A stretch of 64,000 nucleotides of DNA, taken from the NCBI RefSeq assembly GCF_027019125.1, contig NZ_JALUXE010000024.1, positions 98,590-162,589 of the forward strand. Direction: 5' to 3'. The notes below the pieces were generated by a model. That model was given only the letters and a program-made list of their open reading frames with translations, did not search any database and was not told where the DNA came from. Position numbers and translations under genes: made by a program. Shown one piece after another: positions 1-64,000 of this stretch; position 1 is the first letter of the stretch, and each line of letters begins with the position of its first letter. The DNA comes from Roseovarius sp. (GTDB taxonomy: Bacteria; Pseudomonadota; Alphaproteobacteria; Rhodobacterales; Rhodobacteraceae).

Positions 1-3
1 TCC

Positions 4-2649
4 GTGCTGACACCCCCACCCACAGGCTATGGCCCAGACAAGGTCTTTAACACGACCAAGCGTCTTTCGGCGCAAATACTGCTGGGCCTAATGCTTGTGG
101 CAAGCATCGCGCTGCTCGTCAGCGCGATGGCCTTTCAGCAGCGGCTTGAACACGTCCGCTCGGCCAACACCGACAATGGCGGCTGGGTCGTGGCACAGCT
201 CGAGGTGGACCATCTCGGGTTGATGCAGAAACTTGACGCGGCGGTTCTCACGACACGGCCCGAAGTCACGGCACCGCTCACGGCTGAGACGCTGACCATG
301 GTCAAGCGTGAGTTTGATATATTTTACAGCCGTGTGGACATCTTCAGCTCGACCCTGCAGCGCATGGATGTATCCGATGACCTGCTGGACCGGGTCGAGC
401 GGCTCAAGGTCGTGCGCGAACGTCTCGCCGACAGGATCGATGCGATCGAAGGAGATGATCCAGCGGCACTCGAGGCGTTCCGCACTGCCGTAGATAGCAC
501 CTACCCGATGGTTCGCGACATCACGGTGGCCGGGCTTCAAGAGATCACCGTCGAAACCTCACGCGCCCGCGAAGAGGAGCAGCGCCTCTTTGTGCGCTTT
601 TTCATGCAATCTCTGCTGCTTTTCTGCCTGATGACCATCGGAGCGTTTCTGGCGGTGCGCATCTGGCGCGAGCTGGAACGCCGCACCGCCGAGACAGGGC
701 GCATCGCGGCCATGCTCTCGACTGCTTTCAATTCGACGATGAACGCTGTCATCGTGACCGATCCGAAATCGCGCATCCTCTATAGCAACGACCGCGCACG
801 ACGCCTCTTGGGCTATACTGCCGAAGACCTGCAGACCATGTACGCCGAGGATATCCTGATCTTCGACCCCTCCGTGCCGCGCGACACGGTCGAGGGGCTG
901 ACGCCCCGGAACAAGGCCTCTTTTGTCGCGGCCTGCAGAAGCGCGGTGGGCCGCGAGATTCCGGTGGATTTCTCGATGGTCGAGGATCACGACATTTCAG
1001 GCAATCCCATCGTCATTCTCTTCATCCGGGACATTTCAGCCCAGGTCGAGGCCGAAACCAATCTGCGTGAAGCCCTGGTTCAGGCCAAACAGGCCGCCCG
1101 CGCCAAGAGCATGTTCCTCGCGACCATGAGCCACGAGATGCGCACGCCACTGCATGGGCTGATGGCCTCGCTTTCGTTGATGAACGAAACCGATATGTAT
1201 CCCGAAAACCGCGCTTTGCTGAAAACCGCCCGCGATTGTAGTGCACGGGCGCTCATTCAGATCGACGACGTGCTGGAACTGACCCGCTTGGGTGAGAGCA
1301 CGGAAACGCCCACGTCCTTTAGCCCCGCACGCATCGCCGCCGACATCGTGGACGAGCTGCAACCCCTTGCCAAGAAGTCGAATAACCGGATCGAGCTGAT
1401 CACCCAGGGCGATTTTGATCTGCATCGCCTGGAAGGCTTGCCCAATGCGTTTTCCCGCACGCTCTATAACCTTGCCGGCAATGCCGCGAAATTCACCAAG
1501 AATGGCACCATCACCATCCGGCTTAGCCTGGGTGGTCACGCGCCGGACAACCTCGACCTTACGGTCGAGGTCGAGGATACCGGCATCGGTATCGCACCAG
1601 AAGATCAGAAGCGCATTTTCGAGAGTTTCGAAACTGTCGGCCGCAGCGAGGTGAATTCCGCCATGGGCACGGGCCTCGGCCTGCCGATCGCCAAGCTTGC
1701 GATCGAACGGCAGGGCGGCGTTCTGGGGCTTCACAGCACACCGGGCGTCGGCAGTTGCTTTTTCTTCACCATACCGCTGCGCCTGTCACAAGCGCCGCAA
1801 GAGGACCTAGTTGCTACATCCAATGCGGCCGAAAGCGGCGTTGCGGACACGCCTCGGCGTATCCTCGTCGTCGATGACAATGACATCAACCTGACACTGA
1901 TGACCGAAATGGTCCGACGCATGGGCCATAGCCCAGACGTCGCCATGAACGGTCAAGAAGCGTTGGACAAGGCCACAGCCGAGGCCTTTGACGTGATCCT
2001 GATGGATTTCTCGATGCCGGTGATGGATGGGCCGACATCGGCAAGACTGATCCGCAGCTCCGGCGGACCCTCCGCGCAGTCGGCAATCATCGGGGTGACT
2101 GCCCTTATCGGCGCGCATAGCGGCGACGAACGTGCGGCAGCAATGGACAATATCCTGACCAAGCCCGTAAGCCAGGAGAATCTCGCCCGTGCGATCCGTG
2201 ACACGCGACACCATGAGCGCGCCGCCGTCGAAGCCGCAGAGGACAACACGGACGAGGATGGGGACGAGGAGCTTTTGACCGAGAGCCGCGACGCCGCGAC
2301 CATGCTGCACGATCTGGGCGAGATGGTGGGCCACGACACTGCGTTGCGGCTGGTGCGGACCACGCTAAGCGATGCCGAGGCCGCCTTTGCGGCCATGACC
2401 GATCCAGCGCTCTCGCTCGACGAAAAGGTGTTTATCATCCACAAGGCGGCGGGATCGACCGGGTTTATCGGGCTGGAGGAGCTCACGGAGACCCTGTCGG
2501 AGGCGGAAACCCTCGCACGGGCTGGCACGGATCCCGGCACAAGCGAGCTTGTCCCCGCCGCACGGGCACTGTTGCGAGAGGCCTGTAACGATTTTGCGCC
2601 GCTTCTGCCTGCGCAAGACGGTGCCGATTTGCCGTCAGAGGCAGTCTGA
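4..2649 (+). CDS. Membrane hybrid histidine kinase (PAS-HisKA-HATPase-REC-HPt)
   Basis: An 881-residue phosphorelay sensor. A first membrane helix near residues 24-45, a periplasmic part of about 150 residues and a second helix near 199-220 are followed by a PAS domain (about 235-345). The HisKA box SHEMRTPLHG places the phospho-His at residue 377. The HATPase G-boxes (DTGIGI, GTGLGLPIAK), a receiver (Asp 668 in LMDFSMPVMDG) and a C-terminal HPt (His 813 in HKAAGSTGF) complete an ArcB/BarA-like His-Asp-His chain. The protein begins with GTG at base 4; with three bases upstream the true start may lie outside the window. Its tail overlaps that of convergent fleQ by 15 bases. The signal and the final response regulator are unknown; a flagellar role is only suggested by position. 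Confidence 0.85.
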   Translation: MLTPPPTGYGPDKVFNTTKRLSAQILLGLMLVASIALLVSAMAFQQRLEHVRSANTDNGGWVVAQLEVDHLGLMQKLDAAVLTTRPEVTAPLTAETLTMVKREFDIFYSRVDIFSSTLQRMDVSDDLLDRVERLKVVRERLADRIDAIEGDDPAALEAFRTAVDSTYPMVRDITVAGLQEITVETSRAREEEQRLFVRFFMQSLLLFCLMTIGAFLAVRIWRELERRTAETGRIAAMLSTAFNSTMNAVIVTDPKSRILYSNDRARRLLGYTAEDLQTMYAEDILIFDPSVPRDTVEGLTPRNKASFVAACRSAVGREIPVDFSMVEDHDISGNPIVILFIRDISAQVEAETNLREALVQAKQAARAKSMFLATMSHEMRTPLHGLMASLSLMNETDMYPENRALLKTARDCSARALIQIDDVLELTRLGESTETPTSFSPARIAADIVDELQPLAKKSNNRIELITQGDFDLHRLEGLPNAFSRTLYNLAGNAAKFTKNGTITIRLSLGGHAPDNLDLTVEVEDTGIGIAPEDQKRIFESFETVGRSEVNSAMGTGLGLPIAKLAIERQGGVLGLHSTPGVGSCFFFTIPLRLSQAPQEDLVATSNAAESGVADTPRRILVVDDNDINLTLMTEMVRRMGHSPDVAMNGQEALDKATAEAFDVILMDFSMPVMDGPTSARLIRSSGGPSAQSAIIGVTALIGAHSGDERAAAMDNILTKPVSQENLARAIRDTRHHERAAVEAAEDNTDEDGDEELLTESRDAATMLHDLGEMVGHDTALRLVRTTLSDAEAAFAAMTDPALSLDEKVFIIHKAAGSTGFIGLEELTETLSEAETLARAGTDPGTSELVPAARALLREACNDFAPLLPAQDGADLPSEAV

Positions 2650-3705
2650 CTCGAGCCCCAGCTTCTGCATGCGGCTGATGAGGGTGGTCCGCTTGAGCCG
2701 CAGCATCTCGGCGGCACGGGTGACGCGGCCCTCGCTCAGTTCCAGCGCGGATTGGATCACCTTGACCTCGACCCGCTGCAACATGGTGCGCAGGTCGAGC
2801 GTGCCGCTTTCGGTCAGCATCCCCTTGAGGTCGGTCACGCCCTCGGGCAAGGCCCCGACATCGGGCTCGGGCGTCACGGGGGCAGCCCCGGCAAAGCTCA
2901 GGCGCGGCGCCATGGCGATACGCGCCTCGTCTTCGGTGATGGTGCGGTTGCGGAACAGGATCTGCGCCCGGTCGTGGAAATTGCGCAGTTCGCGCACGTT
3001 GCCCGGCCACTCCTGCGCCATCAGAAACGCCAGCGCACAGGGGGTCAGTTGCAATGTGCTGCCGCCCCGGCTGCCCTGCTCCATCGCCCGAAGGATCTGC
3101 GGAATATCCTCGGCATGTTCGCAAAGGGCGGGCACACAGAGGCTGAACACCTCGATCCGGAACAACAGGTCCTCGCGGAACCGCTTTTGGGCGACTTCCT
3201 GCTGCAAATCGCGATGCGTCGCGCTCAGCAGGCGGAAATTGACCGGGATCGGCGCGCCGCCCCCGACCCGTTGAATGGTCTGGGTTTCGAGCGCACGCAG
3301 CAACTTGACCTGCACATGCAATGGCGTCTCGCCAATCTCATCAAGAAAGAGCGTGCCGCCCTCGGCCTGTTCGATCAGCCCGATCCGCTGCGCCGTGGCG
3401 CCCGTGAACGATCCCTTTTCATGGCCAAAAAGCTCGGATTCCAGCAGGTCAGCGGGAATGGCCCCGCAATTGACCGGGATCATCGGCCCAGTGCGCCCCG
3501 ACATGAGGTGCATCGCATTGGCAACCACTTCCTTGCCCGCGCCGGTCGGTCCGTTGATCAGGACCGGCACATCGCTCGGCGCGATGATGCAGATCGCCTG
3601 CTTCAACCGCCGCATCACCGGCGTATCTCCGACCAGCACTGCATCCAGACGCAGGTCGATGGGAAACTGTTCGGTAATGGAAGAGGTGGGCCAATAACTG
3701 GTCAT
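2635..3705 (-). CDS. fleQ: Sigma54 enhancer-binding protein with Fis HTH, FleQ-like flagellar master activator
   Basis: An AAA+ activator of sigma54 RNA polymerase. Visible are Walker A GPTGAGKE, the sigma54-contact loop GSFTGA, Walker B GGTLFLDEIGE, the REDLLFR arginine-finger region and WPGNVRELRN. A C-terminal Fis-type helix-turn-helix follows (GRVTRAAEMLRLKRTTLISR). There is no receiver domain: the AAA+ core starts within about 30 residues. It is the DNA-binding partner of the HTH-less FleT at 26567; in R. sphaeroides FleQ turns on fleT and then works with FleT on later flagellar promoters, and I infer the same here. The track ORF runs to 3762; I prefer the ATG at 3705 (GGAT about 8 bases ahead), with moderate certainty. 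Confidence 0.88.
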   Translation of the reverse strand: MTSYWPTSSITEQFPIDLRLDAVLVGDTPVMRRLKQAICIIAPSDVPVLINGPTGAGKEVVANAMHLMSGRTGPMIPVNCGAIPADLLESELFGHEKGSFTGATAQRIGLIEQAEGGTLFLDEIGETPLHVQVKLLRALETQTIQRVGGGAPIPVNFRLLSATHRDLQQEVAQKRFREDLLFRIEVFSLCVPALCEHAEDIPQILRAMEQGSRGGSTLQLTPCALAFLMAQEWPGNVRELRNFHDRAQILFRNRTITEDEARIAMAPRLSFAGAAPVTPEPDVGALPEGVTDLKGMLTESGTLDLRTMLQRVEVKVIQSALELSEGRVTRAAEMLRLKRTTLISRMQKLGLESDCL

Positions 3706-3827
3706 GCTACGCGATCCGGTATGCTTAAGGATATACATCCTCAATAGCAGCATCCCGGACATTACCTATGCGTGCAAAAGAAGTCCGCAGATTATCTAAA
3801 GATAAGAAGCGCCCCCTTGGCCACCAC

Positions 3828-4604
3828 TCAACGGCGTGTCTTGTCGGGGGTCTTGCGTGCGGGCATGCGCGGAACGGTGCCCTCTGGCAGGGCTGCGGTT
3901 TCCCAATAGCGGACCTGCTGCACATGGCTTATGAGCGGTTCCGATCCGGCAAAGCGCCGATCTGCGCGCGGTGCGGGCTCGGCAAGACGCGGGGCCTCGC
4001 GCGGCGGGATCATCGGCCCCGCCATTCCCATCGCGGCCCGTGCAATCTCGGTCTCCGGCACCATCTCGGGGGAGGTTTCGACCGGCCCCAACCGCGCCAT
4101 GGCCTGACGCACCCGGCCCAGATAGGCCGCACCGCGCCGCGGATCACGGGAATGGTAATAGCGGGTTGCCGCCTCCCAGCTTCCGGTTTCCGCGCGCAAC
4201 TCGCTCAGGTAACGGGCGGCATAATCGGTATTGCGGGCCGGGTCGATCATCTCGTCCAGATTGGCGAAATTATCGCCATGCCACCGATAATTGAGCTGCA
4301 TGCAGCCCACGTCGAAGCCGCGCACGCCGCGCGCCACCAATTGCCGCAGATGCGTCAACGCCTCGTCCTTGCTGCCAAAGTAATAGCCCTTGCCCCGCAC
4401 ATTCGAGGTCCAGGCCCAGGCCTGTGTGCCCGCCTTGCCCTGCGCGCGCCCTGACTCTGTGCGTGCAATCGCCCGCAAAAGCCCCTTGGGCAGGCCATAG
4501 CGCTCGGCTGCTTGTGCTGCCAATGCCTCACAGTTCGCGGGGCTGGCAAAAGAGAGGGACGGCACCCAGAATAGGGCCACACAAAAAAGGATAACATGTC
4601 TCAT
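3828..4604 (-). CDS. sltF: Sec-exported flagellar lytic transglycosylase, SltF-like
   Basis: A 258-residue SLT-domain transglycosylase. A signal peptide (MRHVILFCVALFWVPSLSFA) is followed by the SLT core: catalytic Glu in ARTESG, GCMQLNYRWHG, AARYL and the YYHS element. The C-terminal 80 residues are Pro/Arg-rich and carry no recognised domain. Next to flgL-flgG, and with an FlgJ (9913) that has no muramidase domain, this fits SltF, the periplasmic enzyme that opens peptidoglycan for the rod in R. sphaeroides. The start at 4604 is chosen for the strong AGAGGGGG ribosome site; the track ORF adds nine upstream residues without support. Confidence 0.82.
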   Translation of the reverse strand: MRHVILFCVALFWVPSLSFASPANCEALAAQAAERYGLPKGLLRAIARTESGRAQGKAGTQAWAWTSNVRGKGYYFGSKDEALTHLRQLVARGVRGFDVGCMQLNYRWHGDNFANLDEMIDPARNTDYAARYLSELRAETGSWEAATRYYHSRDPRRGAAYLGRVRQAMARLGPVETSPEMVPETEIARAAMGMAGPMIPPREAPRLAEPAPRADRRFAGSEPLISHVQQVRYWETAALPEGTVPRMPARKTPDKTRR

Positions 4605-4615
4605 GCCCCCTCTTT

Positions 4616-4630
4616 GCAAGCCTCGGGCCA
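4616..4630 (-). promoter_or_regulatory. Sigma54-like site ahead of sltF (weak)
   Basis: Read on the minus strand this is TGGCCC-N5-TTGC, one mismatch from the -24/-12 consensus with correct spacing. Transcription would begin at about base 4604, exactly on the sltF ATG, so it would give a leaderless message although a good ribosome site is present. It may be a chance match. Confidence 0.3.
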
Positions 4631-4654
4631 AGTGGGGCCAGACCTTCGGAATCC

Positions 4655-5893
4655 TCAGCGCAGGAAATCAAAGAGGCTCTGCTGCGTGATCCGCACATAG
4701 GCCTGTTGGGTGGCATCCCGCGTCAGCATGGATTGCTGGAGCTTGGTCAAGGCATTGGCAAGATCCAGATCCTCCAATCCCGACACCGCCTTGCTCATCG
4801 CGAGCTTGCGGTTGTCGATCAAGTCCGAATGCCGCGCGGCATCGGCCGACAAGGCCCCCAGCTGTGTGCGTTGGTCGATCAAATGCTCGGACGCCCCGCG
4901 CAGCCGGTCGATCACCGCATCTCGCGTGCGGCCTTGTGGCACCAGCGCCTGTGTGCCCCCTTCGGCATCGCGCGCGACCATCAACACCCCGCCCGCGTCG
5001 GGCTGACGAGAGACATTCGACACCGTGACAGGACCCTGAGCCGTCAGGATCAGCCCGCCAGTTTCGGGATCGAGAGCTGCGCTAATGCCAGTGGCCGTGG
5101 TCTGGGCGTTGATCGCCTCGACCGCGCCCGTCATGGCCCCTTCGGCGGCAACAAAGGGCACTATCGCCGTGCCCAATGGTCCGTCAAGCGTCATCGCCCA
5201 CTCTGCGGGTGCGCGGGTCAACGCGGGATCAAGGCTCAGTTGCCCAGCCCCTGTTGCGCTGGCGCGCGGCGCGCTGCTCGCCGTGGACAGGCTGCCCAGA
5301 AAATCGTCGATCACGGCAAAGACATCGCCGCCCTCTGCCCCCATGCGAAACACCGTATTCCCGCTCAGCCCCGTGGGCAGGCTGAGGGTCTCCGACACTT
5401 GCAACCGCGATTGCCCGCCGTCGCCCAGGTAAACCACGCCCTCCGGCCCGTCACGAAACGGATCGGATTGCGTGTTGTAGCCACCAAAGAGCGTGCGACC
5501 GCTCTCGTCGCGGACATTGGCCAGCCCCACAAGACTGTCGCGCAGCGCCCGCACCTCGGTGCCGATACTGTCGCGCTCTGTCGCCGTCGCCGTGTCCGAG
5601 GCCGCGCGCAGGGCCAATTCGCCAATCCGGCGCATGACATTGCCCGCCTCAGACAGCACCGTATCGGCCTGATCCAGCCGCGCGCCCGCCCGTTCGAGAT
5701 TGCTCGAATAGCGATCCAGCGCCTCTTGCTGCTCTTTTGCCGCCGACAGGCGCAGCGCACGCACCGGATCGGCCGAGGGACGCGGATCGTTCACGCCAGA
5801 GGAAATCTCCCCCTGCAAATCGGAAATCCGCTCATTCACCTGCGACAGGTTGCGGGTGGTGACGTTGTGAAAAAAACTGGTGCCGATACTCAT
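4655..5893 (-). CDS. flgL: Flagellar hook-filament junction protein FlgL (HAP3)
   Basis: A 412-residue flagellin-like protein. The N-terminal helix begins MSIGTSFFHNVTTRNLSQVNERISDLQGEI in HAP3 style, RTLFGGYNTQSDPF marks the end of the first conserved block, and the C-terminus returns to flagellin-type heptads (ALTKLQQSMLTRDATQQAYVR). It forms the last junction ring between hook and filament and is exported by the flagellar type III system, so no signal peptide is present. The ATG at 5893 has GAGG about 7 bases upstream. It is the distal end of the flgG-H-I-J-K-L transcript, eight bases after flgK. Confidence 0.93.
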   Translation of the reverse strand: MSIGTSFFHNVTTRNLSQVNERISDLQGEISSGVNDPRPSADPVRALRLSAAKEQQEALDRYSSNLERAGARLDQADTVLSEAGNVMRRIGELALRAASDTATATERDSIGTEVRALRDSLVGLANVRDESGRTLFGGYNTQSDPFRDGPEGVVYLGDGGQSRLQVSETLSLPTGLSGNTVFRMGAEGGDVFAVIDDFLGSLSTASSAPRASATGAGQLSLDPALTRAPAEWAMTLDGPLGTAIVPFVAAEGAMTGAVEAINAQTTATGISAALDPETGGLILTAQGPVTVSNVSRQPDAGGVLMVARDAEGGTQALVPQGRTRDAVIDRLRGASEHLIDQRTQLGALSADAARHSDLIDNRKLAMSKAVSGLEDLDLANALTKLQQSMLTRDATQQAYVRITQQSLFDFLR

Positions 5894-5901
5894 TCAGAGC
5901 C

Positions 5902-8900
5902 TCATATCGCTTGCAGCAGGGTGTCGAAGATGGACCGCGCCACGGAAAGAACCTGCGCATTGGCCTGATAAGCCTGTTGCTGTTGCATCAATTGCGCCGC
6001 CTCGGCATCGAGATCGACCCCGCCAAGTTCGGATTCGGCGCGTGCCGCACTCTCGGCCTCGGCCTCGGCGGTAGCGACCCGGTTCTCGCTCGCCGTGACC
6101 TGCGCGCCTGCCCGCTGTTGCAGACTGGCAAAGCCGGTGGCATAGCCGCCCCGCCCGGTCAGCCCATCGCGTTGCCGCAGATTGGCCAGCGATTCGATGC
6201 TGCGCCCGTCCCCGGCCCCGCCGCTGCTGGGCGACAAGAGGTACCGGTCGCCTGTCACGCGCCCGCCCCCCAATGTCACCTCGAGATCGCCAAAACGCGT
6301 GGTGCCTGCGGCATCCAGCGTGCGCGACGCCAGATGTGCGCCGCTCTCGCTGTCAAAGAGGCCCACAAGGCCGGTGGTGGCATCCAGCACCCGCAACTCG
6401 CGCGCGCGCTCGGTGGCGGGGGTGTCGCTGATCTGACCGGCAAGCCGCAAGGCCCCTGTGCCGCCCATGACCACAATCAGATCCTCGTCGGGAATGTTGT
6501 CGAGGCGCAGGACGGAACCACCGCCGCTTGGGATGCTGTCAACCGCCAATACCCGGTCATCCGTGGCCGTCAGACGCAGCGCGCCGCCCTCTGTCACCTC
6601 GGCGCGCAGGCCCAGGGTCTCGAACCCCGCCGCCGCAGCCCCCGGCTGTGCGTCAATCAGCATCTCGCCATCCAGGGCGCTGAACTGGATTTCAACCCGG
6701 CCAAAGGCGGTGTTGATATGGCCCGTGCCGGGGAAGGTTGCGGGCAGCACGACCGCCCCTGCTGATACGCTGACAAAATGCTCCTGCCCGTTCAGCTTGA
6801 TTGTGAAACTTGCGGGCAGGCTGCCCGCGTCGAAGGGCTGACCGATGATGGTCGTCACCGGCGCATTGCCCTGCCCCATGCCAAAGCGCGCCGCCTCGCC
6901 CGCATCGCCCGGCAAACGCAGCGCCGAACCATCGAGCGTGCCGCCTTCGGTTTCGAGGATGAGGCGGTTGTTTTCGTCAAAATGCGCGGTGACGCGGCCC
7001 TCTTCAGGGCCGCTTACCACCGGCACGCCGCCGCTCATGCGGATGGCATAATCCTGCGTCCCAAGGCTCACGCGCATCTGCGCGCCCTCGGGCGGCAACG
7101 CGGTCAGCGCCGCGCCGGTGATCCGGCTGGCCGGGGCCGTTGCGCGCAGGTCCGCGGCCAGCGCCCGCGCCATGGCCGCCCCGGTGCCAAGCGCCGGATC
7201 GGCCTCGGCTGTCACCACGCGGCCATCGGCCCCGGTCACGCTGATCCGCCGCAGGCTCTGATCCCCTGGCCCCGGCTCGGCCGGGGTCAGGGTCACTTGC
7301 GCCCCCGCCGCGCTGGTCTGTCTGGTGATGAGGCCGCTCTCGAACCCATCCGGTGCCGCCACTTGCAAGACACCGTTCTCGGTCACGCCAAAGCCGGCGC
7401 TGCCGCTCAGGCGCACCGTGCCGGAAATCCGCGCCGCATCCGGACCGCCGGCCCCAAGGGTGACCGAGCCCAACGCCGCGCCATCCGGTGCCAGCCGTGT
7501 GAGCGTCACGGGCTCGGACCCGGAATGGGCCACGCGGCTCAGTGAAATATCCGCACCGCTCGCCTCGACCAGCACAAGCCGCCCGCCGTTGGGGGCAAGC
7601 TCGGCGCGGATGCCCGTCGCCCCCGATTGCGCGTTGATCGCCGCTTGCAGCCCCGCCGCACCGACCGCGCCCAGGTCGGCCTCGATCGCCAGGGGTGTCA
7701 GATTCTGCCCCGACAGCCGCAGCGACAGCACGCCACTTGCAGGCACGTCGAGCTCCAGACGGGTTTCCGCCTCGGCGCGCACGGGCAAGGCGGTCGTCAA
7801 TTCCTGCGCGACCCAAGCGGCGTTGGCACCGCCGGGCAGGCGCAGCGTGCTGGATTGCGTGGCCCCCTCGTAACCGATTTCAACGCCTGGGTTGGCCGGG
7901 GCTGGTGTGGTGCCGGTCCAGGTGGCGATCCCGCCCGCCTGCCCCAAGAGCGCCACGTAATCGCCGGTCACGGATTGCCGCGACAGTGTCAGGCCGCCAT
8001 AAGGTGCCGCCCCGTCGAGGTAATCGGCAACATAGGCGGCATCCGTGTAAAACCCGTTCTCAGGCGTCAGCAGTGCTGCGGCCGCGCTCGTCCCCAGAGG
8101 TGGGCCGGAGAGCTGCCGCCCGTCGCGGGTAAAGACGGACAGCACCGCCGCCGGGGCCGCATCCGCGACGACGACACCGGACAGATTGCCCTGATCGGTC
8201 GCGAGGTTGGTCGACAACGGCAAAGACCCGTCGCGCGCCAAGAGCGTCAGCGTATCGCCCACCGCTTCGGCCATAAGGCCAAAGGCGCTCAGGCTCTCGC
8301 CTGCGTCCGTCTGCACAGCGCCGCTGTTGAGCGCCGCTGCCAGGGTCTCGCTCGTCAGGCCTGCGGGCAGCGCGAATTGCGCCACGCCGTCAGGCGCGGT
8401 CAGGCTCAGCGTTTGCGGTACAGCCCCCCCAAGCGGCCCCAGATCCATCGCCGCGTAGCGCGGTTGCACCGACAGCGCCGCCCCGGCATGGCCCGCCGGG
8501 ATCACCCCGACAACGCCCGCGCTCAGAAACTCGACCGGTTCCGCGGTCAAAACCCCGGAAAGGTCCCGCGGGCCGGTCGCCTCGGAGAGAAGCGCGGTCG
8601 CATCCAGCGTGGCGGTGCCACGATTGCCCGGCACGGCGCTCACCGTCAGCGTGCCTGCGGCGGCAATACCTTGCGGATCATTCAGCACCAGCGTCATATG
8701 CCGCGCCGACGCATCCTGCCGCGTCAGGGTGATCCGGTCGCCATCCTGCGGCACGCCGCTCATGTCGATCCGCAATCCCGGCAGGCTCAGGGTCTGTTCA
8801 CCTGTCGCCAGAATCTGCCCCGCCGCATCCCGCGCCTGCCACAGGCCCGTGGGCGCATCCTGCACCAGCGTGAGCGGCCCTTTGGGCATGATACGGGCAT

Positions 8901-9909
8901 CCGTTATGGTGACACTGGCCGCCCCGGTGCCACGCATCAACGCACCCGGCGCCGCCTCCCATCCAGACACGGAAAAGAGTGCCCCGCCGCGCTCGCCCGA
9001 AGGCGTCAGGCCTTGGGAATGCACCGCGTTGATTTCCTCGGCCATCCGGCTGGCCCAGCGGTCAAGATCGGAGGCCGCCTGCGCCATCACGCCAGCCGCA
9101 TCCGCCAGCCCGCCCAGCATTCCGCCACGCAGGCTGGTCTGCACTTCGACCGCCTTGGTATCGGCAGAGGTGACGATATAGCGCCCCGCCGTGCCCTGCT
9201 CTATCCGCCCGGCGCGGCCCCGCTCGAGAACCATCGGCCCGCTGCCATCGGCCCCAAGCCGCACCGTCGCGCGCCCTGCGTCATCCAGCTCGACATCTAT
9301 CGATACAAGTTCCGCCAGATTGACCAAGAGCCGGTCGCGCTGATCCAGCAGGGGATTACGCGCGCGCTCATCGTTCACTTGCGCCAATTGTTCCTGAACA
9401 TCTGCCAGACCGCTCAGAACGGTGTTGACCCGTTCCACGGTTTGCGCGGTCTCGTCCCGCACATTACGCGCGAGAACGTCGATCCCTTCGGCCAGGTCGG
9501 CCACGCCGCTTGCCAGCGCCTCACCCGCACTCAGAACCGCCTGCCGCAACCCCTGGTCCTCGGGCACCTGCGACAGCCCGTCCAGCGCATCGAAAAACCC
9601 ATCCAGCAGATCGGGCAACCGGCCCTCTCCGGGCAAGAGCCGATCCTCCAGTGCCTGCACATGGCTCAGATGGGTCTCTGCCGCCCCCAGCGTGCTCTGG
9701 GCATCGCGGCTGCGCGCGGCCAGCAAACCGTCAAAGGCGCGGCGGATGTCCACCACGTCCACGCCGCCGCCTACGCCCACCTCTTGCATCACCGCATCGC
9801 GGCGACGATAGCCATCGGTGTCGACATTGGCGATATTCTCGCCAGTCACACCAAGGGCTGTGCGATAGGCCAGAACCCCCCCGCGCCCGATGTCCATGAT
9901 GTCGACCAT
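5902..9909 (-). CDS. flgK: Flagellar hook-associated protein FlgK (HAP1), giant form
   Basis: The N-terminus has the axial-protein signature (GVTGENIANVDTDGYRRRD) and the C-terminus ends in the matching helix (QLMQQQQAYQANAQVLSVAR). Between them lies an insert that brings the protein to 1335 residues, against roughly 550 in enteric bacteria. The insert is Gly/Ala/Thr/Leu-rich and beta-strand-like with repeated phrases such as TLTRL and GATGIRAEL, which suggests surface-exposed beta domains on the junction ring. The start at 9909 has AGGAG five bases ahead. flgJ ends three bases before it, so the two are transcribed together. High third-position GC across the whole length argues that the insert is genuine coding sequence. 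Confidence 0.93.
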   Translation of the reverse strand: MVDIMDIGRGGVLAYRTALGVTGENIANVDTDGYRRRDAVMQEVGVGGGVDVVDIRRAFDGLLAARSRDAQSTLGAAETHLSHVQALEDRLLPGEGRLPDLLDGFFDALDGLSQVPEDQGLRQAVLSAGEALASGVADLAEGIDVLARNVRDETAQTVERVNTVLSGLADVQEQLAQVNDERARNPLLDQRDRLLVNLAELVSIDVELDDAGRATVRLGADGSGPMVLERGRAGRIEQGTAGRYIVTSADTKAVEVQTSLRGGMLGGLADAAGVMAQAASDLDRWASRMAEEINAVHSQGLTPSGERGGALFSVSGWEAAPGALMRGTGAASVTITDARIMPKGPLTLVQDAPTGLWQARDAAGQILATGEQTLSLPGLRIDMSGVPQDGDRITLTRQDASARHMTLVLNDPQGIAAAGTLTVSAVPGNRGTATLDATALLSEATGPRDLSGVLTAEPVEFLSAGVVGVIPAGHAGAALSVQPRYAAMDLGPLGGAVPQTLSLTAPDGVAQFALPAGLTSETLAAALNSGAVQTDAGESLSAFGLMAEAVGDTLTLLARDGSLPLSTNLATDQGNLSGVVVADAAPAAVLSVFTRDGRQLSGPPLGTSAAAALLTPENGFYTDAAYVADYLDGAAPYGGLTLSRQSVTGDYVALLGQAGGIATWTGTTPAPANPGVEIGYEGATQSSTLRLPGGANAAWVAQELTTALPVRAEAETRLELDVPASGVLSLRLSGQNLTPLAIEADLGAVGAAGLQAAINAQSGATGIRAELAPNGGRLVLVEASGADISLSRVAHSGSEPVTLTRLAPDGAALGSVTLGAGGPDAARISGTVRLSGSAGFGVTENGVLQVAAPDGFESGLITRQTSAAGAQVTLTPAEPGPGDQSLRRISVTGADGRVVTAEADPALGTGAAMARALAADLRATAPASRITGAALTALPPEGAQMRVSLGTQDYAIRMSGGVPVVSGPEEGRVTAHFDENNRLILETEGGTLDGSALRLPGDAGEAARFGMGQGNAPVTTIIGQPFDAGSLPASFTIKLNGQEHFVSVSAGAVVLPATFPGTGHINTAFGRVEIQFSALDGEMLIDAQPGAAAAGFETLGLRAEVTEGGALRLTATDDRVLAVDSIPSGGGSVLRLDNIPDEDLIVVMGGTGALRLAGQISDTPATERARELRVLDATTGLVGLFDSESGAHLASRTLDAAGTTRFGDLEVTLGGGRVTGDRYLLSPSSGGAGDGRSIESLANLRQRDGLTGRGGYATGFASLQQRAGAQVTASENRVATAEAEAESAARAESELGGVDLDAEAAQLMQQQQAYQANAQVLSVARSIFDTLLQAI

Positions 9910-9912
9910 GGT

Positions 9913-10239
9913 TTACTCCTGTGCCCCGCCCAGATGGGCAGAAAACTGGCGATAGATTGCCTCGGACAGGCCCAGACCCGCGCGCCCCGCCCCCACTTCG
10001 GTCAGCGTGCTGTCGAGGAGGGATTGAGCGGTCTGGGTTGCCGAACTTTCCGTCAACGAGTCTCCAAACGACGCGGCGCGGCCGGATTGTAGGATCTGGT
10101 TGAGAAAAAGCGCCTCGAACCCCTCTGCCGCGCCGCGCAGCCGGTCCGCGTCGCGCGTGGCCTTGGTGGCAATCTTGTCGTCGGACAGGCTAGAAGCCTG
10201 GCGGGCATCAAACGCTGTGGCAACCGGGGACAGGGTCAT
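9913..10239 (-). CDS. flgJ: FlgJ-type rod scaffold protein lacking the muramidase domain
   Basis: A 108-residue protein matching only the N-terminal rod-binding half of enteric FlgJ: AAEGFEALFLNQILQSGR is the typical helix, and LGLSEAIYRQFS closes the domain. Enteric FlgJ carries a second peptidoglycan hydrolase half that is absent here, as in other alphaproteobacteria; the separate SltF-like enzyme at 3828 would supply that activity. It acts as a cap or scaffold during rod assembly in the periplasm. The start at 10239 has GAGGAG nine bases upstream. It sits 13 bases after flgI and three before flgK. Confidence 0.88.
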   Translation of the reverse strand: MTLSPVATAFDARQASSLSDDKIATKATRDADRLRGAAEGFEALFLNQILQSGRAASFGDSLTESSATQTAQSLLDSTLTEVGAGRAGLGLSEAIYRQFSAHLGGAQE

Positions 10240-10252
10240 GGCTGTATGCTCC

Positions 10253-11380
10253 TCAGATCACGATCAGGTCGGCGCGCAGGGCACCCGCGCGGTGCAGCGC
10301 CTCGAGAATGGCCACCAGATCGGCGGCACTCGCCCCCACGGCATTGATCGCATCGACCAGCGAGGCCAGCGACACACCCGGATCAAACACAAAGGCGGGG
10401 TTGTTTTCCTGCTGCACGTCAATCTGCGTATCCGGTGTCACCACGGCATTGCCCGGCACCACCACGCCGCCATCCCGGCCATTAACAACCGTTGCGCCCT
10501 GGTCGACGTTGAAATCCTCGTTCACCCGCACGGTCAGCGAGCCATGCGAGACAGCGGCGGGCGTCACCCGCACCATGCCACCAATGACCACCGTGCCGGT
10601 GCGCGCATTGACGATGACCTGTGCCGGCGGCGCAGCGGGATCAACCTCGATATCCTGCAAGAGACCCATGAAAGGCACCCGCGCCGCCGGATCGGCCGGC
10701 GCGCGCACCCGCACCGAACTGCCGTCAAAGGCCACGGCCACACCATCGCCAAACTGCGCATTGATCGCATCGGCCACATTGCTCGCGGTCGAGAAATCCG
10801 GGCGGTTCAGATTCAGCACGAAATACTCGGTTTCCAGAAAGGCTGTTTCGACCATCCGTTCGACCGTGGCACCACGCGGCACCCGCCCCACGGTGGGCAC
10901 ATTGACCACCACGGACGAGCCGTCGCCGCCTTCGACCCCCAGGCCGCCAACCACCAGATTGCCCTGGGCGATGGCGTAGACCTCGCCATCCGCCCCCATC
11001 AGCGGCGTCATCAATAGGGTACCGCCCTGCAGGGACTTGGCCTTGCCAGCGGTCGAAACCGTGACATCCAACACCTGACCCGGCTTGAGAAACGGCGGCA
11101 ACTCGGCCGTCACCATCACCGCCGCCGCGTTCTTGGCATCCAGGTCGTTGGTCCCCACCTCGAGCCCGAGGCGCGAGATGATGGATTGCATGGATTGCCG
11201 CGTGAGGCCCGAGTTGCCGTCGCCCGACCCGTTCAGACCCACGACAAGACCATAGCCCACCAGCGGGTTCGATCGCACCCCGGCCACATCCGCCAGATCC
11301 TTGAGCCGGTCGGCCAGCGCCGCCCCCGGCACGAGGCAGACCAGCAACAACAGGACTCTCAGCATGCCCGCGCCCTTCAT
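10253..11380 (-). CDS. flgI: Flagellar P-ring protein FlgI
   Basis: A 375-residue P-ring subunit. A Sec signal peptide ([18 protein letters not shown]) precedes the highly conserved [15 protein letters not shown] and [16 protein letters not shown] blocks. [20 protein letters not shown] and the C-terminal [23 protein letters not shown] are also standard for the family. It forms the periplasmic bushing around the rod in the peptidoglycan layer. The start codon overlaps the flgH stop as ATGA (translational coupling); an internal ATG at 11365 is another possible start and fits the signal peptide better. Confidence 0.95.
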
Positions 11381-12039
11381 AGCGGCGACACGGTTTCAAA
11401 GGCGCGGCGCAGCCAGCCTTGCTTGGCGGTATCGGCCACATCGCCCGCACCCACATATTTGATCTCGGCATGGGCGATCCGGTCAGACCGCACGACGTTG
11501 TCGGCGGAAATATCCGTAGGCCGCACCACTCCGCGCAGACGGATGTATTCCTGACCATTGTTGAGCGTCAGTTTCTTTTGGCCCACGATTTCGAGGTTGC
11601 CACCGGGGAGCACCCGCACAACGGAAACCGATACGCGGCCCGTCAGAGAATTGGACTGCGTGGCATTGCCCCGCCCGGCATAGCTGCGGGTGGTGCCGCT
11701 GGTCAGGCGACTATCGTCAAAGCCGAAGGACAGAACGTCGGGCAGGTCCAGCTCGAAACTGTCGGTCTTGCTTGATCCCGCCGCCTGCGATTTGCTCGCG
11801 GCAAAACGCTCGGAGAATTCGACCGTCAGAATGTCGCCCACGGATCGCGCGCGCCGGTCGGCAACGAAGAGACCGTTGGAATATCCGGCATAGATCGAGC
11901 CTGTGGGCATCAGGCGCGATTGCTGCACCTCTTCGACCGGGTAAACCGGCGCATAAAGCTCCGATTCCGCCTCTTCGATCTGGGTGGAACAACCGGCCAG
12001 CGCAACAAGCGCGACAGCGGTGCAGGTGAAACGGCGCAT
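11377..12039 (-). CDS. flgH: Flagellar L-ring lipoprotein FlgH
   Basis: A 220-residue outer-membrane ring protein. The lipoprotein signal [17 protein letters not shown] gives the lipobox LAGC with the acylated Cys at residue 17. The L-ring core follows: [27 protein letters not shown], then the [11 protein letters not shown] and [14 protein letters not shown] blocks typical of FlgH. The start at 12039 has AAGGGG ahead. It lies 11 bases downstream of flgG and overlaps flgI by four bases. Confidence 0.95.
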
Positions 12040-12050
12040 CAGGATCCCCT

Positions 12051-12839
12051 TCAGAGATTATTGGCGAGATAGCTCATCATGTCGTCCGAGGCCGAGATGG
12101 AGCGGGAGTTGATTTCATAGGCGCGCTGCGCTTCGATCATGTCGACCAGCTCCTGCACCACGTTGACATTCGAGGTCTCCAGCGTGCCCTGAAGCAAGGC
12201 CCCCATGCCGTCCTCGACCGGATTGCCCACGATCGGCGCGCCGCTTGCGGTGCTCTCGACCACAAAGGTTTCGCCCACCGGCTCCAGCCCGCGCGGATTG
12301 GCGAATTGCGCAAGGGTCAACTGCCCCACCTCCTCGGCCTCGACCGCATCGGGCAGGGTCACGCTGACGATGCCGTCACGGGAAATGCTGATGCTGGTGG
12401 CCTCGGCGGGGATCTGGATTTCGGGCTGCACGATGTAGCCGCTCGACGTGGTCAGGACACCATCGGCATTCTGCGAGAACGTGCCGTTGCGCGTGTATCC
12501 GATCCGCCCATCCGGCATCAGCACCTGAAAGAACCCCTTGCCGTCAATCGCCAGATCCAGCGCGTTGTCTGTCGTGGTCAGGCTGCCTTGGGTATAGATC
12601 TTTTCGGTGCTGACCAGCCGCACACCCGTTCCCAGCGTGGTGGGTGCCGTCTGTTCGGTCGCCTCGGATGTCTGCGCGCCGGCAGGCCGCAGCGTCTGAT
12701 AGAGCAGCGTTTCGAAATTGGCGCGGTCGCGCTTGAAACCGGTGGTGTTGACGTTGGCCAGGTTATTGGAAATCACCTGAATACGGGCTTGCTGCGCATT
12801 GAGCCCGGTTTTGGCCACATGCATCACGTTCGAGGACAT
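12051..12839 (-). CDS. flgG: Flagellar distal rod protein FlgG
   Basis: A 262-residue axial protein of standard length. The N-terminus has GLNAQQARIQVISNNLANVN with TTGFKRDRANFE, the central part carries the FlgE/F/G beta motif (IDGKGFFQV), and the C-terminus ends VQELVDMIEAQRAYEINSRS. It builds the distal rod that passes the P and L rings. It is the first gene of the flgGHIJKL operon, with a perfect sigma54 promoter about 40 bases upstream and a GGAAAGG ribosome site. Confidence 0.96.
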   Translation of the reverse strand: MSSNVMHVAKTGLNAQQARIQVISNNLANVNTTGFKRDRANFETLLYQTLRPAGAQTSEATEQTAPTTLGTGVRLVSTEKIYTQGSLTTTDNALDLAIDGKGFFQVLMPDGRIGYTRNGTFSQNADGVLTTSSGYIVQPEIQIPAEATSISISRDGIVSVTLPDAVEAEEVGQLTLAQFANPRGLEPVGETFVVESTASGAPIVGNPVEDGMGALLQGTLETSNVNVVQELVDMIEAQRAYEINSRSISASDDMMSYLANNL

Positions 12840-12879
12840 CGGCGCTGCCTTTCCTGAGGTCTCTGTTCGATCTCAGTCT

Positions 12880-12894
12880 GCAAACGTCGTGCCA
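12880..12894 (-). promoter_or_regulatory. Sigma54 (-24/-12) promoter of flgGHIJKL
   Basis: Minus-strand sequence TGGCACGACGTTTGC matches the sigma54 consensus TGGCAC-N5-TTGC exactly. The predicted start of transcription, about base 12869, leaves a leader near 30 bases before the flgG ATG. FleQ/FleT are the likely activators. Confidence 0.88.
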
Positions 12895-12966
12895 GCCCGA
12901 TCTGGTTTTACGACCAATGCGCCGGTAATTTTAGCGCCATGCCGAAAAAATGAGATGGGCGGCCTC

Positions 12967-13602
12967 TCACGGCGCGCGCCCGCAGCTCTCGGGACGGGCA
13001 TCCGTGGGCATCTCGGCGCACCATTTGGCAAACTCTGCCCCCGCGCGCTCTTGCACTGCCAGCCGCGCCTTGGGCTCCAGCCCGGCCATGGCCACCTCCC
13101 GCAGCGCAAAGCCGCCCGGCTCTTCAAAGGCAGCGCCCAGCGTGAACCAGAGCGCCGCCTCTTCCATCCGGGCGGGACTGCGCAATTGCGCCTCGACCCG
13201 ACCGAGCGCCACGAATTGTCCCGTCACACCAGCCTCGGCCCGGGCGCGCAGATCGGCCAGCAACCGATCCGCCAGCCGGGCGCGGGCCGGTTCGGTCAAA
13301 CGGTTCAACAGAAGATCGCTCACGTCCATTGCCCGGGTCTCGCCCGCAAGACGCGCCCGCCATGCCCAATAGGCCGCTGCCTGATCGTCCTGCGGCACGC
13401 CCTGCCCGCGTGCCAGCATCACCGCAAGGTTGACCTGAGCCGCCCGGTGCCCGGCCTGTGCCAGATCGGCGAAAATCGCCACAGCCGCCCCGGCCTGTCC
13501 ATCTTGTGCCAGGGCCACGGCCCGGCCGAAATCCGGCGTAGACCCGGCCATCGCGGCCGCGCCGCATAACCAAACCGTAGATGCCAGCAAGAACCGCCGC
13601 AT
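12967..13602 (-). CDS. Exported Sel1/TPR-like repeat protein of the flagellar cluster
   Basis: A 211-residue protein with a Sec signal (MRRFLLASTVWLCGAAAMA). Helical repeats resemble Sel1: FGRAVALAQDGQAGAAVAIF, AGHRAAQVNLAVMLARGQG and DDQAAAYWAWRARLAG. The C-terminal half is helical with a late Cys pair (KWCAEM, ESCG). It should act as a periplasmic adaptor. Its ATG directly abuts the stop of the NHLP-like gene (TAGATG), so the two are coupled. I do not recognise a named flagellar protein; the position between the flgG promoter and the FliL-like gene suggests a motor or assembly accessory. Confidence 0.7.
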   Translation of the reverse strand: MRRFLLASTVWLCGAAAMAGSTPDFGRAVALAQDGQAGAAVAIFADLAQAGHRAAQVNLAVMLARGQGVPQDDQAAAYWAWRARLAGETRAMDVSDLLLNRLTEPARARLADRLLADLRARAEAGVTGQFVALGRVEAQLRSPARMEEAALWFTLGAAFEEPGGFALREVAMAGLEPKARLAVQERAGAEFAKWCAEMPTDARPESCGRAP

Positions 13603-13980
13603 CTACTTGCCCGCCATCATCACCAGTTGCAGATACATCATGCGCCGTCGCTCTCCGTCCGGGCGCTGCTCATAGACCACCAGACGATGCCGCTGCGTGG
13701 GGGTCATCTCGACGTCGATGCTGACCGTGTCGGGCAGGTGAATATCGTGCTGCGCCAAGAGCGCCTTGGGATCGGCCAAAAGAGCGGTGCTGAAGGCGCG
13801 ATCAATCCAGCTCCGGGCCAGAGCCCGCCCAAGGATTTCCGGCAAATGCCGCTCGACCAGCGAAATATCGTGCAGATTGGTGCTCCGCCGCACCAGAGGA
13901 AAGGCGTCCGGCGCTTGGCCCGGCGCGGCCTGTCCCGCAGACCGGCGCAACATCCTGAATTTTGACAAGGCGCCCGCCAC
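13603..13980 (-). CDS. Small protein with NHLP (nitrile-hydratase-alpha-like) domain, unknown function
   Basis: A 125-residue cytoplasmic-looking protein. Residues about 50-110 (ARSWIDRAFSTALLADPKAL, then LPDTVSIDVEMTPTQRHRLV) read like the nitrile hydratase alpha-like fold used as a leader in NHLP-type peptides. The metal-binding Cys cluster of true nitrile hydratase is absent. The start is the GTG at 13980, because AAGGAG lies eight bases ahead; the track start at 14004 lies upstream of that site. It is coupled to the exported repeat protein downstream. I know no described flagellar role. Confidence 0.6.
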   Translation of the reverse strand: MAGALSKFRMLRRSAGQAAPGQAPDAFPLVRRSTNLHDISLVERHLPEILGRALARSWIDRAFSTALLADPKALLAQHDIHLPDTVSIDVEMTPTQRHRLVVYEQRPDGERRRMMYLQLVMMAGK

Positions 13981-14037
13981 TCTGCCCACTCCTTCTGGTT
14001 TCACCGCGTCGCTTGGGCGATACGGTTCCTCACAGAC

Positions 14038-14064
14038 ACAACGACAAAAAACCCTGTCAGTTTA
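14038..14064 (-). promoter_or_regulatory. Possible sigma28-like promoter for the NHLP-like/Sel1-like pair (weak)
   Basis: Minus strand reads TAAA-N15-GTCGTTGT, against TAAA-N15-GCCGATAA for flagellar sigma28 promoters: the -35 and spacing agree, the -10 only half. It lies about 60 bases ahead of the 13980 GTG. Low-weight prediction. Confidence 0.22.
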
Positions 14065-14072
14065 GCGTCGCT

Positions 14073-14087
14073 TGGCGCGGTCCTTGC
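14073..14087 (+). promoter_or_regulatory. Sigma54-like site ahead of the FliL-like gene
   Basis: TGGCGC-N5-TTGC, one mismatch from consensus with exact spacing. The predicted transcription start (about 14099) falls on the ATG at 14100, so a message from it would be leaderless. Confidence 0.4.
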
Positions 14088-14099
14088 AGTTTGCCCTGC

Positions 14100-14600
14100 A
14101 TGACCCGGATTTCGCCCCGCCAGCCGCTCATCATCTTTGCCCTGACTGCAAGTCTCGGGCCAATGGCGCTTGGGGCTGCCAGCCTTTGGGTCCTGCGCCA
14201 CACGCCCAGCGTGCCACAGCCAATGGCCGCGACTGCCCCCACGGGCGATGCCCCCGCCGGACCCGAGCCGCGCCGCTATCTGCCGCTCAGCCTGCCGGTG
14301 ACGGTGACTTTGCCAGACGGCGGCGGCACGGTCAGTATCGGCCTGGGTATCGCTCTGCGCGAGGCAGGCAGCATCGAACTCATGGCCCGGCTGGCCGACC
14401 GACAACTCGAGGCACAGGCCGAACTGGCCGATGTCGTGCTGCGCGCCGCCGAGAGCTATCCCGCCGACACCCGCCTCGCGGCGCTGCGCAACACCCTGCC
14501 CGAAACGCTGAAAGAGGCGATGAACGCCCGGCTGATCACCATGAGCGAGGAGCCTGCCATCCTGGAGGTTCTGATACTCGACTGGTCCCACGCCCCCTGA
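14100..14600 (+). CDS. FliL-like single-pass membrane protein
   Basis: A 166-residue bitopic protein: one N-terminal membrane helix (about residues 10-33, IIFALTASLGPMALGAASLW), a Pro/Ala-rich linker, then a periplasmic domain. Strands LPVTVTLPDGG and VSIGLGIAL, helices, and the closing AMNARLITMSEEPAILEVLI give a FliL-like pattern. FliL supports stators around the motor. R. sphaeroides Fla1 also has MotF, a bitopic protein needed for rotation; this gene could be that instead, and I cannot separate the two by eye. The track ORF begins at 13962, but the first ATG that gives a sensible membrane topology is at 14100. Confidence 0.6.
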   Translation: MTRISPRQPLIIFALTASLGPMALGAASLWVLRHTPSVPQPMAATAPTGDAPAGPEPRRYLPLSLPVTVTLPDGGGTVSIGLGIALREAGSIELMARLADRQLEAQAELADVVLRAAESYPADTRLAALRNTLPETLKEAMNARLITMSEEPAILEVLILDWSHAP

Positions 14601-14601
14601 T

Positions 14602-14616
14602 TGGCAGGCTTCTTGC
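14602..14616 (+). promoter_or_regulatory. Sigma54 promoter ahead of the 48-residue ORF
   Basis: TGGCAGGCTTCTTGC is TGGCAG-N5-TTGC, one mismatch in the -24 box and correct spacing. Predicted transcription from about 14628 leaves 28 bases to the ATG at 14656, matching the leader lengths of flgG and fleT. Confidence 0.7.
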
Positions 14617-14655
14617 ATCCCCGAGACATATACCAAGCCCGTGAAAGGACATCCC

Positions 14656-14802
14656 ATGATCTCCATGCGCCAGACCTTCATTCCCGCCCCCGGCACCGAT
14701 CCGCACAAACTGGGTGTGGAACTCGTGATCTGCGACGAAAATGGCGAACCGCGGCGTCAGCATGTCTGGGGTCTGGTGCGCTTGCTGCGCCGCCTCTGCT
14801 AA
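14656..14802 (+). CDS. 48-residue protein with its own sigma54 promoter, unknown function
   Basis: Too short for the ORF track. The frame runs MISMRQTFIPAPGTDPHK through DENGEPRRQHVWGLVRLLRRLC to a TAA. AAAGGA lies seven bases before the ATG, and a good sigma54 promoter lies 40 bases upstream of it, so transcription and translation signals agree. It has no signal peptide or membrane helix, a basic C-terminal helix and a terminal Cys. The likely setting is the flagellar regulon. I recognise no family; it could be a small regulator, a chaperone or an export substrate. Confidence 0.55.
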   Translation: MISMRQTFIPAPGTDPHKLGVELVICDENGEPRRQHVWGLVRLLRRLC

Positions 14803-14823
14803 GGGACGCGGGTCGCGGCCATT

Positions 14824-15045
14824 TCAGCGCGGCTGCCGCAGGTGCTGCCGAAGGCGCGTCGCAAAAGCAACAGTGCCGACCCCGAGGATCCCCCAACCTA
14901 TCGTCAGCGGCGCGGGCATCAGCCCGGCCACCGCCGTGGCCCATCCGGGTTGCAGGTAGATCCCTGCGATCAACCCGCCCGCAATCGTCAGAAACATGCG
15001 CAGCTTGAGGCAGGTGGCGCAGGTCTGTTCCTGCCTGCCCGCCAT
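14824..15045 (-). CDS. Small two-helix membrane protein with CATC motif
   Basis: A 73-residue protein: a short basic N-terminus with TCATCLK, a first hydrophobic helix (MFLTIAGGLIAGIYL) and a second (APLTIGWGILGVGTVAFA), then a basic tail. The two cysteines just before the first helix could bind a metal or haem, or form a disulphide. Its ATG overlaps the stop of the preceding gene (TGATG), so it is the last gene of the fliS group. No name is recognised. Confidence 0.55.
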   Translation of the reverse strand: MAGRQEQTCATCLKLRMFLTIAGGLIAGIYLQPGWATAVAGLMPAPLTIGWGILGVGTVAFATRLRQHLRQPR

Positions 15046-15374
15046 CAGCGCGGCCCAGCCTTGCGATCGCAGTTCAGATAGACAAGATTTGCCCGGCCGC
15101 GCCCCGCGCGCTGCGCCGCCTTGGCCGACAGCATATCGGCGGTGCGCCGCACCGCATCGAGCGCCTCGGCAAGGATCGTGATGCGATCCTGTGCGCCATC
15201 TTCAGACAAGGACGCCCCCCCCACCAGCGCAATGACCGCGCAGCGCAGGGCATGATCGGCGCGCGACACAGCCGCCAGATCCCCTGTTTCTGCCGCCGCG
15301 ACCAGCGCCGCCGTCAAGTTTCGGATCTGGTCGCCAAGAAGGCTGTAGGTCATTTGCTGCACCACACGTGTCAT
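15045..15374 (-). CDS. Small helical protein downstream of fliS, FliT-like in position
   Basis: A 109-residue, mostly helical protein (MTRVVQQMTYSLLGDQIRNL, DLAAVSRADHALRCAVIAL, ILAEALDAVRRTADMLSA) overlapping fliS by four bases (ATGA) and the next gene by one. In many bacteria the gene after fliS is fliT, a short helical export chaperone, and this could be its counterpart, but the sequence alone does not show FliT similarity that I would trust. Confidence 0.5.
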   Translation of the reverse strand: MTRVVQQMTYSLLGDQIRNLTAALVAAAETGDLAAVSRADHALRCAVIALVGGASLSEDGAQDRITILAEALDAVRRTADMLSAKAAQRAGRGRANLVYLNCDRKAGPR

Positions 15375-15769
15375 ACCGCCTGCGCCTTGACCTGCGACCC
15401 GATTTGTTGCCAGGCGTCCAGAATGTCACCCATGGCAGCGGCAGCCTCTGCCAGGCGCGCGCCCTCTTCGCCGCGCATCGCCTTGAGCACGTGAAACCGC
15501 GCGAATTCATAAAGCTGGAAAAGATCCCCCGCCAGATCGCCGCCTGCCTCGAAATCGAGACTCGATTGCAGGATATAGATCGCGGTCAGAACCCGGTTGA
15601 CGTGGTCCGCCGGCAACGGGCGCGCCTCTTGTTGGGTGCGCGCCAAGACACCGAGTGAGCGGTTGAGTTCACGCAACGTGACAAAAACGATGTCATAGGG
15701 ATCGGTTGCCGCTTCCTGCACGAGGGTCTCGGCCTGACGGTAACGGGAACGGGCGAAGGCGAAACTCAT
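15371..15769 (-). CDS. fliS: Flagellin export chaperone FliS
   Basis: A 132-residue helical bundle. The FliS signature is clear: ATDPYDIVFVTLRELNRSLG near the start, then IYILQSSLDFEAGGDLAG and LFQLYEFARFHVLKA. FliS binds the C-terminus of flagellin in the cytoplasm and keeps it unfolded for export; no flagellin gene is in the window. The start is the ATG at 15769 with AAAGGAAG five bases ahead; the track adds six residues that in fact contain the ribosome site. It heads a three-gene overlapping set just after cheA. Confidence 0.85.
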   Translation of the reverse strand: MSFAFARSRYRQAETLVQEAATDPYDIVFVTLRELNRSLGVLARTQQEARPLPADHVNRVLTAIYILQSSLDFEAGGDLAGDLFQLYEFARFHVLKAMRGEEGARLAEAAAAMGDILDAWQQIGSQVKAQAV

Positions 15770-15834
15770 CGAAACTTCCTTTGACATGATTGCCAGATCT
15801 GTTTGTCAAAACGGCAAATCGCGTCAGGATGTTA

Positions 15835-15859
15835 GCCCCGGCAGTATTGCCGCCGGGGC
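15835..15859 (-). terminator. Hairpin between cheA and fliS (terminator or processing site)
   Basis: GCCCCGGC and GCCGGGGC form an eight-base perfect stem with a nine-base loop, starting six bases after the cheA stop. No T-run follows, so it is either a weak terminator or an RNA processing element protecting the che transcript. Confidence 0.5.
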
Positions 15860-15865
15860 CTGGCG

Positions 15866-18800
15866 TCAGGCTGCGACGCTGGCCTTGCTCTCGTCGCCCG
15901 AAGCCAGCGCGCTGACGGCAACAACCATGCCCACCTCGCCACCGGACAGGACGGCGATGCCACTCATGTCGCGCATCCCCGACAGCACGCCCTGCAAGGG
16001 GCGCAGCATCACAAGCTGCTGACCCAAGAGCTCGTCAACCGGAATGGCGATGCGCGTCTGATTGCTGCTGAGAACCACATAGAGCCGCGCGCCAGCGGGC
16101 ATGTCGGCCGGCTCTGGCAGCAACGGATGCACAGGCACAAGCGGGCCTTCGTCGATATGAAGCATCCGCGCGCCCCCAGAGGCCGCCACCGGCAAGAGCC
16201 GGTCGGTCTGAAGAATACGATGGATCGAATCCACCGGCAGCACATAGCGCACATGGCCCACCCGCACGACCATGCCATCAAGCACGATCATATGCTGCGG
16301 CACCCGCAGGTGGAATCGCACCCCGGCCCCGGCAGGAAGGCTGACACGGCGCAGCGCGCCCTTCTTGCGCGCCATCTCGTCGGCCAGCACGGCATAGGCC
16401 TCGGACACCGGAGCCTCGGGGCTGTTGTCGGTCAGCTCGACCCGCACGTGATCGCTTTCGGCCTCGACCGAGATATGAAACCGCGACGCCGGATATTCCC
16501 CGGAAAGCCGCAGATTTACCAGTGTCTTGAGCGGCCCGCGCAGTTCCTCGATCAACATCTGGTCGAGCATCACGTCGCCACCGACATAGGTGACAGAAGC
16601 ATCGACACCGATCTTGCGGGCCTGCGTGGCCACGTAGGCCTTGAGCGGGCGCAACAGCACTTCGGAAGGGCGCGACCGTTGCGCCACGCTTTCCTGTTGC
16701 AGATGCGACAACTCTGCCGAGAGCTGCGCCCCCGACTCGCTGATTTCCTGAAGCCGCATATTGTGCTGCTCCAGCCGGTCGCGCAGGACCGAGCGCACGC
16801 GCTGCTCCAATTCGCCCACCCCGGTGGCGCGCAGCGCCTCCATCACATCCTGCACCAGATCGACCGAAGCAAGCTGTGTCAACTCGTGCTCGAGCTGCGC
16901 GTGGCTGGCGGAAATGGCCCCCACCGCCTCGAGCAGCGCGAGGCTATCGCCGACATCCGACATCGGGATAAGATCAAGCGTGTCGGGCTCTGCCGCCCCG
17001 GCCTCGGGTGCTTCGCGCACCTTGAGAGCCTGCGCCATCATCAGCCGCGTGCCCGTCGTGTCCAGCATCGCCAGCCGCTCGACCATCCGGTCCTCTTCAA
17101 GGCTCGATGCCACGAGGAAATCAAACAGCGTGGCCTTGTCCAGGAACACCGTGACGTTGGTGATCATCCGCACGACGCCCGTGGTGATCCACTCAAGGAA
17201 GCCCTGCGCCAGCGCGTCATCGTCATTCAGATCGGCCCGCAGCACATAGAAATGCAGGCCCTCCTTGATCGCCTCATGGGCGGTCTTGACGCTCTCGGGC
17301 GACATCACCCGGTGGAATTCCGGGGGCAGGCCCAATCGGGATTCGATGCTCTTGGCGGTCATCACACCGCTGGCTACGAAACAGGCGTTGGTCGCCTCTT
17401 CGAACATCTTTTCAATCCGCGAGGTGTCAGGCGTATCCCCCTGATCCAGCGCATCGAACACCAGTTCCATCGTGTCGACAAAGCCGCGCCCCATTTGGAG
17501 CAGGATCACATCCGGGGCCTTTTGATCAACGCGCACCCGCGCGAAGAGGTCGATCAGCGCCATCGTCAGTTGCGAGGCCGTTTCGATCCGGTAATTCAGA
17601 CAGGCGAAATGCACCTGTCGCATCAAGGTGGAAAATGCCGGGAACCAGTTGGCACCGTCCTCGACGCTCCGCGCCTCCATTCCCTTGCGCAGGCTTTGCA
17701 GCGTCTCAAAGATATGGTCGACGCACCAGGCACCCAAGAGCTTGCTTGGGGGCATCATCTCGGCGTCGAACACCGACGCGGGCAAACTGCGCTCGACGCT
17801 GACCAATTCCTCGTACAACGCCAGTTCAGCAGCGCGATACGCATGGCCTGCCGGCTCTTGCGACAGTCTGTGGGCGCTGTCGACCAGCCGCACATATTCG
17901 CGCGGCGCGGCCAGATCGGCGATCCGCTCGGCAAGATCGCGGCGCTCTTCCATAGTGCAGGGCGTATCGCCCCCCATCCGCATGCCCTGGTCGGCAATCA
18001 GCGGGTAGAGCTCTGCGATAGCCTGGAAGAAAGCCCGTCCATCGGCGGCCGGATCAATCGGACCACGCGTCTGCGCCGGAGCGGCGTCCGCGTCGCCAAA
18101 TTCTTGCGCGGCACGCGCGCGCAGCTCTGCCACATGGTCCTTGGCTGCGGCATGGCTCATGCCCGTGGCCTCGGCCACCGGATCCAGCAGCGCAACCCAG
18201 CCGGTCAGATCAAGCTGCTGCGCGGCATAGCGCAGACCGTCGGCCTCCTTGCGCAGGGCGGCGAGGCTCGAGTCCTCTGACCAATTCGCGCAGAGCGCGT
18301 CCATCTTGTCGAGCGTCTTGAACACCATATCGGCAAAGATCTGGTGATAGGTCTGATCCGCCCGCAACTTGCCTTCCGCGACCTCGGCCGCGGGTTTGGG
18401 TCGCGCCGTGGTCTTCTTGACCGGCGCGGCTTTGGCTTCCACTTGGGGTTCTGGCGCAGGTTCAGGTTCTGCAACCGGCTCTGAGACCACATCGACGGCG
18501 GGCTCTGGCATCGGCTCTGGTTCGGGGGCGGGCTCTTCGGCAACCTCGGGCGCGGCGCTTTCCCCGCTCAACAGGCGGCGGATCGCGGCGCTCAGGTCGC
18601 GCGTTGCGGCGAGGTCCGGCGCATCTCCGCTCAGGACCGGCTCCAACAGGGCCAGCCAATCGGCGAGGTTCAGCTGTCCGGCGGCATAATGCAGGTTATC
18701 CGCCTGCCTGTGCGCGGCGCGCGGGCTGGTATCCTCGACCCACTCCGCAACCAACGCATCCAGCGCGGCGCAGGTCTTGTCGGCCATGTCGTTGAAAATC

Positions 18801-19624
18801 TTGTGATGTTCCGAGTCGGGGGCCAGGAGCTTGCCCTCTGTCACCTCGGCCACGGTCTTGACCTGCGGCGCAGGTTCCGGCTCTGGCTCTGGCTCTGCTT
18901 CGGCTTCGCTCTGCGGCGCTCCGTCCTCTTCGGCTTCCAGCTCAGCTTCGGGCTCTGGATCATCCTCGGGCTCGAATTCCGGCTCGTCATCGTCGCCTTC
19001 GAATTCGTCAAATTCCGCGCCGTCGCCTCCGTCCAGCTGATCCAGCAAACCCGCCAGCCCCATGTCAAAGACGGGGGCCTTGGCTTTGGGGGCCGATGCC
19101 GCTTCAGGTTCAGGTTCAGGTTCAGACTTGGGCGCAGCAGGCGCTTCGGCGGCCGCTTTCTGCGGCACCACATCGGGTTGCGGCTCTGCTGTGGGCGCAG
19201 GCTCTGCCGGTTCGGCTTCGGCCCCGGTCAAACGCCCGATCATCGTTCGCAAATCCTGCTTGAGCCCCGCTGTCGGGCCCGGCTCCACATCGGCGCGGGT
19301 GTCGGCGGTCTCTTCGAGCATGCCGCGCAACGCGTCGCCGGTGCGCATCAGGATATCGGTGATCTCGCCATTCAGCGGCACGCCTTCGTCGCGCACCAGA
19401 CCGATCAGATCCTCGGCCAAATGTGCCAGCCCCTCGACCTGCGCCAGTCCCAGCACGCGCGAGTTGCCCTTGAAGGTATGGACAGCCCGGAACAGCGCGC
19501 CGATATGCGCACCCATGTCGCCTTTGCCCCCTTCAAGGGCATCGAGCGCCGCTTCCATTGCGTCAAGGGACTGCGCGCCGTCATCGGCATACAGCATCCA
19601 GATTTCGTCCATCTCATCCATCAT
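15866..19624 (-). CDS. cheA: CheA3-type protein: P1 phosphotransfer domain and P5 CheW-like domain without a kinase core
   Basis: A 1252-residue chemotaxis protein. P1 is at the N-terminus (phospho-His 49 in VHTFKGNSRVLGL). Acidic Pro/Glu repeats span about 135-255. Two copies of a 90-residue helical module follow (about 263-355 and 417-505, each HxIFxDM...KT...W.ED). A long unique region comes next, then a P5/CheW domain over the last 130 residues. No N, G1 or G2 ATP-binding box can be found; a relic of the P4 region (LRGPLKTLVNLRLS) has lost the RNxxDHG motif. R. sphaeroides CheA3 has the same P1-long-P5 layout, is phosphorylated by CheA4 and dephosphorylates CheY6. The start at 19624 is the first of two adjacent ATGs; a GGGCGGG precedes it. 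Confidence 0.88.
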   Translation of the reverse strand: MMDEMDEIWMLYADDGAQSLDAMEAALDALEGGKGDMGAHIGALFRAVHTFKGNSRVLGLAQVEGLAHLAEDLIGLVRDEGVPLNGEITDILMRTGDALRGMLEETADTRADVEPGPTAGLKQDLRTMIGRLTGAEAEPAEPAPTAEPQPDVVPQKAAAEAPAAPKSEPEPEPEAASAPKAKAPVFDMGLAGLLDQLDGGDGAEFDEFEGDDDEPEFEPEDDPEPEAELEAEEDGAPQSEAEAEPEPEPEPAPQVKTVAEVTEGKLLAPDSEHHKIFNDMADKTCAALDALVAEWVEDTSPRAAHRQADNLHYAAGQLNLADWLALLEPVLSGDAPDLAATRDLSAAIRRLLSGESAAPEVAEEPAPEPEPMPEPAVDVVSEPVAEPEPAPEPQVEAKAAPVKKTTARPKPAAEVAEGKLRADQTYHQIFADMVFKTLDKMDALCANWSEDSSLAALRKEADGLRYAAQQLDLTGWVALLDPVAEATGMSHAAAKDHVAELRARAAQEFGDADAAPAQTRGPIDPAADGRAFFQAIAELYPLIADQGMRMGGDTPCTMEERRDLAERIADLAAPREYVRLVDSAHRLSQEPAGHAYRAAELALYEELVSVERSLPASVFDAEMMPPSKLLGAWCVDHIFETLQSLRKGMEARSVEDGANWFPAFSTLMRQVHFACLNYRIETASQLTMALIDLFARVRVDQKAPDVILLQMGRGFVDTMELVFDALDQGDTPDTSRIEKMFEEATNACFVASGVMTAKSIESRLGLPPEFHRVMSPESVKTAHEAIKEGLHFYVLRADLNDDDALAQGFLEWITTGVVRMITNVTVFLDKATLFDFLVASSLEEDRMVERLAMLDTTGTRLMMAQALKVREAPEAGAAEPDTLDLIPMSDVGDSLALLEAVGAISASHAQLEHELTQLASVDLVQDVMEALRATGVGELEQRVRSVLRDRLEQHNMRLQEISESGAQLSAELSHLQQESVAQRSRPSEVLLRPLKAYVATQARKIGVDASVTYVGGDVMLDQMLIEELRGPLKTLVNLRLSGEYPASRFHISVEAESDHVRVELTDNSPEAPVSEAYAVLADEMARKKGALRRVSLPAGAGVRFHLRVPQHMIVLDGMVVRVGHVRYVLPVDSIHRILQTDRLLPVAASGGARMLHIDEGPLVPVHPLLPEPADMPAGARLYVVLSSNQTRIAIPVDELLGQQLVMLRPLQGVLSGMRDMSGIAVLSGGEVGMVVAVSALASGDESKASVAA

Positions 19625-19658
19625 GGTGTCACCCGCCCAGTGGGTTGCATTCCGGCCC

Positions 19659-20063
19659 TCAGGCCCCGACCAGTGCCCGCATCACGCGCGTCAACTCGTC
19701 TCCGGTCTTTTCCTCGAGGTCATGCGACACTGTGCCGGAGGGCTTGGAAACCACCCCATCCGCACCCAGTTCGCGCGCCTTTGCCGCCAGGGGAGATCCC
19801 TGCACCGTCACCGAGGACAGCATACAGATCTTGGCCCGCGTCTTGAGCTTGGCGTGACGCAGAAACTCAAGCCCGTCCATCACCGGCATCTCGATATCGA
19901 GCAGGATCAGGTCGAGGTCGGGCAGGTCCGGAAGCTTGTCCAGCGCCTCTTGTCCGTTGGCGGCCTGCGCCACGAGCTTGAAGTCTTTACGCGACTTGAG
20001 AAAACTGGAGATGTAGAGCCGCATCATCGCGGCATCGTCCACCACCATTACATTATAAGGCAT
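19659..20063 (-). CDS. cheY: Chemotaxis response regulator CheY (CheY6-like)
   Basis: A 134-residue stand-alone receiver: acidic pair VVDDAAM, phospho-Asp in LILLDIEMPVMDG, switch region MLSSVTVQGSP and the conserved Lys in VVSKPSG. A short extra stretch (TVSHDLEEKTGDE) precedes the last helix, as in CheB-like receivers. It should be phosphorylated from the P1 domain encoded next door and bind the FliM switch to stop or reverse the motor. GGAGAC lies six bases before the ATG. It lies between the receptor and cheA, 34 bases from the latter. Confidence 0.9.
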   Translation of the reverse strand: MPYNVMVVDDAAMMRLYISSFLKSRKDFKLVAQAANGQEALDKLPDLPDLDLILLDIEMPVMDGLEFLRHAKLKTRAKICMLSSVTVQGSPLAAKARELGADGVVSKPSGTVSHDLEEKTGDELTRVMRALVGA

Positions 20064-20128
20064 TGTCTTGTCTCCAAATTATATGGACTTTGGCAGAGGT
20101 GGGGCGGCACCGCGCCGCCCCCTCCCGC

Positions 20129-22078
20129 TCAGAAGCCGTTAAAGCCACGTGCGTCGAGATCGAGCGATCCGCCACCATTCACCCGCCCGTTGGGCTTGCT
20201 TCCCATCATGGCCTGGATCTGCGCCATCATCTCGGGCGTGAGACCGCTGAAGCCGCTCATCGGGACCGCCGCCGTCGTGCGGCGCAGCTTGAAGCGACCG
20301 ATCTCTTCCTTCATCTGCTGGGTGGCGGCACTCATCTCGGCAGCGCCAGCGGCCAGTTCGTCCGCCTGCTGGCTGGTATCGAGCGCCGTCTTGGAAATCT
20401 CGGACATGGCGAGCGAGATTTGCGCCACGCCGCGCGACTGCTCGGCACCCGAGCGGTCGATTTCCTCGACGATATCCTTGACCTGCGTGATCTGCTGCGA
20501 GATGCCGGTAAAGGCCTCGGATGTCTCATCCGCAATGCGAACCCCCGCATTGACGCGGTTCGACGCATCCTCGATCAGATCCGAAGTTTCGCGCGCCGCC
20601 TTGGCGGACCGGCCCGCAAGGTTGCGCACCTCTTGCGCCACCACGGCAAAGCCGCGCCCATGCTGACCGGCCCGCGCCGCCTCGACCGCCGCGTTCAGCG
20701 CCAGGAGGTTGGTCTGGAACGCGATTTCGTCGATCACCTTGATGATCTTGGCGATGTCCTGCGACGAGGTCTTGATGCCATGCATGGCTGTGACCATGTC
20801 CTTGATCTTGGCGGCACCCTGATCGGCGAGACCCACGGCGCTGCTTACGAATTGCGACGCTTTCTGGGTCGACTCGGAATTTGCGCGCACCTGCTGATCG
20901 GTCTGGTTGACCGAAGCCGAGACCTCTTCGACCGAGGCCGAGGCAACCTGCGAATTGGTCGAGAGCGTCTGGCTCGAGTGGGCCACCTGGTTCACCGTGG
21001 TCGCGACCTGATCCACCTGTTCGGAGATCACCGCAAAGGCCCCGTTGAGGCTGCTGAACGCCTGCTCGAAGGACTCGATCACGCTGCGATATTCGCCTTT
21101 GAACTTGGACAGGTCCGCCTGCACGTCAAGATTGCCCGCGACGATGGAATCCGACAGCGTGCGAATTTCGCTGACCACTTCGCGGAAATTGCCGCGCACC
21201 TTCTCGATGACGCGGTTGATGAAGGCTTTCTTGCCGGGCAGCGTCGCGAAGGGCGTATCGAAATTGCCTTCGCCGAACTCCTCGACCACGGCGAGCGCGG
21301 CCTTCTTGGTGTCGATATGGGCCTTAACCATTGCATTCATCATCGCCGCTGCGCTGCGGACTTCACTCCGTTCGAACGCGTCATGGTCGACGAAGGCATC
21401 AATATCACCGGCATCATGCGCGGCGGCCATTTTCTCCATCTCTGAGGTCAGAAGCTGGAACTCATTGAGCGCGAGGTCATTCTCGGCCTTGATGCGCTTG
21501 ATCTCGGTCACGTCCCGCCATTCCACCAGCACGAATTGCGATCCACGCTCGACACCGGCGACGGGGGTCGCGGTAAATTCCAGCGAGATGCCGCCAATCA
21601 CAAAGGCACCTTCATGCGGCCCGGTCATGTTATCCATGATCCGGCGCTGATAATGCGGGTTCTTGTGGAACACATCGACATTCTTGCCGATGATCTCACG
21701 CGACCGGAAATGCGGCAGATCGCGACGGATATCGTTTTCAATGCGGTCGAACATCTTGAACGCGGCTTCGTTACAGTAGAGGATATTGTAATCCTCGTCC
21801 GCAACCATGATCGGATTGCCCAAAGAGGCCAGAAGCGAGGTTGCAACCACGCGCTTGGAAAAATCCAGGTCTTTCACGTCATCCATGCTGTCATTTCCTC
21901 TATTCTTGGCGTCACGGGTCGATTGGGTGGTCATCTCTTGTTTCCTTTCGGTGTCGTCGGCGGGCTGGTCCGGCGTGGGCTGGGGGGCTGAAACATCCAT
22001 CCGCGAGTCATCCGCGGCACTGGACGTGGAAATCGGTTCCTGATCGGAAGCCGGGGGATCGGAGCGCGGGTCGGCCAT
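20129..22078 (-). CDS. Soluble PAS-containing chemoreceptor (MCP)
   Basis: A 649-residue methyl-accepting protein with no membrane helix. An acidic N-terminal tail leads to a PAS domain (about 75-200; [20 protein letters not shown]), HAMP-like helices and the signalling hairpin tip ([20 protein letters not shown]). It should form the cytoplasmic receptor cluster seen for TlpC/TlpT in R. sphaeroides. Three starts are possible: ATG 22078 four bases after cheW (used here; tight coupling), ATG 21934 with a strong AAAGGAAA site, and ATG 21886 after AGAGGA. The second is a serious rival and would remove 48 residues. Confidence 0.88.
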
Positions 22079-22081
22079 GGA

Positions 22082-22603
22082 TCAGGCTTCGGCCATCATC
22101 GGCGGGACGAGCGCGTCATCCTCGACCAGCAGGTTGACATTGAGCAGGATCGCTACCCGGTCTTCCAGACGGCCCAACCCCAAAACGAGGCTGCGGCCCT
22201 CGGCCCCCGAGAAGCTATGCGTCCGGTCGATCTGGTTGGCGGGAATGTCGAGAACTTCGTTGACGCCATCCACGATCAGGCCCACCGGCGCATCGCTCAC
22301 TTGCAGCACGATCACCACCGTGCGGTCATCATAGGCCTTGTCCGGCATGCCAAAGCGCAGCCGCACATCCATAAGCGGGATCACCTTGCCACGCAGGTTG
22401 ATCACACCCTTGATGTAATGCGGCACGTCCGGCACGCTCATGATCCGTTGCAGCCCGACAATCTCGGTCACAACTCCGATCGACACCCCGTAGAGTTCGG
22501 ATCCGACCGGAAAGGTCAGATACATGGTGTCGATGGAATCCGACGGCTCGGCCTGGAGCTCGTTCTGTGGTGCCTGCGTATCGGCTAACGCGGTTTTAGT
22601 CAT
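22082..22603 (-). CDS. cheW: Chemotaxis coupling protein CheW
   Basis: A 173-residue CheW with a 25-residue acidic N-terminal extension. The SH3-like core is complete: YGVSIGVVTEIVGLQRI, HYIKGVINLRGKVIPLMDVR, VGLIVDGVNEVLDI and the closing VAILLNVNLLV. It links the receptor signalling tip to CheA P5. GAGGAG lies seven bases before the ATG. It lies two bases from cheB and three from the receptor ORF. Confidence 0.94.
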   Translation of the reverse strand: MTKTALADTQAPQNELQAEPSDSIDTMYLTFPVGSELYGVSIGVVTEIVGLQRIMSVPDVPHYIKGVINLRGKVIPLMDVRLRFGMPDKAYDDRTVVIVLQVSDAPVGLIVDGVNEVLDIPANQIDRTHSFSGAEGRSLVLGLGRLEDRVAILLNVNLLVEDDALVPPMMAEA

Positions 22604-22605
22604 GG

Positions 22606-23736
22606 TCAGACTCCTCTATGGGTCATTCGGGGGGCCGGGGCGGCAGTTGCCCGCTGGGTTGCAGATGTCGTGCCAACCGAAGCCAGCAGTTTCTCCGCCA
22701 TCTGGTCGAGCGGCACTTGTGCCAGCGCCGCCCCTCTCTCCCACGCACGCGCGGGCATTCCGTAGACCAGCGATGTGGCCTCGTCCTGAACAAAGGTCTG
22801 CGCCCCCGCGAGGCGCGCGGCCAGCAATCCGTTGGCACCGTCGCTGCCCATGCCGGTCAGCAGGGCTGCACTCAGGCGCGGCGCAGCCAGCTTTGCGGCC
22901 GATGCCAGAAGAACGTCGACCGACGGCGTTGAATAACAAACCGGATCGCCTGCGGTCATCTCGACCGCAAGTTCACCCGACGCGGCCCGACGCAAGCGCA
23001 TGTGCCGCTCGCCGCCCGGCGCAATGAGGGCCAGGCCGGGGCTAAGTCGGTCGCCCTGTCGCGCCTCGCGCACCTCGATGGCACAGGTCGCATTGAGCCG
23101 TCGGGCAAAAGCCTCGGTAAAGCCGGCGGGCATGTGCTGAACAATCACCACGGGGGGGCAATCGACGGGTAACGCATGCAGCACCGTGCCCAGCGCCTGC
23201 ACCCCGCCTGTCGAGGCCCCAAGCGCGATCACCCACTCGCGCGACCGCACAGGTGCCGCAAGCGCTTGCGATGAGGCTGGCGCGGCAGCCGCGACCGCGG
23301 TCTGCATCCGCTTCATGTCGACCCGCGCCACCGCCCGCACACGTGCAGCCAGGGTTGCCATTGCGATCGTGTCCATCAAGCCTGGCGCCACGCCTTGTGG
23401 CTTGGGCATCACATCGATTGCCCCGGCCTCCAGCGCCTCGATACTGCGCCGCGCCCCAAGCTGGGTTGTCGATGACACCACGATGGTCGGGATACGCAGC
23501 CGCGCCACGGTCTGACGCAGGAATTCCATGCCACCCAGCCCCGGCATTTCCAGATCCAACGTGATCACCTCCGGGCGACGGGCGACGACAAAGTCATGCG
23601 CCTCTTCGGCACTCGCGGCCTCGCCGATCACCTCGATGTCGGGATCAGCGGCAAGCGTCCGGGTCAGGAACCGCCGGAAAAAGGTTGAATCGTCGACAAC
23701 GAGCACCGTGACGGGTGCGGAGGAACGGGTCATCAT
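22606..23736 (-). CDS. cheB: Chemoreceptor methylesterase CheB
   Basis: A 376-residue two-domain protein. The N-terminal receiver has VVDDSTFFRR and phospho-Asp in ITLDLEMPGLGG; the C-terminal esterase shows the catalytic Ser in ALGASTGG, His in VQHMPAGFTEAF and Asp in GMGSDGANG. It removes methyl groups from receptor glutamates, opposing CheR. Two adjacent ATGs follow AGGAGG; the second (23733) has better spacing. It overlaps cheR by four bases. Confidence 0.94.
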   Translation of the reverse strand: MMTRSSAPVTVLVVDDSTFFRRFLTRTLAADPDIEVIGEAASAEEAHDFVVARRPEVITLDLEMPGLGGMEFLRQTVARLRIPTIVVSSTTQLGARRSIEALEAGAIDVMPKPQGVAPGLMDTIAMATLAARVRAVARVDMKRMQTAVAAAAPASSQALAAPVRSREWVIALGASTGGVQALGTVLHALPVDCPPVVIVQHMPAGFTEAFARRLNATCAIEVREARQGDRLSPGLALIAPGGERHMRLRRAASGELAVEMTAGDPVCYSTPSVDVLLASAAKLAAPRLSAALLTGMGSDGANGLLAARLAGAQTFVQDEATSLVYGMPARAWERGAALAQVPLDQMAEKLLASVGTTSATQRATAAPAPRMTHRGV

Positions 23737-24542
23737 GACCTCCTACGATAAAGACCGGTGGCGACGGGCTCCCAGAGGGTGCCAAGTTGGCGCACGGATT
23801 CCGTCACAGAGGTGATCAGCCAGCCACCCGGCTCGACCACGTCATAGAGGGCATTCACCGTGGCAATCTGATCGGCCCGATCGAAATAATAGAGCACGTT
23901 GCGGCAGAAGACGGCCTGAAACGGGCGGTTGAACGGATAGGGTGTCGCCTTGAGGTTCATGCGCCGGAAGGTGCAGGCCTTGCGCAACTCGGGGGCCACG
24001 CGGTACTGATCCAGCCCGGCAGGCGTGAACCAGCGATTTACCCGCGCCGGGTCGGTCTGGGAAAACTGACGGGCAGAATAGATGCCCAACTCGGCCCGCT
24101 CGACCACCGGCTCGCTGATATCGGTGCCCAGAATATGCGTGCGGTTGAGAACGCCAGTTCCCAGCCGCTCGGCCAGCATGATGCCCAGCGTATAGGCCTC
24201 TTCTCCACTGGAACAGGCCGCCGACCAGAACCGGAATTCGGAACGCTCCTTGAGTTCAGGCAGGGCCAGGTCCATGAAATGGTCCAGCACCTCGATCTCG
24301 CGGAAAAAATAGGTGTGGTTGATCGAAGCCGCATGCAGCACAGCAAGCTGCAGGTCCTGCGCACTGGCGCGGTCCAACTCACGCGCCAGGTGGTTCAGAT
24401 CTGGCAGGCCGAACCGCCGCAAGACGCGCTCCATTCGCTGGCGCAGCAAATTGGCCTTGGACGGGCCAAAGGTGATCCCGCAGCGGCGGCTCAACCAATC
24501 GCGCAGCTGCTCGAATCCGGCCTGATCCGCATGGATCTCCAT
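23733..24542 (-). CDS. cheR: Chemoreceptor methyltransferase CheR
   Basis: A 269-residue SAM-dependent methyltransferase. It has the all-helical CheR N-domain (CGITFGPSKANLLRQRMERVL), NHTYFFREIEVLDHF, the SAM motif FWSAACSSGEEAYTL, LGTDISEPVVERA and the CRNVLYYFD motif. It methylates receptor glutamates. The ATG at 24542 overlaps the preceding cheA stop (TGATG) and has GGAGG upstream; the 11 extra residues in the track ORF are unlikely to be translated. Confidence 0.94.
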   Translation of the reverse strand: MEIHADQAGFEQLRDWLSRRCGITFGPSKANLLRQRMERVLRRFGLPDLNHLARELDRASAQDLQLAVLHAASINHTYFFREIEVLDHFMDLALPELKERSEFRFWSAACSSGEEAYTLGIMLAERLGTGVLNRTHILGTDISEPVVERAELGIYSARQFSQTDPARVNRWFTPAGLDQYRVAPELRKACTFRRMNLKATPYPFNRPFQAVFCRNVLYYFDRADQIATVNALYDVVEPGGWLITSVTESVRQLGTLWEPVATGLYRRRS

Positions 24543-25753
24543 CAACGCCCGCCTCCGTTTGCCAGTCGCTCGCAATCAAGCACCATCGCCACCTCGCCCG
24601 AGGCCAAGAGCGCAAAGCCCCAGCTCGCGCGCACCCGTGTCAGGGTGCCTTCCAGCGGCTTCATCACCACCTGCTGACGGTCGAGAATCTCATCGACCGG
24701 CACGGCAATCGGGCCAGAGGTCGACTCGAACACGATAAAGACCATCTCTGACAGCGGCGGCAGATCGCTGCGCATGCCGTCAAAGAATTTTTCCAACCGG
24801 CACACAGGAATGAACCGATCCCGCTGCCGCAGCATTTCGCAGCCACCCTCGGCCGAAAGGGCCAGGTGATCGCCAATGCCCGGTTTCACGATCTCGGCAA
24901 TATCGTCGATCGGCACGCAATAGAGCTGCGTGCCCAGCCGCAGGATCACGCTGTCCAGAAACGCCAGCGACACAGGAATATGCAGCGACACGGTAGTGCC
25001 TTTGCCCTCTTCGCTCTGCACCCCGATGCGGCCCCGCAGATCCTTCATCGTGGTGTTGAGCACATCCATGCCCACACCGCGCCCCGACAGGGTCGTCACG
25101 GCCTCGGCTGTCGAGAACCCCGGCTCGAAAATCGCCTTCCAGACGGCGGCATCCTCGGGCTCTTCGGTCGGGCCGAAGAGACCCCGCTCGCGCGCCTTGG
25201 ACAGGATCTTGCCACGGTTGAGACCGCGACCGTCGTCGATCACCTGAATTCGCACTTCGCTGCCCACCTGTGCGGCAGACAGTACAATCCGCCCCGCGGG
25301 CGATTTTCCCGCGGCCTCGCGCTCTGCGGGGGGTTCCAGCCCGTGATCGGCGGAATTGCGCACCACATGCAGCAACGGATCATAAAGACGGTCCGCCACC
25401 AGCTTGTCGATGGATGTATCCTCGCCACGCAACTCGAGGTCGATTTGTTTTCCGGTTTCGCGCTGCAGTTCGCGCACCATGCGCTTGAGCCTGCGAAACA
25501 CCTCATCCACGGGCACCAACCGCAGTTCGCTCGCGGCGTCCTGCACTTCGCCCACGATCATCGACAGGCGGTGCGCGGCCGCTTCGAACCCAACAAGATC
25601 GAGATTGGCCAATTCCGGGGCATTGATGGTTTCGGATACCGAGAGCGACAGCTCTCCTACGAGATCCATCAAGCGTCCGATCTTATCGGAAGACACGCGT
25701 AACAACGCGCCGCCAGAGGCCTGCTCAGGTACCTGCTCTGCGCGCGCGGTCAT
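24542..25753 (-). CDS. cheA: CheA4-type kinase: P3-P4-P5 only, no phosphotransfer domain
   Basis: A 403-residue CheA that starts directly in P3 (RVSSDKIGRLMDLVGELSLS). The P4 ATPase is complete: N-box VVRNSADHGLEP, G1 IDDGRGLN, G2 GRGVGMDVL, and GKGTTVSL. P5 follows with DIAEIVKPG. There is no P1 or P2, so it cannot autophosphorylate on its own His; it must phosphorylate P1 of the CheA3-like protein at the other end of the operon. This matches R. sphaeroides CheA4/CheA3. It is the first gene of the che operon, 110 bases downstream of a consensus sigma54 promoter. Confidence 0.92.
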   Translation of the reverse strand: MTARAEQVPEQASGGALLRVSSDKIGRLMDLVGELSLSVSETINAPELANLDLVGFEAAAHRLSMIVGEVQDAASELRLVPVDEVFRRLKRMVRELQRETGKQIDLELRGEDTSIDKLVADRLYDPLLHVVRNSADHGLEPPAEREAAGKSPAGRIVLSAAQVGSEVRIQVIDDGRGLNRGKILSKARERGLFGPTEEPEDAAVWKAIFEPGFSTAEAVTTLSGRGVGMDVLNTTMKDLRGRIGVQSEEGKGTTVSLHIPVSLAFLDSVILRLGTQLYCVPIDDIAEIVKPGIGDHLALSAEGGCEMLRQRDRFIPVCRLEKFFDGMRSDLPPLSEMVFIVFESTSGPIAVPVDEILDRQQVVMKPLEGTLTRVRASWGFALLASGEVAMVLDCERLANGGGR

Positions 25754-25862
25754 GGCTGCAACCCTCTTTCAGGACACAGCTTTTCTGTGGACACACTCGA
25801 CATGTGAATGGGTCTCTCCAAGACTGTCGGCTTGCTCGCCGGTTACATTTGAACGCAGGATT

Positions 25863-25877
25863 GCAACCGGCGTGCCA
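25863..25877 (-). promoter_or_regulatory. Sigma54 promoter of the chemotaxis operon
   Basis: Minus strand TGGCACGCCGGTTGC is an exact TGGCAC-N5-TTGC match. It begins 15 bases below the stop of the 102-residue gene and gives an mRNA leader near 100 bases before cheA. Confidence 0.88.
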
Positions 25878-25892
25878 AGCTAGGGGGCGCCG

Positions 25893-26201
25893 TCAGGCGG
25901 CATCTTCGGTGTTTCCATCGAAATTGAAGATACAGACTCCTTCGAATCCCGTAGATCGAAAGAGAAAGGTCTTCTTCATAGTCTGGATGAAGCCCCCGTG
26001 TTTCTTTTCGAAGTTCTTGAGATCCGCGATGGTCGGGAAGAACAGGTTTACAGAAATGTCACCCTCCTTGCCGATCATCACCGTCAAACCGGAGATCCGA
26101 CATTCCGGAATCGCATTCCCCAGAATCTCCGTGATGAAAGGGGCCGCGATCTGTGCCGCATCGAGGCTTGGAAACTTGAGATGATACGTTTTCGATAACA
26201 T
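25893..26201 (-). CDS. 102-residue protein of unknown function between fleT and the che operon
   Basis: An alpha/beta protein (MLSKTYHLKFPSLDAAQIA, ECRISGLTVMIGKEGDISVN, LFFPTIADLKNFEKKH), ending in the acidic EDAA. It has no signal peptide or membrane segment. The ATG at 26201 follows GGTAGG; the track start at 26276 adds 25 residues of poor composition. It lies just upstream of the che promoter on the same strand and divergent from fleT, an exclusively flagellar setting. Its GC content is visibly lower than that of its neighbours. I recognise no family. Confidence 0.6.
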   Translation of the reverse strand: MLSKTYHLKFPSLDAAQIAAPFITEILGNAIPECRISGLTVMIGKEGDISVNLFFPTIADLKNFEKKHGGFIQTMKKTFLFRSTGFEGVCIFNFDGNTEDAA

Positions 26202-26566
26202 TTGTTGCCTACCAGTTGAGCTCTTCTGACTCCCCAAACGGACCCTTCCCCAAAAATGTGAGCGCTCAGGCGACATATCCTCCGAGTATCTTTAGATGGA
26301 GGCGGCTCGCTTTTGGCGCGAACCCGCACTGAAAGTGCTGGCCTGCACAAAGGACAGCATCCGCACTCCTGCCGACTGACGAAGCCTCGACACACGACAG
26401 TCGACACCCGCCCTTTTCGTCGGAGTTGCGACGTTTTTCTGGCGCAACCGGCCGGGTTGCCCCGCGAAATCACGCTTTCGGGCCAATCCGGGGCAAAAAT
26501 GCCCGCAAAACCCGTCTGGCACGATCCCTGCTTACACATTTCATATCGCAATCAACGAGGTTTCCC
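26202..26566 (+). promoter_or_regulatory. Divergent control region between the 102-residue gene and fleT
   Basis: A 365-base gene-free stretch. It holds the fleT sigma54 promoter (separate entry) and an inverted repeat GCAACC/GGTTGC at 26444-26460, 57 bases ahead of that promoter and therefore a possible activator site. A TGAGCGCTCA palindrome lies at 26259-26268. ORFs called here are not convincing. Confidence 0.5.
26517..26531 (+). promoter_or_regulatory. Sigma54 promoter of fleT-fliEFGHIJ
   Basis: TGGCACGATCCCTGC: a perfect -24 box, five-base spacer and a -12 box with one mismatch (CTGC) keeping the key GC. A start near 26542 leaves about 25 bases before the fleT ATG. In R. sphaeroides this promoter depends on FleQ alone. 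Confidence 0.82.
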
Positions 26567-27703
26567 ATGGCCGACATCTGCATCACCGCCGCGAATTTCC
26601 CTCAGGCACAGGCCCTCAAGGCGCTGCTCGACGGGCGCCGTCTGAATGTCCGCATCGGCTATCAGCCCACCTGTCACACGCTTGTTCAGGGCGCACCCGT
26701 GACCGACCAGCGCGCGCTGGTGGAACTGGCCCGCAAGCTGGGGGCGAAACGCATCGTGGTGGTCGAAGGTCAGGCCGCAGAATTTGCCCTGCGCGAGGAT
26801 CTGGGCGGGCGCATGCTGACCGTATCGCTGCCCGATAGCGGCCTGCCCGCCCTGCGCGATGCCGCTCTGATGGCCCTGGCCGATCTCTTGGCTGCGCCCT
26901 TTGGCACCATGGTTGCCGCAGATCCGAACTCGGGTGCCCTCATTGATATGGCCCGCCGCGTCGCCCGCTTTGACGTCAGCGTCTTTATCAACGGCCCCAC
27001 CGGCAGCGGCAAGGAAGTGCTGTCGCGCCTGATCCACGCGGCTTCGCCCCGCGCCGACAAACCCTTTGTTGCGATCAACTGCGCCGCTATCCCCGAGAAC
27101 ATGCTCGAAGCGCTGCTCTTCGGACATGAAAAAGGGGCCTTCACCGGCGCCAACACCGCCAACAAGGGCTATCTGCGCGCCGCTGACGGTGGCACGCTGC
27201 TGCTTGATGAGATTTCCGAAATGCCGATGGCGCTTCAGGCCAAACTCCTCCGTGTCATTCAGGAAAAGGTCGTGACCCCGTTGGGCAGCCAGGCCGAAAC
27301 CCCGGTTGATGTGCGCATCCTCGCCACTTCCAACCGCGACATGGAGAGCGAAATCGCACGCGGCACCTTCCGCGAAGACCTCTATTACCGCCTCAACGTG
27401 TTCCCGCTGGAAACGCTGGCCTTGTCAGCGCGTCCGCAGGATGTTCCGGTGCTGGCCCAAGCGATGCTGCGCCGCCACACGCCCGAAGGACTGCCGACGC
27501 CGCTTTTGTCGCCCGAGGCTTGCGACATCCTTACCGGCCATTCCTGGCCCGGCAATGTGCGCGAGCTGGAAAACGTCATGCAGCGCGCGCTGGTTCTGGC
27601 CGATGGCATGGTGATTGCACCTGAACATATCATGCTTGTTGCCCGCCCCACCTCTCTGTCCGCCGCGCGCCCCGCCGCAGTATTCACCTCTCTCGCCGCC
27701 TGA
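26567..27703 (+). CDS. fleT: Sigma54 activator without DNA-binding domain, FleT
   Basis: A 378-residue AAA+ activator. An N-terminal domain of about 110 residues (MADICITAANFPQAQALKAL) has no receiver or PAS motif. The core is complete: Walker A GPTGSGKE, GAFTGA, GGTLLLDEISE, REDLYYR and WPGNVRELEN. The protein ends some 35 residues later in low-complexity Ala/Ser with no Fis helix-turn-helix. This is the hallmark of R. sphaeroides FleT, which reaches DNA only as a partner of FleQ. The ATG at 26567 follows ACGAGG; the longer track start is unsupported. fliE starts 12 bases downstream. Confidence 0.9.
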   Translation: MADICITAANFPQAQALKALLDGRRLNVRIGYQPTCHTLVQGAPVTDQRALVELARKLGAKRIVVVEGQAAEFALREDLGGRMLTVSLPDSGLPALRDAALMALADLLAAPFGTMVAADPNSGALIDMARRVARFDVSVFINGPTGSGKEVLSRLIHAASPRADKPFVAINCAAIPENMLEALLFGHEKGAFTGANTANKGYLRAADGGTLLLDEISEMPMALQAKLLRVIQEKVVTPLGSQAETPVDVRILATSNRDMESEIARGTFREDLYYRLNVFPLETLALSARPQDVPVLAQAMLRRHTPEGLPTPLLSPEACDILTGHSWPGNVRELENVMQRALVLADGMVIAPEHIMLVARPTSLSAARPAAVFTSLAA

Positions 27704-27715
27704 TCCTGACCTGAC

Positions 27716-28042
27716 ATGAGCCTGACCGGCATCTCCTCTTCTGTCAGCATGATGCACGCCTCGCAGGCGGCAGCACGCCCTGACCCCATCCAGCGCCCGA
27801 CCGCAATGGCCGACGCACAGGGGCCGGGCTTTGCCGAACGGCTGGGCAAGGCAGTTGAGAACGTGAATACCCAACAAGGCAAGGCCGCACAGGCCGCCCG
27901 CGACTTCGAGACCGGGCGCACCGAGAACCTTGCCGCCGTGATGGTCGAGCAACAGGTCGCCTCGCTTGGGTTCCAGATGACGATGCAGGTCCGCAACAAG
28001 GCGCTCACCGCCTATCGCGACATCATGAACATGCCGGTCTGA
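27716..28042 (+). CDS. fliE: Flagellar MS-ring/rod junction protein FliE
   Basis: A 108-residue protein. The conserved C-terminal half (GFAERLGKAVENVNTQQGKA, then VEQQVASLGFQMTMQVRNK and LTAYRDIMNMPV) is that of FliE, an early exported subunit that joins the MS ring to the rod. The first 35 residues are variable, as usual. It is the second gene of the fleT-fliEFGHIJ operon, 12 bases after fleT and 31 before fliF. Confidence 0.93.
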   Translation: MSLTGISSSVSMMHASQAAARPDPIQRPTAMADAQGPGFAERLGKAVENVNTQQGKAAQAARDFETGRTENLAAVMVEQQVASLGFQMTMQVRNKALTAYRDIMNMPV

Positions 28043-28073
28043 GCCTCAGACGAGAACCACGGAAGTAGAGAAC

Positions 28074-29768
28074 ATGGACGGATCGCAAACCACTCTCCCG
28101 GCACAAGCTGGCGCCACGTCGCTCGTACAGCGCGCGCGCCTTGCGCTCTCGGGCATGGATGGGTTCATGGCCCAGCCGGCCCTGCGCCGCGCCCTGCCGG
28201 CGATTGGCGTGCTGCTGGTCGTGACGCTCGGGCTGGCGGCATGGCTGTTGCTGGCCCCTGCCGACCGCGTGACCCTGCATGCAGGTCTGCCCGAGGCCGA
28301 GAAATCCCGTGCTCTCGACGCGCTGACCGCCGCCGGTATGGACGCGCAGCTAGACCCGTCGTCCGGCGCGCTGACCGTGGCTGCAGACCAGTTTCACAGC
28401 GCCCGGATGCTTCTGGCCACTCAGGGCCTGCCCGCAGGGGCAACCGACGGCATGTCGGCAATTGACGAGATGCCCATGGGCACATCGCGCCAGATCGAAT
28501 CCGCCCGCCTGCGCCGGATGCAGGAACTGGACCTTGCCCGCTCCATCCAGGAATTGCGCCCGGTGCGCGCTGCCCGCGTGCATCTGGCCTTGCCGGAACG
28601 CAGCGCCTTTGTCCGCGACAGCCAGCCGCCCCGTGCCTCCGTGTTCCTGGAACTCGCGCCCGGCATGACCCTCGATCAGGCGCAGGTTCGCGCAATCGTC
28701 AGCCTCGTTTCCGCCGCCGTGCCCGATATGCCGCGCGGCAATGTCTCGGTCGTGGACCAGACAGGCACGCTCCTGACCAGCCCCGAAGAAGACCCGGTGC
28801 AGGCCGAGGCCGACCGCCAGATGCAGCATCAGCGCAGACTCGAAGCTGTCTACCGCGATCGGGTGCTGGCACTCCTGACGCCCATCGTGGGCGCAGGCAA
28901 TGCCGCCGTTGAAGTGACGCTGGATATGGATTTCACCCGGTCCGAGATCACCAGCGAGGAATACCTGCCCGACACCGCCCTGCGCAGCGAGCAGAGCAGC
29001 AGCCAACAAACCAGCGGCGCACAGGTCGGCGGCATTCCCGGCGCCGTCTCCAACACGCCCCCCAACGAGGCGCAGATGGCCGACGCCGCCTCAAAAGCGG
29101 CCAAGAGCGGCACCACGAACAGCGCCACCTCCTCGACCCGCAATTACGAGGTTAGCCGCCGGGTGGAAACCCGCCAGCCCCAGACCGCCCAGATCAACCG
29201 CGTGCATGCCGCCGTGCTCTTGCACCGCCTGCCCACGCCCGAAACCCCCGCCGACGGCGATGCCGCGCCTGCCCCCGAGGCCGTGCCGCTCGCGGAAATC
29301 GAGGCATTGACCCGCTCCGCCATCGGCTTTGACGAGGCACGCGGCGACCTTGTCACCGTGGCCAGCGCGCCCTTTGTCGTGGCCCCCTCCCTCATTCCCG
29401 CAGAACGCTGGTATGATGCGGCCTGGCTTCCCACCCTGGGGCGCACACTGGCGCAACTCGCCCTCTTTGGCATCATCGTGCTGGGTGTCGTGCGCCCGAT
29501 CCTCAATCGCCTTCTGCCACCTGTCGGGGCCACCACTGCCACCACCGGCATGACCTTTGGCGACGCCATCGAAGTGCCCCGCGGCGAGAGCCTGTCCGCC
29601 CTGCGCCAGCGCCTCGAGACCGCGGCCCCCAATGCCGATGACCTCAACGGGGCCATCACCTACGAGGAAAAGATCGACCTTCTGCGCCAGATGGCAGGGG
29701 CCGAGACCAACCGTATCGCGGGCGTCTTCAAGTCCATGATCGCCCCCACCGGTGAGGACCGTCCATGA
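28074..29768 (+). CDS. fliF: Flagellar MS-ring protein FliF
   Basis: A 564-residue inner-membrane ring subunit. The N-terminal helix (about 42-63), ring-building motifs (ALDALTAAGM, QIESARLRRMQELDLARSIQ, RAARVHLALPERSAF, ASVFLELAPG) and the long periplasmic loop are present, followed by a second membrane helix near 446-470. The cytoplasmic tail (EKIDLLRQMAGAETNRIAGV) is the FliG-binding segment. It overlaps fliG by four bases. Confidence 0.95.
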   Translation: MDGSQTTLPAQAGATSLVQRARLALSGMDGFMAQPALRRALPAIGVLLVVTLGLAAWLLLAPADRVTLHAGLPEAEKSRALDALTAAGMDAQLDPSSGALTVAADQFHSARMLLATQGLPAGATDGMSAIDEMPMGTSRQIESARLRRMQELDLARSIQELRPVRAARVHLALPERSAFVRDSQPPRASVFLELAPGMTLDQAQVRAIVSLVSAAVPDMPRGNVSVVDQTGTLLTSPEEDPVQAEADRQMQHQRRLEAVYRDRVLALLTPIVGAGNAAVEVTLDMDFTRSEITSEEYLPDTALRSEQSSSQQTSGAQVGGIPGAVSNTPPNEAQMADAASKAAKSGTTNSATSSTRNYEVSRRVETRQPQTAQINRVHAAVLLHRLPTPETPADGDAAPAPEAVPLAEIEALTRSAIGFDEARGDLVTVASAPFVVAPSLIPAERWYDAAWLPTLGRTLAQLALFGIIVLGVVRPILNRLLPPVGATTATTGMTFGDAIEVPRGESLSALRQRLETAAPNADDLNGAITYEEKIDLLRQMAGAETNRIAGVFKSMIAPTGEDRP

Positions 29769-30802
29769 CCCTCGCGTTGCCTGCCCCTGCCGGAGCCAGT
29801 CCCGGCGCTGACCTGACCCCGGTGCAAAAGGCCGCCATCCTGATGATGGTCTTTGGAGAAGAGACCGCCGCGCAGATCCTGCGCGCCCTCTCCCCCTCCG
29901 AGGTTCAGGTGCTCGGCGAGGCCATGTTCACCGTGCAAGGTGTCGATCACGACACGGTCGACGCGGTGCTCAACGAATTTCTGGGACTGGTCAGCAATCA
30001 GACCGGCATCGGCATCGGTGCTGGCAATTATGTCCGCCAGGTGCTCGATCAGGCGCTTGGCGCGCACAAGGCGCAATCGGTGCTCTCGCGCATCGTGCCC
30101 ACCAACAGCGAACGCCCGATTGAAATCCTCGACTGGATGGACCCATCTGCCGTGGCCGAACTGATCCAGGACGAGCATCCGCAGATCATGGCGCTGGTCA
30201 TCGCCTCGCTCGACTATGCCCAGGGGGCCGAGGTGCTCAAACTCCTGCAGCCCGAGGCACAGCCCGAAATCATCCGCCGTATCGCCACGCTCAACACCGT
30301 GCAACCCGAGGCGCTGCGCGACCTCGAAGAGGTGATGCGCGCCAAGTTCAAGGCCAACACCACCCTGCGCGCCTCGCAGATCGGCGGGGTCAAGGCTGCC
30401 GCCCGGATCATGAACTTCACCCGTCAGGATATGGAAGAGCGGATCATGAAGGACATTCGCAAGGATGACAAAACGCTCTCCGAGGATATCCAGGACAATC
30501 TTTTCGTGTTCGATTACCTCATCAAATCCGACGAGCGCGCCCTGCAGACCGTGCTGCGCGAAATCGACACCGAGGTTCTTGTTCTCGCTCTCAAGGGTGC
30601 CAATCCCGCCCTGCGCGACAAGCTCTTGGGCTGTGTTTCGGCCCGCGCCGCCGCCAATATCATGGACGAGATGGAGGCCATGGGCCCGGTGCGTCTGAGC
30701 CAGGTGCAAGAGGCCCAGAAGCAGGTCATCACCGTCGCCCGCCGCCTGTCTGACGAGGGCAAGATAACGCTCGCCGGACGCGGCGGCGAAAAGATGGTCT
30801 GA
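29765..30802 (+). CDS. fliG: Flagellar motor switch protein FliG
   Basis: A 345-residue switch protein with all three armadillo domains: KAAILMMVFGEETAAQILR at the N-terminus, the EHPQ motif (IQDEHPQIMALVIASL) in the middle and the C-terminal torque helix (VLALKGANPALRDKLLG). It converts stator force into rotation and anchors on the FliF tail. ATGA overlap with fliF; four bases from fliH. Confidence 0.96.
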   Translation: MTLALPAPAGASPGADLTPVQKAAILMMVFGEETAAQILRALSPSEVQVLGEAMFTVQGVDHDTVDAVLNEFLGLVSNQTGIGIGAGNYVRQVLDQALGAHKAQSVLSRIVPTNSERPIEILDWMDPSAVAELIQDEHPQIMALVIASLDYAQGAEVLKLLQPEAQPEIIRRIATLNTVQPEALRDLEEVMRAKFKANTTLRASQIGGVKAAARIMNFTRQDMEERIMKDIRKDDKTLSEDIQDNLFVFDYLIKSDERALQTVLREIDTEVLVLALKGANPALRDKLLGCVSARAAANIMDEMEAMGPVRLSQVQEAQKQVITVARRLSDEGKITLAGRGGEKMV

Positions 30803-30806
30803 GACC

Positions 30807-31595
30807 ATGACCGCGATGCCCGCCCCTGACCTCCCCCCCGAGACCGGCGCACTGACGCCTGAGGATCTGCTGGCCCTCGTGCGCCGCTCATCGCAGCAAT
30901 TCCAGCGCCGCCAGCCCGCAACACCAGAGGCACAGGCAGAAAGCGGCTTTGCCCCGCAGACCGTGGTGCGCCCCCTGCGCACGCAGCCGCCAGAGCCCGA
31001 ACCCGCGCCCGTCGATACAGCGTCCGAACCCACCGCCGCCACCTTTACCCCCGCACCGCCACCGCCCACTTTGGACATCGAGGCAGAGCGCCGCGTCGCC
31101 TGGGCCGAGGGCCACGCCGCCGCGATGCAGGAGATCGAGGCCGCCTGCGCCAAAGCGCGCGCCGAGGCTCTGGAGGAGGCCCGCGCCACCGCGGCACAAG
31201 ACATCGCCGAGGCGCGCGACGCCTTTACCGCCGCCGTCACCCGCCTCACCAGCGCTGAAAACGAGCGTCTCGCGGATCTGACCGCCAAGCTGGAGCTCGC
31301 CGTGCGCCACTTGGCCACCCAGCGCGCCGGGCAGAAGATTGACGAGGCCCCCCGTCCCTTTCTGCGCCGGATCGAAAAGATCACCCATCAGATTGCCGCC
31401 GGGGCCGAAGGGACCGTCGTGCTGATGAACCCGGCGGACCTCATTGCAATCAAACCCCATATCAAGGATTTCAGCCCGCTGGCCAAAGGCCGCCTGTCGC
31501 CCGACACCACGCTGGGGCGCGGCGATATGCGCCTGCGCATGGACGAGATCACCTTTTCCGACGTGATCGCCGAACGCGACGGGGGGCTGGCATGA
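30807..31595 (+). CDS. fliH: Flagellar export protein FliH
   Basis: A 262-residue stator of the export ATPase. The N-terminal 90 residues are Pro/Ala-rich and disordered. A long Ala/Glu coiled coil follows (AEGHAAAMQEIEAACAKARA, EEARATAAQDIAEARDA), then a C-terminal FliI-binding alpha/beta domain with LRMDEITFSDVIAERDGGLA at the end. Position between fliG and fliI and the ATGA overlap with fliI support the call; sequence conservation of this family is low. Confidence 0.85.
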   Translation: MTAMPAPDLPPETGALTPEDLLALVRRSSQQFQRRQPATPEAQAESGFAPQTVVRPLRTQPPEPEPAPVDTASEPTAATFTPAPPPPTLDIEAERRVAWAEGHAAAMQEIEAACAKARAEALEEARATAAQDIAEARDAFTAAVTRLTSAENERLADLTAKLELAVRHLATQRAGQKIDEAPRPFLRRIEKITHQIAAGAEGTVVLMNPADLIAIKPHIKDFSPLAKGRLSPDTTLGRGDMRLRMDEITFSDVIAERDGGLA

Positions 31596-32926
31596 CCGAT
31601 CTGCTCGCGCGTCTGGCCCAAGTCACCGAAACCATGACCGAGGTGCCACCCCCCGGCTATTCGGGTCAGGTGCTGCGCTACGATGGTCTCATCCTCGAAT
31701 GTGCGGGCTTTCCCGCCAGCCCCGGCACCCGCTGCCGGATCGACACCGAGGATGGCAAGGGTGCCACGGGTGAAATCGTGGGCTTTGCCAATGGCCGCAA
31801 TCTGCTCTTTCTCGACCAGCCCGGCGCGCGTATCACCCATGGCTGCATGGTGCATAAGCTGCGCGGCGGGCATAACGCCGCCATGGGCGACGCCCTCTTG
31901 GGCCGCGTGCTCGATGCCGAAGGCGTGCCGCTCGACGGCTTTGGCCCGCCCGATTGCCCCGACACCCGACCGCTCTCGGGGCGCGAACAAAACCCGCTCG
32001 CGCGGCAACCGGTCGATGCCCCCCTTGATGTAGGCGTGCGCGTGATCAACGCGGCCCTCACCGTGGGGCGCGGTCAGCGCGTGGGCATCATCGCAGGCTC
32101 TGGCGTGGGCAAATCCGTTCTGATCGAGATGATGACCCGCTATACCTCTGCCGATGTGATCGTCGTCGGGCTGATCGGCGAACGCGCCCGCGAAGTGGGC
32201 GATTTCGTCTCCAAGGTGATGACCGGCGAGAACCGTGCCAAGACCTGCGTCGTGGCCGTGCCCGCCGACCGCTCGCCGCTCCTGCGCCTGCGCGCGGCGC
32301 ATCGCGCCACCGCGATTGCCGAATATTTCCGCGATCAGGGCAAACAGGTCATGCTGATCATGGACAGCCTTACCCGCGTGGCCCATGCCCGCCGCGAAAT
32401 CGGTCTGGCGCTTGGCGAACAACCCACCGCCAAGGGCTATACGCCGTCGGTCATCTCGATGATCCCCGGGCTGATCGAGCGTGCCGGTCCCGGCCTGCCC
32501 GGTCAGGGCAGCATCACCGCATTCTATACCATTCTGGCCGATGGCGACGACACCACCAATGACCCCGTGGTCGACACCGCCCGCGCCATTCTCGACGGGC
32601 ATTTCGTGCTCTCGCGCAATCAGGCGCAGATGGGCATCTATCCGGCCATCGACCTTACCCAATCGGTGAGCCGTGTGATGAAGGACATCGCCGAGAAACC
32701 CCACCACGCAGCCGCGCTGCGCCTGCGCCGCCTCATTGCCCTTTACATGGAGAACCGTGACATGATGCTGATGGGTGCCTATTCCCCCGGTCAGGACGCT
32801 ACGCTTGACGAGGCCGTTGCCCTCTGGCCCCGGATCGAGAACTTCATCCGGCAGGACATCCACGAACCCGCCAGCCTCGAGGACAGTATCAGCGCCCTTT
32901 GCGCCCTGACAGGGGGTGCCGCATGA
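31592..32926 (+). CDS. fliI: Flagellum-specific export ATPase FliI
   Basis: A 444-residue F1-beta-like ATPase. It shows Walker A GSGVGKSVLIE, VVGLIGERAREV, the DSLTRVAHARREIGLALGE block and PSVISMIPGLIERAG, all diagnostic of flagellar/type III ATPases. It energises unfolding and delivery of axial proteins at the cytoplasmic export gate with FliH and FliJ. ATGA overlaps join it to both fliH and fliJ. Confidence 0.96.
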   Translation: MTDLLARLAQVTETMTEVPPPGYSGQVLRYDGLILECAGFPASPGTRCRIDTEDGKGATGEIVGFANGRNLLFLDQPGARITHGCMVHKLRGGHNAAMGDALLGRVLDAEGVPLDGFGPPDCPDTRPLSGREQNPLARQPVDAPLDVGVRVINAALTVGRGQRVGIIAGSGVGKSVLIEMMTRYTSADVIVVGLIGERAREVGDFVSKVMTGENRAKTCVVAVPADRSPLLRLRAAHRATAIAEYFRDQGKQVMLIMDSLTRVAHARREIGLALGEQPTAKGYTPSVISMIPGLIERAGPGLPGQGSITAFYTILADGDDTTNDPVVDTARAILDGHFVLSRNQAQMGIYPAIDLTQSVSRVMKDIAEKPHHAAALRLRRLIALYMENRDMMLMGAYSPGQDATLDEAVALWPRIENFIRQDIHEPASLEDSISALCALTGGAA

Positions 32927-33339
32927 GCGCGCGTCAGCACCGCCTCCTGACCTTGATGGCGCGGCAGGAAAACCGCGATCTTGGACATCTCTCGATCCAG
33001 CTAGGCCACCTGCGCCAGCAGGAAATGCAGCAGTTCGACATCGCCGACCGTCTGGGCCAGATGCTCGACCAGACCGCTACCCTCTCGACCCAGCCGATGA
33101 CCCCAGGCCAGCTCAGCACCGCGCATTTCATGGGTCGCACCTTGGTGCAACAGCTCGAGGCGACGCGCAGCCAGATTGCCCGCACACGTCAGGAACGCAC
33201 CGCCGTGGAACAGGACCTCTCGCAGCACCAGCGTCGCCAGCAGATCCTGCAAGAGCGCGCCGACCTCTGCCGCCGCGCCCTGCATCTGGCCCGCGCCGAG
33301 GCCGAGGACAACGCCACCCAGCCCCGCCGCACGCGTTAA
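32923..33339 (+). CDS. fliJ: Flagellar export chaperone FliJ
   Basis: A 138-residue antiparallel coiled-coil protein (LLTLMARQENRDLGHLSIQL ... VEQDLSQHQRRQQILQERA). FliJ is poorly conserved in sequence; size, coiled coil and its place after fliI carry the call. It sits in the centre of the FliI ring. The ATG at 32923 overlaps the fliI stop; the track ORF starts eight codons earlier. It is the last gene of the operon, 10 bases from a convergent gene. Confidence 0.8.
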   Translation: MSARQHRLLTLMARQENRDLGHLSIQLGHLRQQEMQQFDIADRLGQMLDQTATLSTQPMTPGQLSTAHFMGRTLVQQLEATRSQIARTRQERTAVEQDLSQHQRRQQILQERADLCRRALHLARAEAEDNATQPRRTR

Positions 33340-33349
33340 ACCTGCGGCC

Positions 33350-34213
33350 TCAGCGCACGCATGCATCGCGCAAGTCGCGCAAATGCTCCGGGATGGCCCG
33401 CGCCGTCACGCCCGCCTCGCGCACCAGCCCGTCGAAATGCAGCGTCATCGCCTGAATCCGCTCGGTGTCGCGAAACACCATGTAATTGCGCCCCAGATAG
33501 AGCACCGACAAGAGCGGCCCAAAGATGGTGATCGGCGCCGAATAGACCCGCCGCGCATCAAAGAGATAGAGCCGCAGACGCGGATAAAGCTGCGTTGTGG
33601 TGGCGATCAGATGATCCAACTGCGCCCGCCTGAGGCCTGCGGACAATCCGCGATAATAGCCCTCGCCCCGCGCGAAACTCTCGATCTCATAGAGCGGCAA
33701 GGCGATCTCGTAATCCGACCGCGCCGCCCGCATCCAGGCCATGCGATCCTCGGACGCCCCGATCGCCTGATCGGTCGAGCGGCCCAGATGTGGCGCATAT
33801 TCCCATTCCAGCATTGCGCGGGTCTTGAGCATATCCGGCAAGGCGGCCGGCACATGGCGGATCTTGTAGCCCGCCGCCTCCTTGTGCCAGGCGAAAATCT
33901 GTTCATCCACCAAGGCGCGCGGCGCCTCGGTCAGCGAGAGTGTGTTGGCCAACATGTCTGCGGCCGTCTCGGGCCGGTCGGTCAACCCCAAGAGCCAGTC
34001 AGCCGACACCCCCAAGGCCGAGGCACATTCCCCCACCACCTGCGCATTGGGCAACCGCGCGGCATCGCCCTTGAGCAGTTGCGACACGGTCGAGCGATCC
34101 ACGCCGATGGTCCGCGCCAGAACGCTCTGATTGCTGCCGCGCAGGCGCATCGCCTCGGCCAGCCGGGTGCGGAACAGGGTTGCGCGCAGACGTTTGTCGA
34201 TATTTTTTATCAT
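33350..34213 (-). CDS. XRE-family transcriptional regulator
   Basis: A 287-residue regulator with an N-terminal Cro/CI helix-turn-helix (RGSNQSVLARTIGVDRSTVSQ, then LGVSADWLLGLTD) and an unrecognised 200-residue C-terminal domain (SDYEIALPLYEIESFARGEG, RLRLYLFDARRVYSAP). It is divergent from the desaturase at 34322 and the two share an AT-rich 108-base region, so it probably controls membrane-lipid modification. There is no ribosome site before its ATG; an inverted repeat begins four bases upstream, consistent with tight autorepression. Confidence 0.82.
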   Translation of the reverse strand: MIKNIDKRLRATLFRTRLAEAMRLRGSNQSVLARTIGVDRSTVSQLLKGDAARLPNAQVVGECASALGVSADWLLGLTDRPETAADMLANTLSLTEAPRALVDEQIFAWHKEAAGYKIRHVPAALPDMLKTRAMLEWEYAPHLGRSTDQAIGASEDRMAWMRAARSDYEIALPLYEIESFARGEGYYRGLSAGLRRAQLDHLIATTTQLYPRLRLYLFDARRVYSAPITIFGPLLSVLYLGRNYMVFRDTERIQAMTLHFDGLVREAGVTARAIPEHLRDLRDACVR

Positions 34214-34216
34214 TTG

Positions 34217-34230
34217 GTGATTTTTATCAC
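34217..34230. promoter_or_regulatory. Operator-like inverted repeat between XRE regulator and desaturase
   Basis: GTGAT-TTTT-ATCAC, with a further overlapping ATCA...TGAT pair at 34210-34221. It adjoins the regulator start codon in an AT-rich tract. Likely target of the XRE protein (inference). Confidence 0.45.
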
Positions 34231-34321
34231 AAATGCGGAGAAATGTTAACCATTTCCGAAATGGCGTCCTCAGGAAATCGAAACGAATGTCGCGCCATAT
34301 TACGTATCAAAAGGACCTTGA

Positions 34322-35287
34322 ATGCGCCCCCATTCGCAAGCCGCAGCCCCCACCGGAACCGCCGGACTACCGCCCAAGACGCGGCAGGATGCCCGCGTGG
34401 AATGGCCCACGCTCGGGCTCTTGGCGCTCTGCTACGGCTTATGGATCTTTGGCACGACCGCGGCCTCGGTTCTGGCGCTTCCTCTGGGCATCGTCGTGAC
34501 TGCCCTTGCCATAGCGCTCCATTCGTCGCTCTGTCACGAGGCGCTGCATGGCCACCCTTTCCGTTCCCGTCTCCTGAATGAAACGCTGGTCTTTCCCTGC
34601 CTTTGCCTCGTGATCCCCTATGTTCGTTTCCGGGATACTCACCTTGCGCATCACCGCGAGGAATATCTCACCGACCCCTATGACGACCCCGAGGCAAACT
34701 ACCTGGATCCCGCCGTCTGGGCGCGGTTGCCACGTTCGGTGCGGCTGGTCCTGCGGCTCAACAACACGCTGGCGGGGCGTATGCTGATCGGCCCGCTGGT
34801 GGCGCAGGTCATGTTTCTGCATAGCGATTGGCAGGCGATCCGGGCGGGCGACCGCGCCGTACGCAAGGCCTGGCTCTGGCATGTTCCGGCGGTGGCGCTG
34901 GTGTTTGTCTGGCTCTGGTTCGCGCCGATGCCGGTCTGGGCCTATCTTCTGGCGGTCTGGCTTGGCCTGGCGGTGCTGAAAATCCGCACTTTTCTGGAGC
35001 ATCGCGCCCATGAGCGCGCCAGTGGCCGCACCGTGGTGATCGAGGATCGCGGCCCGCTGGCATTGCTGTTCCTCAACAACAACCTGCATGTGGTGCATCA
35101 CATGCACCCCGAGGTGCCATGGTATCAGTTGCCCGCCCTCTATGCGGCGCGGCGCGATCATTACCTGCGCCGCAACGATGGCTATGTCTATCGCTCCTAT
35201 GCGGAAATCTTCCGCGCCCATCTCTGGCGCGCCAAGGACCCGGTGCCGCACCCTCTCTGGCAAGGGCGGTCTCACGGCGACGCATAA
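34322..35287 (+). CDS. Membrane fatty-acid desaturase/hydroxylase family protein
   Basis: A 321-residue integral membrane di-iron enzyme. The three His boxes are HEALHGH (about residue 66), HLAHHRE (about 107) and NNLHVVHHMH (about 258), with four or so membrane helices around them. The family includes acyl-lipid desaturases and lipid hydroxylases; substrate cannot be told from sequence. AAGGA lies before the ATG. The XRE regulator is divergent upstream. Confidence 0.85.
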   Translation: MRPHSQAAAPTGTAGLPPKTRQDARVEWPTLGLLALCYGLWIFGTTAASVLALPLGIVVTALAIALHSSLCHEALHGHPFRSRLLNETLVFPCLCLVIPYVRFRDTHLAHHREEYLTDPYDDPEANYLDPAVWARLPRSVRLVLRLNNTLAGRMLIGPLVAQVMFLHSDWQAIRAGDRAVRKAWLWHVPAVALVFVWLWFAPMPVWAYLLAVWLGLAVLKIRTFLEHRAHERASGRTVVIEDRGPLALLFLNNNLHVVHHMHPEVPWYQLPALYAARRDHYLRRNDGYVYRSYAEIFRAHLWRAKDPVPHPLWQGRSHGDA

Positions 35288-35299
35288 CGGGGCCGGGCT

Positions 35300-36712
35300 C
35301 TACCCCCGCAGCACCGCGCCTGGATTCATGATCCCCAGAGGGTCAAGCGCCGCCTTGATCGCGCGCATCGCGTCCAGCTTTACCGGATCGCCATAGCGCT
35401 CCAGGTCTTCGACCTTGAGCCGCCCGATACCATGTTCGGCGCTGACAGACCCGCCCATCTCATGCACCAGATCATGCACCGCGCGCTTGATCGCGTCGCG
35501 TTCGGCCACGTGATCCGCACGGCTGCGCCCCGGCATGGGAAAGACGTTGTAATGCAGGTTGCCATCGCCCAGATGCCCGAAACAGTTGATCCGGAACGCC
35601 CCGATCCGGGCAATCACTTCGGCGCCTTTTGCGATGAAATCCGGGATCTCTGACATCGGCAGCGAAATATCATGTGAACTGATCGACCCGATACGGCGGT
35701 TCGCCTCGGGAATTTGCTCGCGCACCTCCCAGAACTGATGGCGCTGCGTCTCGGATTGCGCAACGATCCCATCGCTGACCAGCCCCGCCTCGAATGCCTC
35801 GGCGAACAGCCCCTCGAGCGCCAAGGCCGGATCAAGCCCACGGGCCAGCCCCACATCAATCAGCACGAACCATTCCGGCATCTCGGCAAAGGGCTGGCGG
35901 ATGTCGGGCAAGGTCTCGGCCAGAAACTCCAGCCCGGCCCGATGCATGATCTCGAATGCGCTCACCCCCTCGCCCACCCGGTCGCGCGCCAGTGCCAAGA
36001 GGTCAAGCGCGGCGCGCGGGCTGTCCACCACCATGAGCGCCGTGCCCTCGCCCGCGGGGCGCGGAGACAGCTTGAGCGCTGCGGCGGTGATCACCCCGAG
36101 CGTGCCCTCGGAGCCGATCAGGAGATTACGCAGATCATAGCCGGTGTTGTCCTTGCGCAGGCGTTTGAGGCCATGCCAGATGCGCCCGTCGGGCATGACC
36201 GCCTCAAGCCCCAGACAGAGATCGCGCGCATTGCCGTAGCGCAACACGTTTACGCCGCCCGCATTGGTGGCAAGGTTTCCGCCAATCCGCGCCGATCCCT
36301 TGGCAGCGATGCTGAGAGGAAAGAGCCGGTCCACCTTGGCGGCGGCCTCGTGAATATCCTGCAGGATCGCCCCCGCCTCGACCACGATCACATTCTCGGA
36401 CGGATAAATGCCCCGCACCGCGCGCATCCGCTCAAGGCTCAGGATCACGGGGCGCGGCCCCTCGGGCGCGATTTGCCCGCCGACAAGCCCCGTGCCCCCG
36501 CCATAGGGCACCACCGGCACCCGCGCCGCGGCGCAAGCGCGCACGATCTCGGCCACCTCTTCGGTGTTGCCAGGGGCCAGAACCACGCCCTGCCCCTGCC
36601 AGCGGCCGCGCGGTTCCTCGAAATATCCGGGGGTTGCCTCGCGAAACGTGGGCGCGGGCAGGCGCGCGCGCAGCGCGTCGATGAATGCGGGGGTGGCTGG
36701 GATCAGGCTCAT
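35300..36712 (-). CDS. FAD-binding 2-hydroxyacid oxidase/dehydrogenase (GlcD/DLD/D2HGDH type)
   Basis: A 470-residue flavoprotein of the VAO/PCMH fold. PP-loop motifs VVPYGGGTGLVGGQ and GSARIGGNLATNAGG bind FAD; RKDNTGYDLRNLLIGSEGTLG and the C-terminal metal-binding FGHLGDGNLHYNV and SAEHGIGRLK are those of D-lactate, glycolate and D-2-hydroxyglutarate dehydrogenases. A single-gene unit with no GlcE/GlcF partners, which favours a D-lactate or D-2-hydroxyglutarate type enzyme. The exact substrate is open. Confidence 0.85.
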   Translation of the reverse strand: MSLIPATPAFIDALRARLPAPTFREATPGYFEEPRGRWQGQGVVLAPGNTEEVAEIVRACAAARVPVVPYGGGTGLVGGQIAPEGPRPVILSLERMRAVRGIYPSENVIVVEAGAILQDIHEAAAKVDRLFPLSIAAKGSARIGGNLATNAGGVNVLRYGNARDLCLGLEAVMPDGRIWHGLKRLRKDNTGYDLRNLLIGSEGTLGVITAAALKLSPRPAGEGTALMVVDSPRAALDLLALARDRVGEGVSAFEIMHRAGLEFLAETLPDIRQPFAEMPEWFVLIDVGLARGLDPALALEGLFAEAFEAGLVSDGIVAQSETQRHQFWEVREQIPEANRRIGSISSHDISLPMSEIPDFIAKGAEVIARIGAFRINCFGHLGDGNLHYNVFPMPGRSRADHVAERDAIKRAVHDLVHEMGGSVSAEHGIGRLKVEDLERYGDPVKLDAMRAIKAALDPLGIMNPGAVLRG

Positions 36713-36838
36713 GCGATTTACCTATCACGTTGCCTGTAGCGGTCCAGCCCTTTGTGATCCGAAAGGAGGCAGCTTGCCACGCTGAAATCGGCGGCTTTCC
36801 CCTTGCCTCTGGCCGCCCCTCGGGCCATTTTGCGCGCC

Positions 36839-37291
36839 ATGCAGATGATCCCCCGCGCCCCCCTGTTTCTTGGCCTTGCCGGTCTCTTGCCCTTCCTTTG
36901 GGGGGCCCTGACCGTGTTTCTGCCCGACCTCGGCCTCTGGACCGCGCAGACCATCGGGCCGCGCTTTGCCGGGCCCTATGTGATGCTCTTTTACGGCGCG
37001 GTGATCCTGTCGTTCATGTCGGGCGTGCTCTGGGGGTTCGCCACGCGGGCGACGGGCACGATGGCGGGCGTCTGCTACGGCCTCTCGGTCATTCCGGCCC
37101 TCTGGGCGTTTTTCATGACCGGCGGCGGGCCGACCTCGGCGGGAATGAGCCTGATTTTCGGATTCGCGGGCCTTCTGGCGCTTGATTGGCAATTTTCACG
37201 ATGGGGCCTGACACCGCCGTGGTGGATGGCGCTGCGGGTGCTTCTGACGGCGGTGGTGATCGGTTGTCTTGCCGTGGGGGTGCTGCTCTGA
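36839..37291 (+). CDS. DUF3429-type membrane protein
   Basis: A 150-residue protein with about five hydrophobic helices. The block [17 protein letters not shown] is the hallmark of DUF3429, a family of unknown function. No good ribosome site is visible; I take the ATG at 36839 (a second follows at 36845), since the track start adds 12 arginine-rich residues without hydrophobic character. Its TGA overlaps the rnhA ATG. Confidence 0.7.
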
Positions 37292-37758
37292 TGCCCGCGC
37301 TCTTCGCCTATACCGACGGGGCCTGTTCCGGCAATCCGGGCCCGGGCGGCTGGGGCGTGCTGATGCGCGCCGTGGAGGGCGATACCGTGCTCAAAGAGCG
37401 AGAGCTTTCCGGGGGCGAGGCCGACACAACCAACAACCGGATGGAGCTTTGCGCCGCCATCGCCGCGCTCGAGGCGCTCTCGCGCCCCTCAGCCATCACG
37501 ATTGTCACCGACAGCGCCTATGTCAAAAACGGCGTGACCGGCTGGATGCACGGATGGAAGCGCAACGGCTGGCGCACCGCCGACAAGAAGCCGGTCAAGA
37601 ATGTCGAGCTATGGCAGCGTCTGGACGAGGCGCAAAAGCGCCACACCGTCACATGGGAATGGGTCAAGGGCCACGCAGGACACCCCGAAAACGAGCGCGC
37701 CGATGAATTGGCCCGCGCCGGCATGGCCCCGTTCAAGCCGGGCAAGGCCAAGGGATGA
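37291..37758 (+). CDS. rnhA: Ribonuclease HI
   Basis: A 155-residue RNase H. The catalytic DEDD residues are visible: Asp in [12 protein letters not shown], Glu in [10 protein letters not shown], Asp in [11 protein letters not shown] and the late Asp in NERADELA, with the handle region [11 protein letters not shown]. It degrades RNA in RNA-DNA hybrids. The start at 37291 (TGATG overlap with the preceding gene) removes 35 track residues read from another frame. It overlaps the next gene by four bases. Confidence 0.96.
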
Positions 37759-38378
37759 GCGCGCTCTTTCTCCTTGATTACGCCTCGGTCTTGATCTTTG
37801 CGCTGACCGGCGCGCTTGTGGCCTCGCGCCAGCAACTCGACATCGTTGGATTTGCCTTCATCGCCTGCCTGACGGCGGTGGGCGGCGGCACGCTGCGCGA
37901 TGTGCTTCTGGATCGCAACCCGGTCTTTTGGCTGGGCAATCCGGATTATATCCTGATCGCCTGTGGCGCGGCACTCCTGGTATTTTTCACTGCCCATCTG
38001 GTCGAAAGCCGCTATCGTCTCCTGCTCTGGCTCGACAGTTTCGCGCTTGCCGTGGCGGTGCCCGCGGGGGTGAGTGCCGCGATGGTCATGGGGCAAAGCC
38101 CCGTGATCGTGGTGCTGATGGGAATGGTCACGGGTTGCATGGGCGGGCTCATGCGCGATGTCGTCTGCAACGAGGTGCCCTTGGTGCTGAAGCAGGGAGA
38201 GCTTTACGTGACCGCCGCCTTTGCCGGGGCGCTGGGTGCTGTTCTGGTGGCGACGCTCAGCGATGACCCGCTCGTCATCCTGGGCACCTGTGCGGCGCTG
38301 ACATGGGCGTTGCGCGCGGGCTCGCTCGGCTTTGGCTGGCGGCTGCCGGTCTACCGCGCACGCCCGCCAAGAAACTAG
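37755..38378 (+). CDS. TRIC/UPF0126-type cation channel membrane protein
   Basis: A 207-residue protein with seven hydrophobic helices in two related halves, each with a glycine/aspartate signature: [14 protein letters not shown] and [17 protein letters not shown]. These are the repeats of the trimeric intracellular cation channel (YadS-like) family. It overlaps rnhA by ATGA. Confidence 0.85.
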
Positions 38379-38381
38379 CCG

Positions 38382-38621
38382 TCAGCGCCGTTCGCCGATC
38401 ATCTTCCACAGCCAGACAAGCAGCATCGCGCCCAGAACCGCACCGACAAGCCCGCCAAGAAAGCCGGTGATCATCAGCACCATGCGAATGACCACCGCCC
38501 CGATCAACGTGCCCGCTATCCCGATCAGGATGGTGGGTACCACGCCCATCTCGACCCGCATCAGCCGCGTCGCCAGAAAGCCCGCTGCAATCCCCACGAT
38601 CAAGAGCCCGACAATGCCCAT
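38382..38621 (-). CDS. GlsB/YeaQ/YmgE family small membrane protein
   Basis: A 79-residue three-helix protein rich in glycine (GLLIVGIAAGFLATRLM, GIAGTLIGAVVIRMV, GGLVGAVLGAMLLVWLW). This is the transglycosylase-associated protein family, often stress-induced; mechanism unknown. Its ribosome site GGGGAGG overlaps the stop codon of the similar gene upstream, so the two are co-transcribed. Confidence 0.8.
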   Translation of the reverse strand: MGIVGLLIVGIAAGFLATRLMRVEMGVVPTILIGIAGTLIGAVVIRMVLMITGFLGGLVGAVLGAMLLVWLWKMIGERR

Positions 38622-38624
38622 GCC

Positions 38625-38867
38625 TTACCTCCCCTTGCGCCAATGGGTCGGCACGATGATCAGCGCCCCCACCGAGGACAGGATCGCATCAATCCCCGGC
38701 GCGCCAAAGCGAATGCCGAACATGATCCGGACAAAGTAAAACAGAAATGCACCGCCGATGCAGATGATGATCGACGGCAAATAGCCGTTGCGGGTAAAGC
38801 CGGTTTTCTCGCTCGCATAGCCGACGATGCCCGCGATCACCACCGTGCCAAAGAGTTGCATGAACAT
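38625..38867 (-). CDS. Second small GlsB-like membrane protein
   Basis: An 80-residue protein with two or three hydrophobic helices (LFGTVVIAGIVGYASEKTGF, PSIIICIGGAFLFYFVRI). It resembles the transglycosylase-associated family more weakly than its neighbour; the pair may be a diverged duplication. The ATG at 38867 after GGGGTGA is preferred to the track start at 38927, which lies inside fmt. Confidence 0.65.
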   Translation of the reverse strand: MFMQLFGTVVIAGIVGYASEKTGFTRNGYLPSIIICIGGAFLFYFVRIMFGIRFGAPGIDAILSSVGALIIVPTHWRKGR

Positions 38868-38871
38868 CGCG

Positions 38872-39780
38872 TCACCCCAGCTGCGTGCCACGCGGCAAGG
38901 GCATGCCGCGCAGAAACTCATCCACATCCTGCGCCGCGCGCCCGGCGCGTTGCAAGCGCAAAAGCCGCACCGCGCCAGTGCCGCATCCCACAGTCAGCGC
39001 CGCATCGAGCACGGCACCGGGCGCGCCCTGCCCCTCAGCCACAGCCGAGCGAAGCAGCTTGATCCGCTCGCCTCCGGCCTCGCACCACGCCCCCGGAAAG
39101 GGCGAAAGCCCCCGGATCAGCCGGTCCACCTCTGCGGCGGGGCGTGCCCAATCCACCCGCGCCTCGGATTTGTCGATCTTGGCGGCATAGGTCACGCCCG
39201 CCTCGGGTTGCGGCTCTGGCGTCAAGGCGTCGAGCCGCTCGAATGCCTCGACGATCAACCGCGCACCAAGGGCAGACAATCGGTCATGCAATTCCCCTGT
39301 GGTTTCCTGGGGGCCAATCGTCAGTGCCTCGCGCAGCAGAACCGGCCCGGTATCCAGCCCCGCCTCCATCTGCATGATGCACACGCCAGTCTCTGCATCC
39401 CCGGCCATGATGGCGCGATGAATGGGGGCGGCCCCCCGCCACCGGGGCAAGAGGCTGGCGTGGATATTCAGACAGCCACGCGCGGGCGCATCCAGCACCG
39501 CCTGCGGCAGAATGAGGCCATAGGCCACCACCACCGCCACATCGGCCTTGAGCGCTGCAAAATCCGCCTGCGCCACCTCATCTTTCAGACTGACCGGATG
39601 GCGCACCGGCAAGCCAAGCGCCTCGGCTCGCGCCTGGACCGGGCTGGGGCGGTCCTTTTTGCCACGCCCCGCAGGGCGCGGCGGCTGGCAGTAAACGGCT
39701 GCCACCTCATGCCCCGCTGTCACCAGCGCGTCGAGCACCGGCACCGAGAAATCGGGCGTTCCCATGAAGATCACTCGCAT
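38872..39780 (-). CDS. fmt: Methionyl-tRNA formyltransferase
   Basis: A 302-residue enzyme that formylates initiator Met-tRNA. It has [16 protein letters not shown], the formyl-THF catalytic triad region [20 protein letters not shown] (Asn, His) with the Asp in METGLDTGPV-like [12 protein letters not shown], and the C-terminal OB fold. The ATG at 39780 follows AAAGGCG; the track ORF adds 61 unlikely residues. It follows the two deformylase genes, the usual def-fmt pairing. Confidence 0.95.
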
Positions 39781-39838
39781 GCCCGCGCCTTTCATTGTTC
39801 CCAAAATATTCAAATCCGACGCCGCCCGCGGCACCGCC

Positions 39839-40333
39839 TCAGCCGATCTTGCGCGCGCGCCGCAAGAGCATGTCGCGTTTGACCTTGCTGAGGTGATCGA
39901 AATACATCCGCCCCTGCAAATGGTCGATCTGATGCTGCACACTTGTGGCCCAGAGACCGACAAAATCGCGCTCTTCGACCTCTCCTGCCGCGTTCAGAAA
40001 CCGCACTGTCACGGCGCGCGGCCGCTCGATCACCGCAGAGACACCGGGCAAGCAGGGGCTCGCCTCGTCGTGAGGGCGCAATTGCACGCTGGAATGCAGA
40101 ATTTCGGGATTGGCCATGCGCACCGCCTGTCCCCGTGCCGTGCTGGCATCGACCACCGCGAGGGCCTGCATCTCGCCCAGTTGCGTGGCGGCAAGCCCCA
40201 CACCCGGCATCGCCTCCATGACCGCGATCATCTCGTCCCAGAGGGCGCGCGTTGCATCCGTGATCTCCGAGACTGGCGCGGCAGGCTGACGCAACCGTTT
40301 GTCAGGCCAGCGCAGACAGGGGCGCGGCACCAC
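39839..40333 (-). CDS. Deformylase-like protein with altered active site
   Basis: A 164-residue peptide deformylase homologue. [10 protein letters not shown] is normal and the metal Cys is kept in SPCLPG (canonical EGCLS), but the metal motif reads QHQIDHLQG: the catalytic Glu of HExxH is Gln. The two metal His remain. An enzyme without this Glu should be nearly inactive, so this may be a regulator or a ribosome-binding relic. It begins with GTG, three bases after def, and has the same length and gene order as an intact paralogue, so it is not a decaying pseudogene. Confidence 0.8.
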
Positions 40334-40336
40334 CGC

Positions 40337-40855
40337 TTAGCCCCGCGCCAATTCGCGCTTGAGCTTTTGCATGCGCCGGGTGATGAGCTGGCGCTTCATC
40401 GCCCCCAGATAGTCGATGAAAAGCTTGCCATCGAGATGGTCGATCTCATGTTGCACACAGGTAGCCCAAAGACCGCCGAACCCTTCCTTGTGCTCCACAC
40501 CGTCAAGATCCAGCCACCGCACCTCGACCTCGGCTGGCCGCGTGACATCGGCGAACTGGTCGGGGATCGACAGGCAGCCTTCCTCATAGACGCTTTTCTC
40601 GTCGGAAAAGGCCGTGATTTCGGGGTTGAGCATCACGATGGGGCGCGGCGTGGCCCCTTCGTCCTTGACGCAATCCAGCACGATCAGCCGGTCCATAACC
40701 CCCACTTGCGGCGCGGCAAGGCCGATGCCCGGCGCGTCATACATGGTCTCGAGCATGTCCTGCGAGAGTTTGCGCAAGGCATCGGACACGTCCTTTACGG
40801 GCGTGCAGACCTTTCTCAGGCGCGGGTCGGGGTGGATCAGAATAGGCCGCTTCAT
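40337..40855 (-). CDS. def: Peptide deformylase
   Basis: A 172-residue metalloenzyme removing the formyl group from new proteins. All three motifs are canonical: GIGLAAPQVG, EEGCLSIP and QHEIDHLDG. Standard length, single domain. It leads a def, def-like, fmt gene set. Confidence 0.96.
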   Translation of the reverse strand: MKRPILIHPDPRLRKVCTPVKDVSDALRKLSQDMLETMYDAPGIGLAAPQVGVMDRLIVLDCVKDEGATPRPIVMLNPEITAFSDEKSVYEEGCLSIPDQFADVTRPAEVEVRWLDLDGVEHKEGFGGLWATCVQHEIDHLDGKLFIDYLGAMKRQLITRRMQKLKRELARG

Positions 40856-40953
40856 GGCGGCTATTTAGGCGATGACCGGGGCTTCTGCAACGCCCCTTGC
40901 GCTTGGGCTGTGATCGTTTAGCCTGCGCCGCGATCACCACCCCGGAGAACCCC

Positions 40954-42126
40954 ATGAATTTTGACGAGATCATCGACCGCCGCAATACGTTCAGCTCCAA
41001 ATGGGACAACATGGAAGCATATGGCGGCGTTTCCCCTGACGTGGGCATCCCGATGTGGGTCGCGGATATGGACTTCCGGGCCGCGGATGTGTTGCAGGAC
41101 GCCATGCGCAACCTGCTCGAGCGCGCCAATTACGGCTATTTCACCGGCGAGAACGAGATGAAGGAAGCCACCGCATGGTGGATGAAAGAGCGCCATGGCT
41201 GGACCGTCGATCCCGACCATATGAGCAGCACCGCCGGACTGGGTCATGCCATCGCCCTGATCCTTGAAACCTATACAAATCCCGGTGACGAGGTGATCAT
41301 ATTCTCGCCCGTCTACCACGAATTCGCCTACAAGATTAAACTGAACAAGCGTGTGGTGCACGAGGCTCCGCTTGTGATCCGCGACGGCGTCTATCACATG
41401 GATATGGACGCGCTCGAAGCGGGCTTGACCGGCAAAGAGCGGATGATGCTCATATCCTCGCCGCACAACCCCGCAGGCCGGATCTGGACACCGGAGGAAC
41501 TGCGCCAGTTGGCCGAATTCTGCCGCTGCCACGATCTCTTCATGGTCTGCGACGAAATCCACCATGACCTCGTCTACCCCGGCCAGAGCTTCACCAGCTT
41601 TCTCAACGCGGCGCCCGACGCTGCGGGGTATTCCTTTATCCTTACGGCAGCGTCGAAAACCTTCAACACCGCTGGGGCCCGGCTTGGGACAGTCACCATC
41701 CCCAACGATCACCTGCGCCAACGGTTCCGCCAAGCGCTTTTGGAACATCAGACACAGCCCAACCTTCTCGGTGTCGAATTGACGCGGGCGGCCTATTCGC
41801 CGGGGGGCGCTGAATGGGTGGACGCGCTTGTCAGCTACATTGACCGCAATCACCGGCTGTTTCTCGACGGGATCGGCCAAATTCCGGCGCTGAAGGCGAT
41901 GCCCATGCAATCGACCTATCTTGCATGGGTCAACTTTGCAGATACGGGCATGGAGATGTCCGAAGTGTTGCGCCGAATCCATGAAGATGCGCGCGTTGTT
42001 CCCTCGATCGGGACCGGGTTCGGCATCGGTGGCGAGAGCTTCCTTCGGTTCAACATAGGCACACCGCGCGCCCGTGTTGCCGAGGCGGTCGAGCGGCTGC
42101 AAACCGCGTTTGCCGATCTTCAATGA
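40954..42126 (+). CDS. PatB/MalY-type PLP-dependent C-S lyase (cystathionine beta-lyase)
   Basis: A 390-residue class I/II aminotransferase-fold enzyme. MWVADMDFRAADVL and YGYFTGENE are typical of the MalY/PatB branch; ISSPHNPAGR and CDEIHHDLVY are conserved, and the PLP lysine lies in TAASKTFNTAG. It probably cleaves cystathionine or other cysteine S-conjugates to thiol, pyruvate and ammonia. The ATG at 40954 follows CCGGAG. A thiol-releasing enzyme is of interest in a DMSP-degrading organism, but no link is shown. Confidence 0.85.
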   Translation: MNFDEIIDRRNTFSSKWDNMEAYGGVSPDVGIPMWVADMDFRAADVLQDAMRNLLERANYGYFTGENEMKEATAWWMKERHGWTVDPDHMSSTAGLGHAIALILETYTNPGDEVIIFSPVYHEFAYKIKLNKRVVHEAPLVIRDGVYHMDMDALEAGLTGKERMMLISSPHNPAGRIWTPEELRQLAEFCRCHDLFMVCDEIHHDLVYPGQSFTSFLNAAPDAAGYSFILTAASKTFNTAGARLGTVTIPNDHLRQRFRQALLEHQTQPNLLGVELTRAAYSPGGAEWVDALVSYIDRNHRLFLDGIGQIPALKAMPMQSTYLAWVNFADTGMEMSEVLRRIHEDARVVPSIGTGFGIGGESFLRFNIGTPRARVAEAVERLQTAFADLQ

Positions 42127-42148
42127 CGTGCGCCGGGGCAAAGCGGGC

Positions 42149-43162
42149 ATGACGCGGGTCTTCATCACCGGCACGGCCGGGTTCATCGGCTATCATCTGG
42201 CCGACCTGTTGCTGGATGAGGGCATGGTGGTGCATGGTCTCGACGGCATGACCGATTATTACGACGTCAGCCTGAAACAGCGCCGCCACCAGATGCTCCT
42301 GCAAAAGCCGGGGTTCACCGCGACTGAGGCCATGCTCGAGGATCAGGCGGCGGTGGATGCCGCCATCGACGCCTGCGCACCCGACATCATCGTGCATCTC
42401 GCGGCACAGGCGGGCGTGCGCTACAGCCTCGAGAATCCCCGCGCCTATATCGACGCCAATATCGTCGGCACCTTCACCGTGATGGAGGCGGCCAAGCGGC
42501 ATGCGGTTCGCCATCTGCTCATGGCCTCCACCTCCTCTGTTTACGGTGCAAACACAGAGATGCCCTATGCCGAGACGATGAAGGCCGACAGCCCGATGAC
42601 GATCTACGCCGCCACCAAGAAGGCGACCGAGGCAATGGGCCATGCCCATGCCCATCTGTGGAACCTGCCCACCACGATGTTTCGGTTCTTTACCGTCTAT
42701 GGCCCCTGGGGCCGCCCCGACATGGCCTATTTCAAATTTGTCGAGGCGATTCTGGCAGGCCGCCCGATCGACATCTACAATCACGGCGAGATGTATCGCG
42801 ACTTTACCTATGTGGGCGACCTGGTGCGCGGCATCCGCCTGTTGATGGACGCGCCCCCCGTGCGGCCCGATAGCCCCGAAAGCATCGCGCCCGGTGACAG
42901 CCTCTCACCCGTTGCCCCCTACCGGGTCGTCAACATCGGCAATTCCGACAAGGTGCGGCTTCTGGATTTCGTGGCCGCCATCGAAGAGGCGCTGGAACGC
43001 CCCGCCATCCGCAACATGATGGAGATGCAAAAAGGCGATGTGCCCGCCACCTGGGCGGACGCCCGCCTGCTCGAAAGATTGACCGGATACCGCCCGCAAA
43101 CCAGCGTGCGCGACGGGATTGCCCAATTCGTGCGCTGGTATCGCGCCTATTATCAGGTCTGA
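42149..43162 (+). CDS. NAD-dependent epimerase, UDP-glucuronate 4-epimerase-like
   Basis: A 337-residue extended SDR. Cofactor motif GTAGFIGYHLAD, substrate region AAQAGVRYSLENP, catalytic STSSVYG and YAATKKATE (YxxxK), and RFFTVYGPWGRPDMA are those of nucleotide-sugar (GalE/UDP-glucuronate) epimerases. It should supply a surface sugar such as UDP-galacturonate. The ATG at 42149 avoids the overlap with the PatB gene that the track start would require. Confidence 0.85.
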   Translation: MTRVFITGTAGFIGYHLADLLLDEGMVVHGLDGMTDYYDVSLKQRRHQMLLQKPGFTATEAMLEDQAAVDAAIDACAPDIIVHLAAQAGVRYSLENPRAYIDANIVGTFTVMEAAKRHAVRHLLMASTSSVYGANTEMPYAETMKADSPMTIYAATKKATEAMGHAHAHLWNLPTTMFRFFTVYGPWGRPDMAYFKFVEAILAGRPIDIYNHGEMYRDFTYVGDLVRGIRLLMDAPPVRPDSPESIAPGDSLSPVAPYRVVNIGNSDKVRLLDFVAAIEEALERPAIRNMMEMQKGDVPATWADARLLERLTGYRPQTSVRDGIAQFVRWYRAYYQV

Positions 43163-43272
43163 GCGGGAATGTGATGCCAGAGGGCCGCAACAGCCATGGC
43201 GTCGGGCGACGTGCGCTGATAGCTTGCGGCTGAACCCAAGACACCCGCCGCAATGACGGAGGCAGCCCGCCC

Positions 43273-44316
43273 ATGAGCAAGACCGGCAAACCGATCAATC
43301 TGGCGCTTCAGGGCGGCGGCGCGCATGGGGCCTTTAGCTGGGGCGTGCTGGATTACCTGCTCGAGGATGGTCGCCTGCGTATTGCCGGGGTGTCTGGCAC
43401 TTCGGCCGGGGCAATGAACGCCGTGGCCTTGGCCGATGGCATGACCCGCGCCGGGGCCGACGGCGCTCGCGCGGCTCTGGACAACTTTTGGCGCGGCATG
43501 AGCGGCAGCGTCAAACACTCGCCCATGCAGCGCACGCCACTGGACCGGCTGACTGGCAACTGGGGGCTGGAGAACAACCCCTTTTACCATTTCATGAACG
43601 CGCTTACGGGCGTCGCCTCGCCCTATCAACTCAACCCGATGAACATCAATCCCCTGCGCGATCTGGTGGAAGAGAGCATTGATTTCGACATGGTGCGCAA
43701 ATGCACGGCGTTCGAGCTCTTTGTCTCGGCCACCAATGTCGAGACGGGCCGGGTCAAGGTCTTTGCCCGTGAGGAACTGACAGCGGATATGGTGATGGCC
43801 TCGGCCTGTCTGCCTCAGCTCTATCAAGCGGTCGAGATCGACGGGGTGCCCTATTGGGATGGTGGTTATATGGGCAACCCTGCGCTCTTCCCTCTTTATG
43901 GCAAGACCGGCACCGACGACATCGTGGTCATCCAGATCAACCCGATCGAGCGCAAGGGCGCGCCGCGCTCGGCGCAGGACATCCAGAACAGGATGAACGA
44001 GATCAGCTTCAACGCCAGCCTGCTCAAGGAATTGCGCGCGATTGATTTCGTTGACCGGCTGATTTCACAGGGCAAGCTTTCGACCGATCACTATCGTCCG
44101 GTCAAGGTTCATCTGATCGAGAACGAAGCCGCGCTGAAACCTATGGGGGCGTCGTCCAAGATGAATGTCGAGTGGGCCTTTCTCACCCGGCTGCGCGACA
44201 TCGGGCGCGACACGGCAGCGGCTTGGCTTGACGCCAATTACGACCGCATCGGCAAAGAAAGCACAGTTGACCTACGTGCGATGTTTCAAGGGATCGGGGC
44301 CGAACATCAGGGCTGA
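43273..44316 (+). CDS. Patatin-like phospholipase
   Basis: A 347-residue lipid acyl hydrolase with the oxyanion loop LQGGGAHGAF, nucleophile motif GTSAG and catalytic-dyad Asp in WDGGYMGN. It has no signal peptide, so it is likely cytoplasmic. The ATG follows GGAGG. It stands alone between convergent and unrelated genes; the substrate (phospholipid or stored polyester) is unknown. Confidence 0.88.
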   Translation: MSKTGKPINLALQGGGAHGAFSWGVLDYLLEDGRLRIAGVSGTSAGAMNAVALADGMTRAGADGARAALDNFWRGMSGSVKHSPMQRTPLDRLTGNWGLENNPFYHFMNALTGVASPYQLNPMNINPLRDLVEESIDFDMVRKCTAFELFVSATNVETGRVKVFAREELTADMVMASACLPQLYQAVEIDGVPYWDGGYMGNPALFPLYGKTGTDDIVVIQINPIERKGAPRSAQDIQNRMNEISFNASLLKELRAIDFVDRLISQGKLSTDHYRPVKVHLIENEAALKPMGASSKMNVEWAFLTRLRDIGRDTAAAWLDANYDRIGKESTVDLRAMFQGIGAEHQG

Positions 44317-44335
44317 GGGGGGATCGCACGCTGTC

Positions 44336-45103
44336 TCAGCAGAACCGCGTCAGCCATCCCAAACTTGCCTCTGTGCCCGCCTCTCCGGGCCGGTATTCCG
44401 CCCCGAATGGCCGCTGCCAGCCGAGCGCCGCAAACTGCGGCAAGAGCCAGCGATAATCCACCTCGCCCTGGTCCGGCGCGCCGCGATCCGGCACGCCCGC
44501 GAATTGCACATGGCCGATGATGGGCTGATAGCGGGCGAAGCGGCGCAGCAGATCGCCCTCCATGATCTGCAGATGATAGCAGTCGAACATCATCCGCAAA
44601 TTGTCCCGCCTGAGCGCCGCAATGACAGAGGCCGCATGGGCCGTTGACGACAGGTGATACGCGGGCACATCACGGGTATTGATCGGCTCGATCAGGATCG
44701 TCAGCCCCAAGGGCGCGGCCAGATCACAGGCATAGAGCAGATTGGCGCGAAATGCCGCCTCCGCCTCTGGCCCGCCATCGGTGCATCCTGCCATGACATG
44801 CACCGCGCCTGCACCAATGGCCTGCGCATAGTCCACCGCCTGCCGGATTGCCGCGCGCGCCTCTTCTTCGCGGCCCGGCAGGGCAGCCAGCCCGAAATCG
44901 CCCGCCCCCCTGTCGCCCGGCCAGGTGTTCAGCCCCAGCATCGGCAGGCCGGTTTCCTCGAGTGCGGCACGCACCTCGGGCGCGGCGAACTCATAGGGGA
45001 AATGGCACTCCACCGCCGCGAAACCTGTCCGCGCTGCCGCGCGAACGGCATCGGGCAAGGGCAGGTCGGCAAAGAGGAAGCCAAGATTGGCAGAAAAGCG
45101 CAT
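44336..45103 (-). CDS. otnI: 2-oxo-tetronate isomerase OtnI
   Basis: A 255-residue TIM barrel of the hydroxypyruvate isomerase family: FSANLGFLFADLPLPDAVRA, GFAAVECHFPYE, ILIEPINTRDVP (metal Glu), MMFDCYHLQIMEGD and the late GAEYRPG. In a cluster with denD, ltnD, otnK and otnC the role is interconversion of 2-oxo- and 3-oxo-tetronate. The ATG at 45103 overlaps the otnC stop (TGATG); the TTG used by the track is three codons earlier. It is the last gene of the operon. Confidence 0.88.
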   Translation of the reverse strand: MRFSANLGFLFADLPLPDAVRAAARTGFAAVECHFPYEFAAPEVRAALEETGLPMLGLNTWPGDRGAGDFGLAALPGREEEARAAIRQAVDYAQAIGAGAVHVMAGCTDGGPEAEAAFRANLLYACDLAAPLGLTILIEPINTRDVPAYHLSSTAHAASVIAALRRDNLRMMFDCYHLQIMEGDLLRRFARYQPIIGHVQFAGVPDRGAPDQGEVDYRWLLPQFAALGWQRPFGAEYRPGEAGTEASLGWLTRFC

Positions 45104-45747
45104 CAGTCCCAATCCACCTCGAACTTGCGCACCACCCGCGCAATCTGCCCCGCATCCAAAGGCCGCGCCCCGGTGCCGCGCAAGATCAGCGCCAGCTTCG
45201 CGGTCTCTTCCAGTTCTTCCATCGCGAAAACAGCCGCCTCCAGATCCTTGCCCGCGACCACGGGGCCGTGATGGGCAAGCAACACCGAGGACCGCCGCCC
45301 CGCCAGCCCCCGGATCGCCTCGGCCATCGCCGCGTCACCGGGCACATAGAAAGGCAAGAGCGCCACCTTGCCGACCCGCATCACCGCATAGGCGGTGAGC
45401 GGCGGCACCGCGTTGTCAGGATCGGTATCGGGCAGAATCGAGAGGGCAACGGAATGGGTGGAATGCAGATGCACGACCGCCCCCGCGCTCTGCCGCGTCT
45501 CGTAAAACGCGGCATGCAGCGGCATTTCCTTGGTCGGGGGATCACCCGAAATCAGCCGCCCACCCGCATCAAACCGGCTGAGCCGCGCGGGATCAAGCCG
45601 CCCCATGCTGACGCCGGTCGGCGTGACCAACATCCCGCCATCCTCGGTCCGAACGGAAATATTGCCAGACGCTCCACCGGTCAGCCCCCGGTCGAACATC
45701 GACTTGGCCCAAAAGCACAGATCCTCACGCAGACGGCTTTCACTCAT
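45103..45747 (-). CDS. otnC: 3-oxo-tetronate 4-phosphate decarboxylase OtnC
   Basis: A 214-residue class II aldolase/adducin-fold enzyme. GLTGGASGNISVR forms the phosphate loop; the zinc ligands lie in VVHLHSTHS and LLAHHGPVV. OtnC converts 3-oxo-tetronate 4-phosphate to dihydroxyacetone phosphate and CO2. The ATG at 45747 follows GGAG and overlaps the end of otnK by eight bases; the track start at 45831 lies deep in otnK. Confidence 0.88.
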   Translation of the reverse strand: MSESRLREDLCFWAKSMFDRGLTGGASGNISVRTEDGGMLVTPTGVSMGRLDPARLSRFDAGGRLISGDPPTKEMPLHAAFYETRQSAGAVVHLHSTHSVALSILPDTDPDNAVPPLTAYAVMRVGKVALLPFYVPGDAAMAEAIRGLAGRRSSVLLAHHGPVVAGKDLEAAVFAMEELEETAKLALILRGTGARPLDAGQIARVVRKFEVDWD

Positions 45748-46984
45748 CGGACTGCTCCATCCTCTGCGCGGCTTCGACAAAGAAATCCGGCCCCCCGAAA
45801 TTCCCCGATTTGAGGGCCACAACAAGATCATCGCCCGCGCGCATCACCGGCACGCCGGGCGCAATCTCTGGCCCGATCTCAAGCTGTGTCAGGCCCAGCC
45901 CCTCGACCACCGCGCCCGAGGTCTCACCACCCGCGCTGATCAGCCGCGTGACACCGCGCGCAACCAGCGCCCGCGCCAGTTTCGCAAAGAGCGTCTCGAT
46001 CGCTGCCGCGACCGCCCCGGCCCCGAACTGCGCCTGATCCTGCGCCACGCGGGCGGGCTCAGCCGAGGAATAGATCATCGGAATCCCGACCTGCGCCAAG
46101 GCCCACTCCGCCAGATCCTCTGGTGCAACCCGGCCCGCCATAACGTCAGCCGCTGAGATTTCCCGCGCTGGATGCGAGGCCGCATGCCGCGCCACCTGTC
46201 CACGCGTGGCAACCGAGCAAGACCCCGAGAGAACCACCGCCGGGCCAGACTGTCCATGCCACGCGCCACCATGCCCCGCCAATTCCCCGCGGACCCGGAA
46301 ATTTTCGGGCAGGCCCATGGCAATCCCGGATCCACCGGTGATCAGGGGCAAATCCGCCGCGGCATGACCCAAGGCCACCAGATCCGCGTCGTTGATCGCA
46401 TCCGCGACGATCAAGCGATGCTCTTGCGCCGCCAGAGCCGCCCGGATCGCCCCCGGCCCTTGCCGCACGACCTCTGCGCCCAGATGACCAACCGGCCCCG
46501 CCACCTGCAACGCCAGCCAGCGGCGAATATCCGGATCGGTCATCGGGGTCAGCGGATGATGCTGCATCCCGCTCTCGCTCAAGAGCCGGTCATTCACAAA
46601 TAGATGCCCCTGATAGACCGTCCGCCCCGCGCCCGGAAAGGCCGGGCAAACGATCACCTGCCGCGCGTCCAAGGCATCGGCCAAGGCCTCGGCCACCGGG
46701 CCGATATTGCCCTCGGGCGTTGAATCAAACGTAGAGCAATATTTGAACAGGAACTGCCGGCACCCCTGCGCGCGCAACCAGTCGAGCGCCGCCAGCGATT
46801 GCGCCACCGCCTCGGCCACCGGGATCGACCGGGACTTGAGTGCGACGACACCCGCCTCCACACCCGCCTCGGCGGGCGCTTTGGGCACACCCACATATTG
46901 CACCGATCGCATGCCCGCCTTGGTCAGCGTATTGGCCAGATCGCTCGACCCGGTGAAATCATCGCCGATACAGCCCAAGAGCAT
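45740..46984 (-). CDS. otnK: 3-oxo-tetronate kinase OtnK
   Basis: A 414-residue four-carbon acid sugar kinase (former DUF1537). IGDDFTGSSDLANTL near the N-terminus and FKYCSTFDSTPEGNIGPV bind the sugar acid; the ATP site is in GSCSVATRGQVAR and SAGGETSGAVVEGLG. It phosphorylates 3-oxo-tetronate at O4. Its ATG overlaps the ltnD stop (TGATG). Confidence 0.9.
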   Translation of the reverse strand: MLLGCIGDDFTGSSDLANTLTKAGMRSVQYVGVPKAPAEAGVEAGVVALKSRSIPVAEAVAQSLAALDWLRAQGCRQFLFKYCSTFDSTPEGNIGPVAEALADALDARQVIVCPAFPGAGRTVYQGHLFVNDRLLSESGMQHHPLTPMTDPDIRRWLALQVAGPVGHLGAEVVRQGPGAIRAALAAQEHRLIVADAINDADLVALGHAAADLPLITGGSGIAMGLPENFRVRGELAGHGGAWHGQSGPAVVLSGSCSVATRGQVARHAASHPAREISAADVMAGRVAPEDLAEWALAQVGIPMIYSSAEPARVAQDQAQFGAGAVAAAIETLFAKLARALVARGVTRLISAGGETSGAVVEGLGLTQLEIGPEIAPGVPVMRAGDDLVVALKSGNFGGPDFFVEAAQRMEQSDE

Positions 46985-47874
46985 CAGTCGTCCCCCGGCA
47001 ATCGCAAACCTGCGCGCGCGGCGATATGTTTGGTGATGGCCGCGTCATCGGCGCGTCCCAACCCCGCCGCAGAGGCCGCGCGATACTCGGTCAGCGCCGC
47101 CTCGACCAGCGGCAGGGACAGGGCCGCGCGCGCCGCAATATCGCTGACGATGCCCAGGTCCTTGGGCCAGATGTCTATGGCCGAACGCGGGGCATAATCC
47201 GCCTCGATCACATGCGGCGCGCGGTTCTCGAACATCCATGAATTGCCCGCCGACACCTTGATCACCTCCAACACACGGGCCAGATCAAGCCCTTGAGAGG
47301 TGGCAAAACACAGCGCCTCGCCCATTGCGGCGATATGCACACCTGCCAGCAACTGATTGACCGCCTTCATCGCCGATCCCGGCCCGGCGCAATCGCCCAA
47401 GCGGTGCACCGTTTCTGCCAGTGCCGCCAGCACCGCCTCGGCGCGCACGAATGCCTCGGCCCGGCCCGATGCCATCACCGAAAGCCGCCCCTCCGCCGCC
47501 TTGACAGCCCCGCCTGAAATGGGCGCATCGAGATAGAGCAGTCCGCGGCGGGCTGCCTCTTCCTCCATTTCGCGGGCAAATTCCGGCGCGACCGTGGCAC
47601 AGCCCAGGATGACACCACCCGTCTGCACCCCCTCTGCCCAACCTTGCGCCCCAAAGAGCGCATTGCGCGTCTGTTCGGCATTGAGCACGACACAGACCAG
47701 CACCCCCGCCTTGGGCGATGCCCGGTCCAGCGCACGTCCCCCCGCCGCAACAAGCAACTCCCGACGCCCCGCGTCCGGATCATGGCCGTATGTCTCGAAC
47801 CCGGCCCGCAGGGCGGATTGCGCCATGCCAAGGCCCATCGACCCCAGCCCCACGAAATGCACGATCTCTGTCAT
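46984..47874 (-). CDS. ltnD: L-threonate dehydrogenase LtnD
   Basis: A 296-residue beta-hydroxyacid dehydrogenase. It has the NAD loop GLGSMGLGMA, substrate signature DAPISGGAVKAAEG and the catalytic Lys in GSAMKAVNQLL. In clusters with otnK/otnC/otnI this family oxidises L-threonate to 2-oxo-tetronate. Its start overlaps the dctM stop by ATGA, tying uptake and oxidation together. Confidence 0.85.
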   Translation of the reverse strand: MTEIVHFVGLGSMGLGMAQSALRAGFETYGHDPDAGRRELLVAAGGRALDRASPKAGVLVCVVLNAEQTRNALFGAQGWAEGVQTGGVILGCATVAPEFAREMEEEAARRGLLYLDAPISGGAVKAAEGRLSVMASGRAEAFVRAEAVLAALAETVHRLGDCAGPGSAMKAVNQLLAGVHIAAMGEALCFATSQGLDLARVLEVIKVSAGNSWMFENRAPHVIEADYAPRSAIDIWPKDLGIVSDIAARAALSLPLVEAALTEYRAASAAGLGRADDAAITKHIAARAGLRLPGDD

Positions 47875-49157
47875 TGTCCCACCGAAAGAATGATCTGCAT
47901 CGGCCAGAGCGTGATCGCCGGAATATAGGTGATCAGCATGAGCGCCCCGAACACGGTCAGCACGAACCAGAAAAGATGCGGGATGACCTTCTCAATCGAA
48001 AGATTGGCCACCGCGCAGGCCGCAAAGAGGTTGACGCCCAGCGGTGGCGTGATCATCCCCAGCGCCAGATTGACCACGAGGATCAGCCCGAAATGCACCG
48101 GATCAACCCCGTAGGAGACCGCAATCGGCGCCAATATCGGTGCCAGAACAAGGATCGCCGCCGAGGTTTCGATGAACATGCCCACGACCAGCAGCATCAG
48201 GTTCACGACCAGGAGAAACGCAAAGCGGCTCTCGAAAATGTCCTTGAACCAAGCCGCGATCTCATTGGGCAGACCCGAGCGCGTGATCAGGAACGAGAAA
48301 AGCGCCGCTGCCGCAATGATGAGCATGATCGCTGCCGTCGCCAGCACCGTCTTTTTCAGGATTACGGGCAGGTCCGCAAAGCGCAGTTCCCGGTAGAACA
48401 CCATGCCCACGACCACGGCTGCGGCCACGGCAGCGGCGCTCGCCTCGGTCGGCGTGAAGACGCCCGAATAGATGCCGCCCAGGATCACCACCGGGACGAT
48501 CAACGCAGGCAAGGCGGACCAGAGCGCCGGGCCCACCCGTGGCCGGTCGCGCCCATCCTCTAGCCCGATGCCCCGCACCCGGCAAAGGATCAGCACCAGC
48601 GCCATCAGCGACCCCGCCACCAAGAATCCCGGCCCGATACCCGCAAGGAACAACTGGCCAATCGATGTATCCGTAGAGACACCGTAGAGGATCAGCGGTA
48701 TCGACGGCGGAATCAGCACGCCCAATTCGGCAGAGCTTGCCTGAACCGAGGCCGCCATGGGCGCCGGATAGCCATGTTTCACCATCGCCGGAATGAGGAT
48801 CGCGCCAATCGCAAAGGTCGTGGCCACCGACGAGCCAGAGACCGAGGCGAACATCATGCAGGTCAGCACGCAGGAGGCGGCCAACCCGCCCTGGATGCCA
48901 CCGACAATGGATTTTGCGAGTTCGACCAAACGATGCGAAATGCCGCCCGCAGACATCAGGTTGCCCGCCAGAATGAAGAGCGGAATTGCCATGAGCGGAA
49001 AACTATCGATGCCCGTAAACATGCGCTGCGCCACCAGCAGCAACGGCAGGCGCCCATTGGCCTCTATCCCGATCACCGAGGCAAGGCCAATCGCCACCGC
49101 AATCGGCACGCCAGCCAAAAAGAAGATCGCAAGGGATAGCGCCAGTGCCGCGTTCAT
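47871..49157 (-). CDS. dctM: TRAP transporter large permease DctM
   Basis: A 428-residue membrane protein with about 12 helices. Family motifs ASVSGSSVATTFAIG, SAELGVLIPPSIPLILYG and LALGMITPPLGVNLF are clear. With DctQ and the DctP binding protein it should import tetronates using the sodium gradient. The ATG at 49157 overlaps the dctQ stop; the track start at 49328 is inside dctQ. Confidence 0.93.
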   Translation of the reverse strand: MNAALALSLAIFFLAGVPIAVAIGLASVIGIEANGRLPLLLVAQRMFTGIDSFPLMAIPLFILAGNLMSAGGISHRLVELAKSIVGGIQGGLAASCVLTCMMFASVSGSSVATTFAIGAILIPAMVKHGYPAPMAASVQASSAELGVLIPPSIPLILYGVSTDTSIGQLFLAGIGPGFLVAGSLMALVLILCRVRGIGLEDGRDRPRVGPALWSALPALIVPVVILGGIYSGVFTPTEASAAAVAAAVVVGMVFYRELRFADLPVILKKTVLATAAIMLIIAAAALFSFLITRSGLPNEIAAWFKDIFESRFAFLLVVNLMLLVVGMFIETSAAILVLAPILAPIAVSYGVDPVHFGLILVVNLALGMITPPLGVNLFAACAVANLSIEKVIPHLFWFVLTVFGALMLITYIPAITLWPMQIILSVGQ

Positions 49158-49654
49158 TGCAAACCTGCCGAAAACGCAACCGCGCCTTTTTGGACCGCCC
49201 GCAGCGTGCAGCCCAGTATCGCCAAGAGGATAAACACCGACCCGACCGGCAGCGCCGCATAGACCCATGCGATCGAGATTTCCAGCGCCGCCAGCTTTTG
49301 CGACATGACCCGTTCGGTCATCGCCCAACCCTGCCAGAAGAGGATGCAGAAAAACACTGCCGACAGCCCCATCGACACAAGGTAAAGCGCAAAGCCAAGG
49401 CGCGGCGGCAAGATCTTTTGCACCACCTCAACCGCGATCATCGCCCCTTCGCGAAATGCCGGGGCCACGGCCAGAAACACGCACCAGATCATCGCCGAGC
49501 GGGTGATCACCTCGGACCATGTCGAGGGATGCCCAAAGACGAAACGCGTCGTCACCTGATAGAGCGCCAGACCCACCGCGATCAGCAAAAAGCCGATTGC
49601 CAGCCTCAGGGCCAGTTGCGTGGCCATGGCTTCGAGTTTCAGAAAGACTGTCAT
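49154..49654 (-). CDS. dctQ: TRAP transporter small permease DctQ
   Basis: A 166-residue four-helix membrane protein. The pattern RFVFGHPSTWSEVITRSAMIWCVFLA is that of DctQ. Encoded between dctP and dctM; a strong RNA hairpin separates it from dctP. Confidence 0.9.
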   Translation of the reverse strand: MTVFLKLEAMATQLALRLAIGFLLIAVGLALYQVTTRFVFGHPSTWSEVITRSAMIWCVFLAVAPAFREGAMIAVEVVQKILPPRLGFALYLVSMGLSAVFFCILFWQGWAMTERVMSQKLAALEISIAWVYAALPVGSVFILLAILGCTLRAVQKGAVAFSAGLQ

Positions 49655-49671
49655 GCGCGCCCTGCCTTTAG

Positions 49672-49696
49672 CCCCGGCGCACCCTGTGCGCCGGGG
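49672..49696 (-). promoter_or_regulatory. Intercistronic hairpin between dctP and dctQ
   Basis: CCCCGGCGCA and TGCGCCGGGG form a perfect ten-base stem with a five-base loop, 18 bases after the dctP stop. No T-run follows. Such hairpins often protect the mRNA of the binding protein and lower the permease level, giving an excess of DctP. Confidence 0.65.
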
Positions 49697-49714
49697 TCCG
49701 GTTCCTGCCTTGGA

Positions 49715-50683
49715 TCACTCGACGGCCTTGATCCGTTCGATCATATCGCCGCCGTATTGATCGGTGTAGACGGAATAAGACGCCTCTTCGGCCAATGCCG
49801 CAAACGGGGCCTTGTCGATGTCGGTGATCACCTCCATGCCGTTTTCGCGCAAGAGGGCAACACCCGCCTCTTCCAGTCGGTTGACCTCTGCACGCGTTGC
49901 CGCAGCACTGGCCTTGGCCGCCTCGGCAAACCAGCCGCGCTGCTCGTCGGTCAGACTATCGAGCAGGACCGGCGAGGCCAGAACCGCAGCCGGTGAATAG
50001 ACGTGCCCGGTGAGCGAGACATATTTCTGGACCTCCCAGAATTTCGACGCTGTGATCACCGTGACCGGGTTTTCCTGCCCATCCACGACACCCTGTTGCA
50101 GCGCCGAGAAAAGCTCGGGGAAGGCCATCGGCGTGGGGGCCGCTCCCATGCCCTCGAATGCGGCCATATGCACCTTGTTTTCCATGGTCCGCAGCTTGAG
50201 TCCCGCCAGATCTTCGGGCGTGCGCACGGCGCGCTGCGAATTGGTCACATGGCGAAACCCGTTTTCGGACCAAGCGAGAGCCACGAGATTGTTCTTGCTG
50301 ATCTCGTCGAGCAATTCCTGTCCGATCTCGCCATCCAGCACCTTGCGGGCGTGGTCATAGTCCCGGAAGAGGAACGGCAGATCGAGCGCATAGACCTGCG
50401 GCACGAAATTGCCCAAGGGTCCCGTCGAGGTGATGACCACGTCGAGCGATCCGATCTGCAGCCCCTCGATCATGTCCCGCTCGCCGCCCAACTGCCCGGC
50501 CGGGGCCTGCTCTCCGGTAAAGGTGCCACCGGACAATTCAGTCAGCGTGTCGATAAAGGCCTGCGCCCCCACCCCGTAATGCGACGTGGGCGACAGCGCA
50601 TGCCCCACCACGATATTCTGTTGCGCTTCGGCTGCGGTGGCCAAACCCAGCGCGGCAAGCGCACCCAATGCAAAATATTTCAT
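49715..50683 (-). CDS. dctP: TRAP solute-binding protein DctP (tetronate type)
   Basis: A 322-residue periplasmic protein. The signal peptide MKYFALGALAALGLATAAEA precedes VVGHALSPTSHYG; the carboxylate-binding Arg lies in LAGLKLRTMENKVH, and AFPELFSALQQGVVDGQENP is the DctP core. Context indicates D-erythronate or L-threonate as ligand. The ATG at 50683 follows the perfect AAGGAGGAGG site; the track start adds 55 residues read through from denD. Confidence 0.93.
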   Translation of the reverse strand: MKYFALGALAALGLATAAEAQQNIVVGHALSPTSHYGVGAQAFIDTLTELSGGTFTGEQAPAGQLGGERDMIEGLQIGSLDVVITSTGPLGNFVPQVYALDLPFLFRDYDHARKVLDGEIGQELLDEISKNNLVALAWSENGFRHVTNSQRAVRTPEDLAGLKLRTMENKVHMAAFEGMGAAPTPMAFPELFSALQQGVVDGQENPVTVITASKFWEVQKYVSLTGHVYSPAAVLASPVLLDSLTDEQRGWFAEAAKASAAATRAEVNRLEEAGVALLRENGMEVITDIDKAPFAALAEEASYSVYTDQYGGDMIERIKAVE

Positions 50684-50739
50684 GTGATCCTCCTCCTTGT
50701 TGACTGTTAGTTCCGTCGTCCGGGGCCTCCCGCACCCCG

Positions 50740-51723
50740 TTAGCACATCGTCAAACCATCCATATATTCGCGCACGATCTCTGCAAAATCCTGATTGGGC
50801 GCAAATCCCAGCGCCTCGGCGCGCGGCGTAATGATCTGGCCCGGCCATGTGGTCACGATCCGCTCGATGGCCGCATCTGGCCGCTCTGTCACCCGCGCCG
50901 CCACCTCGGACCCCGCCACCGTTTCCAGCGTCGTCAGCATTGCGCCCACCGTCACCGAAATTCCCGGCAAGGTTACGGTGGTTTCCAGACCCAGATCGGA
51001 CTGCGCCAGACCGATGGCGGTCAGCGTATACTCGAGCGCCTTGGCAGGCGAGGCCAGATGCATCCGAAGATCGCGCCCCACCGGCAAATCCGCCGCCATC
51101 CCCGCCAGAGGCTCGCGGATGATTCCGCTGGCAAAGCCCGAGGCCGCGCGATTGGGCTTGCCCGCCCGCACCGCAATGGTCGGATAGCGCAGTGCGCGCC
51201 CCTTGATATACCCCTTGCGGCTGGCATCGCGCACCAGCAGTTCGCCCATCAGCTTTTGCGTGCCGTAGGATGACAGGGGCGCGGGCAAGGTGTCTTCGGA
51301 AATCGTGTCATTGTCGGCGCAGGAAAACACCGCGACCGACGAGGAAAAGACAAGGACCGGCGGCTTGCGCAGGCTGCGGCAAGCGTCGATCAGGGCAATG
51401 GTGGATTGCAGGTTGACCGCCATGCCCAGCGCGTAATCTTCTTCCGCCTGCCCCGACACGACACCGGCCAGATGAATCACCAGTTCCGGCGCGTCCTCGA
51501 CGATCCGCGCCAGTATCTCCGGGCGATCCAGCGGGCCCGGCACCGCATGCACCCGGCGGCAGGACTGCGCCAGATCATGCAACGGAGCCTCGGCAATATC
51601 GCTGGCAAGGATGGCCGCGATCCGCCGCTCTTGCCCATCCACGATCAGGCTGTCACGCTCCGACAGCGCGCGCACAACGCGCTGACCAATGAATCCCGCC
51701 GCTCCGGTAATCAGAATACGCAC
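50740..51723 (-). CDS. denD: D-erythronate dehydrogenase DenD
   Basis: A 327-residue extended SDR with GAAGFIGQRVVRAL at the N-terminus, the serine in FSSSVAVF, YxxxK in SSYGTQKLMGE and RYPTIAVRAGKPN. It matches the DenD family that oxidises D-erythronate to 2-oxo-tetronate, feeding the same intermediate as LtnD. A GTG start at 51723 is chosen because GGGGGA lies seven bases ahead and the cofactor motif begins four residues later. It is the first gene of the operon, just below the LacI operator-like site. Confidence 0.88.
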   Translation of the reverse strand: MRILITGAAGFIGQRVVRALSERDSLIVDGQERRIAAILASDIAEAPLHDLAQSCRRVHAVPGPLDRPEILARIVEDAPELVIHLAGVVSGQAEEDYALGMAVNLQSTIALIDACRSLRKPPVLVFSSSVAVFSCADNDTISEDTLPAPLSSYGTQKLMGELLVRDASRKGYIKGRALRYPTIAVRAGKPNRAASGFASGIIREPLAGMAADLPVGRDLRMHLASPAKALEYTLTAIGLAQSDLGLETTVTLPGISVTVGAMLTTLETVAGSEVAARVTERPDAAIERIVTTWPGQIITPRAEALGFAPNQDFAEIVREYMDGLTMC

Positions 51724-51758
51724 GCCAAATCCCCCTTGCTCCGGACTGAACCAAGTTA

Positions 51759-51772
51759 TGACAGCGCTGTCA
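51759..51772. promoter_or_regulatory. LacI-type operator O1 (denD side)
   Basis: TGACAGCGCTGTCA is a perfect 14-base palindrome with the central CG common to LacI/GalR sites. It lies 36 bases upstream of denD. Confidence 0.7.
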
Positions 51773-51895
51773 ATATCGTTCTGCCCGAGGCCCCTCAAGG
51801 CAAGGTCAGGGCGTGAAAGCCCATGTTTCTGCGTTAGCGGATGTCGCGATCCCCTCATCCCTCGGCTTCGGACCCCTTCGCGTACAGATTTTCAA

Positions 51896-51909
51896 TGACA
51901 GCGCCATCA
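51896..51909. promoter_or_regulatory. LacI-type operator O2 (regulator side)
   Basis: TGACAGCGCCATCA shares the first half-site and core of O1 with two changes in the second half. It ends 19 bases before the lacI-family ATG, so the protein could repress its own gene and loop between the sites (centres 137 bases apart, close to 13 helical turns). Confidence 0.6.
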
Positions 51910-51928
51910 TTTTGCGCAATCTGGTACT

Positions 51929-52954
51929 ATGAACCAAAACACCTCCGATCCCCCTTCTCGTCGTCCGACCCTCTCGCAGGTCGCCAAGGCCGCAGGTGTC
52001 AGCGAGATCACCGCCAGCCGTGCGCTGCGCGGTGGCAGCGCCGTCGCCAAGACCACCCGCCAAAAGGTCGAGCGTGCCGCGCAGGCCCTCAACTACGTGC
52101 CGAACCGTCTTGCCGGAACGCTCGCCGGCGGGGCCTCGCGTCAGGTGGCGGTGATCCTGCCCTCGCTCTCCAATATCGTCTTTGCCGATGTGCTCAAGGG
52201 GCTGGAAAACCGGCTCGAGGATGATGGCTATCATCCGATCCTCGGTATTTCGCATTATGACGCCACTCGCGAAGAACACCTCCTGCACGATCTTCTGTCG
52301 TGGCGGCCTGCGGGCCTCGTGCTGGCCCCGACGTCTGGCAGTGCGGCCACGCGCGCATTGTTGCAGGCTGCCGAACTGCCGGTGGTCGAGGTGATGGACA
52401 CCGATCCCGACGCCGCCGACATGGCCGTCGGCTTTTCGCACCGCGCCGCGGGCCGCGCCATGGCGCATTATCTCATCGGGCGCGGCTATCGCCGGATGGC
52501 CTATATTGGCCATGACATCGCCACCGATTTCCGCGCCCTTGCGCGACTCGACGGTTTCAAGGACGGGTTGACCGACGCAGGCCTTTCCCTGTCCGACACG
52601 CTGATTCTGGATGGCCCCTCCTCGGTTCCGTTGGGGCGGGAAGGGTTGGCACGGCTGCTGGACCGCACCACGCAATGGCCCGAGGCGGTTTTCTTTTCCA
52701 ATGACGATATGGCCGTGGGCGGGGTCTTCCATTGCCAGACCGCCGGTCTCTCGCTGCCCCATGACATCGCCCTTGCGGGGTTCAACGGGCTAAGCATCGG
52801 GCAGGCGCTGCCCACACCGCTGACCACCATCGCCTCGAACCGGGAACGCATCGGCTTTGTCGCCGCTGACCTTATCCTGCGCCGTCTCAAGGGGGAACGC
52901 CCGCCCCGTATCACGCAGATCGACTTTCGTCTTGTCCCCGGCTCCACGGCCTGA
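51929..52954 (+). CDS. LacI/GntR-family repressor of the tetronate operon
   Basis: A 341-residue regulator. The N-terminal LacI helix-turn-helix (TLSQVAKAAGVSEITASRAL) and hinge (LNYVPNRLAGTLAGG) lead into a periplasmic-binding-protein-like sensor domain (VAVILPSLSNIVFADVLKGL ... VFFSNDDMAVGGVF). Divergent from denD with two matching operator sequences between them. The inducer is probably erythronate, threonate or a pathway intermediate (inference). Confidence 0.9.
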   Translation: MNQNTSDPPSRRPTLSQVAKAAGVSEITASRALRGGSAVAKTTRQKVERAAQALNYVPNRLAGTLAGGASRQVAVILPSLSNIVFADVLKGLENRLEDDGYHPILGISHYDATREEHLLHDLLSWRPAGLVLAPTSGSAATRALLQAAELPVVEVMDTDPDAADMAVGFSHRAAGRAMAHYLIGRGYRRMAYIGHDIATDFRALARLDGFKDGLTDAGLSLSDTLILDGPSSVPLGREGLARLLDRTTQWPEAVFFSNDDMAVGGVFHCQTAGLSLPHDIALAGFNGLSIGQALPTPLTTIASNRERIGFVAADLILRRLKGERPPRITQIDFRLVPGSTA

Positions 52955-53018
52955 GGCTGGCAATCGCGCAGGCGCGCCCCATCTTGCCCCTCACCAACAC
53001 GCAGCAGAGGCAGGCGGC

Positions 53019-54341
53019 ATGAGCGATCCGACAGACCAGACCAGAACCGCCCCCGTGCCCGGCCACCGCCTTGGCCGCATGCTGCGCTTGGGCGGGATGA
53101 CCACGGGCATCATGGGCGACATGGTCGCCGGTGGCCTGCGCCAGATGGCCCAAGGCCAGCGTCCGCACCTGCCCGGTCTGCTGCTGACCCCCGCCACCGC
53201 GCGGCGCGTAACCCGTGATCTGGGCCAGATGCGCGGGGCGGCGATGAAACTTGGGCAGATGCTGTCGATGGATACGGGCCTTGTCCTGCCGCCCGAGATG
53301 ACCGCGATCATGGCCGCCCTGCGCGCCGAAGCGCCGCATATGCCGCCCAAGCAATTGCAATCGGTGCTCAATGCCGCCTGGGGCAGCGGATGGTATGGGC
53401 GCTTCAAACGCTTTGATCTGCGCCCCTTCGCCGCCGCCTCGATCGGGCAGGTGCACCGCGCGCAAACGCATGACGGCCGCGATCTGGCGATCAAGGTGCA
53501 ATACCCCGGCGTGCGCGCCAGCATCGACAGCGACATCGACAATCTGGCGACCCTCCTGCGCGTGCCGGGCCTCATCCCACGCGACACGGACCTCGGCCCG
53601 ATACTGCGCGAGGCCAAGGCGCAACTGCATCAAGAGGCGGATTATATCGCCGAGGCGCGCCACCTGAGCGCCTTTCGCCGCCTGCTCACCGGGTCAGAGG
53701 CGTTTCGCCTGCCCGCGTTGCATTCCGATCTCAGCACGCCCGAGGTGCTGGCCATGACCTATATCGACAGCCAGCCGATCGACACACTGACCGACGCGCC
53801 CCAAGACCTGCGCGATCATGTGGCGCAGAAACTGATCGACCTGACCTTGCAGGAACTCTTCGCGTTTGGCCTGATGCAGACCGATCCCAACCTGGCCAAC
53901 TACCGCTTTGATCCTGCGACAGGACAAATCGTGCTCTTGGATTTCGGGGCGGCGATGGAGATTGACCCGTCCCTCACCTCTGATTTTCGCAACCTGCTGA
54001 ACGCAGCTCTTGATCAGGACGGCGCACGCACGCGCGCTGCCATGCTACGCATCGGCTATTTCAGCCCGGCCACCGCGCCCCGCCATCAGGACCTCATCAT
54101 GGATATGTTCGAAACGGCCATGGCGCCCCTGCGCCAGAGCACGCCCTATGATTTCGGCACCTCCGATATGGTCAAGACCCTGCGCGACATGGGGCTTGCC
54201 ATGGGCTCCGAGCGGGAGCTGACCCATGTTCCGCCTCCCGCCACGCTGTTTCTGCACCGCAAGATCGGTGGAATTTACCTTTTGGCCAGCAAGTTGCGGG
54301 CGCGCGTTGCCCTGCGCCCGCTCTTGGAACGCTATCGCTGA
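53019..54341 (+). CDS. ABC1/UbiB-family atypical kinase
   Basis: A 440-residue protein kinase-like protein. The UbiB-specific KxGQ motif is MKLGQM (about residue 86), with the alanine-rich nucleotide loop AAASIGQVHRA, the catalytic loop QTDPNLANYRF and the metal motif LLDFGAAME. Family members support ubiquinone biosynthesis as ATPases or small-molecule kinases. No C-terminal membrane helices as in UbiB are seen, so it is closer to the soluble AarF/ABC1 group. The ATG at 53019 follows GAGGCAGG. Confidence 0.88.
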   Translation: MSDPTDQTRTAPVPGHRLGRMLRLGGMTTGIMGDMVAGGLRQMAQGQRPHLPGLLLTPATARRVTRDLGQMRGAAMKLGQMLSMDTGLVLPPEMTAIMAALRAEAPHMPPKQLQSVLNAAWGSGWYGRFKRFDLRPFAAASIGQVHRAQTHDGRDLAIKVQYPGVRASIDSDIDNLATLLRVPGLIPRDTDLGPILREAKAQLHQEADYIAEARHLSAFRRLLTGSEAFRLPALHSDLSTPEVLAMTYIDSQPIDTLTDAPQDLRDHVAQKLIDLTLQELFAFGLMQTDPNLANYRFDPATGQIVLLDFGAAMEIDPSLTSDFRNLLNAALDQDGARTRAAMLRIGYFSPATAPRHQDLIMDMFETAMAPLRQSTPYDFGTSDMVKTLRDMGLAMGSERELTHVPPPATLFLHRKIGGIYLLASKLRARVALRPLLERYR

Positions 54342-54348
54342 CCGGGCT

Positions 54349-55911
54349 CTACTCCGCCGCCGGTAGCAGCAGGGCTGCGCCCGGCTCGGGACAGCGGCCG
54401 TGCAGGTCGAGCAACCCGTGGCCATAAACCTCGTCCGGTCCCGGCGCACCCAGATCGGCCGCACTCTGGGTGAGGGCATCGCGAATCTGCGCCGGAGTCA
54501 TTTCGGGATTGGCCTGTCGCCAGAGCGCCGCCGCCGCCGTGACATAGGGCGCAGCAAAGGACGTTCCGGTTTTCCACCTTGCCCCCTCGACCGAGGCCGC
54601 GGTCCAGACCTCGACCCCCGGCGCGGCCAGATCAACATGCGGGCCACGCCCAGCCCGGCGATAGATCCCCCCGGAGCGATCCACCGCCGTCACGGCGATC
54701 ACGCTGTCATAGGCGGCAGGATAGGCGGGCGGCGCGTTTGGCCCGCCATTGCCCGCCGCAGCCACCACAACGGCTGTCTCGGCCGCCTCGATAGCCGCCA
54801 GCGTATCCTCAAGCACCGTGTTTGGCGGCCCTGAAAGGCTCAGGTTGATCACCGTCGCCCCGGCACCGATCAACTGATCCAGGCCCTGCACGAGCGTATA
54901 GACATCGGCGCGCTCATCACCCGACGCCTTGTGAAACGCATCCACCGCCACCAGCGGCACCCCCGGCAAAAGCCCCGGCGTACGTGATCCTGCATCGCCC
55001 ACCAAGATGGCAGCCACTGCCGTGCCGTGAATGGCACCCGACGCGCTGTAATCCTCGGGGGCCACGCGCGTCAGCGCCACCTGCGCGGCGGCAAGAGCGG
55101 CGTGGGTCGTATTTATCCCGGTGTCGATCATACCGATTGTGACCGGTGCGCCGCAGGTTTGTGCCCCGATGTGTTCCGGCCAGTGGATCAGCGCCCGTGC
55201 CGCGCAATGCAGCCCGTCGCACGGGGCAAGCGGGGCCGCATCCTCCGTGGCCTGCGGCAAATCCGCGGCCTCGGCGCGGTAATAATGGTTGAAATCCGCT
55301 GTCTCGCCGGTGGGCAAGGCCTGCACCGCTGCGCGCGCTTCGGCCAGCGTGGTGCCCCGCGGCACGGACAGGCGCTGTATGTTGACCCCAAGGGTTGCCA
55401 GATCAATCCGGTCGATCACGCCATAGCCCTGCGCCACCAATGCGGCCGCATCCGCCTCGTTCAAACCGCGCGCAATGATCTCGCGCGGGGCCTCAGTCGG
55501 TCGCGGAGCAGGACGTGGGGCGGGGGTGCGGGCGCGGGCCGCACGGGGGGCAGGCTCAGGCGAAGGGCGACCGAAGATCGTGCGCAGGCTGCGACGAAAT
55601 TCGCGACCTTTGGCCTCGCCGCCTCCAACACCCCCAGCCTCGCTGCTGTCTTGGTCGCTGCTACTGCTACTGCTACTGCCGTCGCTGCTACTGCTGCTGC
55701 CTCCATCGTCACCGGCCCCGTCGCTATCGCTTCCGCTATCGCTTCCGCCATCGCTTCCGCCATCGCTTCCGCCATCACCGCCATCACCGCCGCCGCCGTC
55801 GCCGCCGCGCGCCCAGGCCATGCTCGCTGGGTTTATCCCCTCGGGCCATGGTCCAAGCGGCACGATCCCAAGGATCAGAACCCACACCAGTATCGCTCGT
55901 AACACGCGCAC
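54349..55911 (-). CDS. Subtilisin-family (S8) serine protease with Gly/Asp/Ser low-complexity region
   Basis: A 520-residue exported protease. A signal helix (VLRAILVWVLILGIVPLG) is followed by about 60 residues of GGSD repeats and Ser runs (about 36-95), a Pro/Arg linker, a propeptide-like domain and the S8 fold. The triad is Asp in GMIDTGIN, His in IHGTAVA and Ser in GTSFAAP. The start is the GTG at 55911 with AAAGGAG seven bases ahead, 11 codons inside the track ORF. It is divergent from an ECF sigma factor. Confidence 0.85.
   Translation of the reverse strand: MRVLRAILVWVLILGIVPLGPWPEGINPASMAWARGGDGGGGDGGDGGSDGGSDGGSDSGSDSDGAGDDGGSSSSSDGSSSSSSSDQDSSEAGGVGGGEAKGREFRRSLRTIFGRPSPEPAPRAARARTPAPRPAPRPTEAPREIIARGLNEADAAALVAQGYGVIDRIDLATLGVNIQRLSVPRGTTLAEARAAVQALPTGETADFNHYYRAEAADLPQATEDAAPLAPCDGLHCAARALIHWPEHIGAQTCGAPVTIGMIDTGINTTHAALAAAQVALTRVAPEDYSASGAIHGTAVAAILVGDAGSRTPGLLPGVPLVAVDAFHKASGDERADVYTLVQGLDQLIGAGATVINLSLSGPPNTVLEDTLAAIEAAETAVVVAAAGNGGPNAPPAYPAAYDSVIAVTAVDRSGGIYRRAGRGPHVDLAAPGVEVWTAASVEGARWKTGTSFAAPYVTAAAALWRQANPEMTPAQIRDALTQSAADLGAPGPDEVYGHGLLDLHGRCPEPGAALLLPAAE
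55726..55773. repeat. 12-base tandem repeat (four units) in the protease gene
   Basis: Unit ATCGCTTCCGCC, four copies (the first with one change), then two nine-base ATCACCGCC units. On the minus strand it encodes GGSD tetrapeptides. A CTG/CTA-rich serine tract lies next to it at about 55655-55700. Such repeats can change length by slippage in multiples of four residues without breaking the frame. Confidence 0.85.
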
Positions 55912-56011
55912 GGAAATTCTCCTTTTGTCGCCCTGCATCAACATGCCATGCTACAGGAAACGCTGTAACCCCGGTTTTATTCCCGTAGATTGTTTCAAGG
56001 GCCTTTCACCG

Positions 56012-56518
56012 ATGTCTGACCAGTTTACCGAGGATGTCGTGGCCCTGCTGCCCACGCTCAAGCGATTTGCCCTCTCTCTGTGCCGTCAGGGCGATCTTGC
56101 CGAAGACCTCGTGCAGATCACCGCCGAACGGGCATTTCGCGCCCGCGACCGGTTTGACCCCGCAACCCAATTGCAATCCTGGCTCTTTCGCATCCTGCGC
56201 AATGCCTGGATCGACACGCTGCGCCGCGATGCCACCCGCGGCGAGGTGGTGGACATCCACGAAAGCCCGCAACCTGACCCCATCGACAGCGCCGCCCAAA
56301 CCGATGATCGCCTGACCCTCAACGCGGTGCGCAACGCCATGAACCATTTGCCCGAGGATCAGCGGATGGTTCTGCATCTGGTCTGCATCGAAGGGCTCAG
56401 CTATGCCGAAACCGCCACCACGCTCGACATTCCCCAAGGCACCGTGATGAGCCGCCTCAGCCGCGCCCGTCTCGCGCTTGCAAACTCCGTGGGAATAGAT
56501 CGCGTCTCCAGCCGTTAA
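56012..56518 (+). CDS. ECF-type RNA polymerase sigma factor
   Basis: A 168-residue sigma factor with region 2 (LCRQGDLAEDLVQITAERAF, QLQSWLFRILRNAWIDTLRR) and region 4 (LPEDQRMVLHLVCIEGLSYA, IPQGTVMSRLSRAR). It lacks regions 1 and 3. The ATG at 56012 starts at the conserved N-terminus; the track ORF from 55475 reads the protease in antisense. An anti-sigma gene follows after 27 bases. The pair may control the divergent protease. Confidence 0.92.
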   Translation: MSDQFTEDVVALLPTLKRFALSLCRQGDLAEDLVQITAERAFRARDRFDPATQLQSWLFRILRNAWIDTLRRDATRGEVVDIHESPQPDPIDSAAQTDDRLTLNAVRNAMNHLPEDQRMVLHLVCIEGLSYAETATTLDIPQGTVMSRLSRARLALANSVGIDRVSSR

Positions 56519-56545
56519 CCCCATGTCAGGGGAAGGATCGAACAG

Positions 56546-57280
56546 ATGCACATTGACGACGACAGATTGATGGCCCTCGCCGATGGCGAGATCACCGGAC
56601 CCCAGGCCGAGGCGCTGCATGCGCGCATTGCCGCCGATGTGGATTTGGCCGAACGCTACGCCCTCTTTGTCGAGACTGCGGATCTGGCGCGGCAGGCCAT
56701 GCAGGATCTGCCAGAGGCGCAGGTGTCCGACGCGCTGGTTGCGCGCATCCGCGCGATGGGCGAGGCCAGCGCGCCGCCAGAGATGACCAATGTCGTGCCC
56801 CTTCGCGCCGCCCCGGCCCCCGCCGCGGCACCCCGTTGGCAGCCGATGGCGCTTGCCGCCAGCCTTGCACTTGCCGTCGGTCTGGGTGCGGGGCTGATGC
56901 TGTCGGGCGGGTCCGATGCCCCGCTTGGCGCGCCCTTCAACACGGCCATGACAGAACAATTGGACAGCTTGCCGTCGGGCACGGCGGCGGAATTGCCGGA
57001 TGGCACCGCCCTGACGGTCGTGGCGTCCTTCACCGATGCCGCCGGTCAGTTCTGTCGGGAATACGAGGCGGCAACGCCCGCAGGCGGCAATTATGTCGCT
57101 GTTGCCTGTCGCGCGGAGGGCGATTGGCAGTTGCAGTTCGCCATGGCGCAAGCCGGTGAGACCGGGGCAGAGGCCGGATACGCGCCCGCCTCATCCCTCG
57201 AAATGCTGGATGCCTTCTACACCACCACGGGCGCAGGCCAGCCGATGACATCCGAGGAGGAGCGCGCCTTGCTGAAATAG
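56546..57280 (+). CDS. Membrane anti-sigma factor
   Basis: A 244-residue single-pass protein. The N-terminal cytoplasmic part (DDDRLMALADGEITGPQAEA) is the typical anti-sigma domain; a membrane helix lies near 101-120 (MALAASLALAVGLGAGLML) and a periplasmic domain of about 120 residues follows with a Cys pair (QFCREYE, VACRAEG). No zinc HxxxCxxC motif is present. It should hold the ECF sigma factor until a periplasmic signal. Confidence 0.82.
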   Translation: MHIDDDRLMALADGEITGPQAEALHARIAADVDLAERYALFVETADLARQAMQDLPEAQVSDALVARIRAMGEASAPPEMTNVVPLRAAPAPAAAPRWQPMALAASLALAVGLGAGLMLSGGSDAPLGAPFNTAMTEQLDSLPSGTAAELPDGTALTVVASFTDAAGQFCREYEAATPAGGNYVAVACRAEGDWQLQFAMAQAGETGAEAGYAPASSLEMLDAFYTTTGAGQPMTSEEERALLK

Positions 57281-57303
57281 CACGCCGCGTCGGGGGCAGG
57301 TCC

Positions 57304-58191
57304 CTACCCCGGAATCACAAACCGACGATCGGGATGGTCCAGCCAATCCGCCGACCGTGCCCTGAGCGCCCCCACCAAGGGCGCGAACCAGTCCCAATTG
57401 GCCGCAGCACTGTCATTCACCACCAGCATCTTCTTGCGGCTATAGATCGGTGCCTCGTGCAACTCAAAAAGCCGCCCCTCCGCCACCAATGGTGCCGCCA
57501 GGGCGCGCGGCAAATACGCCGATCCTCCCCTCTCCAGCAGGAATTGCAGCGCCCAAAAGGAACTGTCGAAACTCACCCGCGCGATACCTGCATCGTGGTA
57601 GGTCTCACCATGGGCGCGGCGATACTCCTCGCCGTGATCCACGAAAATATACTTGGGATCGGCCCGGATCGAGGTCACTTCGCGGTCGGAATAAAGCACC
57701 AGTTCTTCCGGCGGCAACGCATAGACCGTCTGATTGCCCCGCGCCGAGGCCCCATAGGTCAGGATCACATCCACCAGCCCCGCCGCCAACCATTCCTCCA
57801 ACTCGCGCCCGCCGCCCTGTTGCACCGACACGGCCATATCGGGATGGCCCTGAACCACCCCATCGAAGAATGCCCGCCCCGGCCCGTGCCACAACTCGCG
57901 ATCACAGCCGAATGTGCAGACCGAACTGAGGCCCGCCGGCAACCCCGTCTCATAGCGCGCCTGCCGCCACAGCCCGGTCATGATCCGCGCATAGCGCAAC
58001 AGCTTGGTGCCCGCCGGCGTCAGGGTCGTGCCCGATTTCTGCCGATTGAGAAGCTGCTGACCCAACTCATCCTCCAGCGACTTGAGGCGCGCCGTGACCG
58101 TCGATTGCGTCACGTTCAACTTTTGCGAGGCGCGCACCAGATTGCCGGTGTCGACGATGGCAAGAAAGGTCTGCAAGGCGGTGATGTTCAT
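57304..58191 (-). CDS. LysR-family transcriptional regulator
   Basis: A 295-residue regulator. The N-terminal winged helix (LQTFLAIVDTGNLVRASQKL, VTQSTVTARLKSLEDELG) and the effector domain are standard. It is divergent from the DUF1185/hydrolase pair, with an inverted repeat in the shared region, so that pair is the likely target. Confidence 0.9.
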   Translation of the reverse strand: MNITALQTFLAIVDTGNLVRASQKLNVTQSTVTARLKSLEDELGQQLLNRQKSGTTLTPAGTKLLRYARIMTGLWRQARYETGLPAGLSSVCTFGCDRELWHGPGRAFFDGVVQGHPDMAVSVQQGGGRELEEWLAAGLVDVILTYGASARGNQTVYALPPEELVLYSDREVTSIRADPKYIFVDHGEEYRRAHGETYHDAGIARVSFDSSFWALQFLLERGGSAYLPRALAAPLVAEGRLFELHEAPIYSRKKMLVVNDSAAANWDWFAPLVGALRARSADWLDHPDRRFVIPG

Positions 58192-58223
58192 CCAGGATTC
58201 TCAATTCGAATTTTCCGCATGTT

Positions 58224-58257
58224 TGCAGCAAAACAATTCGTTTTCAAGAATGCTGCA
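58224..58257. promoter_or_regulatory. Nested inverted repeat, LysR-type operator candidate
   Basis: Outer arms TGCAGCA/TGCTGCA (7 of 7) enclose AAAAC-AATTC-GTTTT; a separate AATTCGAATT palindrome lies at 58203-58212. All are in the 113-base divergent region between the LysR gene and the DUF1185 gene. Confidence 0.5.
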
Positions 58258-58304
58258 ACTATGCCAATTTCCCCCGACCCGCCTCAGATAACCAAGGACA
58301 GCCC

Positions 58305-58901
58305 ATGACCCTAGAGCTTCGCCGCAGCCTCACCCTCGTGCAACGCACCCACCGCGAAGGCGGCAAGGATGTGGCCGATCCCACGCTGCTCGTCGCCGCC
58401 ATGGCGATCATCCGCAACCCGTGGTTCGGACGCGGCCATGTCGAGGATCTTGGCCCCGAAATCCGTGCACAAGGCCCGGTTCTGGGTCGCCTGCTGACCG
58501 ACATGATCCTCGATGTCACCGGCGACCGCCTCGAAGGCTATGGCAAGGCCAGCGTCGTCGGCATGGGGGGCGAGCTGGAACATGCGATGGCGCTGACGCA
58601 TACGCTCTGGTTCGGCAACCAGTTCCGCGATGCGGTCAAGGCCAAGACCTATCTCGCCTTCACCAATACGCGCGGTGCTGCGGGCACATCCCTGATGATC
58701 CCGCTGATGGACAAGGACGACGCCGGGCGACGCTCGCATTACCAGACGATCCATACCACCGTGCCGGACGCGCCCGCCGAGGATGAAATCATCCTCGCCC
58801 TCGGCGCGTCGGTTGGTGGCCATCCGCATCACCGCATCGGCAACCGCTACGAGGACCTGCGCGAGATGGGCCATGACGTCGACAATCCGGCGGGCGTTTG
58901 A
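58305..58901 (+). CDS. DUF1185 (amino acid synthesis family) protein
   Basis: A 198-residue protein with the conserved features of DUF1185: AMAIIRNPWFGRGH, GYGKASVVGMGGELEHAMAL and HYQTIHTTVPDAP. Described relatives come from opine or amino-acid-derivative clusters, but no reaction is established to my knowledge. AAGGA lies before the ATG. It abuts the hydrolase gene directly. Confidence 0.75.
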   Translation: MTLELRRSLTLVQRTHREGGKDVADPTLLVAAMAIIRNPWFGRGHVEDLGPEIRAQGPVLGRLLTDMILDVTGDRLEGYGKASVVGMGGELEHAMALTHTLWFGNQFRDAVKAKTYLAFTNTRGAAGTSLMIPLMDKDDAGRRSHYQTIHTTVPDAPAEDEIILALGASVGGHPHHRIGNRYEDLREMGHDVDNPAGV

Positions 58902-59696
58902 ATGGCGCGGACGCCCGAGGGCACGGCCTATGACCTGAGCGGCCCCGAGAACGCCCCCGCCGTGGTGCTGATCCACGGTCTTGGCCTGTCGCGGCAGAGC
59001 ACATGGGGCGTGATCGCGCCGCTTCTGGCACGGCATTTCCGTGTGCTGTGCTACGATCTACCCGGACATGGCGCGAGCGCGCCGCATGTCGGCCCGCTCA
59101 CCCTGACGACCCTGTCAGAGCATCTCGTCACCCTGATGGACCGGCTGGCGTTACCGCGCGCGGCCCTCGTCGGTTTCTCGCTGGGCGGTATGATCAACCG
59201 GCGCGTGGCGCTCGATCATCCGGACCGCGTTACGGCCTTGGGCATTCTCAACTCGCCCCATGAACGCGCACCCGATCTTCAGGCGCGGGTCGAGACCCAG
59301 GCCCGCGATGCCGCCTCGGGCGGTCCGGCGGCCACGATCGACGCTGCCCTGGAACGATGGTTCACCCCTGAGTTCCGCATCTCACGCCCCGAGATGGTCG
59401 AGACCATTCGCGAAACCGTCCTCGCCACCGACCCCGCCAGTTATGCGGCGCATCGGTTGGTGCTGGCAGAGGGGGTGACAGAACTGATCCGGCCCAATCC
59501 GCCCCTGACGCTGCCCGCTCTCGTCGTCACCTGCGAACACGACAGCGGCTCTACCCCCGCCATGGCCCAGGCAATCGCCTCGGAAATCTCTGGCAGTCAA
59601 TGCCACATCCAGCCCGGCCTGCGCCACCTCGGCCTGATCGAGGCCTCGCAGGCCTTTGCCGGCAGGCTCACGCAGTTTCTAAGCCTGCACGCATGA
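58902..59696 (+). CDS. Alpha/beta hydrolase
   Basis: A 264-residue hydrolase. The oxyanion region LIHGLGLSRQSTW, nucleophile motif VGFSLGG, Asp in VTCEHDSGS and the late His in GLRHLGLIE complete the fold. It begins at the base after the DUF1185 stop, so the two act in one pathway controlled by the LysR protein. Substrate unknown; an enol-lactone or amide are possible. Confidence 0.82.
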   Translation: MARTPEGTAYDLSGPENAPAVVLIHGLGLSRQSTWGVIAPLLARHFRVLCYDLPGHGASAPHVGPLTLTTLSEHLVTLMDRLALPRAALVGFSLGGMINRRVALDHPDRVTALGILNSPHERAPDLQARVETQARDAASGGPAATIDAALERWFTPEFRISRPEMVETIRETVLATDPASYAAHRLVLAEGVTELIRPNPPLTLPALVVTCEHDSGSTPAMAQAIASEISGSQCHIQPGLRHLGLIEASQAFAGRLTQFLSLHA

Positions 59697-59698
59697 TC

Positions 59699-60214
59699 TT
59701 ATGCGGGCGCATCGCCCAACCATTTATACATGACCCGCGCGTCCACCAACCCGGCCTGCGGATGGCGAAAGGCGCGCGGCAAATGTCCCACGGTTTCAAA
59801 CCCAAGGCTCTGCCATAGCGCGATCGCCCCCCGGTTGGTCTCGACCACGAAATTGAACTGCATCGCAAGATAGCCCAATTCGCGCGCCTCGTCCTGCGAA
59901 TGCAGGCACATGGCCCGCGCGATCCCTTGCCCGCGCGCGGCCTCGGCGACCATGTACCCGGCGTTGCACACATGCGCCCCACCCCCGGCCTGATTGGTCT
60001 TGAGATAGTAGGTGCCCAGAACCTCGCCGCCGCGTTCGGCCACATAGGTGGCGCGCGGTGTTTCCATCCAGAGCGCGCGCACCGCCTCCCGGGTCAGCCC
60101 CGGCTCGATGGCATAGGTATCGCCCGCCCGGATCACATCGCGCACGATGGGCCAGAGCGTTGCGAAATCCGCCTCGCGCGCCAGCCTGATGGTGATGCCC
60201 GCCTGTTCTGTCAT
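59699..60214 (-). CDS. GNAT-family N-acetyltransferase
   Basis: A 171-residue acetyltransferase. The acetyl-CoA loop appears as VAEAARGQGIARAM, with YLKTNQAGGGAHVCNAGYMV before it and NRGAIALWQSLGFE after it. GGGGGAG precedes the ATG. It is convergent with the hydrolase; the substrate is unknown. Confidence 0.85.
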   Translation of the reverse strand: MTEQAGITIRLAREADFATLWPIVRDVIRAGDTYAIEPGLTREAVRALWMETPRATYVAERGGEVLGTYYLKTNQAGGGAHVCNAGYMVAEAARGQGIARAMCLHSQDEARELGYLAMQFNFVVETNRGAIALWQSLGFETVGHLPRAFRHPQAGLVDARVMYKWLGDAPA

Positions 60215-60267
60215 AGCACACTCCCCCGCCAGCCATGGCTAGCGGGGGCCGCAGCCTTTGGCAAGTC

Positions 60268-61260
60268 TCAGGCGTTCAGATCGACCACAACCCGGCCCTT
60301 GACCTGCCCTTTGAGAATGTCCGCCCCCAGACGCGGCAAATCCTCCAGCGTGGCGGGTGTGATCATCGCCTCCAGCTTGTCCATCGGCAAATCCGTCGCA
60401 ATGCGGTCCCATGCGCGGACCCGGTTGGCATAGGGTTGCATCACACTGTCGATCCCAAGGAGGTTGACGCCGCGCAACAGGAACGGAATGACCGTGGCAG
60501 GCAGGTTCGCGCCCCCCGCCAGGCCCACGGCTGCAACGCTTGCGCCGTATTTCATCTGGCCCAGCACCCGCGCCAGCATCGCGCCGCCAACAGCATCGAC
60601 ACAGCCCGTCCAGCTTTCGCTCTCAAGCGGTCGCTTGACGGTCTCCGCCAGCTCCTCACGCGGCACGATGCGACTTGCCCCCAGCCCGCGCAGATACCCC
60701 TCTTGCTCGGGCCGGCCGGTCACGGCGGCCACCTCATGCCCGAGATGCGCCAGAATGGCCGTGGCCACCGATCCGACTCCGCCAGCAGCGCCGGTGACCA
60801 GCACCTCGCCATTCCCCGGTTTCAGACCGTGATCCTCCAGCGCCATCACCGCCAGCATCGCGGTAAACCCGGCGGTGCCCACCGCCATCGCAGCGCGCGT
60901 ATCCAATCCCTCCGGCAAAGGCACCAACCAATCGGCTTTGACCCGCGCCTTCTGGGCATAGCCGCCCCAATGCGCCTCACCCACACGCCAGCCGGTCAAG
61001 ACCACCTTGTCACCCGGCTTGTAGCGGGCATCATTGCTGGCCTCGACCGTGCCCGCAAAATCAATCCCCGGCACATGAGGATAGGTGCGCACCAGACCGC
61101 CACCCGGCCCGATGCAAAGACCATCCTTGTAATTCACCGTGGAATATTCGACCGCTACCGTCACCTCGGCCTCGGGCAAATCGTCCAGCGTCAGGGTCTT
61201 GACCCCTGCCGATGTCTTGCCGCTTTCCTCGTCCTTCTCGACGACCAATGCCTTGAACAT
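60268..61260 (-). CDS. acuI: Acrylyl-CoA reductase AcuI
   Basis: A 330-residue zinc-free MDR oxidoreductase. MFKALVVEKDEESGK, YSTVNYKDGLCIG, GIDFAGTVEAS and the NADPH motif VTGAAGGVGSVATAILAHLG match AcuI/YhdH. It reduces acrylyl-CoA to propionyl-CoA, detoxifying the product of DMSP cleavage. AGGAG precedes the ATG. It lies 108 bases downstream of dmdA, an arrangement known from Ruegeria. Confidence 0.92.
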   Translation of the reverse strand: MFKALVVEKDEESGKTSAGVKTLTLDDLPEAEVTVAVEYSTVNYKDGLCIGPGGGLVRTYPHVPGIDFAGTVEASNDARYKPGDKVVLTGWRVGEAHWGGYAQKARVKADWLVPLPEGLDTRAAMAVGTAGFTAMLAVMALEDHGLKPGNGEVLVTGAAGGVGSVATAILAHLGHEVAAVTGRPEQEGYLRGLGASRIVPREELAETVKRPLESESWTGCVDAVGGAMLARVLGQMKYGASVAAVGLAGGANLPATVIPFLLRGVNLLGIDSVMQPYANRVRAWDRIATDLPMDKLEAMITPATLEDLPRLGADILKGQVKGRVVVDLNA

Positions 61261-61327
61261 TTCTCTACTCCTCTTTCCTGCAGGACGCCCACGCCCTGCT
61301 TCATCTGGCCCAAAATACCTCGGGGGG

Positions 61328-61361
61328 GCCGCCCGGCACGGGCGGCGGGGGCAGCGCCCCC
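61328..61361 (-). terminator. Double hairpin between dmdA and acuI
   Basis: On the minus strand, just after the dmdA stop: GGGGGC-GCT-GCCCCC, then GCCGCCC-GTGCC-GGGCGGC, followed by CCCCGAGGTATTTTGG. It looks like a strong terminator or processing site, implying separate acuI transcription or readthrough. Confidence 0.6.
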
Positions 61362-61368
61362 ACGCTTC

Positions 61369-62481
61369 TCAGGCCCAGAACCCCGCCTGCACGCTGGCGC
61401 GGCGTTCCCCATCGGGCGTCACCACACGCAACTCCGTGCCCGCATCCCAATGGGTCATCCGCACCATGCCAATGGCCACGTTGGTGGCAAAATCCGGCGA
61501 CCATGTGGCCGAACTCACACGGCCCACGCGATCGCCCCTGGCGGACAGAACCGGCCACCACTCGCGGCAGGGCGGCACCGGTGCCCCCTCGATGGCAATG
61601 GCACGGATCTGCTGCGTCGGGCCTTCCTTGGCCACGCGCAACAGCGCATCGCGCCCGATGCAGCCAATCGCGGTGTGGGTGTTGCAGAACTTGCCCAGCC
61701 CGCATTCATGCGGCGTGTTGTCATCGGTCATGTCATTGCCATAGCTCAGCAATCCGCCCTCGATCCGCTCGATCAGATTCGGGCAGCCGGCATGGACATC
61801 CATGCTCTTGCCCGCCTCCATCAGCGCATTCCAGAGCGGCATGCCAATATCGCCACCCTCGACATAGATCTCGAACCCGCCTTGCTTGGAATAGCCTGAG
61901 CGCGCGATCACCATGTCCCGGCCCTGGAAATCAAAATGCCCAAAGCGAAAGAAGCGCACATCGCGCACCGCATCGCCAAAGACCGCCGCCATCAGGTCAT
62001 CTGAGCGCGGGCCTTGAATGGCCAGCGGGCTGACATCCGGCTCATCCACCAGCACGTCAAGCCGCCAGCCCTGTGCGATGCCTTTGACCCAATAGAGCAG
62101 GTCGCTATCGGCAATCGAAATCCACCAGCGATCCTCGGCCAGTTTTACCGCCACCGGATCGTTGAGCATGCCGCCGGTCTCGTCCACGATGGGCACATAG
62201 AAACACTGTCCCGGCGTCATGCCGCGCAAATCTCGTGGGGTGAGCATCTGCATCAGGCGGCTCGCATCCGGTCCGCGCAGTTCCACCTGCCTTTCGCAGG
62301 CCACGTCCCAGACCTGCACCGCCTCTTTCAGGTGACGATAATCTTCCTCGACCGAGCGGAATACGGTCGGCAGGAGCATGTGATTATAGACCGTATAGGC
62401 CTTGACACCCGCCGCCTCGACCCCTTGGGAAAATGGCGTGCGGCGCAACCTGCGCGACGGGGACAAAAGCGGAGCGTTCAT
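61369..62481 (-). CDS. dmdA: Dimethylsulfoniopropionate demethylase DmdA
   Basis: A 370-residue tetrahydrofolate-dependent enzyme of the GcvT fold. Compared from memory with Ruegeria DmdA it shares RRTPFSQGVEAAGVK, YTVYNHMLLPTVF, VQVWDVACERQV, RSGYSKQGGFEIYVEG and LLSYGNDMTDDNTP, which separates it from glycine-cleavage GcvT. It transfers a methyl group from DMSP to THF, leaving methylmercaptopropionate. The ATG at 62481 follows GAGGAGG and overlaps the DinB stop by four bases; the track ORF is far too long upstream. Confidence 0.93.
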   Translation of the reverse strand: MNAPLLSPSRRLRRTPFSQGVEAAGVKAYTVYNHMLLPTVFRSVEEDYRHLKEAVQVWDVACERQVELRGPDASRLMQMLTPRDLRGMTPGQCFYVPIVDETGGMLNDPVAVKLAEDRWWISIADSDLLYWVKGIAQGWRLDVLVDEPDVSPLAIQGPRSDDLMAAVFGDAVRDVRFFRFGHFDFQGRDMVIARSGYSKQGGFEIYVEGGDIGMPLWNALMEAGKSMDVHAGCPNLIERIEGGLLSYGNDMTDDNTPHECGLGKFCNTHTAIGCIGRDALLRVAKEGPTQQIRAIAIEGAPVPPCREWWPVLSARGDRVGRVSSATWSPDFATNVAIGMVRMTHWDAGTELRVVTPDGERRASVQAGFWA

Positions 62482-62993
62482 TGGGCCTCCTCGGGCATGA
62501 GAACAAGATCGGTGACAGGCGCCGGCAGGCCTGCGCGCGTCAGCATCGCATGCACCTGCCCCCTGTGATGGGTCTGGTGGTTGAAAAAATGGGTGACGCA
62601 AAGCGCAATCGGGCGGCTCAGCTCTGCGCCCTTCAGGACGGAAAACCATCTGACATCGCCCGTGAGGTCGATGCTGTGCAGATCGCGCGCCCAAAGACGG
62701 AGCGCGCCATCGGTGGCGAACCGCTCCGCGCTCCACGCGGCGCCTGTGGGGGTGAGCGTGGTGCTCGCCTCCATGCCCCCCTCGGGGGCCGTCACCTTGG
62801 CCCCGAACCGATGAAGCCAGAGCCGGTCTGCCCAAAGGATGTGATTGAGCGTCCCGAGGATCGAGCCGAAAAAGGCCCCGTGATCCTCGGTCAACAGCTT
62901 CAGGCTCACGCCATCCACGGCGCGCATCACTTGCGCGTTCTGCCACGCATTATAGCGCGCCATCAGGCGCACATAATCCGCAGTGAGCATCAT
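62478..62993 (-). CDS. DinB-family protein
   Basis: A 171-residue four-helix bundle. The metal ligands appear as LNHILWAD (His about 50) and FFNHQTHHRGQVH (two His). DinB/YfiT relatives include thiol-dependent S-transferases and proteins of unknown function. Its start overlaps the DUF1326 stop (TGATG) and its stop overlaps dmdA, so it is translationally linked to the DMSP demethylase. Confidence 0.85.
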   Translation of the reverse strand: MMLTADYVRLMARYNAWQNAQVMRAVDGVSLKLLTEDHGAFFGSILGTLNHILWADRLWLHRFGAKVTAPEGGMEASTTLTPTGAAWSAERFATDGALRLWARDLHSIDLTGDVRWFSVLKGAELSRPIALCVTHFFNHQTHHRGQVHAMLTRAGLPAPVTDLVLMPEEAQ

Positions 62994-63622
62994 CAGCGCG
63001 GGCCTTTCCAGTCAATCTGGCAGATTTCCGCGCTGCGCCCGTCGAAATCCCACACCCGGCCAAAGGCGCGCACCCGGCCCTTGGTGGCGGTGGCGACGGT
63101 GATATCCGGCCCCATCCAGTATTCGGTGTTGGTGACGACAATGTCCTCGCCCTTGTGGCCCGGCACCGGCACCACCTCGCCTTGGATCTTCTTGCCCACC
63201 ATCAGGCGGCGCGCGTTGCCTTCGGTCTCGAAAATGACCGGCGCGCGCTCTGCCCCCAGAAACTCGCTGACCAGAACGCCGAACAGGCCGGTCGTGCCGC
63301 GTGCCTTGCCCGAAAAGATATTGACCAGCGCCGCATAGGCATCCTCGCTCGCGCGCTCATCGATAAAGGCCGCCGCCTTCCAATTGCCGCGCGCCATCAG
63401 GCCGGGGATTTCCAGCATGAGACCGACGTTGAGACCGCTCAGGTCCTCGTCGCCATAATGGCCCTCGTCGATGCGCACGCCCGACCATGCCTGACAGTAA
63501 CCCTCGGTGGGCGCATGTTTGCCCAAAGAGACCACGCAGGGGCAAAACACCGTGCAGTTGCAGTTGAGGATCAACTCCCCCTTGATCGCCCAGGGCACTG
63601 TGCCCAATGTATCCAGAGCCAT
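62993..63622 (-). CDS. DUF1326 protein with CxCxxxCxC cluster
   Basis: A 209-residue protein. The N-terminal GELILNCNCTVFCPC and the pattern of DUF1326 are clear; the four cysteines could hold a metal. Function is unknown. It often pairs with DUF2182 membrane proteins, as here. AGGAGG precedes the ATG. Confidence 0.8.
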   Translation of the reverse strand: MALDTLGTVPWAIKGELILNCNCTVFCPCVVSLGKHAPTEGYCQAWSGVRIDEGHYGDEDLSGLNVGLMLEIPGLMARGNWKAAAFIDERASEDAYAALVNIFSGKARGTTGLFGVLVSEFLGAERAPVIFETEGNARRLMVGKKIQGEVVPVPGHKGEDIVVTNTEYWMGPDITVATATKGRVRAFGRVWDFDGRSAEICQIDWKGPR

Positions 63623-63638
63623 GTTACGGCCTCCTCTC

Positions 63639-63917
63639 TCAGATTGACGTGAACAGAACCCAGACTGAAGCCACCATCAACACCGCCCCCAAGGGTCGGG
63701 TCAGATAACGGCCCAGATCAGGCAGTTTCTCCAGGACCATGATCACAGTCGCAAGCCCCATGAAGGCAAGGTTCATGACCCCGCCGACAAAGGCCAGCGC
63801 CATCAGCGCCCAACAGCAGCCAAGACAAACCAGCCCCAGCCGCGCGCCGTTACGCAGCGCACCTTCATCCCAACCCGCATTCCCCAAGTAAATCTTTGAT
63901 TTTGCTGTCGTGATCAT
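63639..63917 (-). CDS. Short DUF2182-like membrane protein
   Basis: A 92-residue protein with two to three helices. GARLGLVCLGCCWALMALAF and VGGVMNLAFMGLATVIMVLEK are the C-terminal half of DUF2182, which is usually about 250 residues. An in-frame TGA six bases ahead of the ATG, and stops in all three frames to the window edge, show that the N-terminal half is absent locally. It may be a genuine short form or a remnant. No clear ribosome site. Confidence 0.6.
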   Translation of the reverse strand: MITTAKSKIYLGNAGWDEGALRNGARLGLVCLGCCWALMALAFVGGVMNLAFMGLATVIMVLEKLPDLGRYLTRPLGAVLMVASVWVLFTSI

Positions 63918-64000
63918 ATTATTTCAGATATAAATCATGGCGTTGGAGGCTGTGAGGGGCTTGTTTCATGGATCACCCAGAGGGTGCGGGATTACAGCGG
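63918..64000. other. Window edge upstream of the DUF2182-like gene
   Basis: AT-rich over 63900-63940 and then GC-rich; no gene can be called in the 83 bases available. The AT-rich part could be the promoter of the DUF2182-DUF1326-DinB-dmdA unit. Confidence 0.3.

Follow-up and report, generated by a model that had tools for sequence, protein, structure and literature searches.

The Fla1 flagellum of R. sphaeroides represents the textbook single-flagellum motor, and systems of its type, named fla3-type in a survey, were found in 23 of 306 Rhodobacterales (PMC11974857). The motor of this horizontally acquired flagellum has FliL and MotF as accessory proteins, MotF being also limited to some Rhodobacteraceae (PMC7277832). 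R. sphaeroides holds in addition a run of hypothetical genes, RSP_6086-6092, several of which rise with the flagellar genes in RNA-seq (PMC9779115). System-specific proteins are likewise known from the fla1-type (CtrA) flagellum of Rhodobacterales, where CP1-CP4 are essential for motility (PMC11974857), while in H. pylori the RpoN-dependent protein HP1076 is a lineage-specific partner of FliS (PMC7248283).

Here, a 48-codon gene (smORF) from a flagellar cluster of Roseovarius sp. is compared with these systems; the window refers to the whole stretch of 64,000 nucleotides that was analysed. As with MotF and FliL, the smORF would encode an accessory protein of the same flagellum; unlike them, both membrane proteins, its product shows no membrane segment. 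It shares with CP1-CP4 the condition of an uncharacterised, system-specific protein, although these belong to the CtrA-type system only, whereas the smORF lies in a sigma54-type cluster. Like HP1076, it would be a lineage-restricted, RpoN-dependent small protein with a tie to FliS, which for the smORF consists of gene linkage only. However, HP1076 is a helix bundle with a flagellin-like topology, while the smORF product is predicted to be all-beta, and a profile search of PDB sequences, HP1076 included, returned no match to the smORF family. HP1076 may thus be regarded as a structurally unrelated precedent for a FliS-linked reading. FlgM is another small protein of the flagellar cluster, but it holds a PF04316 domain that the smORF product does not match. 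As for R. sphaeroides itself, RSP_6086-6092 may include a smORF orthologue. The parts list of Fla1 appears incomplete: beside fliS lie genes for a conserved, sigma54-driven small protein and for another protein like FliL, both without a family model.

Genomic context of the small ORF

The features of the locus and of the cluster to which it belongs are the following (coordinates are those of the window, or of L097 where indicated):

2635-3762, minus strand: second sigma54 activator, with HTH, FleQ-like (PF00158, E=6e-63, plus PF02954)
14100-14600, plus strand: UP, FliL-like bitopic protein of 166 aa (hhalign to FliL, E=1e-6; fold match)
14602-14617, plus strand: sigma54 (-24/-12) promoter TGGCAGGCTTCTTGCA, exact consensus, core invariant in four Roseovarius
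14644-14649, plus strand: Shine-Dalgarno-like AAAGGA, 6 nt 5' of the smORF ATG, invariant across four Roseovarius species
14656-14802, plus strand: smORF, 48-codon gene of the flagellar cluster (dN/dS and a profile family in 14 genera)
14824-15045, minus strand: memb, 73-aa membrane protein with a CxxC near its N-terminus, convergent with the smORF and found beside most smORFs
15045-15374, minus strand: FliT-like 109-aa protein of tentative identity, conserved, adjoining FliS
15371-15787, minus strand: FliS, flagellin export chaperone (PF02561, E=2.9e-12)
26426-27703, plus strand: sigma54 activator of the FleT type (PF00158, E=3e-66), ahead of fliE-J, then fliE (PF02049)
L097:2201-2527, minus strand: FlgM, anti-sigma28 factor (PF04316, E=2e-13)
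L097:15695-17017: rpoN, in the flagellar cluster
L097:17744-18439, minus strand: MotF-like gene of this genome, separate from UP

The cluster, which also encodes FliA, is of the FleQ/FleT-RpoN type and corresponds to Fla1 of R. sphaeroides (PMC7277832). UP and the smORF form a plus-strand island between two minus-strand groups, flgG..flgL with Sel1 and NHase-like genes on one side and memb, the FliT-like gene, fliS and cheA on the other; the initial annotation had placed the flanking flagellar groups on different strands, which is corrected here. The stop codons of the convergent smORF and memb lie about 20 nt apart. Neither memb nor the FliT-like protein has a Pfam match over the cut-off; one relative of memb matches DsbB weakly (E 0.02).

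Evidence for a protein-coding gene

The initial annotation had described a 48-codon ORF preceded by AAAGGA and by a sigma54 promoter, and these elements were recovered at the same places and in the same order. The product has 48 residues (MISMRQTFIPAPGTDPHKLGVELVICDENGEPRRQHVWGLVRLLRRLC*). Among the 85 genomes of the genus, four carry the smORF, with 92-96% identical proteins, and the same four hold a close copy of UP. Conservation in close relatives, on which the first proposal depended, was indeed observed, as promoter, AAAGGA and frame are kept in the three other Roseovarius species together with UP. In the Roseovarius alignment the remaining leader positions are variable.

The comparison of synonymous and nonsynonymous changes that had been suggested as a check yields pairwise dN/dS values of 0.03-0.12 in the smORF frame for the four Roseovarius, versus 0.13-0.24 for UP. 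Variable columns fall mostly at third codon positions (19 of 26), with none at second positions. Because the low values are confined to this frame, the remaining five giving about 0.17 to >1, the coding signal is above chance, and the smORF is almost certainly a real protein-coding gene.

A family of small proteins in sigma54-type flagellar clusters

A single-sequence search with the smORF found the four Roseovarius copies only. Its relatives emerged by reading 3' of FliL-like genes and then building a profile: in five genera with distant copies of UP, a small ORF lies immediately 3' of each. When a six-sequence profile was run over 397 Rhodobacteraceae genomes, drawn about one per genus, these ORFs were matched at E 1e-18 to 1e-23 and more appeared in flagellar loci, to which all strong small-ORF matches belong without exception. 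A second round on the loci around fliS, which is biased towards that neighbourhood, added G283 and G153 by profile, after which G307 and G397 were recognised from the promoter and the core together.

In total, the family comprises 14 genera and 21 genomes of Rhodobacteraceae. Each of the five genomes in the genus of G159, which resembles Cereibacter, carries a copy, and the sequence in this genus is MSIELQQSAPAFRRPPPVPEAVGAPLEGLMVETVHFDEDGREARRTRRPLHALLAPLRLRRA. Members span about 40-66 codons and share the core hxVExVxxDxxGxxxxRxxxxLxxLL, whereas the N-terminus and the tail vary freely. Two features that had drawn attention in the first description, a terminal Cys and a basic tail, occur in this sequence and in its three Roseovarius orthologues; they are not family features, as they are not kept in the other genera, the Cys being exclusive to Roseovarius among the 14 genera. 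A class-wide profile search gave chance-level matches only, and tblastn against plasmids gave none. The case shows that a promoter signature, joined to a tiny core profile, brings out small genes of the kind apt to be hidden by length cut-offs.

The most constant neighbour is fliS, present beside the smORF in 14/14 genera, on the opposite strand in most of them. In G283 and G153, on the contrary, the order is UP-smORF-fliS on one strand, with a smORF-fliS gap of 93-99 nt. The FliT-like gene, like memb, lies beside the smORF in most of the 14 genera. Genomes bearing fliS amount to 27/397, similar to the 23/306 of the survey (PMC11974857). Among the genomes searched, sequence matches show the family restricted to the sigma54-type flagellar cluster. 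Since no recognisable copy was found near fliS in 13 of the 27 fliS-bearing genera, the smORF is not required by every flagellum of the fliS type; in these genera the gene may have been lost, moved elsewhere, or diverged too far to be recognised. As a separate observation, a 39-aa ORF with a sigma54-like site lies between tandem fliS copies in G199 (L130, 2754-2944, plus strand) and is possibly a diverged member.

The sigma54 promoter

The -24 side of the smORF promoter abuts the UP stop codon. Exact TGGCAN6TTGCA sites occur four times in the 64-kb window versus 0.11 expected from shuffles, all of them within the flagellar cluster (e.g., 5' of flgG and 5' of fliE), so the smORF promoter is not a chance match. 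Across the family, GGC-N7-TTGC is found 42-85 nt 5' of the smORF start in 20/21 genomes and 13/14 genera, the background rate being 0.03 per 100 nt; the element precedes the smORF in 11 of the 12 genera that were detected without a promoter criterion. The only genus without it is G135, where the ORF follows close behind the stop codon of the upstream gene. With a conserved promoter of correct -24/-12 spacing, in a cluster that encodes rpoN and two activators, the smORF is judged from these signals to be a genuine sigma54-controlled gene of a FleQ/FleT-type flagellar cluster. The earlier suggestion of an undescribed flagellar small protein is supported.

The upstream gene, a probable second FliL

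The best PDB matches of the AF2 model of UP are the FliL structures 6ahp/6ahq (prob 1.0, E 1.3e-3). Because its model fits FliL structures best, UP is a probable second FliL; against PF03748 it reaches E 0.07 in only two of seven members, below the Pfam cut-off. About 10 residues of the protein precede the membrane helix as its cytoplasmic part. UP lies beside the smORF in 10/14 genera, mostly directly upstream on the same strand and divergently in one, and it is missing or undetected in G369, G397, G307 and G138, the stretches of the last three being short. An identity of UP with MotF was rejected, given that a MotF-like gene follows flhB in G159 and is separate in this genome (PMC7277832, PMC9779115). 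A possible sigma54 site at 14073-14087 is also seen very near the UP ATG, and the UP mRNA could be leaderless.

Predicted fold and excluded identities

Searches of Pfam, NCBIfam and PDB sequences detected no relative of the smORF family above chance. The FlgM identity was discarded: in a Pfam scan neither the 48-aa protein nor any of the 11 members scanned matched PF04316, and the cluster has its FlgM gene at another place. From an alignment of two sequences, AlphaFold predicted three strands (pLDDT 70, pTM 0.42), which suggests with modest confidence a beta-hairpin or a three-stranded sheet; Foldseek with this model returned no significant fold match.

The first beta-hairpin of the WYL domain shares a local pattern with the smORF family (V-x-h-x-Y/F-x-D-x-x-G...R...P-L), and hhalign scored 31-35 for two selected WYL proteins versus <=17 for window proteins. 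The likeness, however, spans only about 28 residues, has no Pfam match, and largely fades in an unselected WYL set, with scores of 9-21. Together with the absence of matches to the WYL model PF13280 among the members scanned, this leaves membership of the WYL family unsupported, and the hairpin likeness is better treated as a lead than as kinship.

Proposed role and alternative explanations

The best explanation as a whole, with a probability of about 0.8, is that the smORF encodes a cytoplasmic accessory protein of this flagellum from the sigma54 phase, the partner of which would most likely belong to a FliS/FliT-like step. The flagellar label draws on location, promoter and co-occurrence, and a role in the flagellum is highly probable. 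The gene would be expressed midway through flagellum assembly, in the sigma54 phase, and its product, in which neither a signal peptide nor a membrane segment is visible, would stay in the cytoplasm as a small accessory protein acting by partner binding. An export-chaperone step of the FliS/FliT type is favoured as the likeliest partner since no other gene accompanies the smORF as constantly as fliS, and since in two genera the smORF lies directly ahead of fliS on the same strand, downstream of one sigma54 promoter. A mechanistic link to the FliS step in particular is nonetheless put forward only tentatively. Against this explanation count the opposite strand of fliS in most genera, the missing promoter in G135, the 13 fliS-bearing genera with no recognisable copy, the neighbourhood bias of the second search round and the weak structure model.

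Ranking close behind this FliS-linked reading is a role on the motor side, also rather doubtful, in which the protein would be a partner of UP and take part in stator activation in the manner of the Fla1 proteins FliL and MotF (PMC7277832). The adjacency of UP in 10 of the 14 genera and its FliL-like fold argue for it, but UP is missing or undetected beside the smORF in the four genera named above (in three of them within short stretches), and a protein without an export signal would find only about 10 cytoplasmic residues of UP to contact. Small size, the basic tail, the nearby cheA and the sigma54 promoter would also suit a regulator of flagellar expression or chemotaxis, such as a small anti-activator, a CheA adaptor or an anti-sigma type of protein, to which the weak WYL hairpin likeness of the two selected proteins could be added. 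This appears unlikely, as the anti-sigma28 factor FlgM is already encoded elsewhere in the cluster and the WYL scores drop on the unselected set, with no match to the WYL model among the members scanned. A small RNA or a leader as the true product of the sigma54 promoter, with only an incidental ORF, is very improbable: the ORF is short, diverged and convergent with memb, its stop lying about 20 nt from that of memb, but the dN/dS of 0.03-0.12, the third-position bias and the purine-rich, ribosome-site-like stretch 5' of the start codon all speak for a protein gene, and across the 14 genera the amino-acid profile is kept while the DNA is not.

Beyond the preferred role of a cytoplasmic accessory protein, the balance tips slightly towards a new family of small beta-hairpin proteins, present in R. 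sphaeroides as well, that would serve the sigma54-type flagellum acquired horizontally in Rhodobacteraceae, and no other, as its dedicated partner in regulation or assembly, acting either on FliS/flagellin export or on the second FliL at the motor.

Other genes of the cluster

Three further genes of the minus strand deserve mention. At 25893-26276, between cheA and the FleT-like activator, lies a gene for a conserved protein without a Pfam match, 76% identical to that of G159 over 101 aa. The FlgK-like protein encoded at 5902-9909 is, at 1335 residues, unusually large among hook-associated proteins. Finally, the NHase-alpha-like gene at 13603-14004 matches PF02979 at the cut-off (E 3e-6), and its product recurs regularly in these flagellar clusters, with about 46-60% identity between genera.
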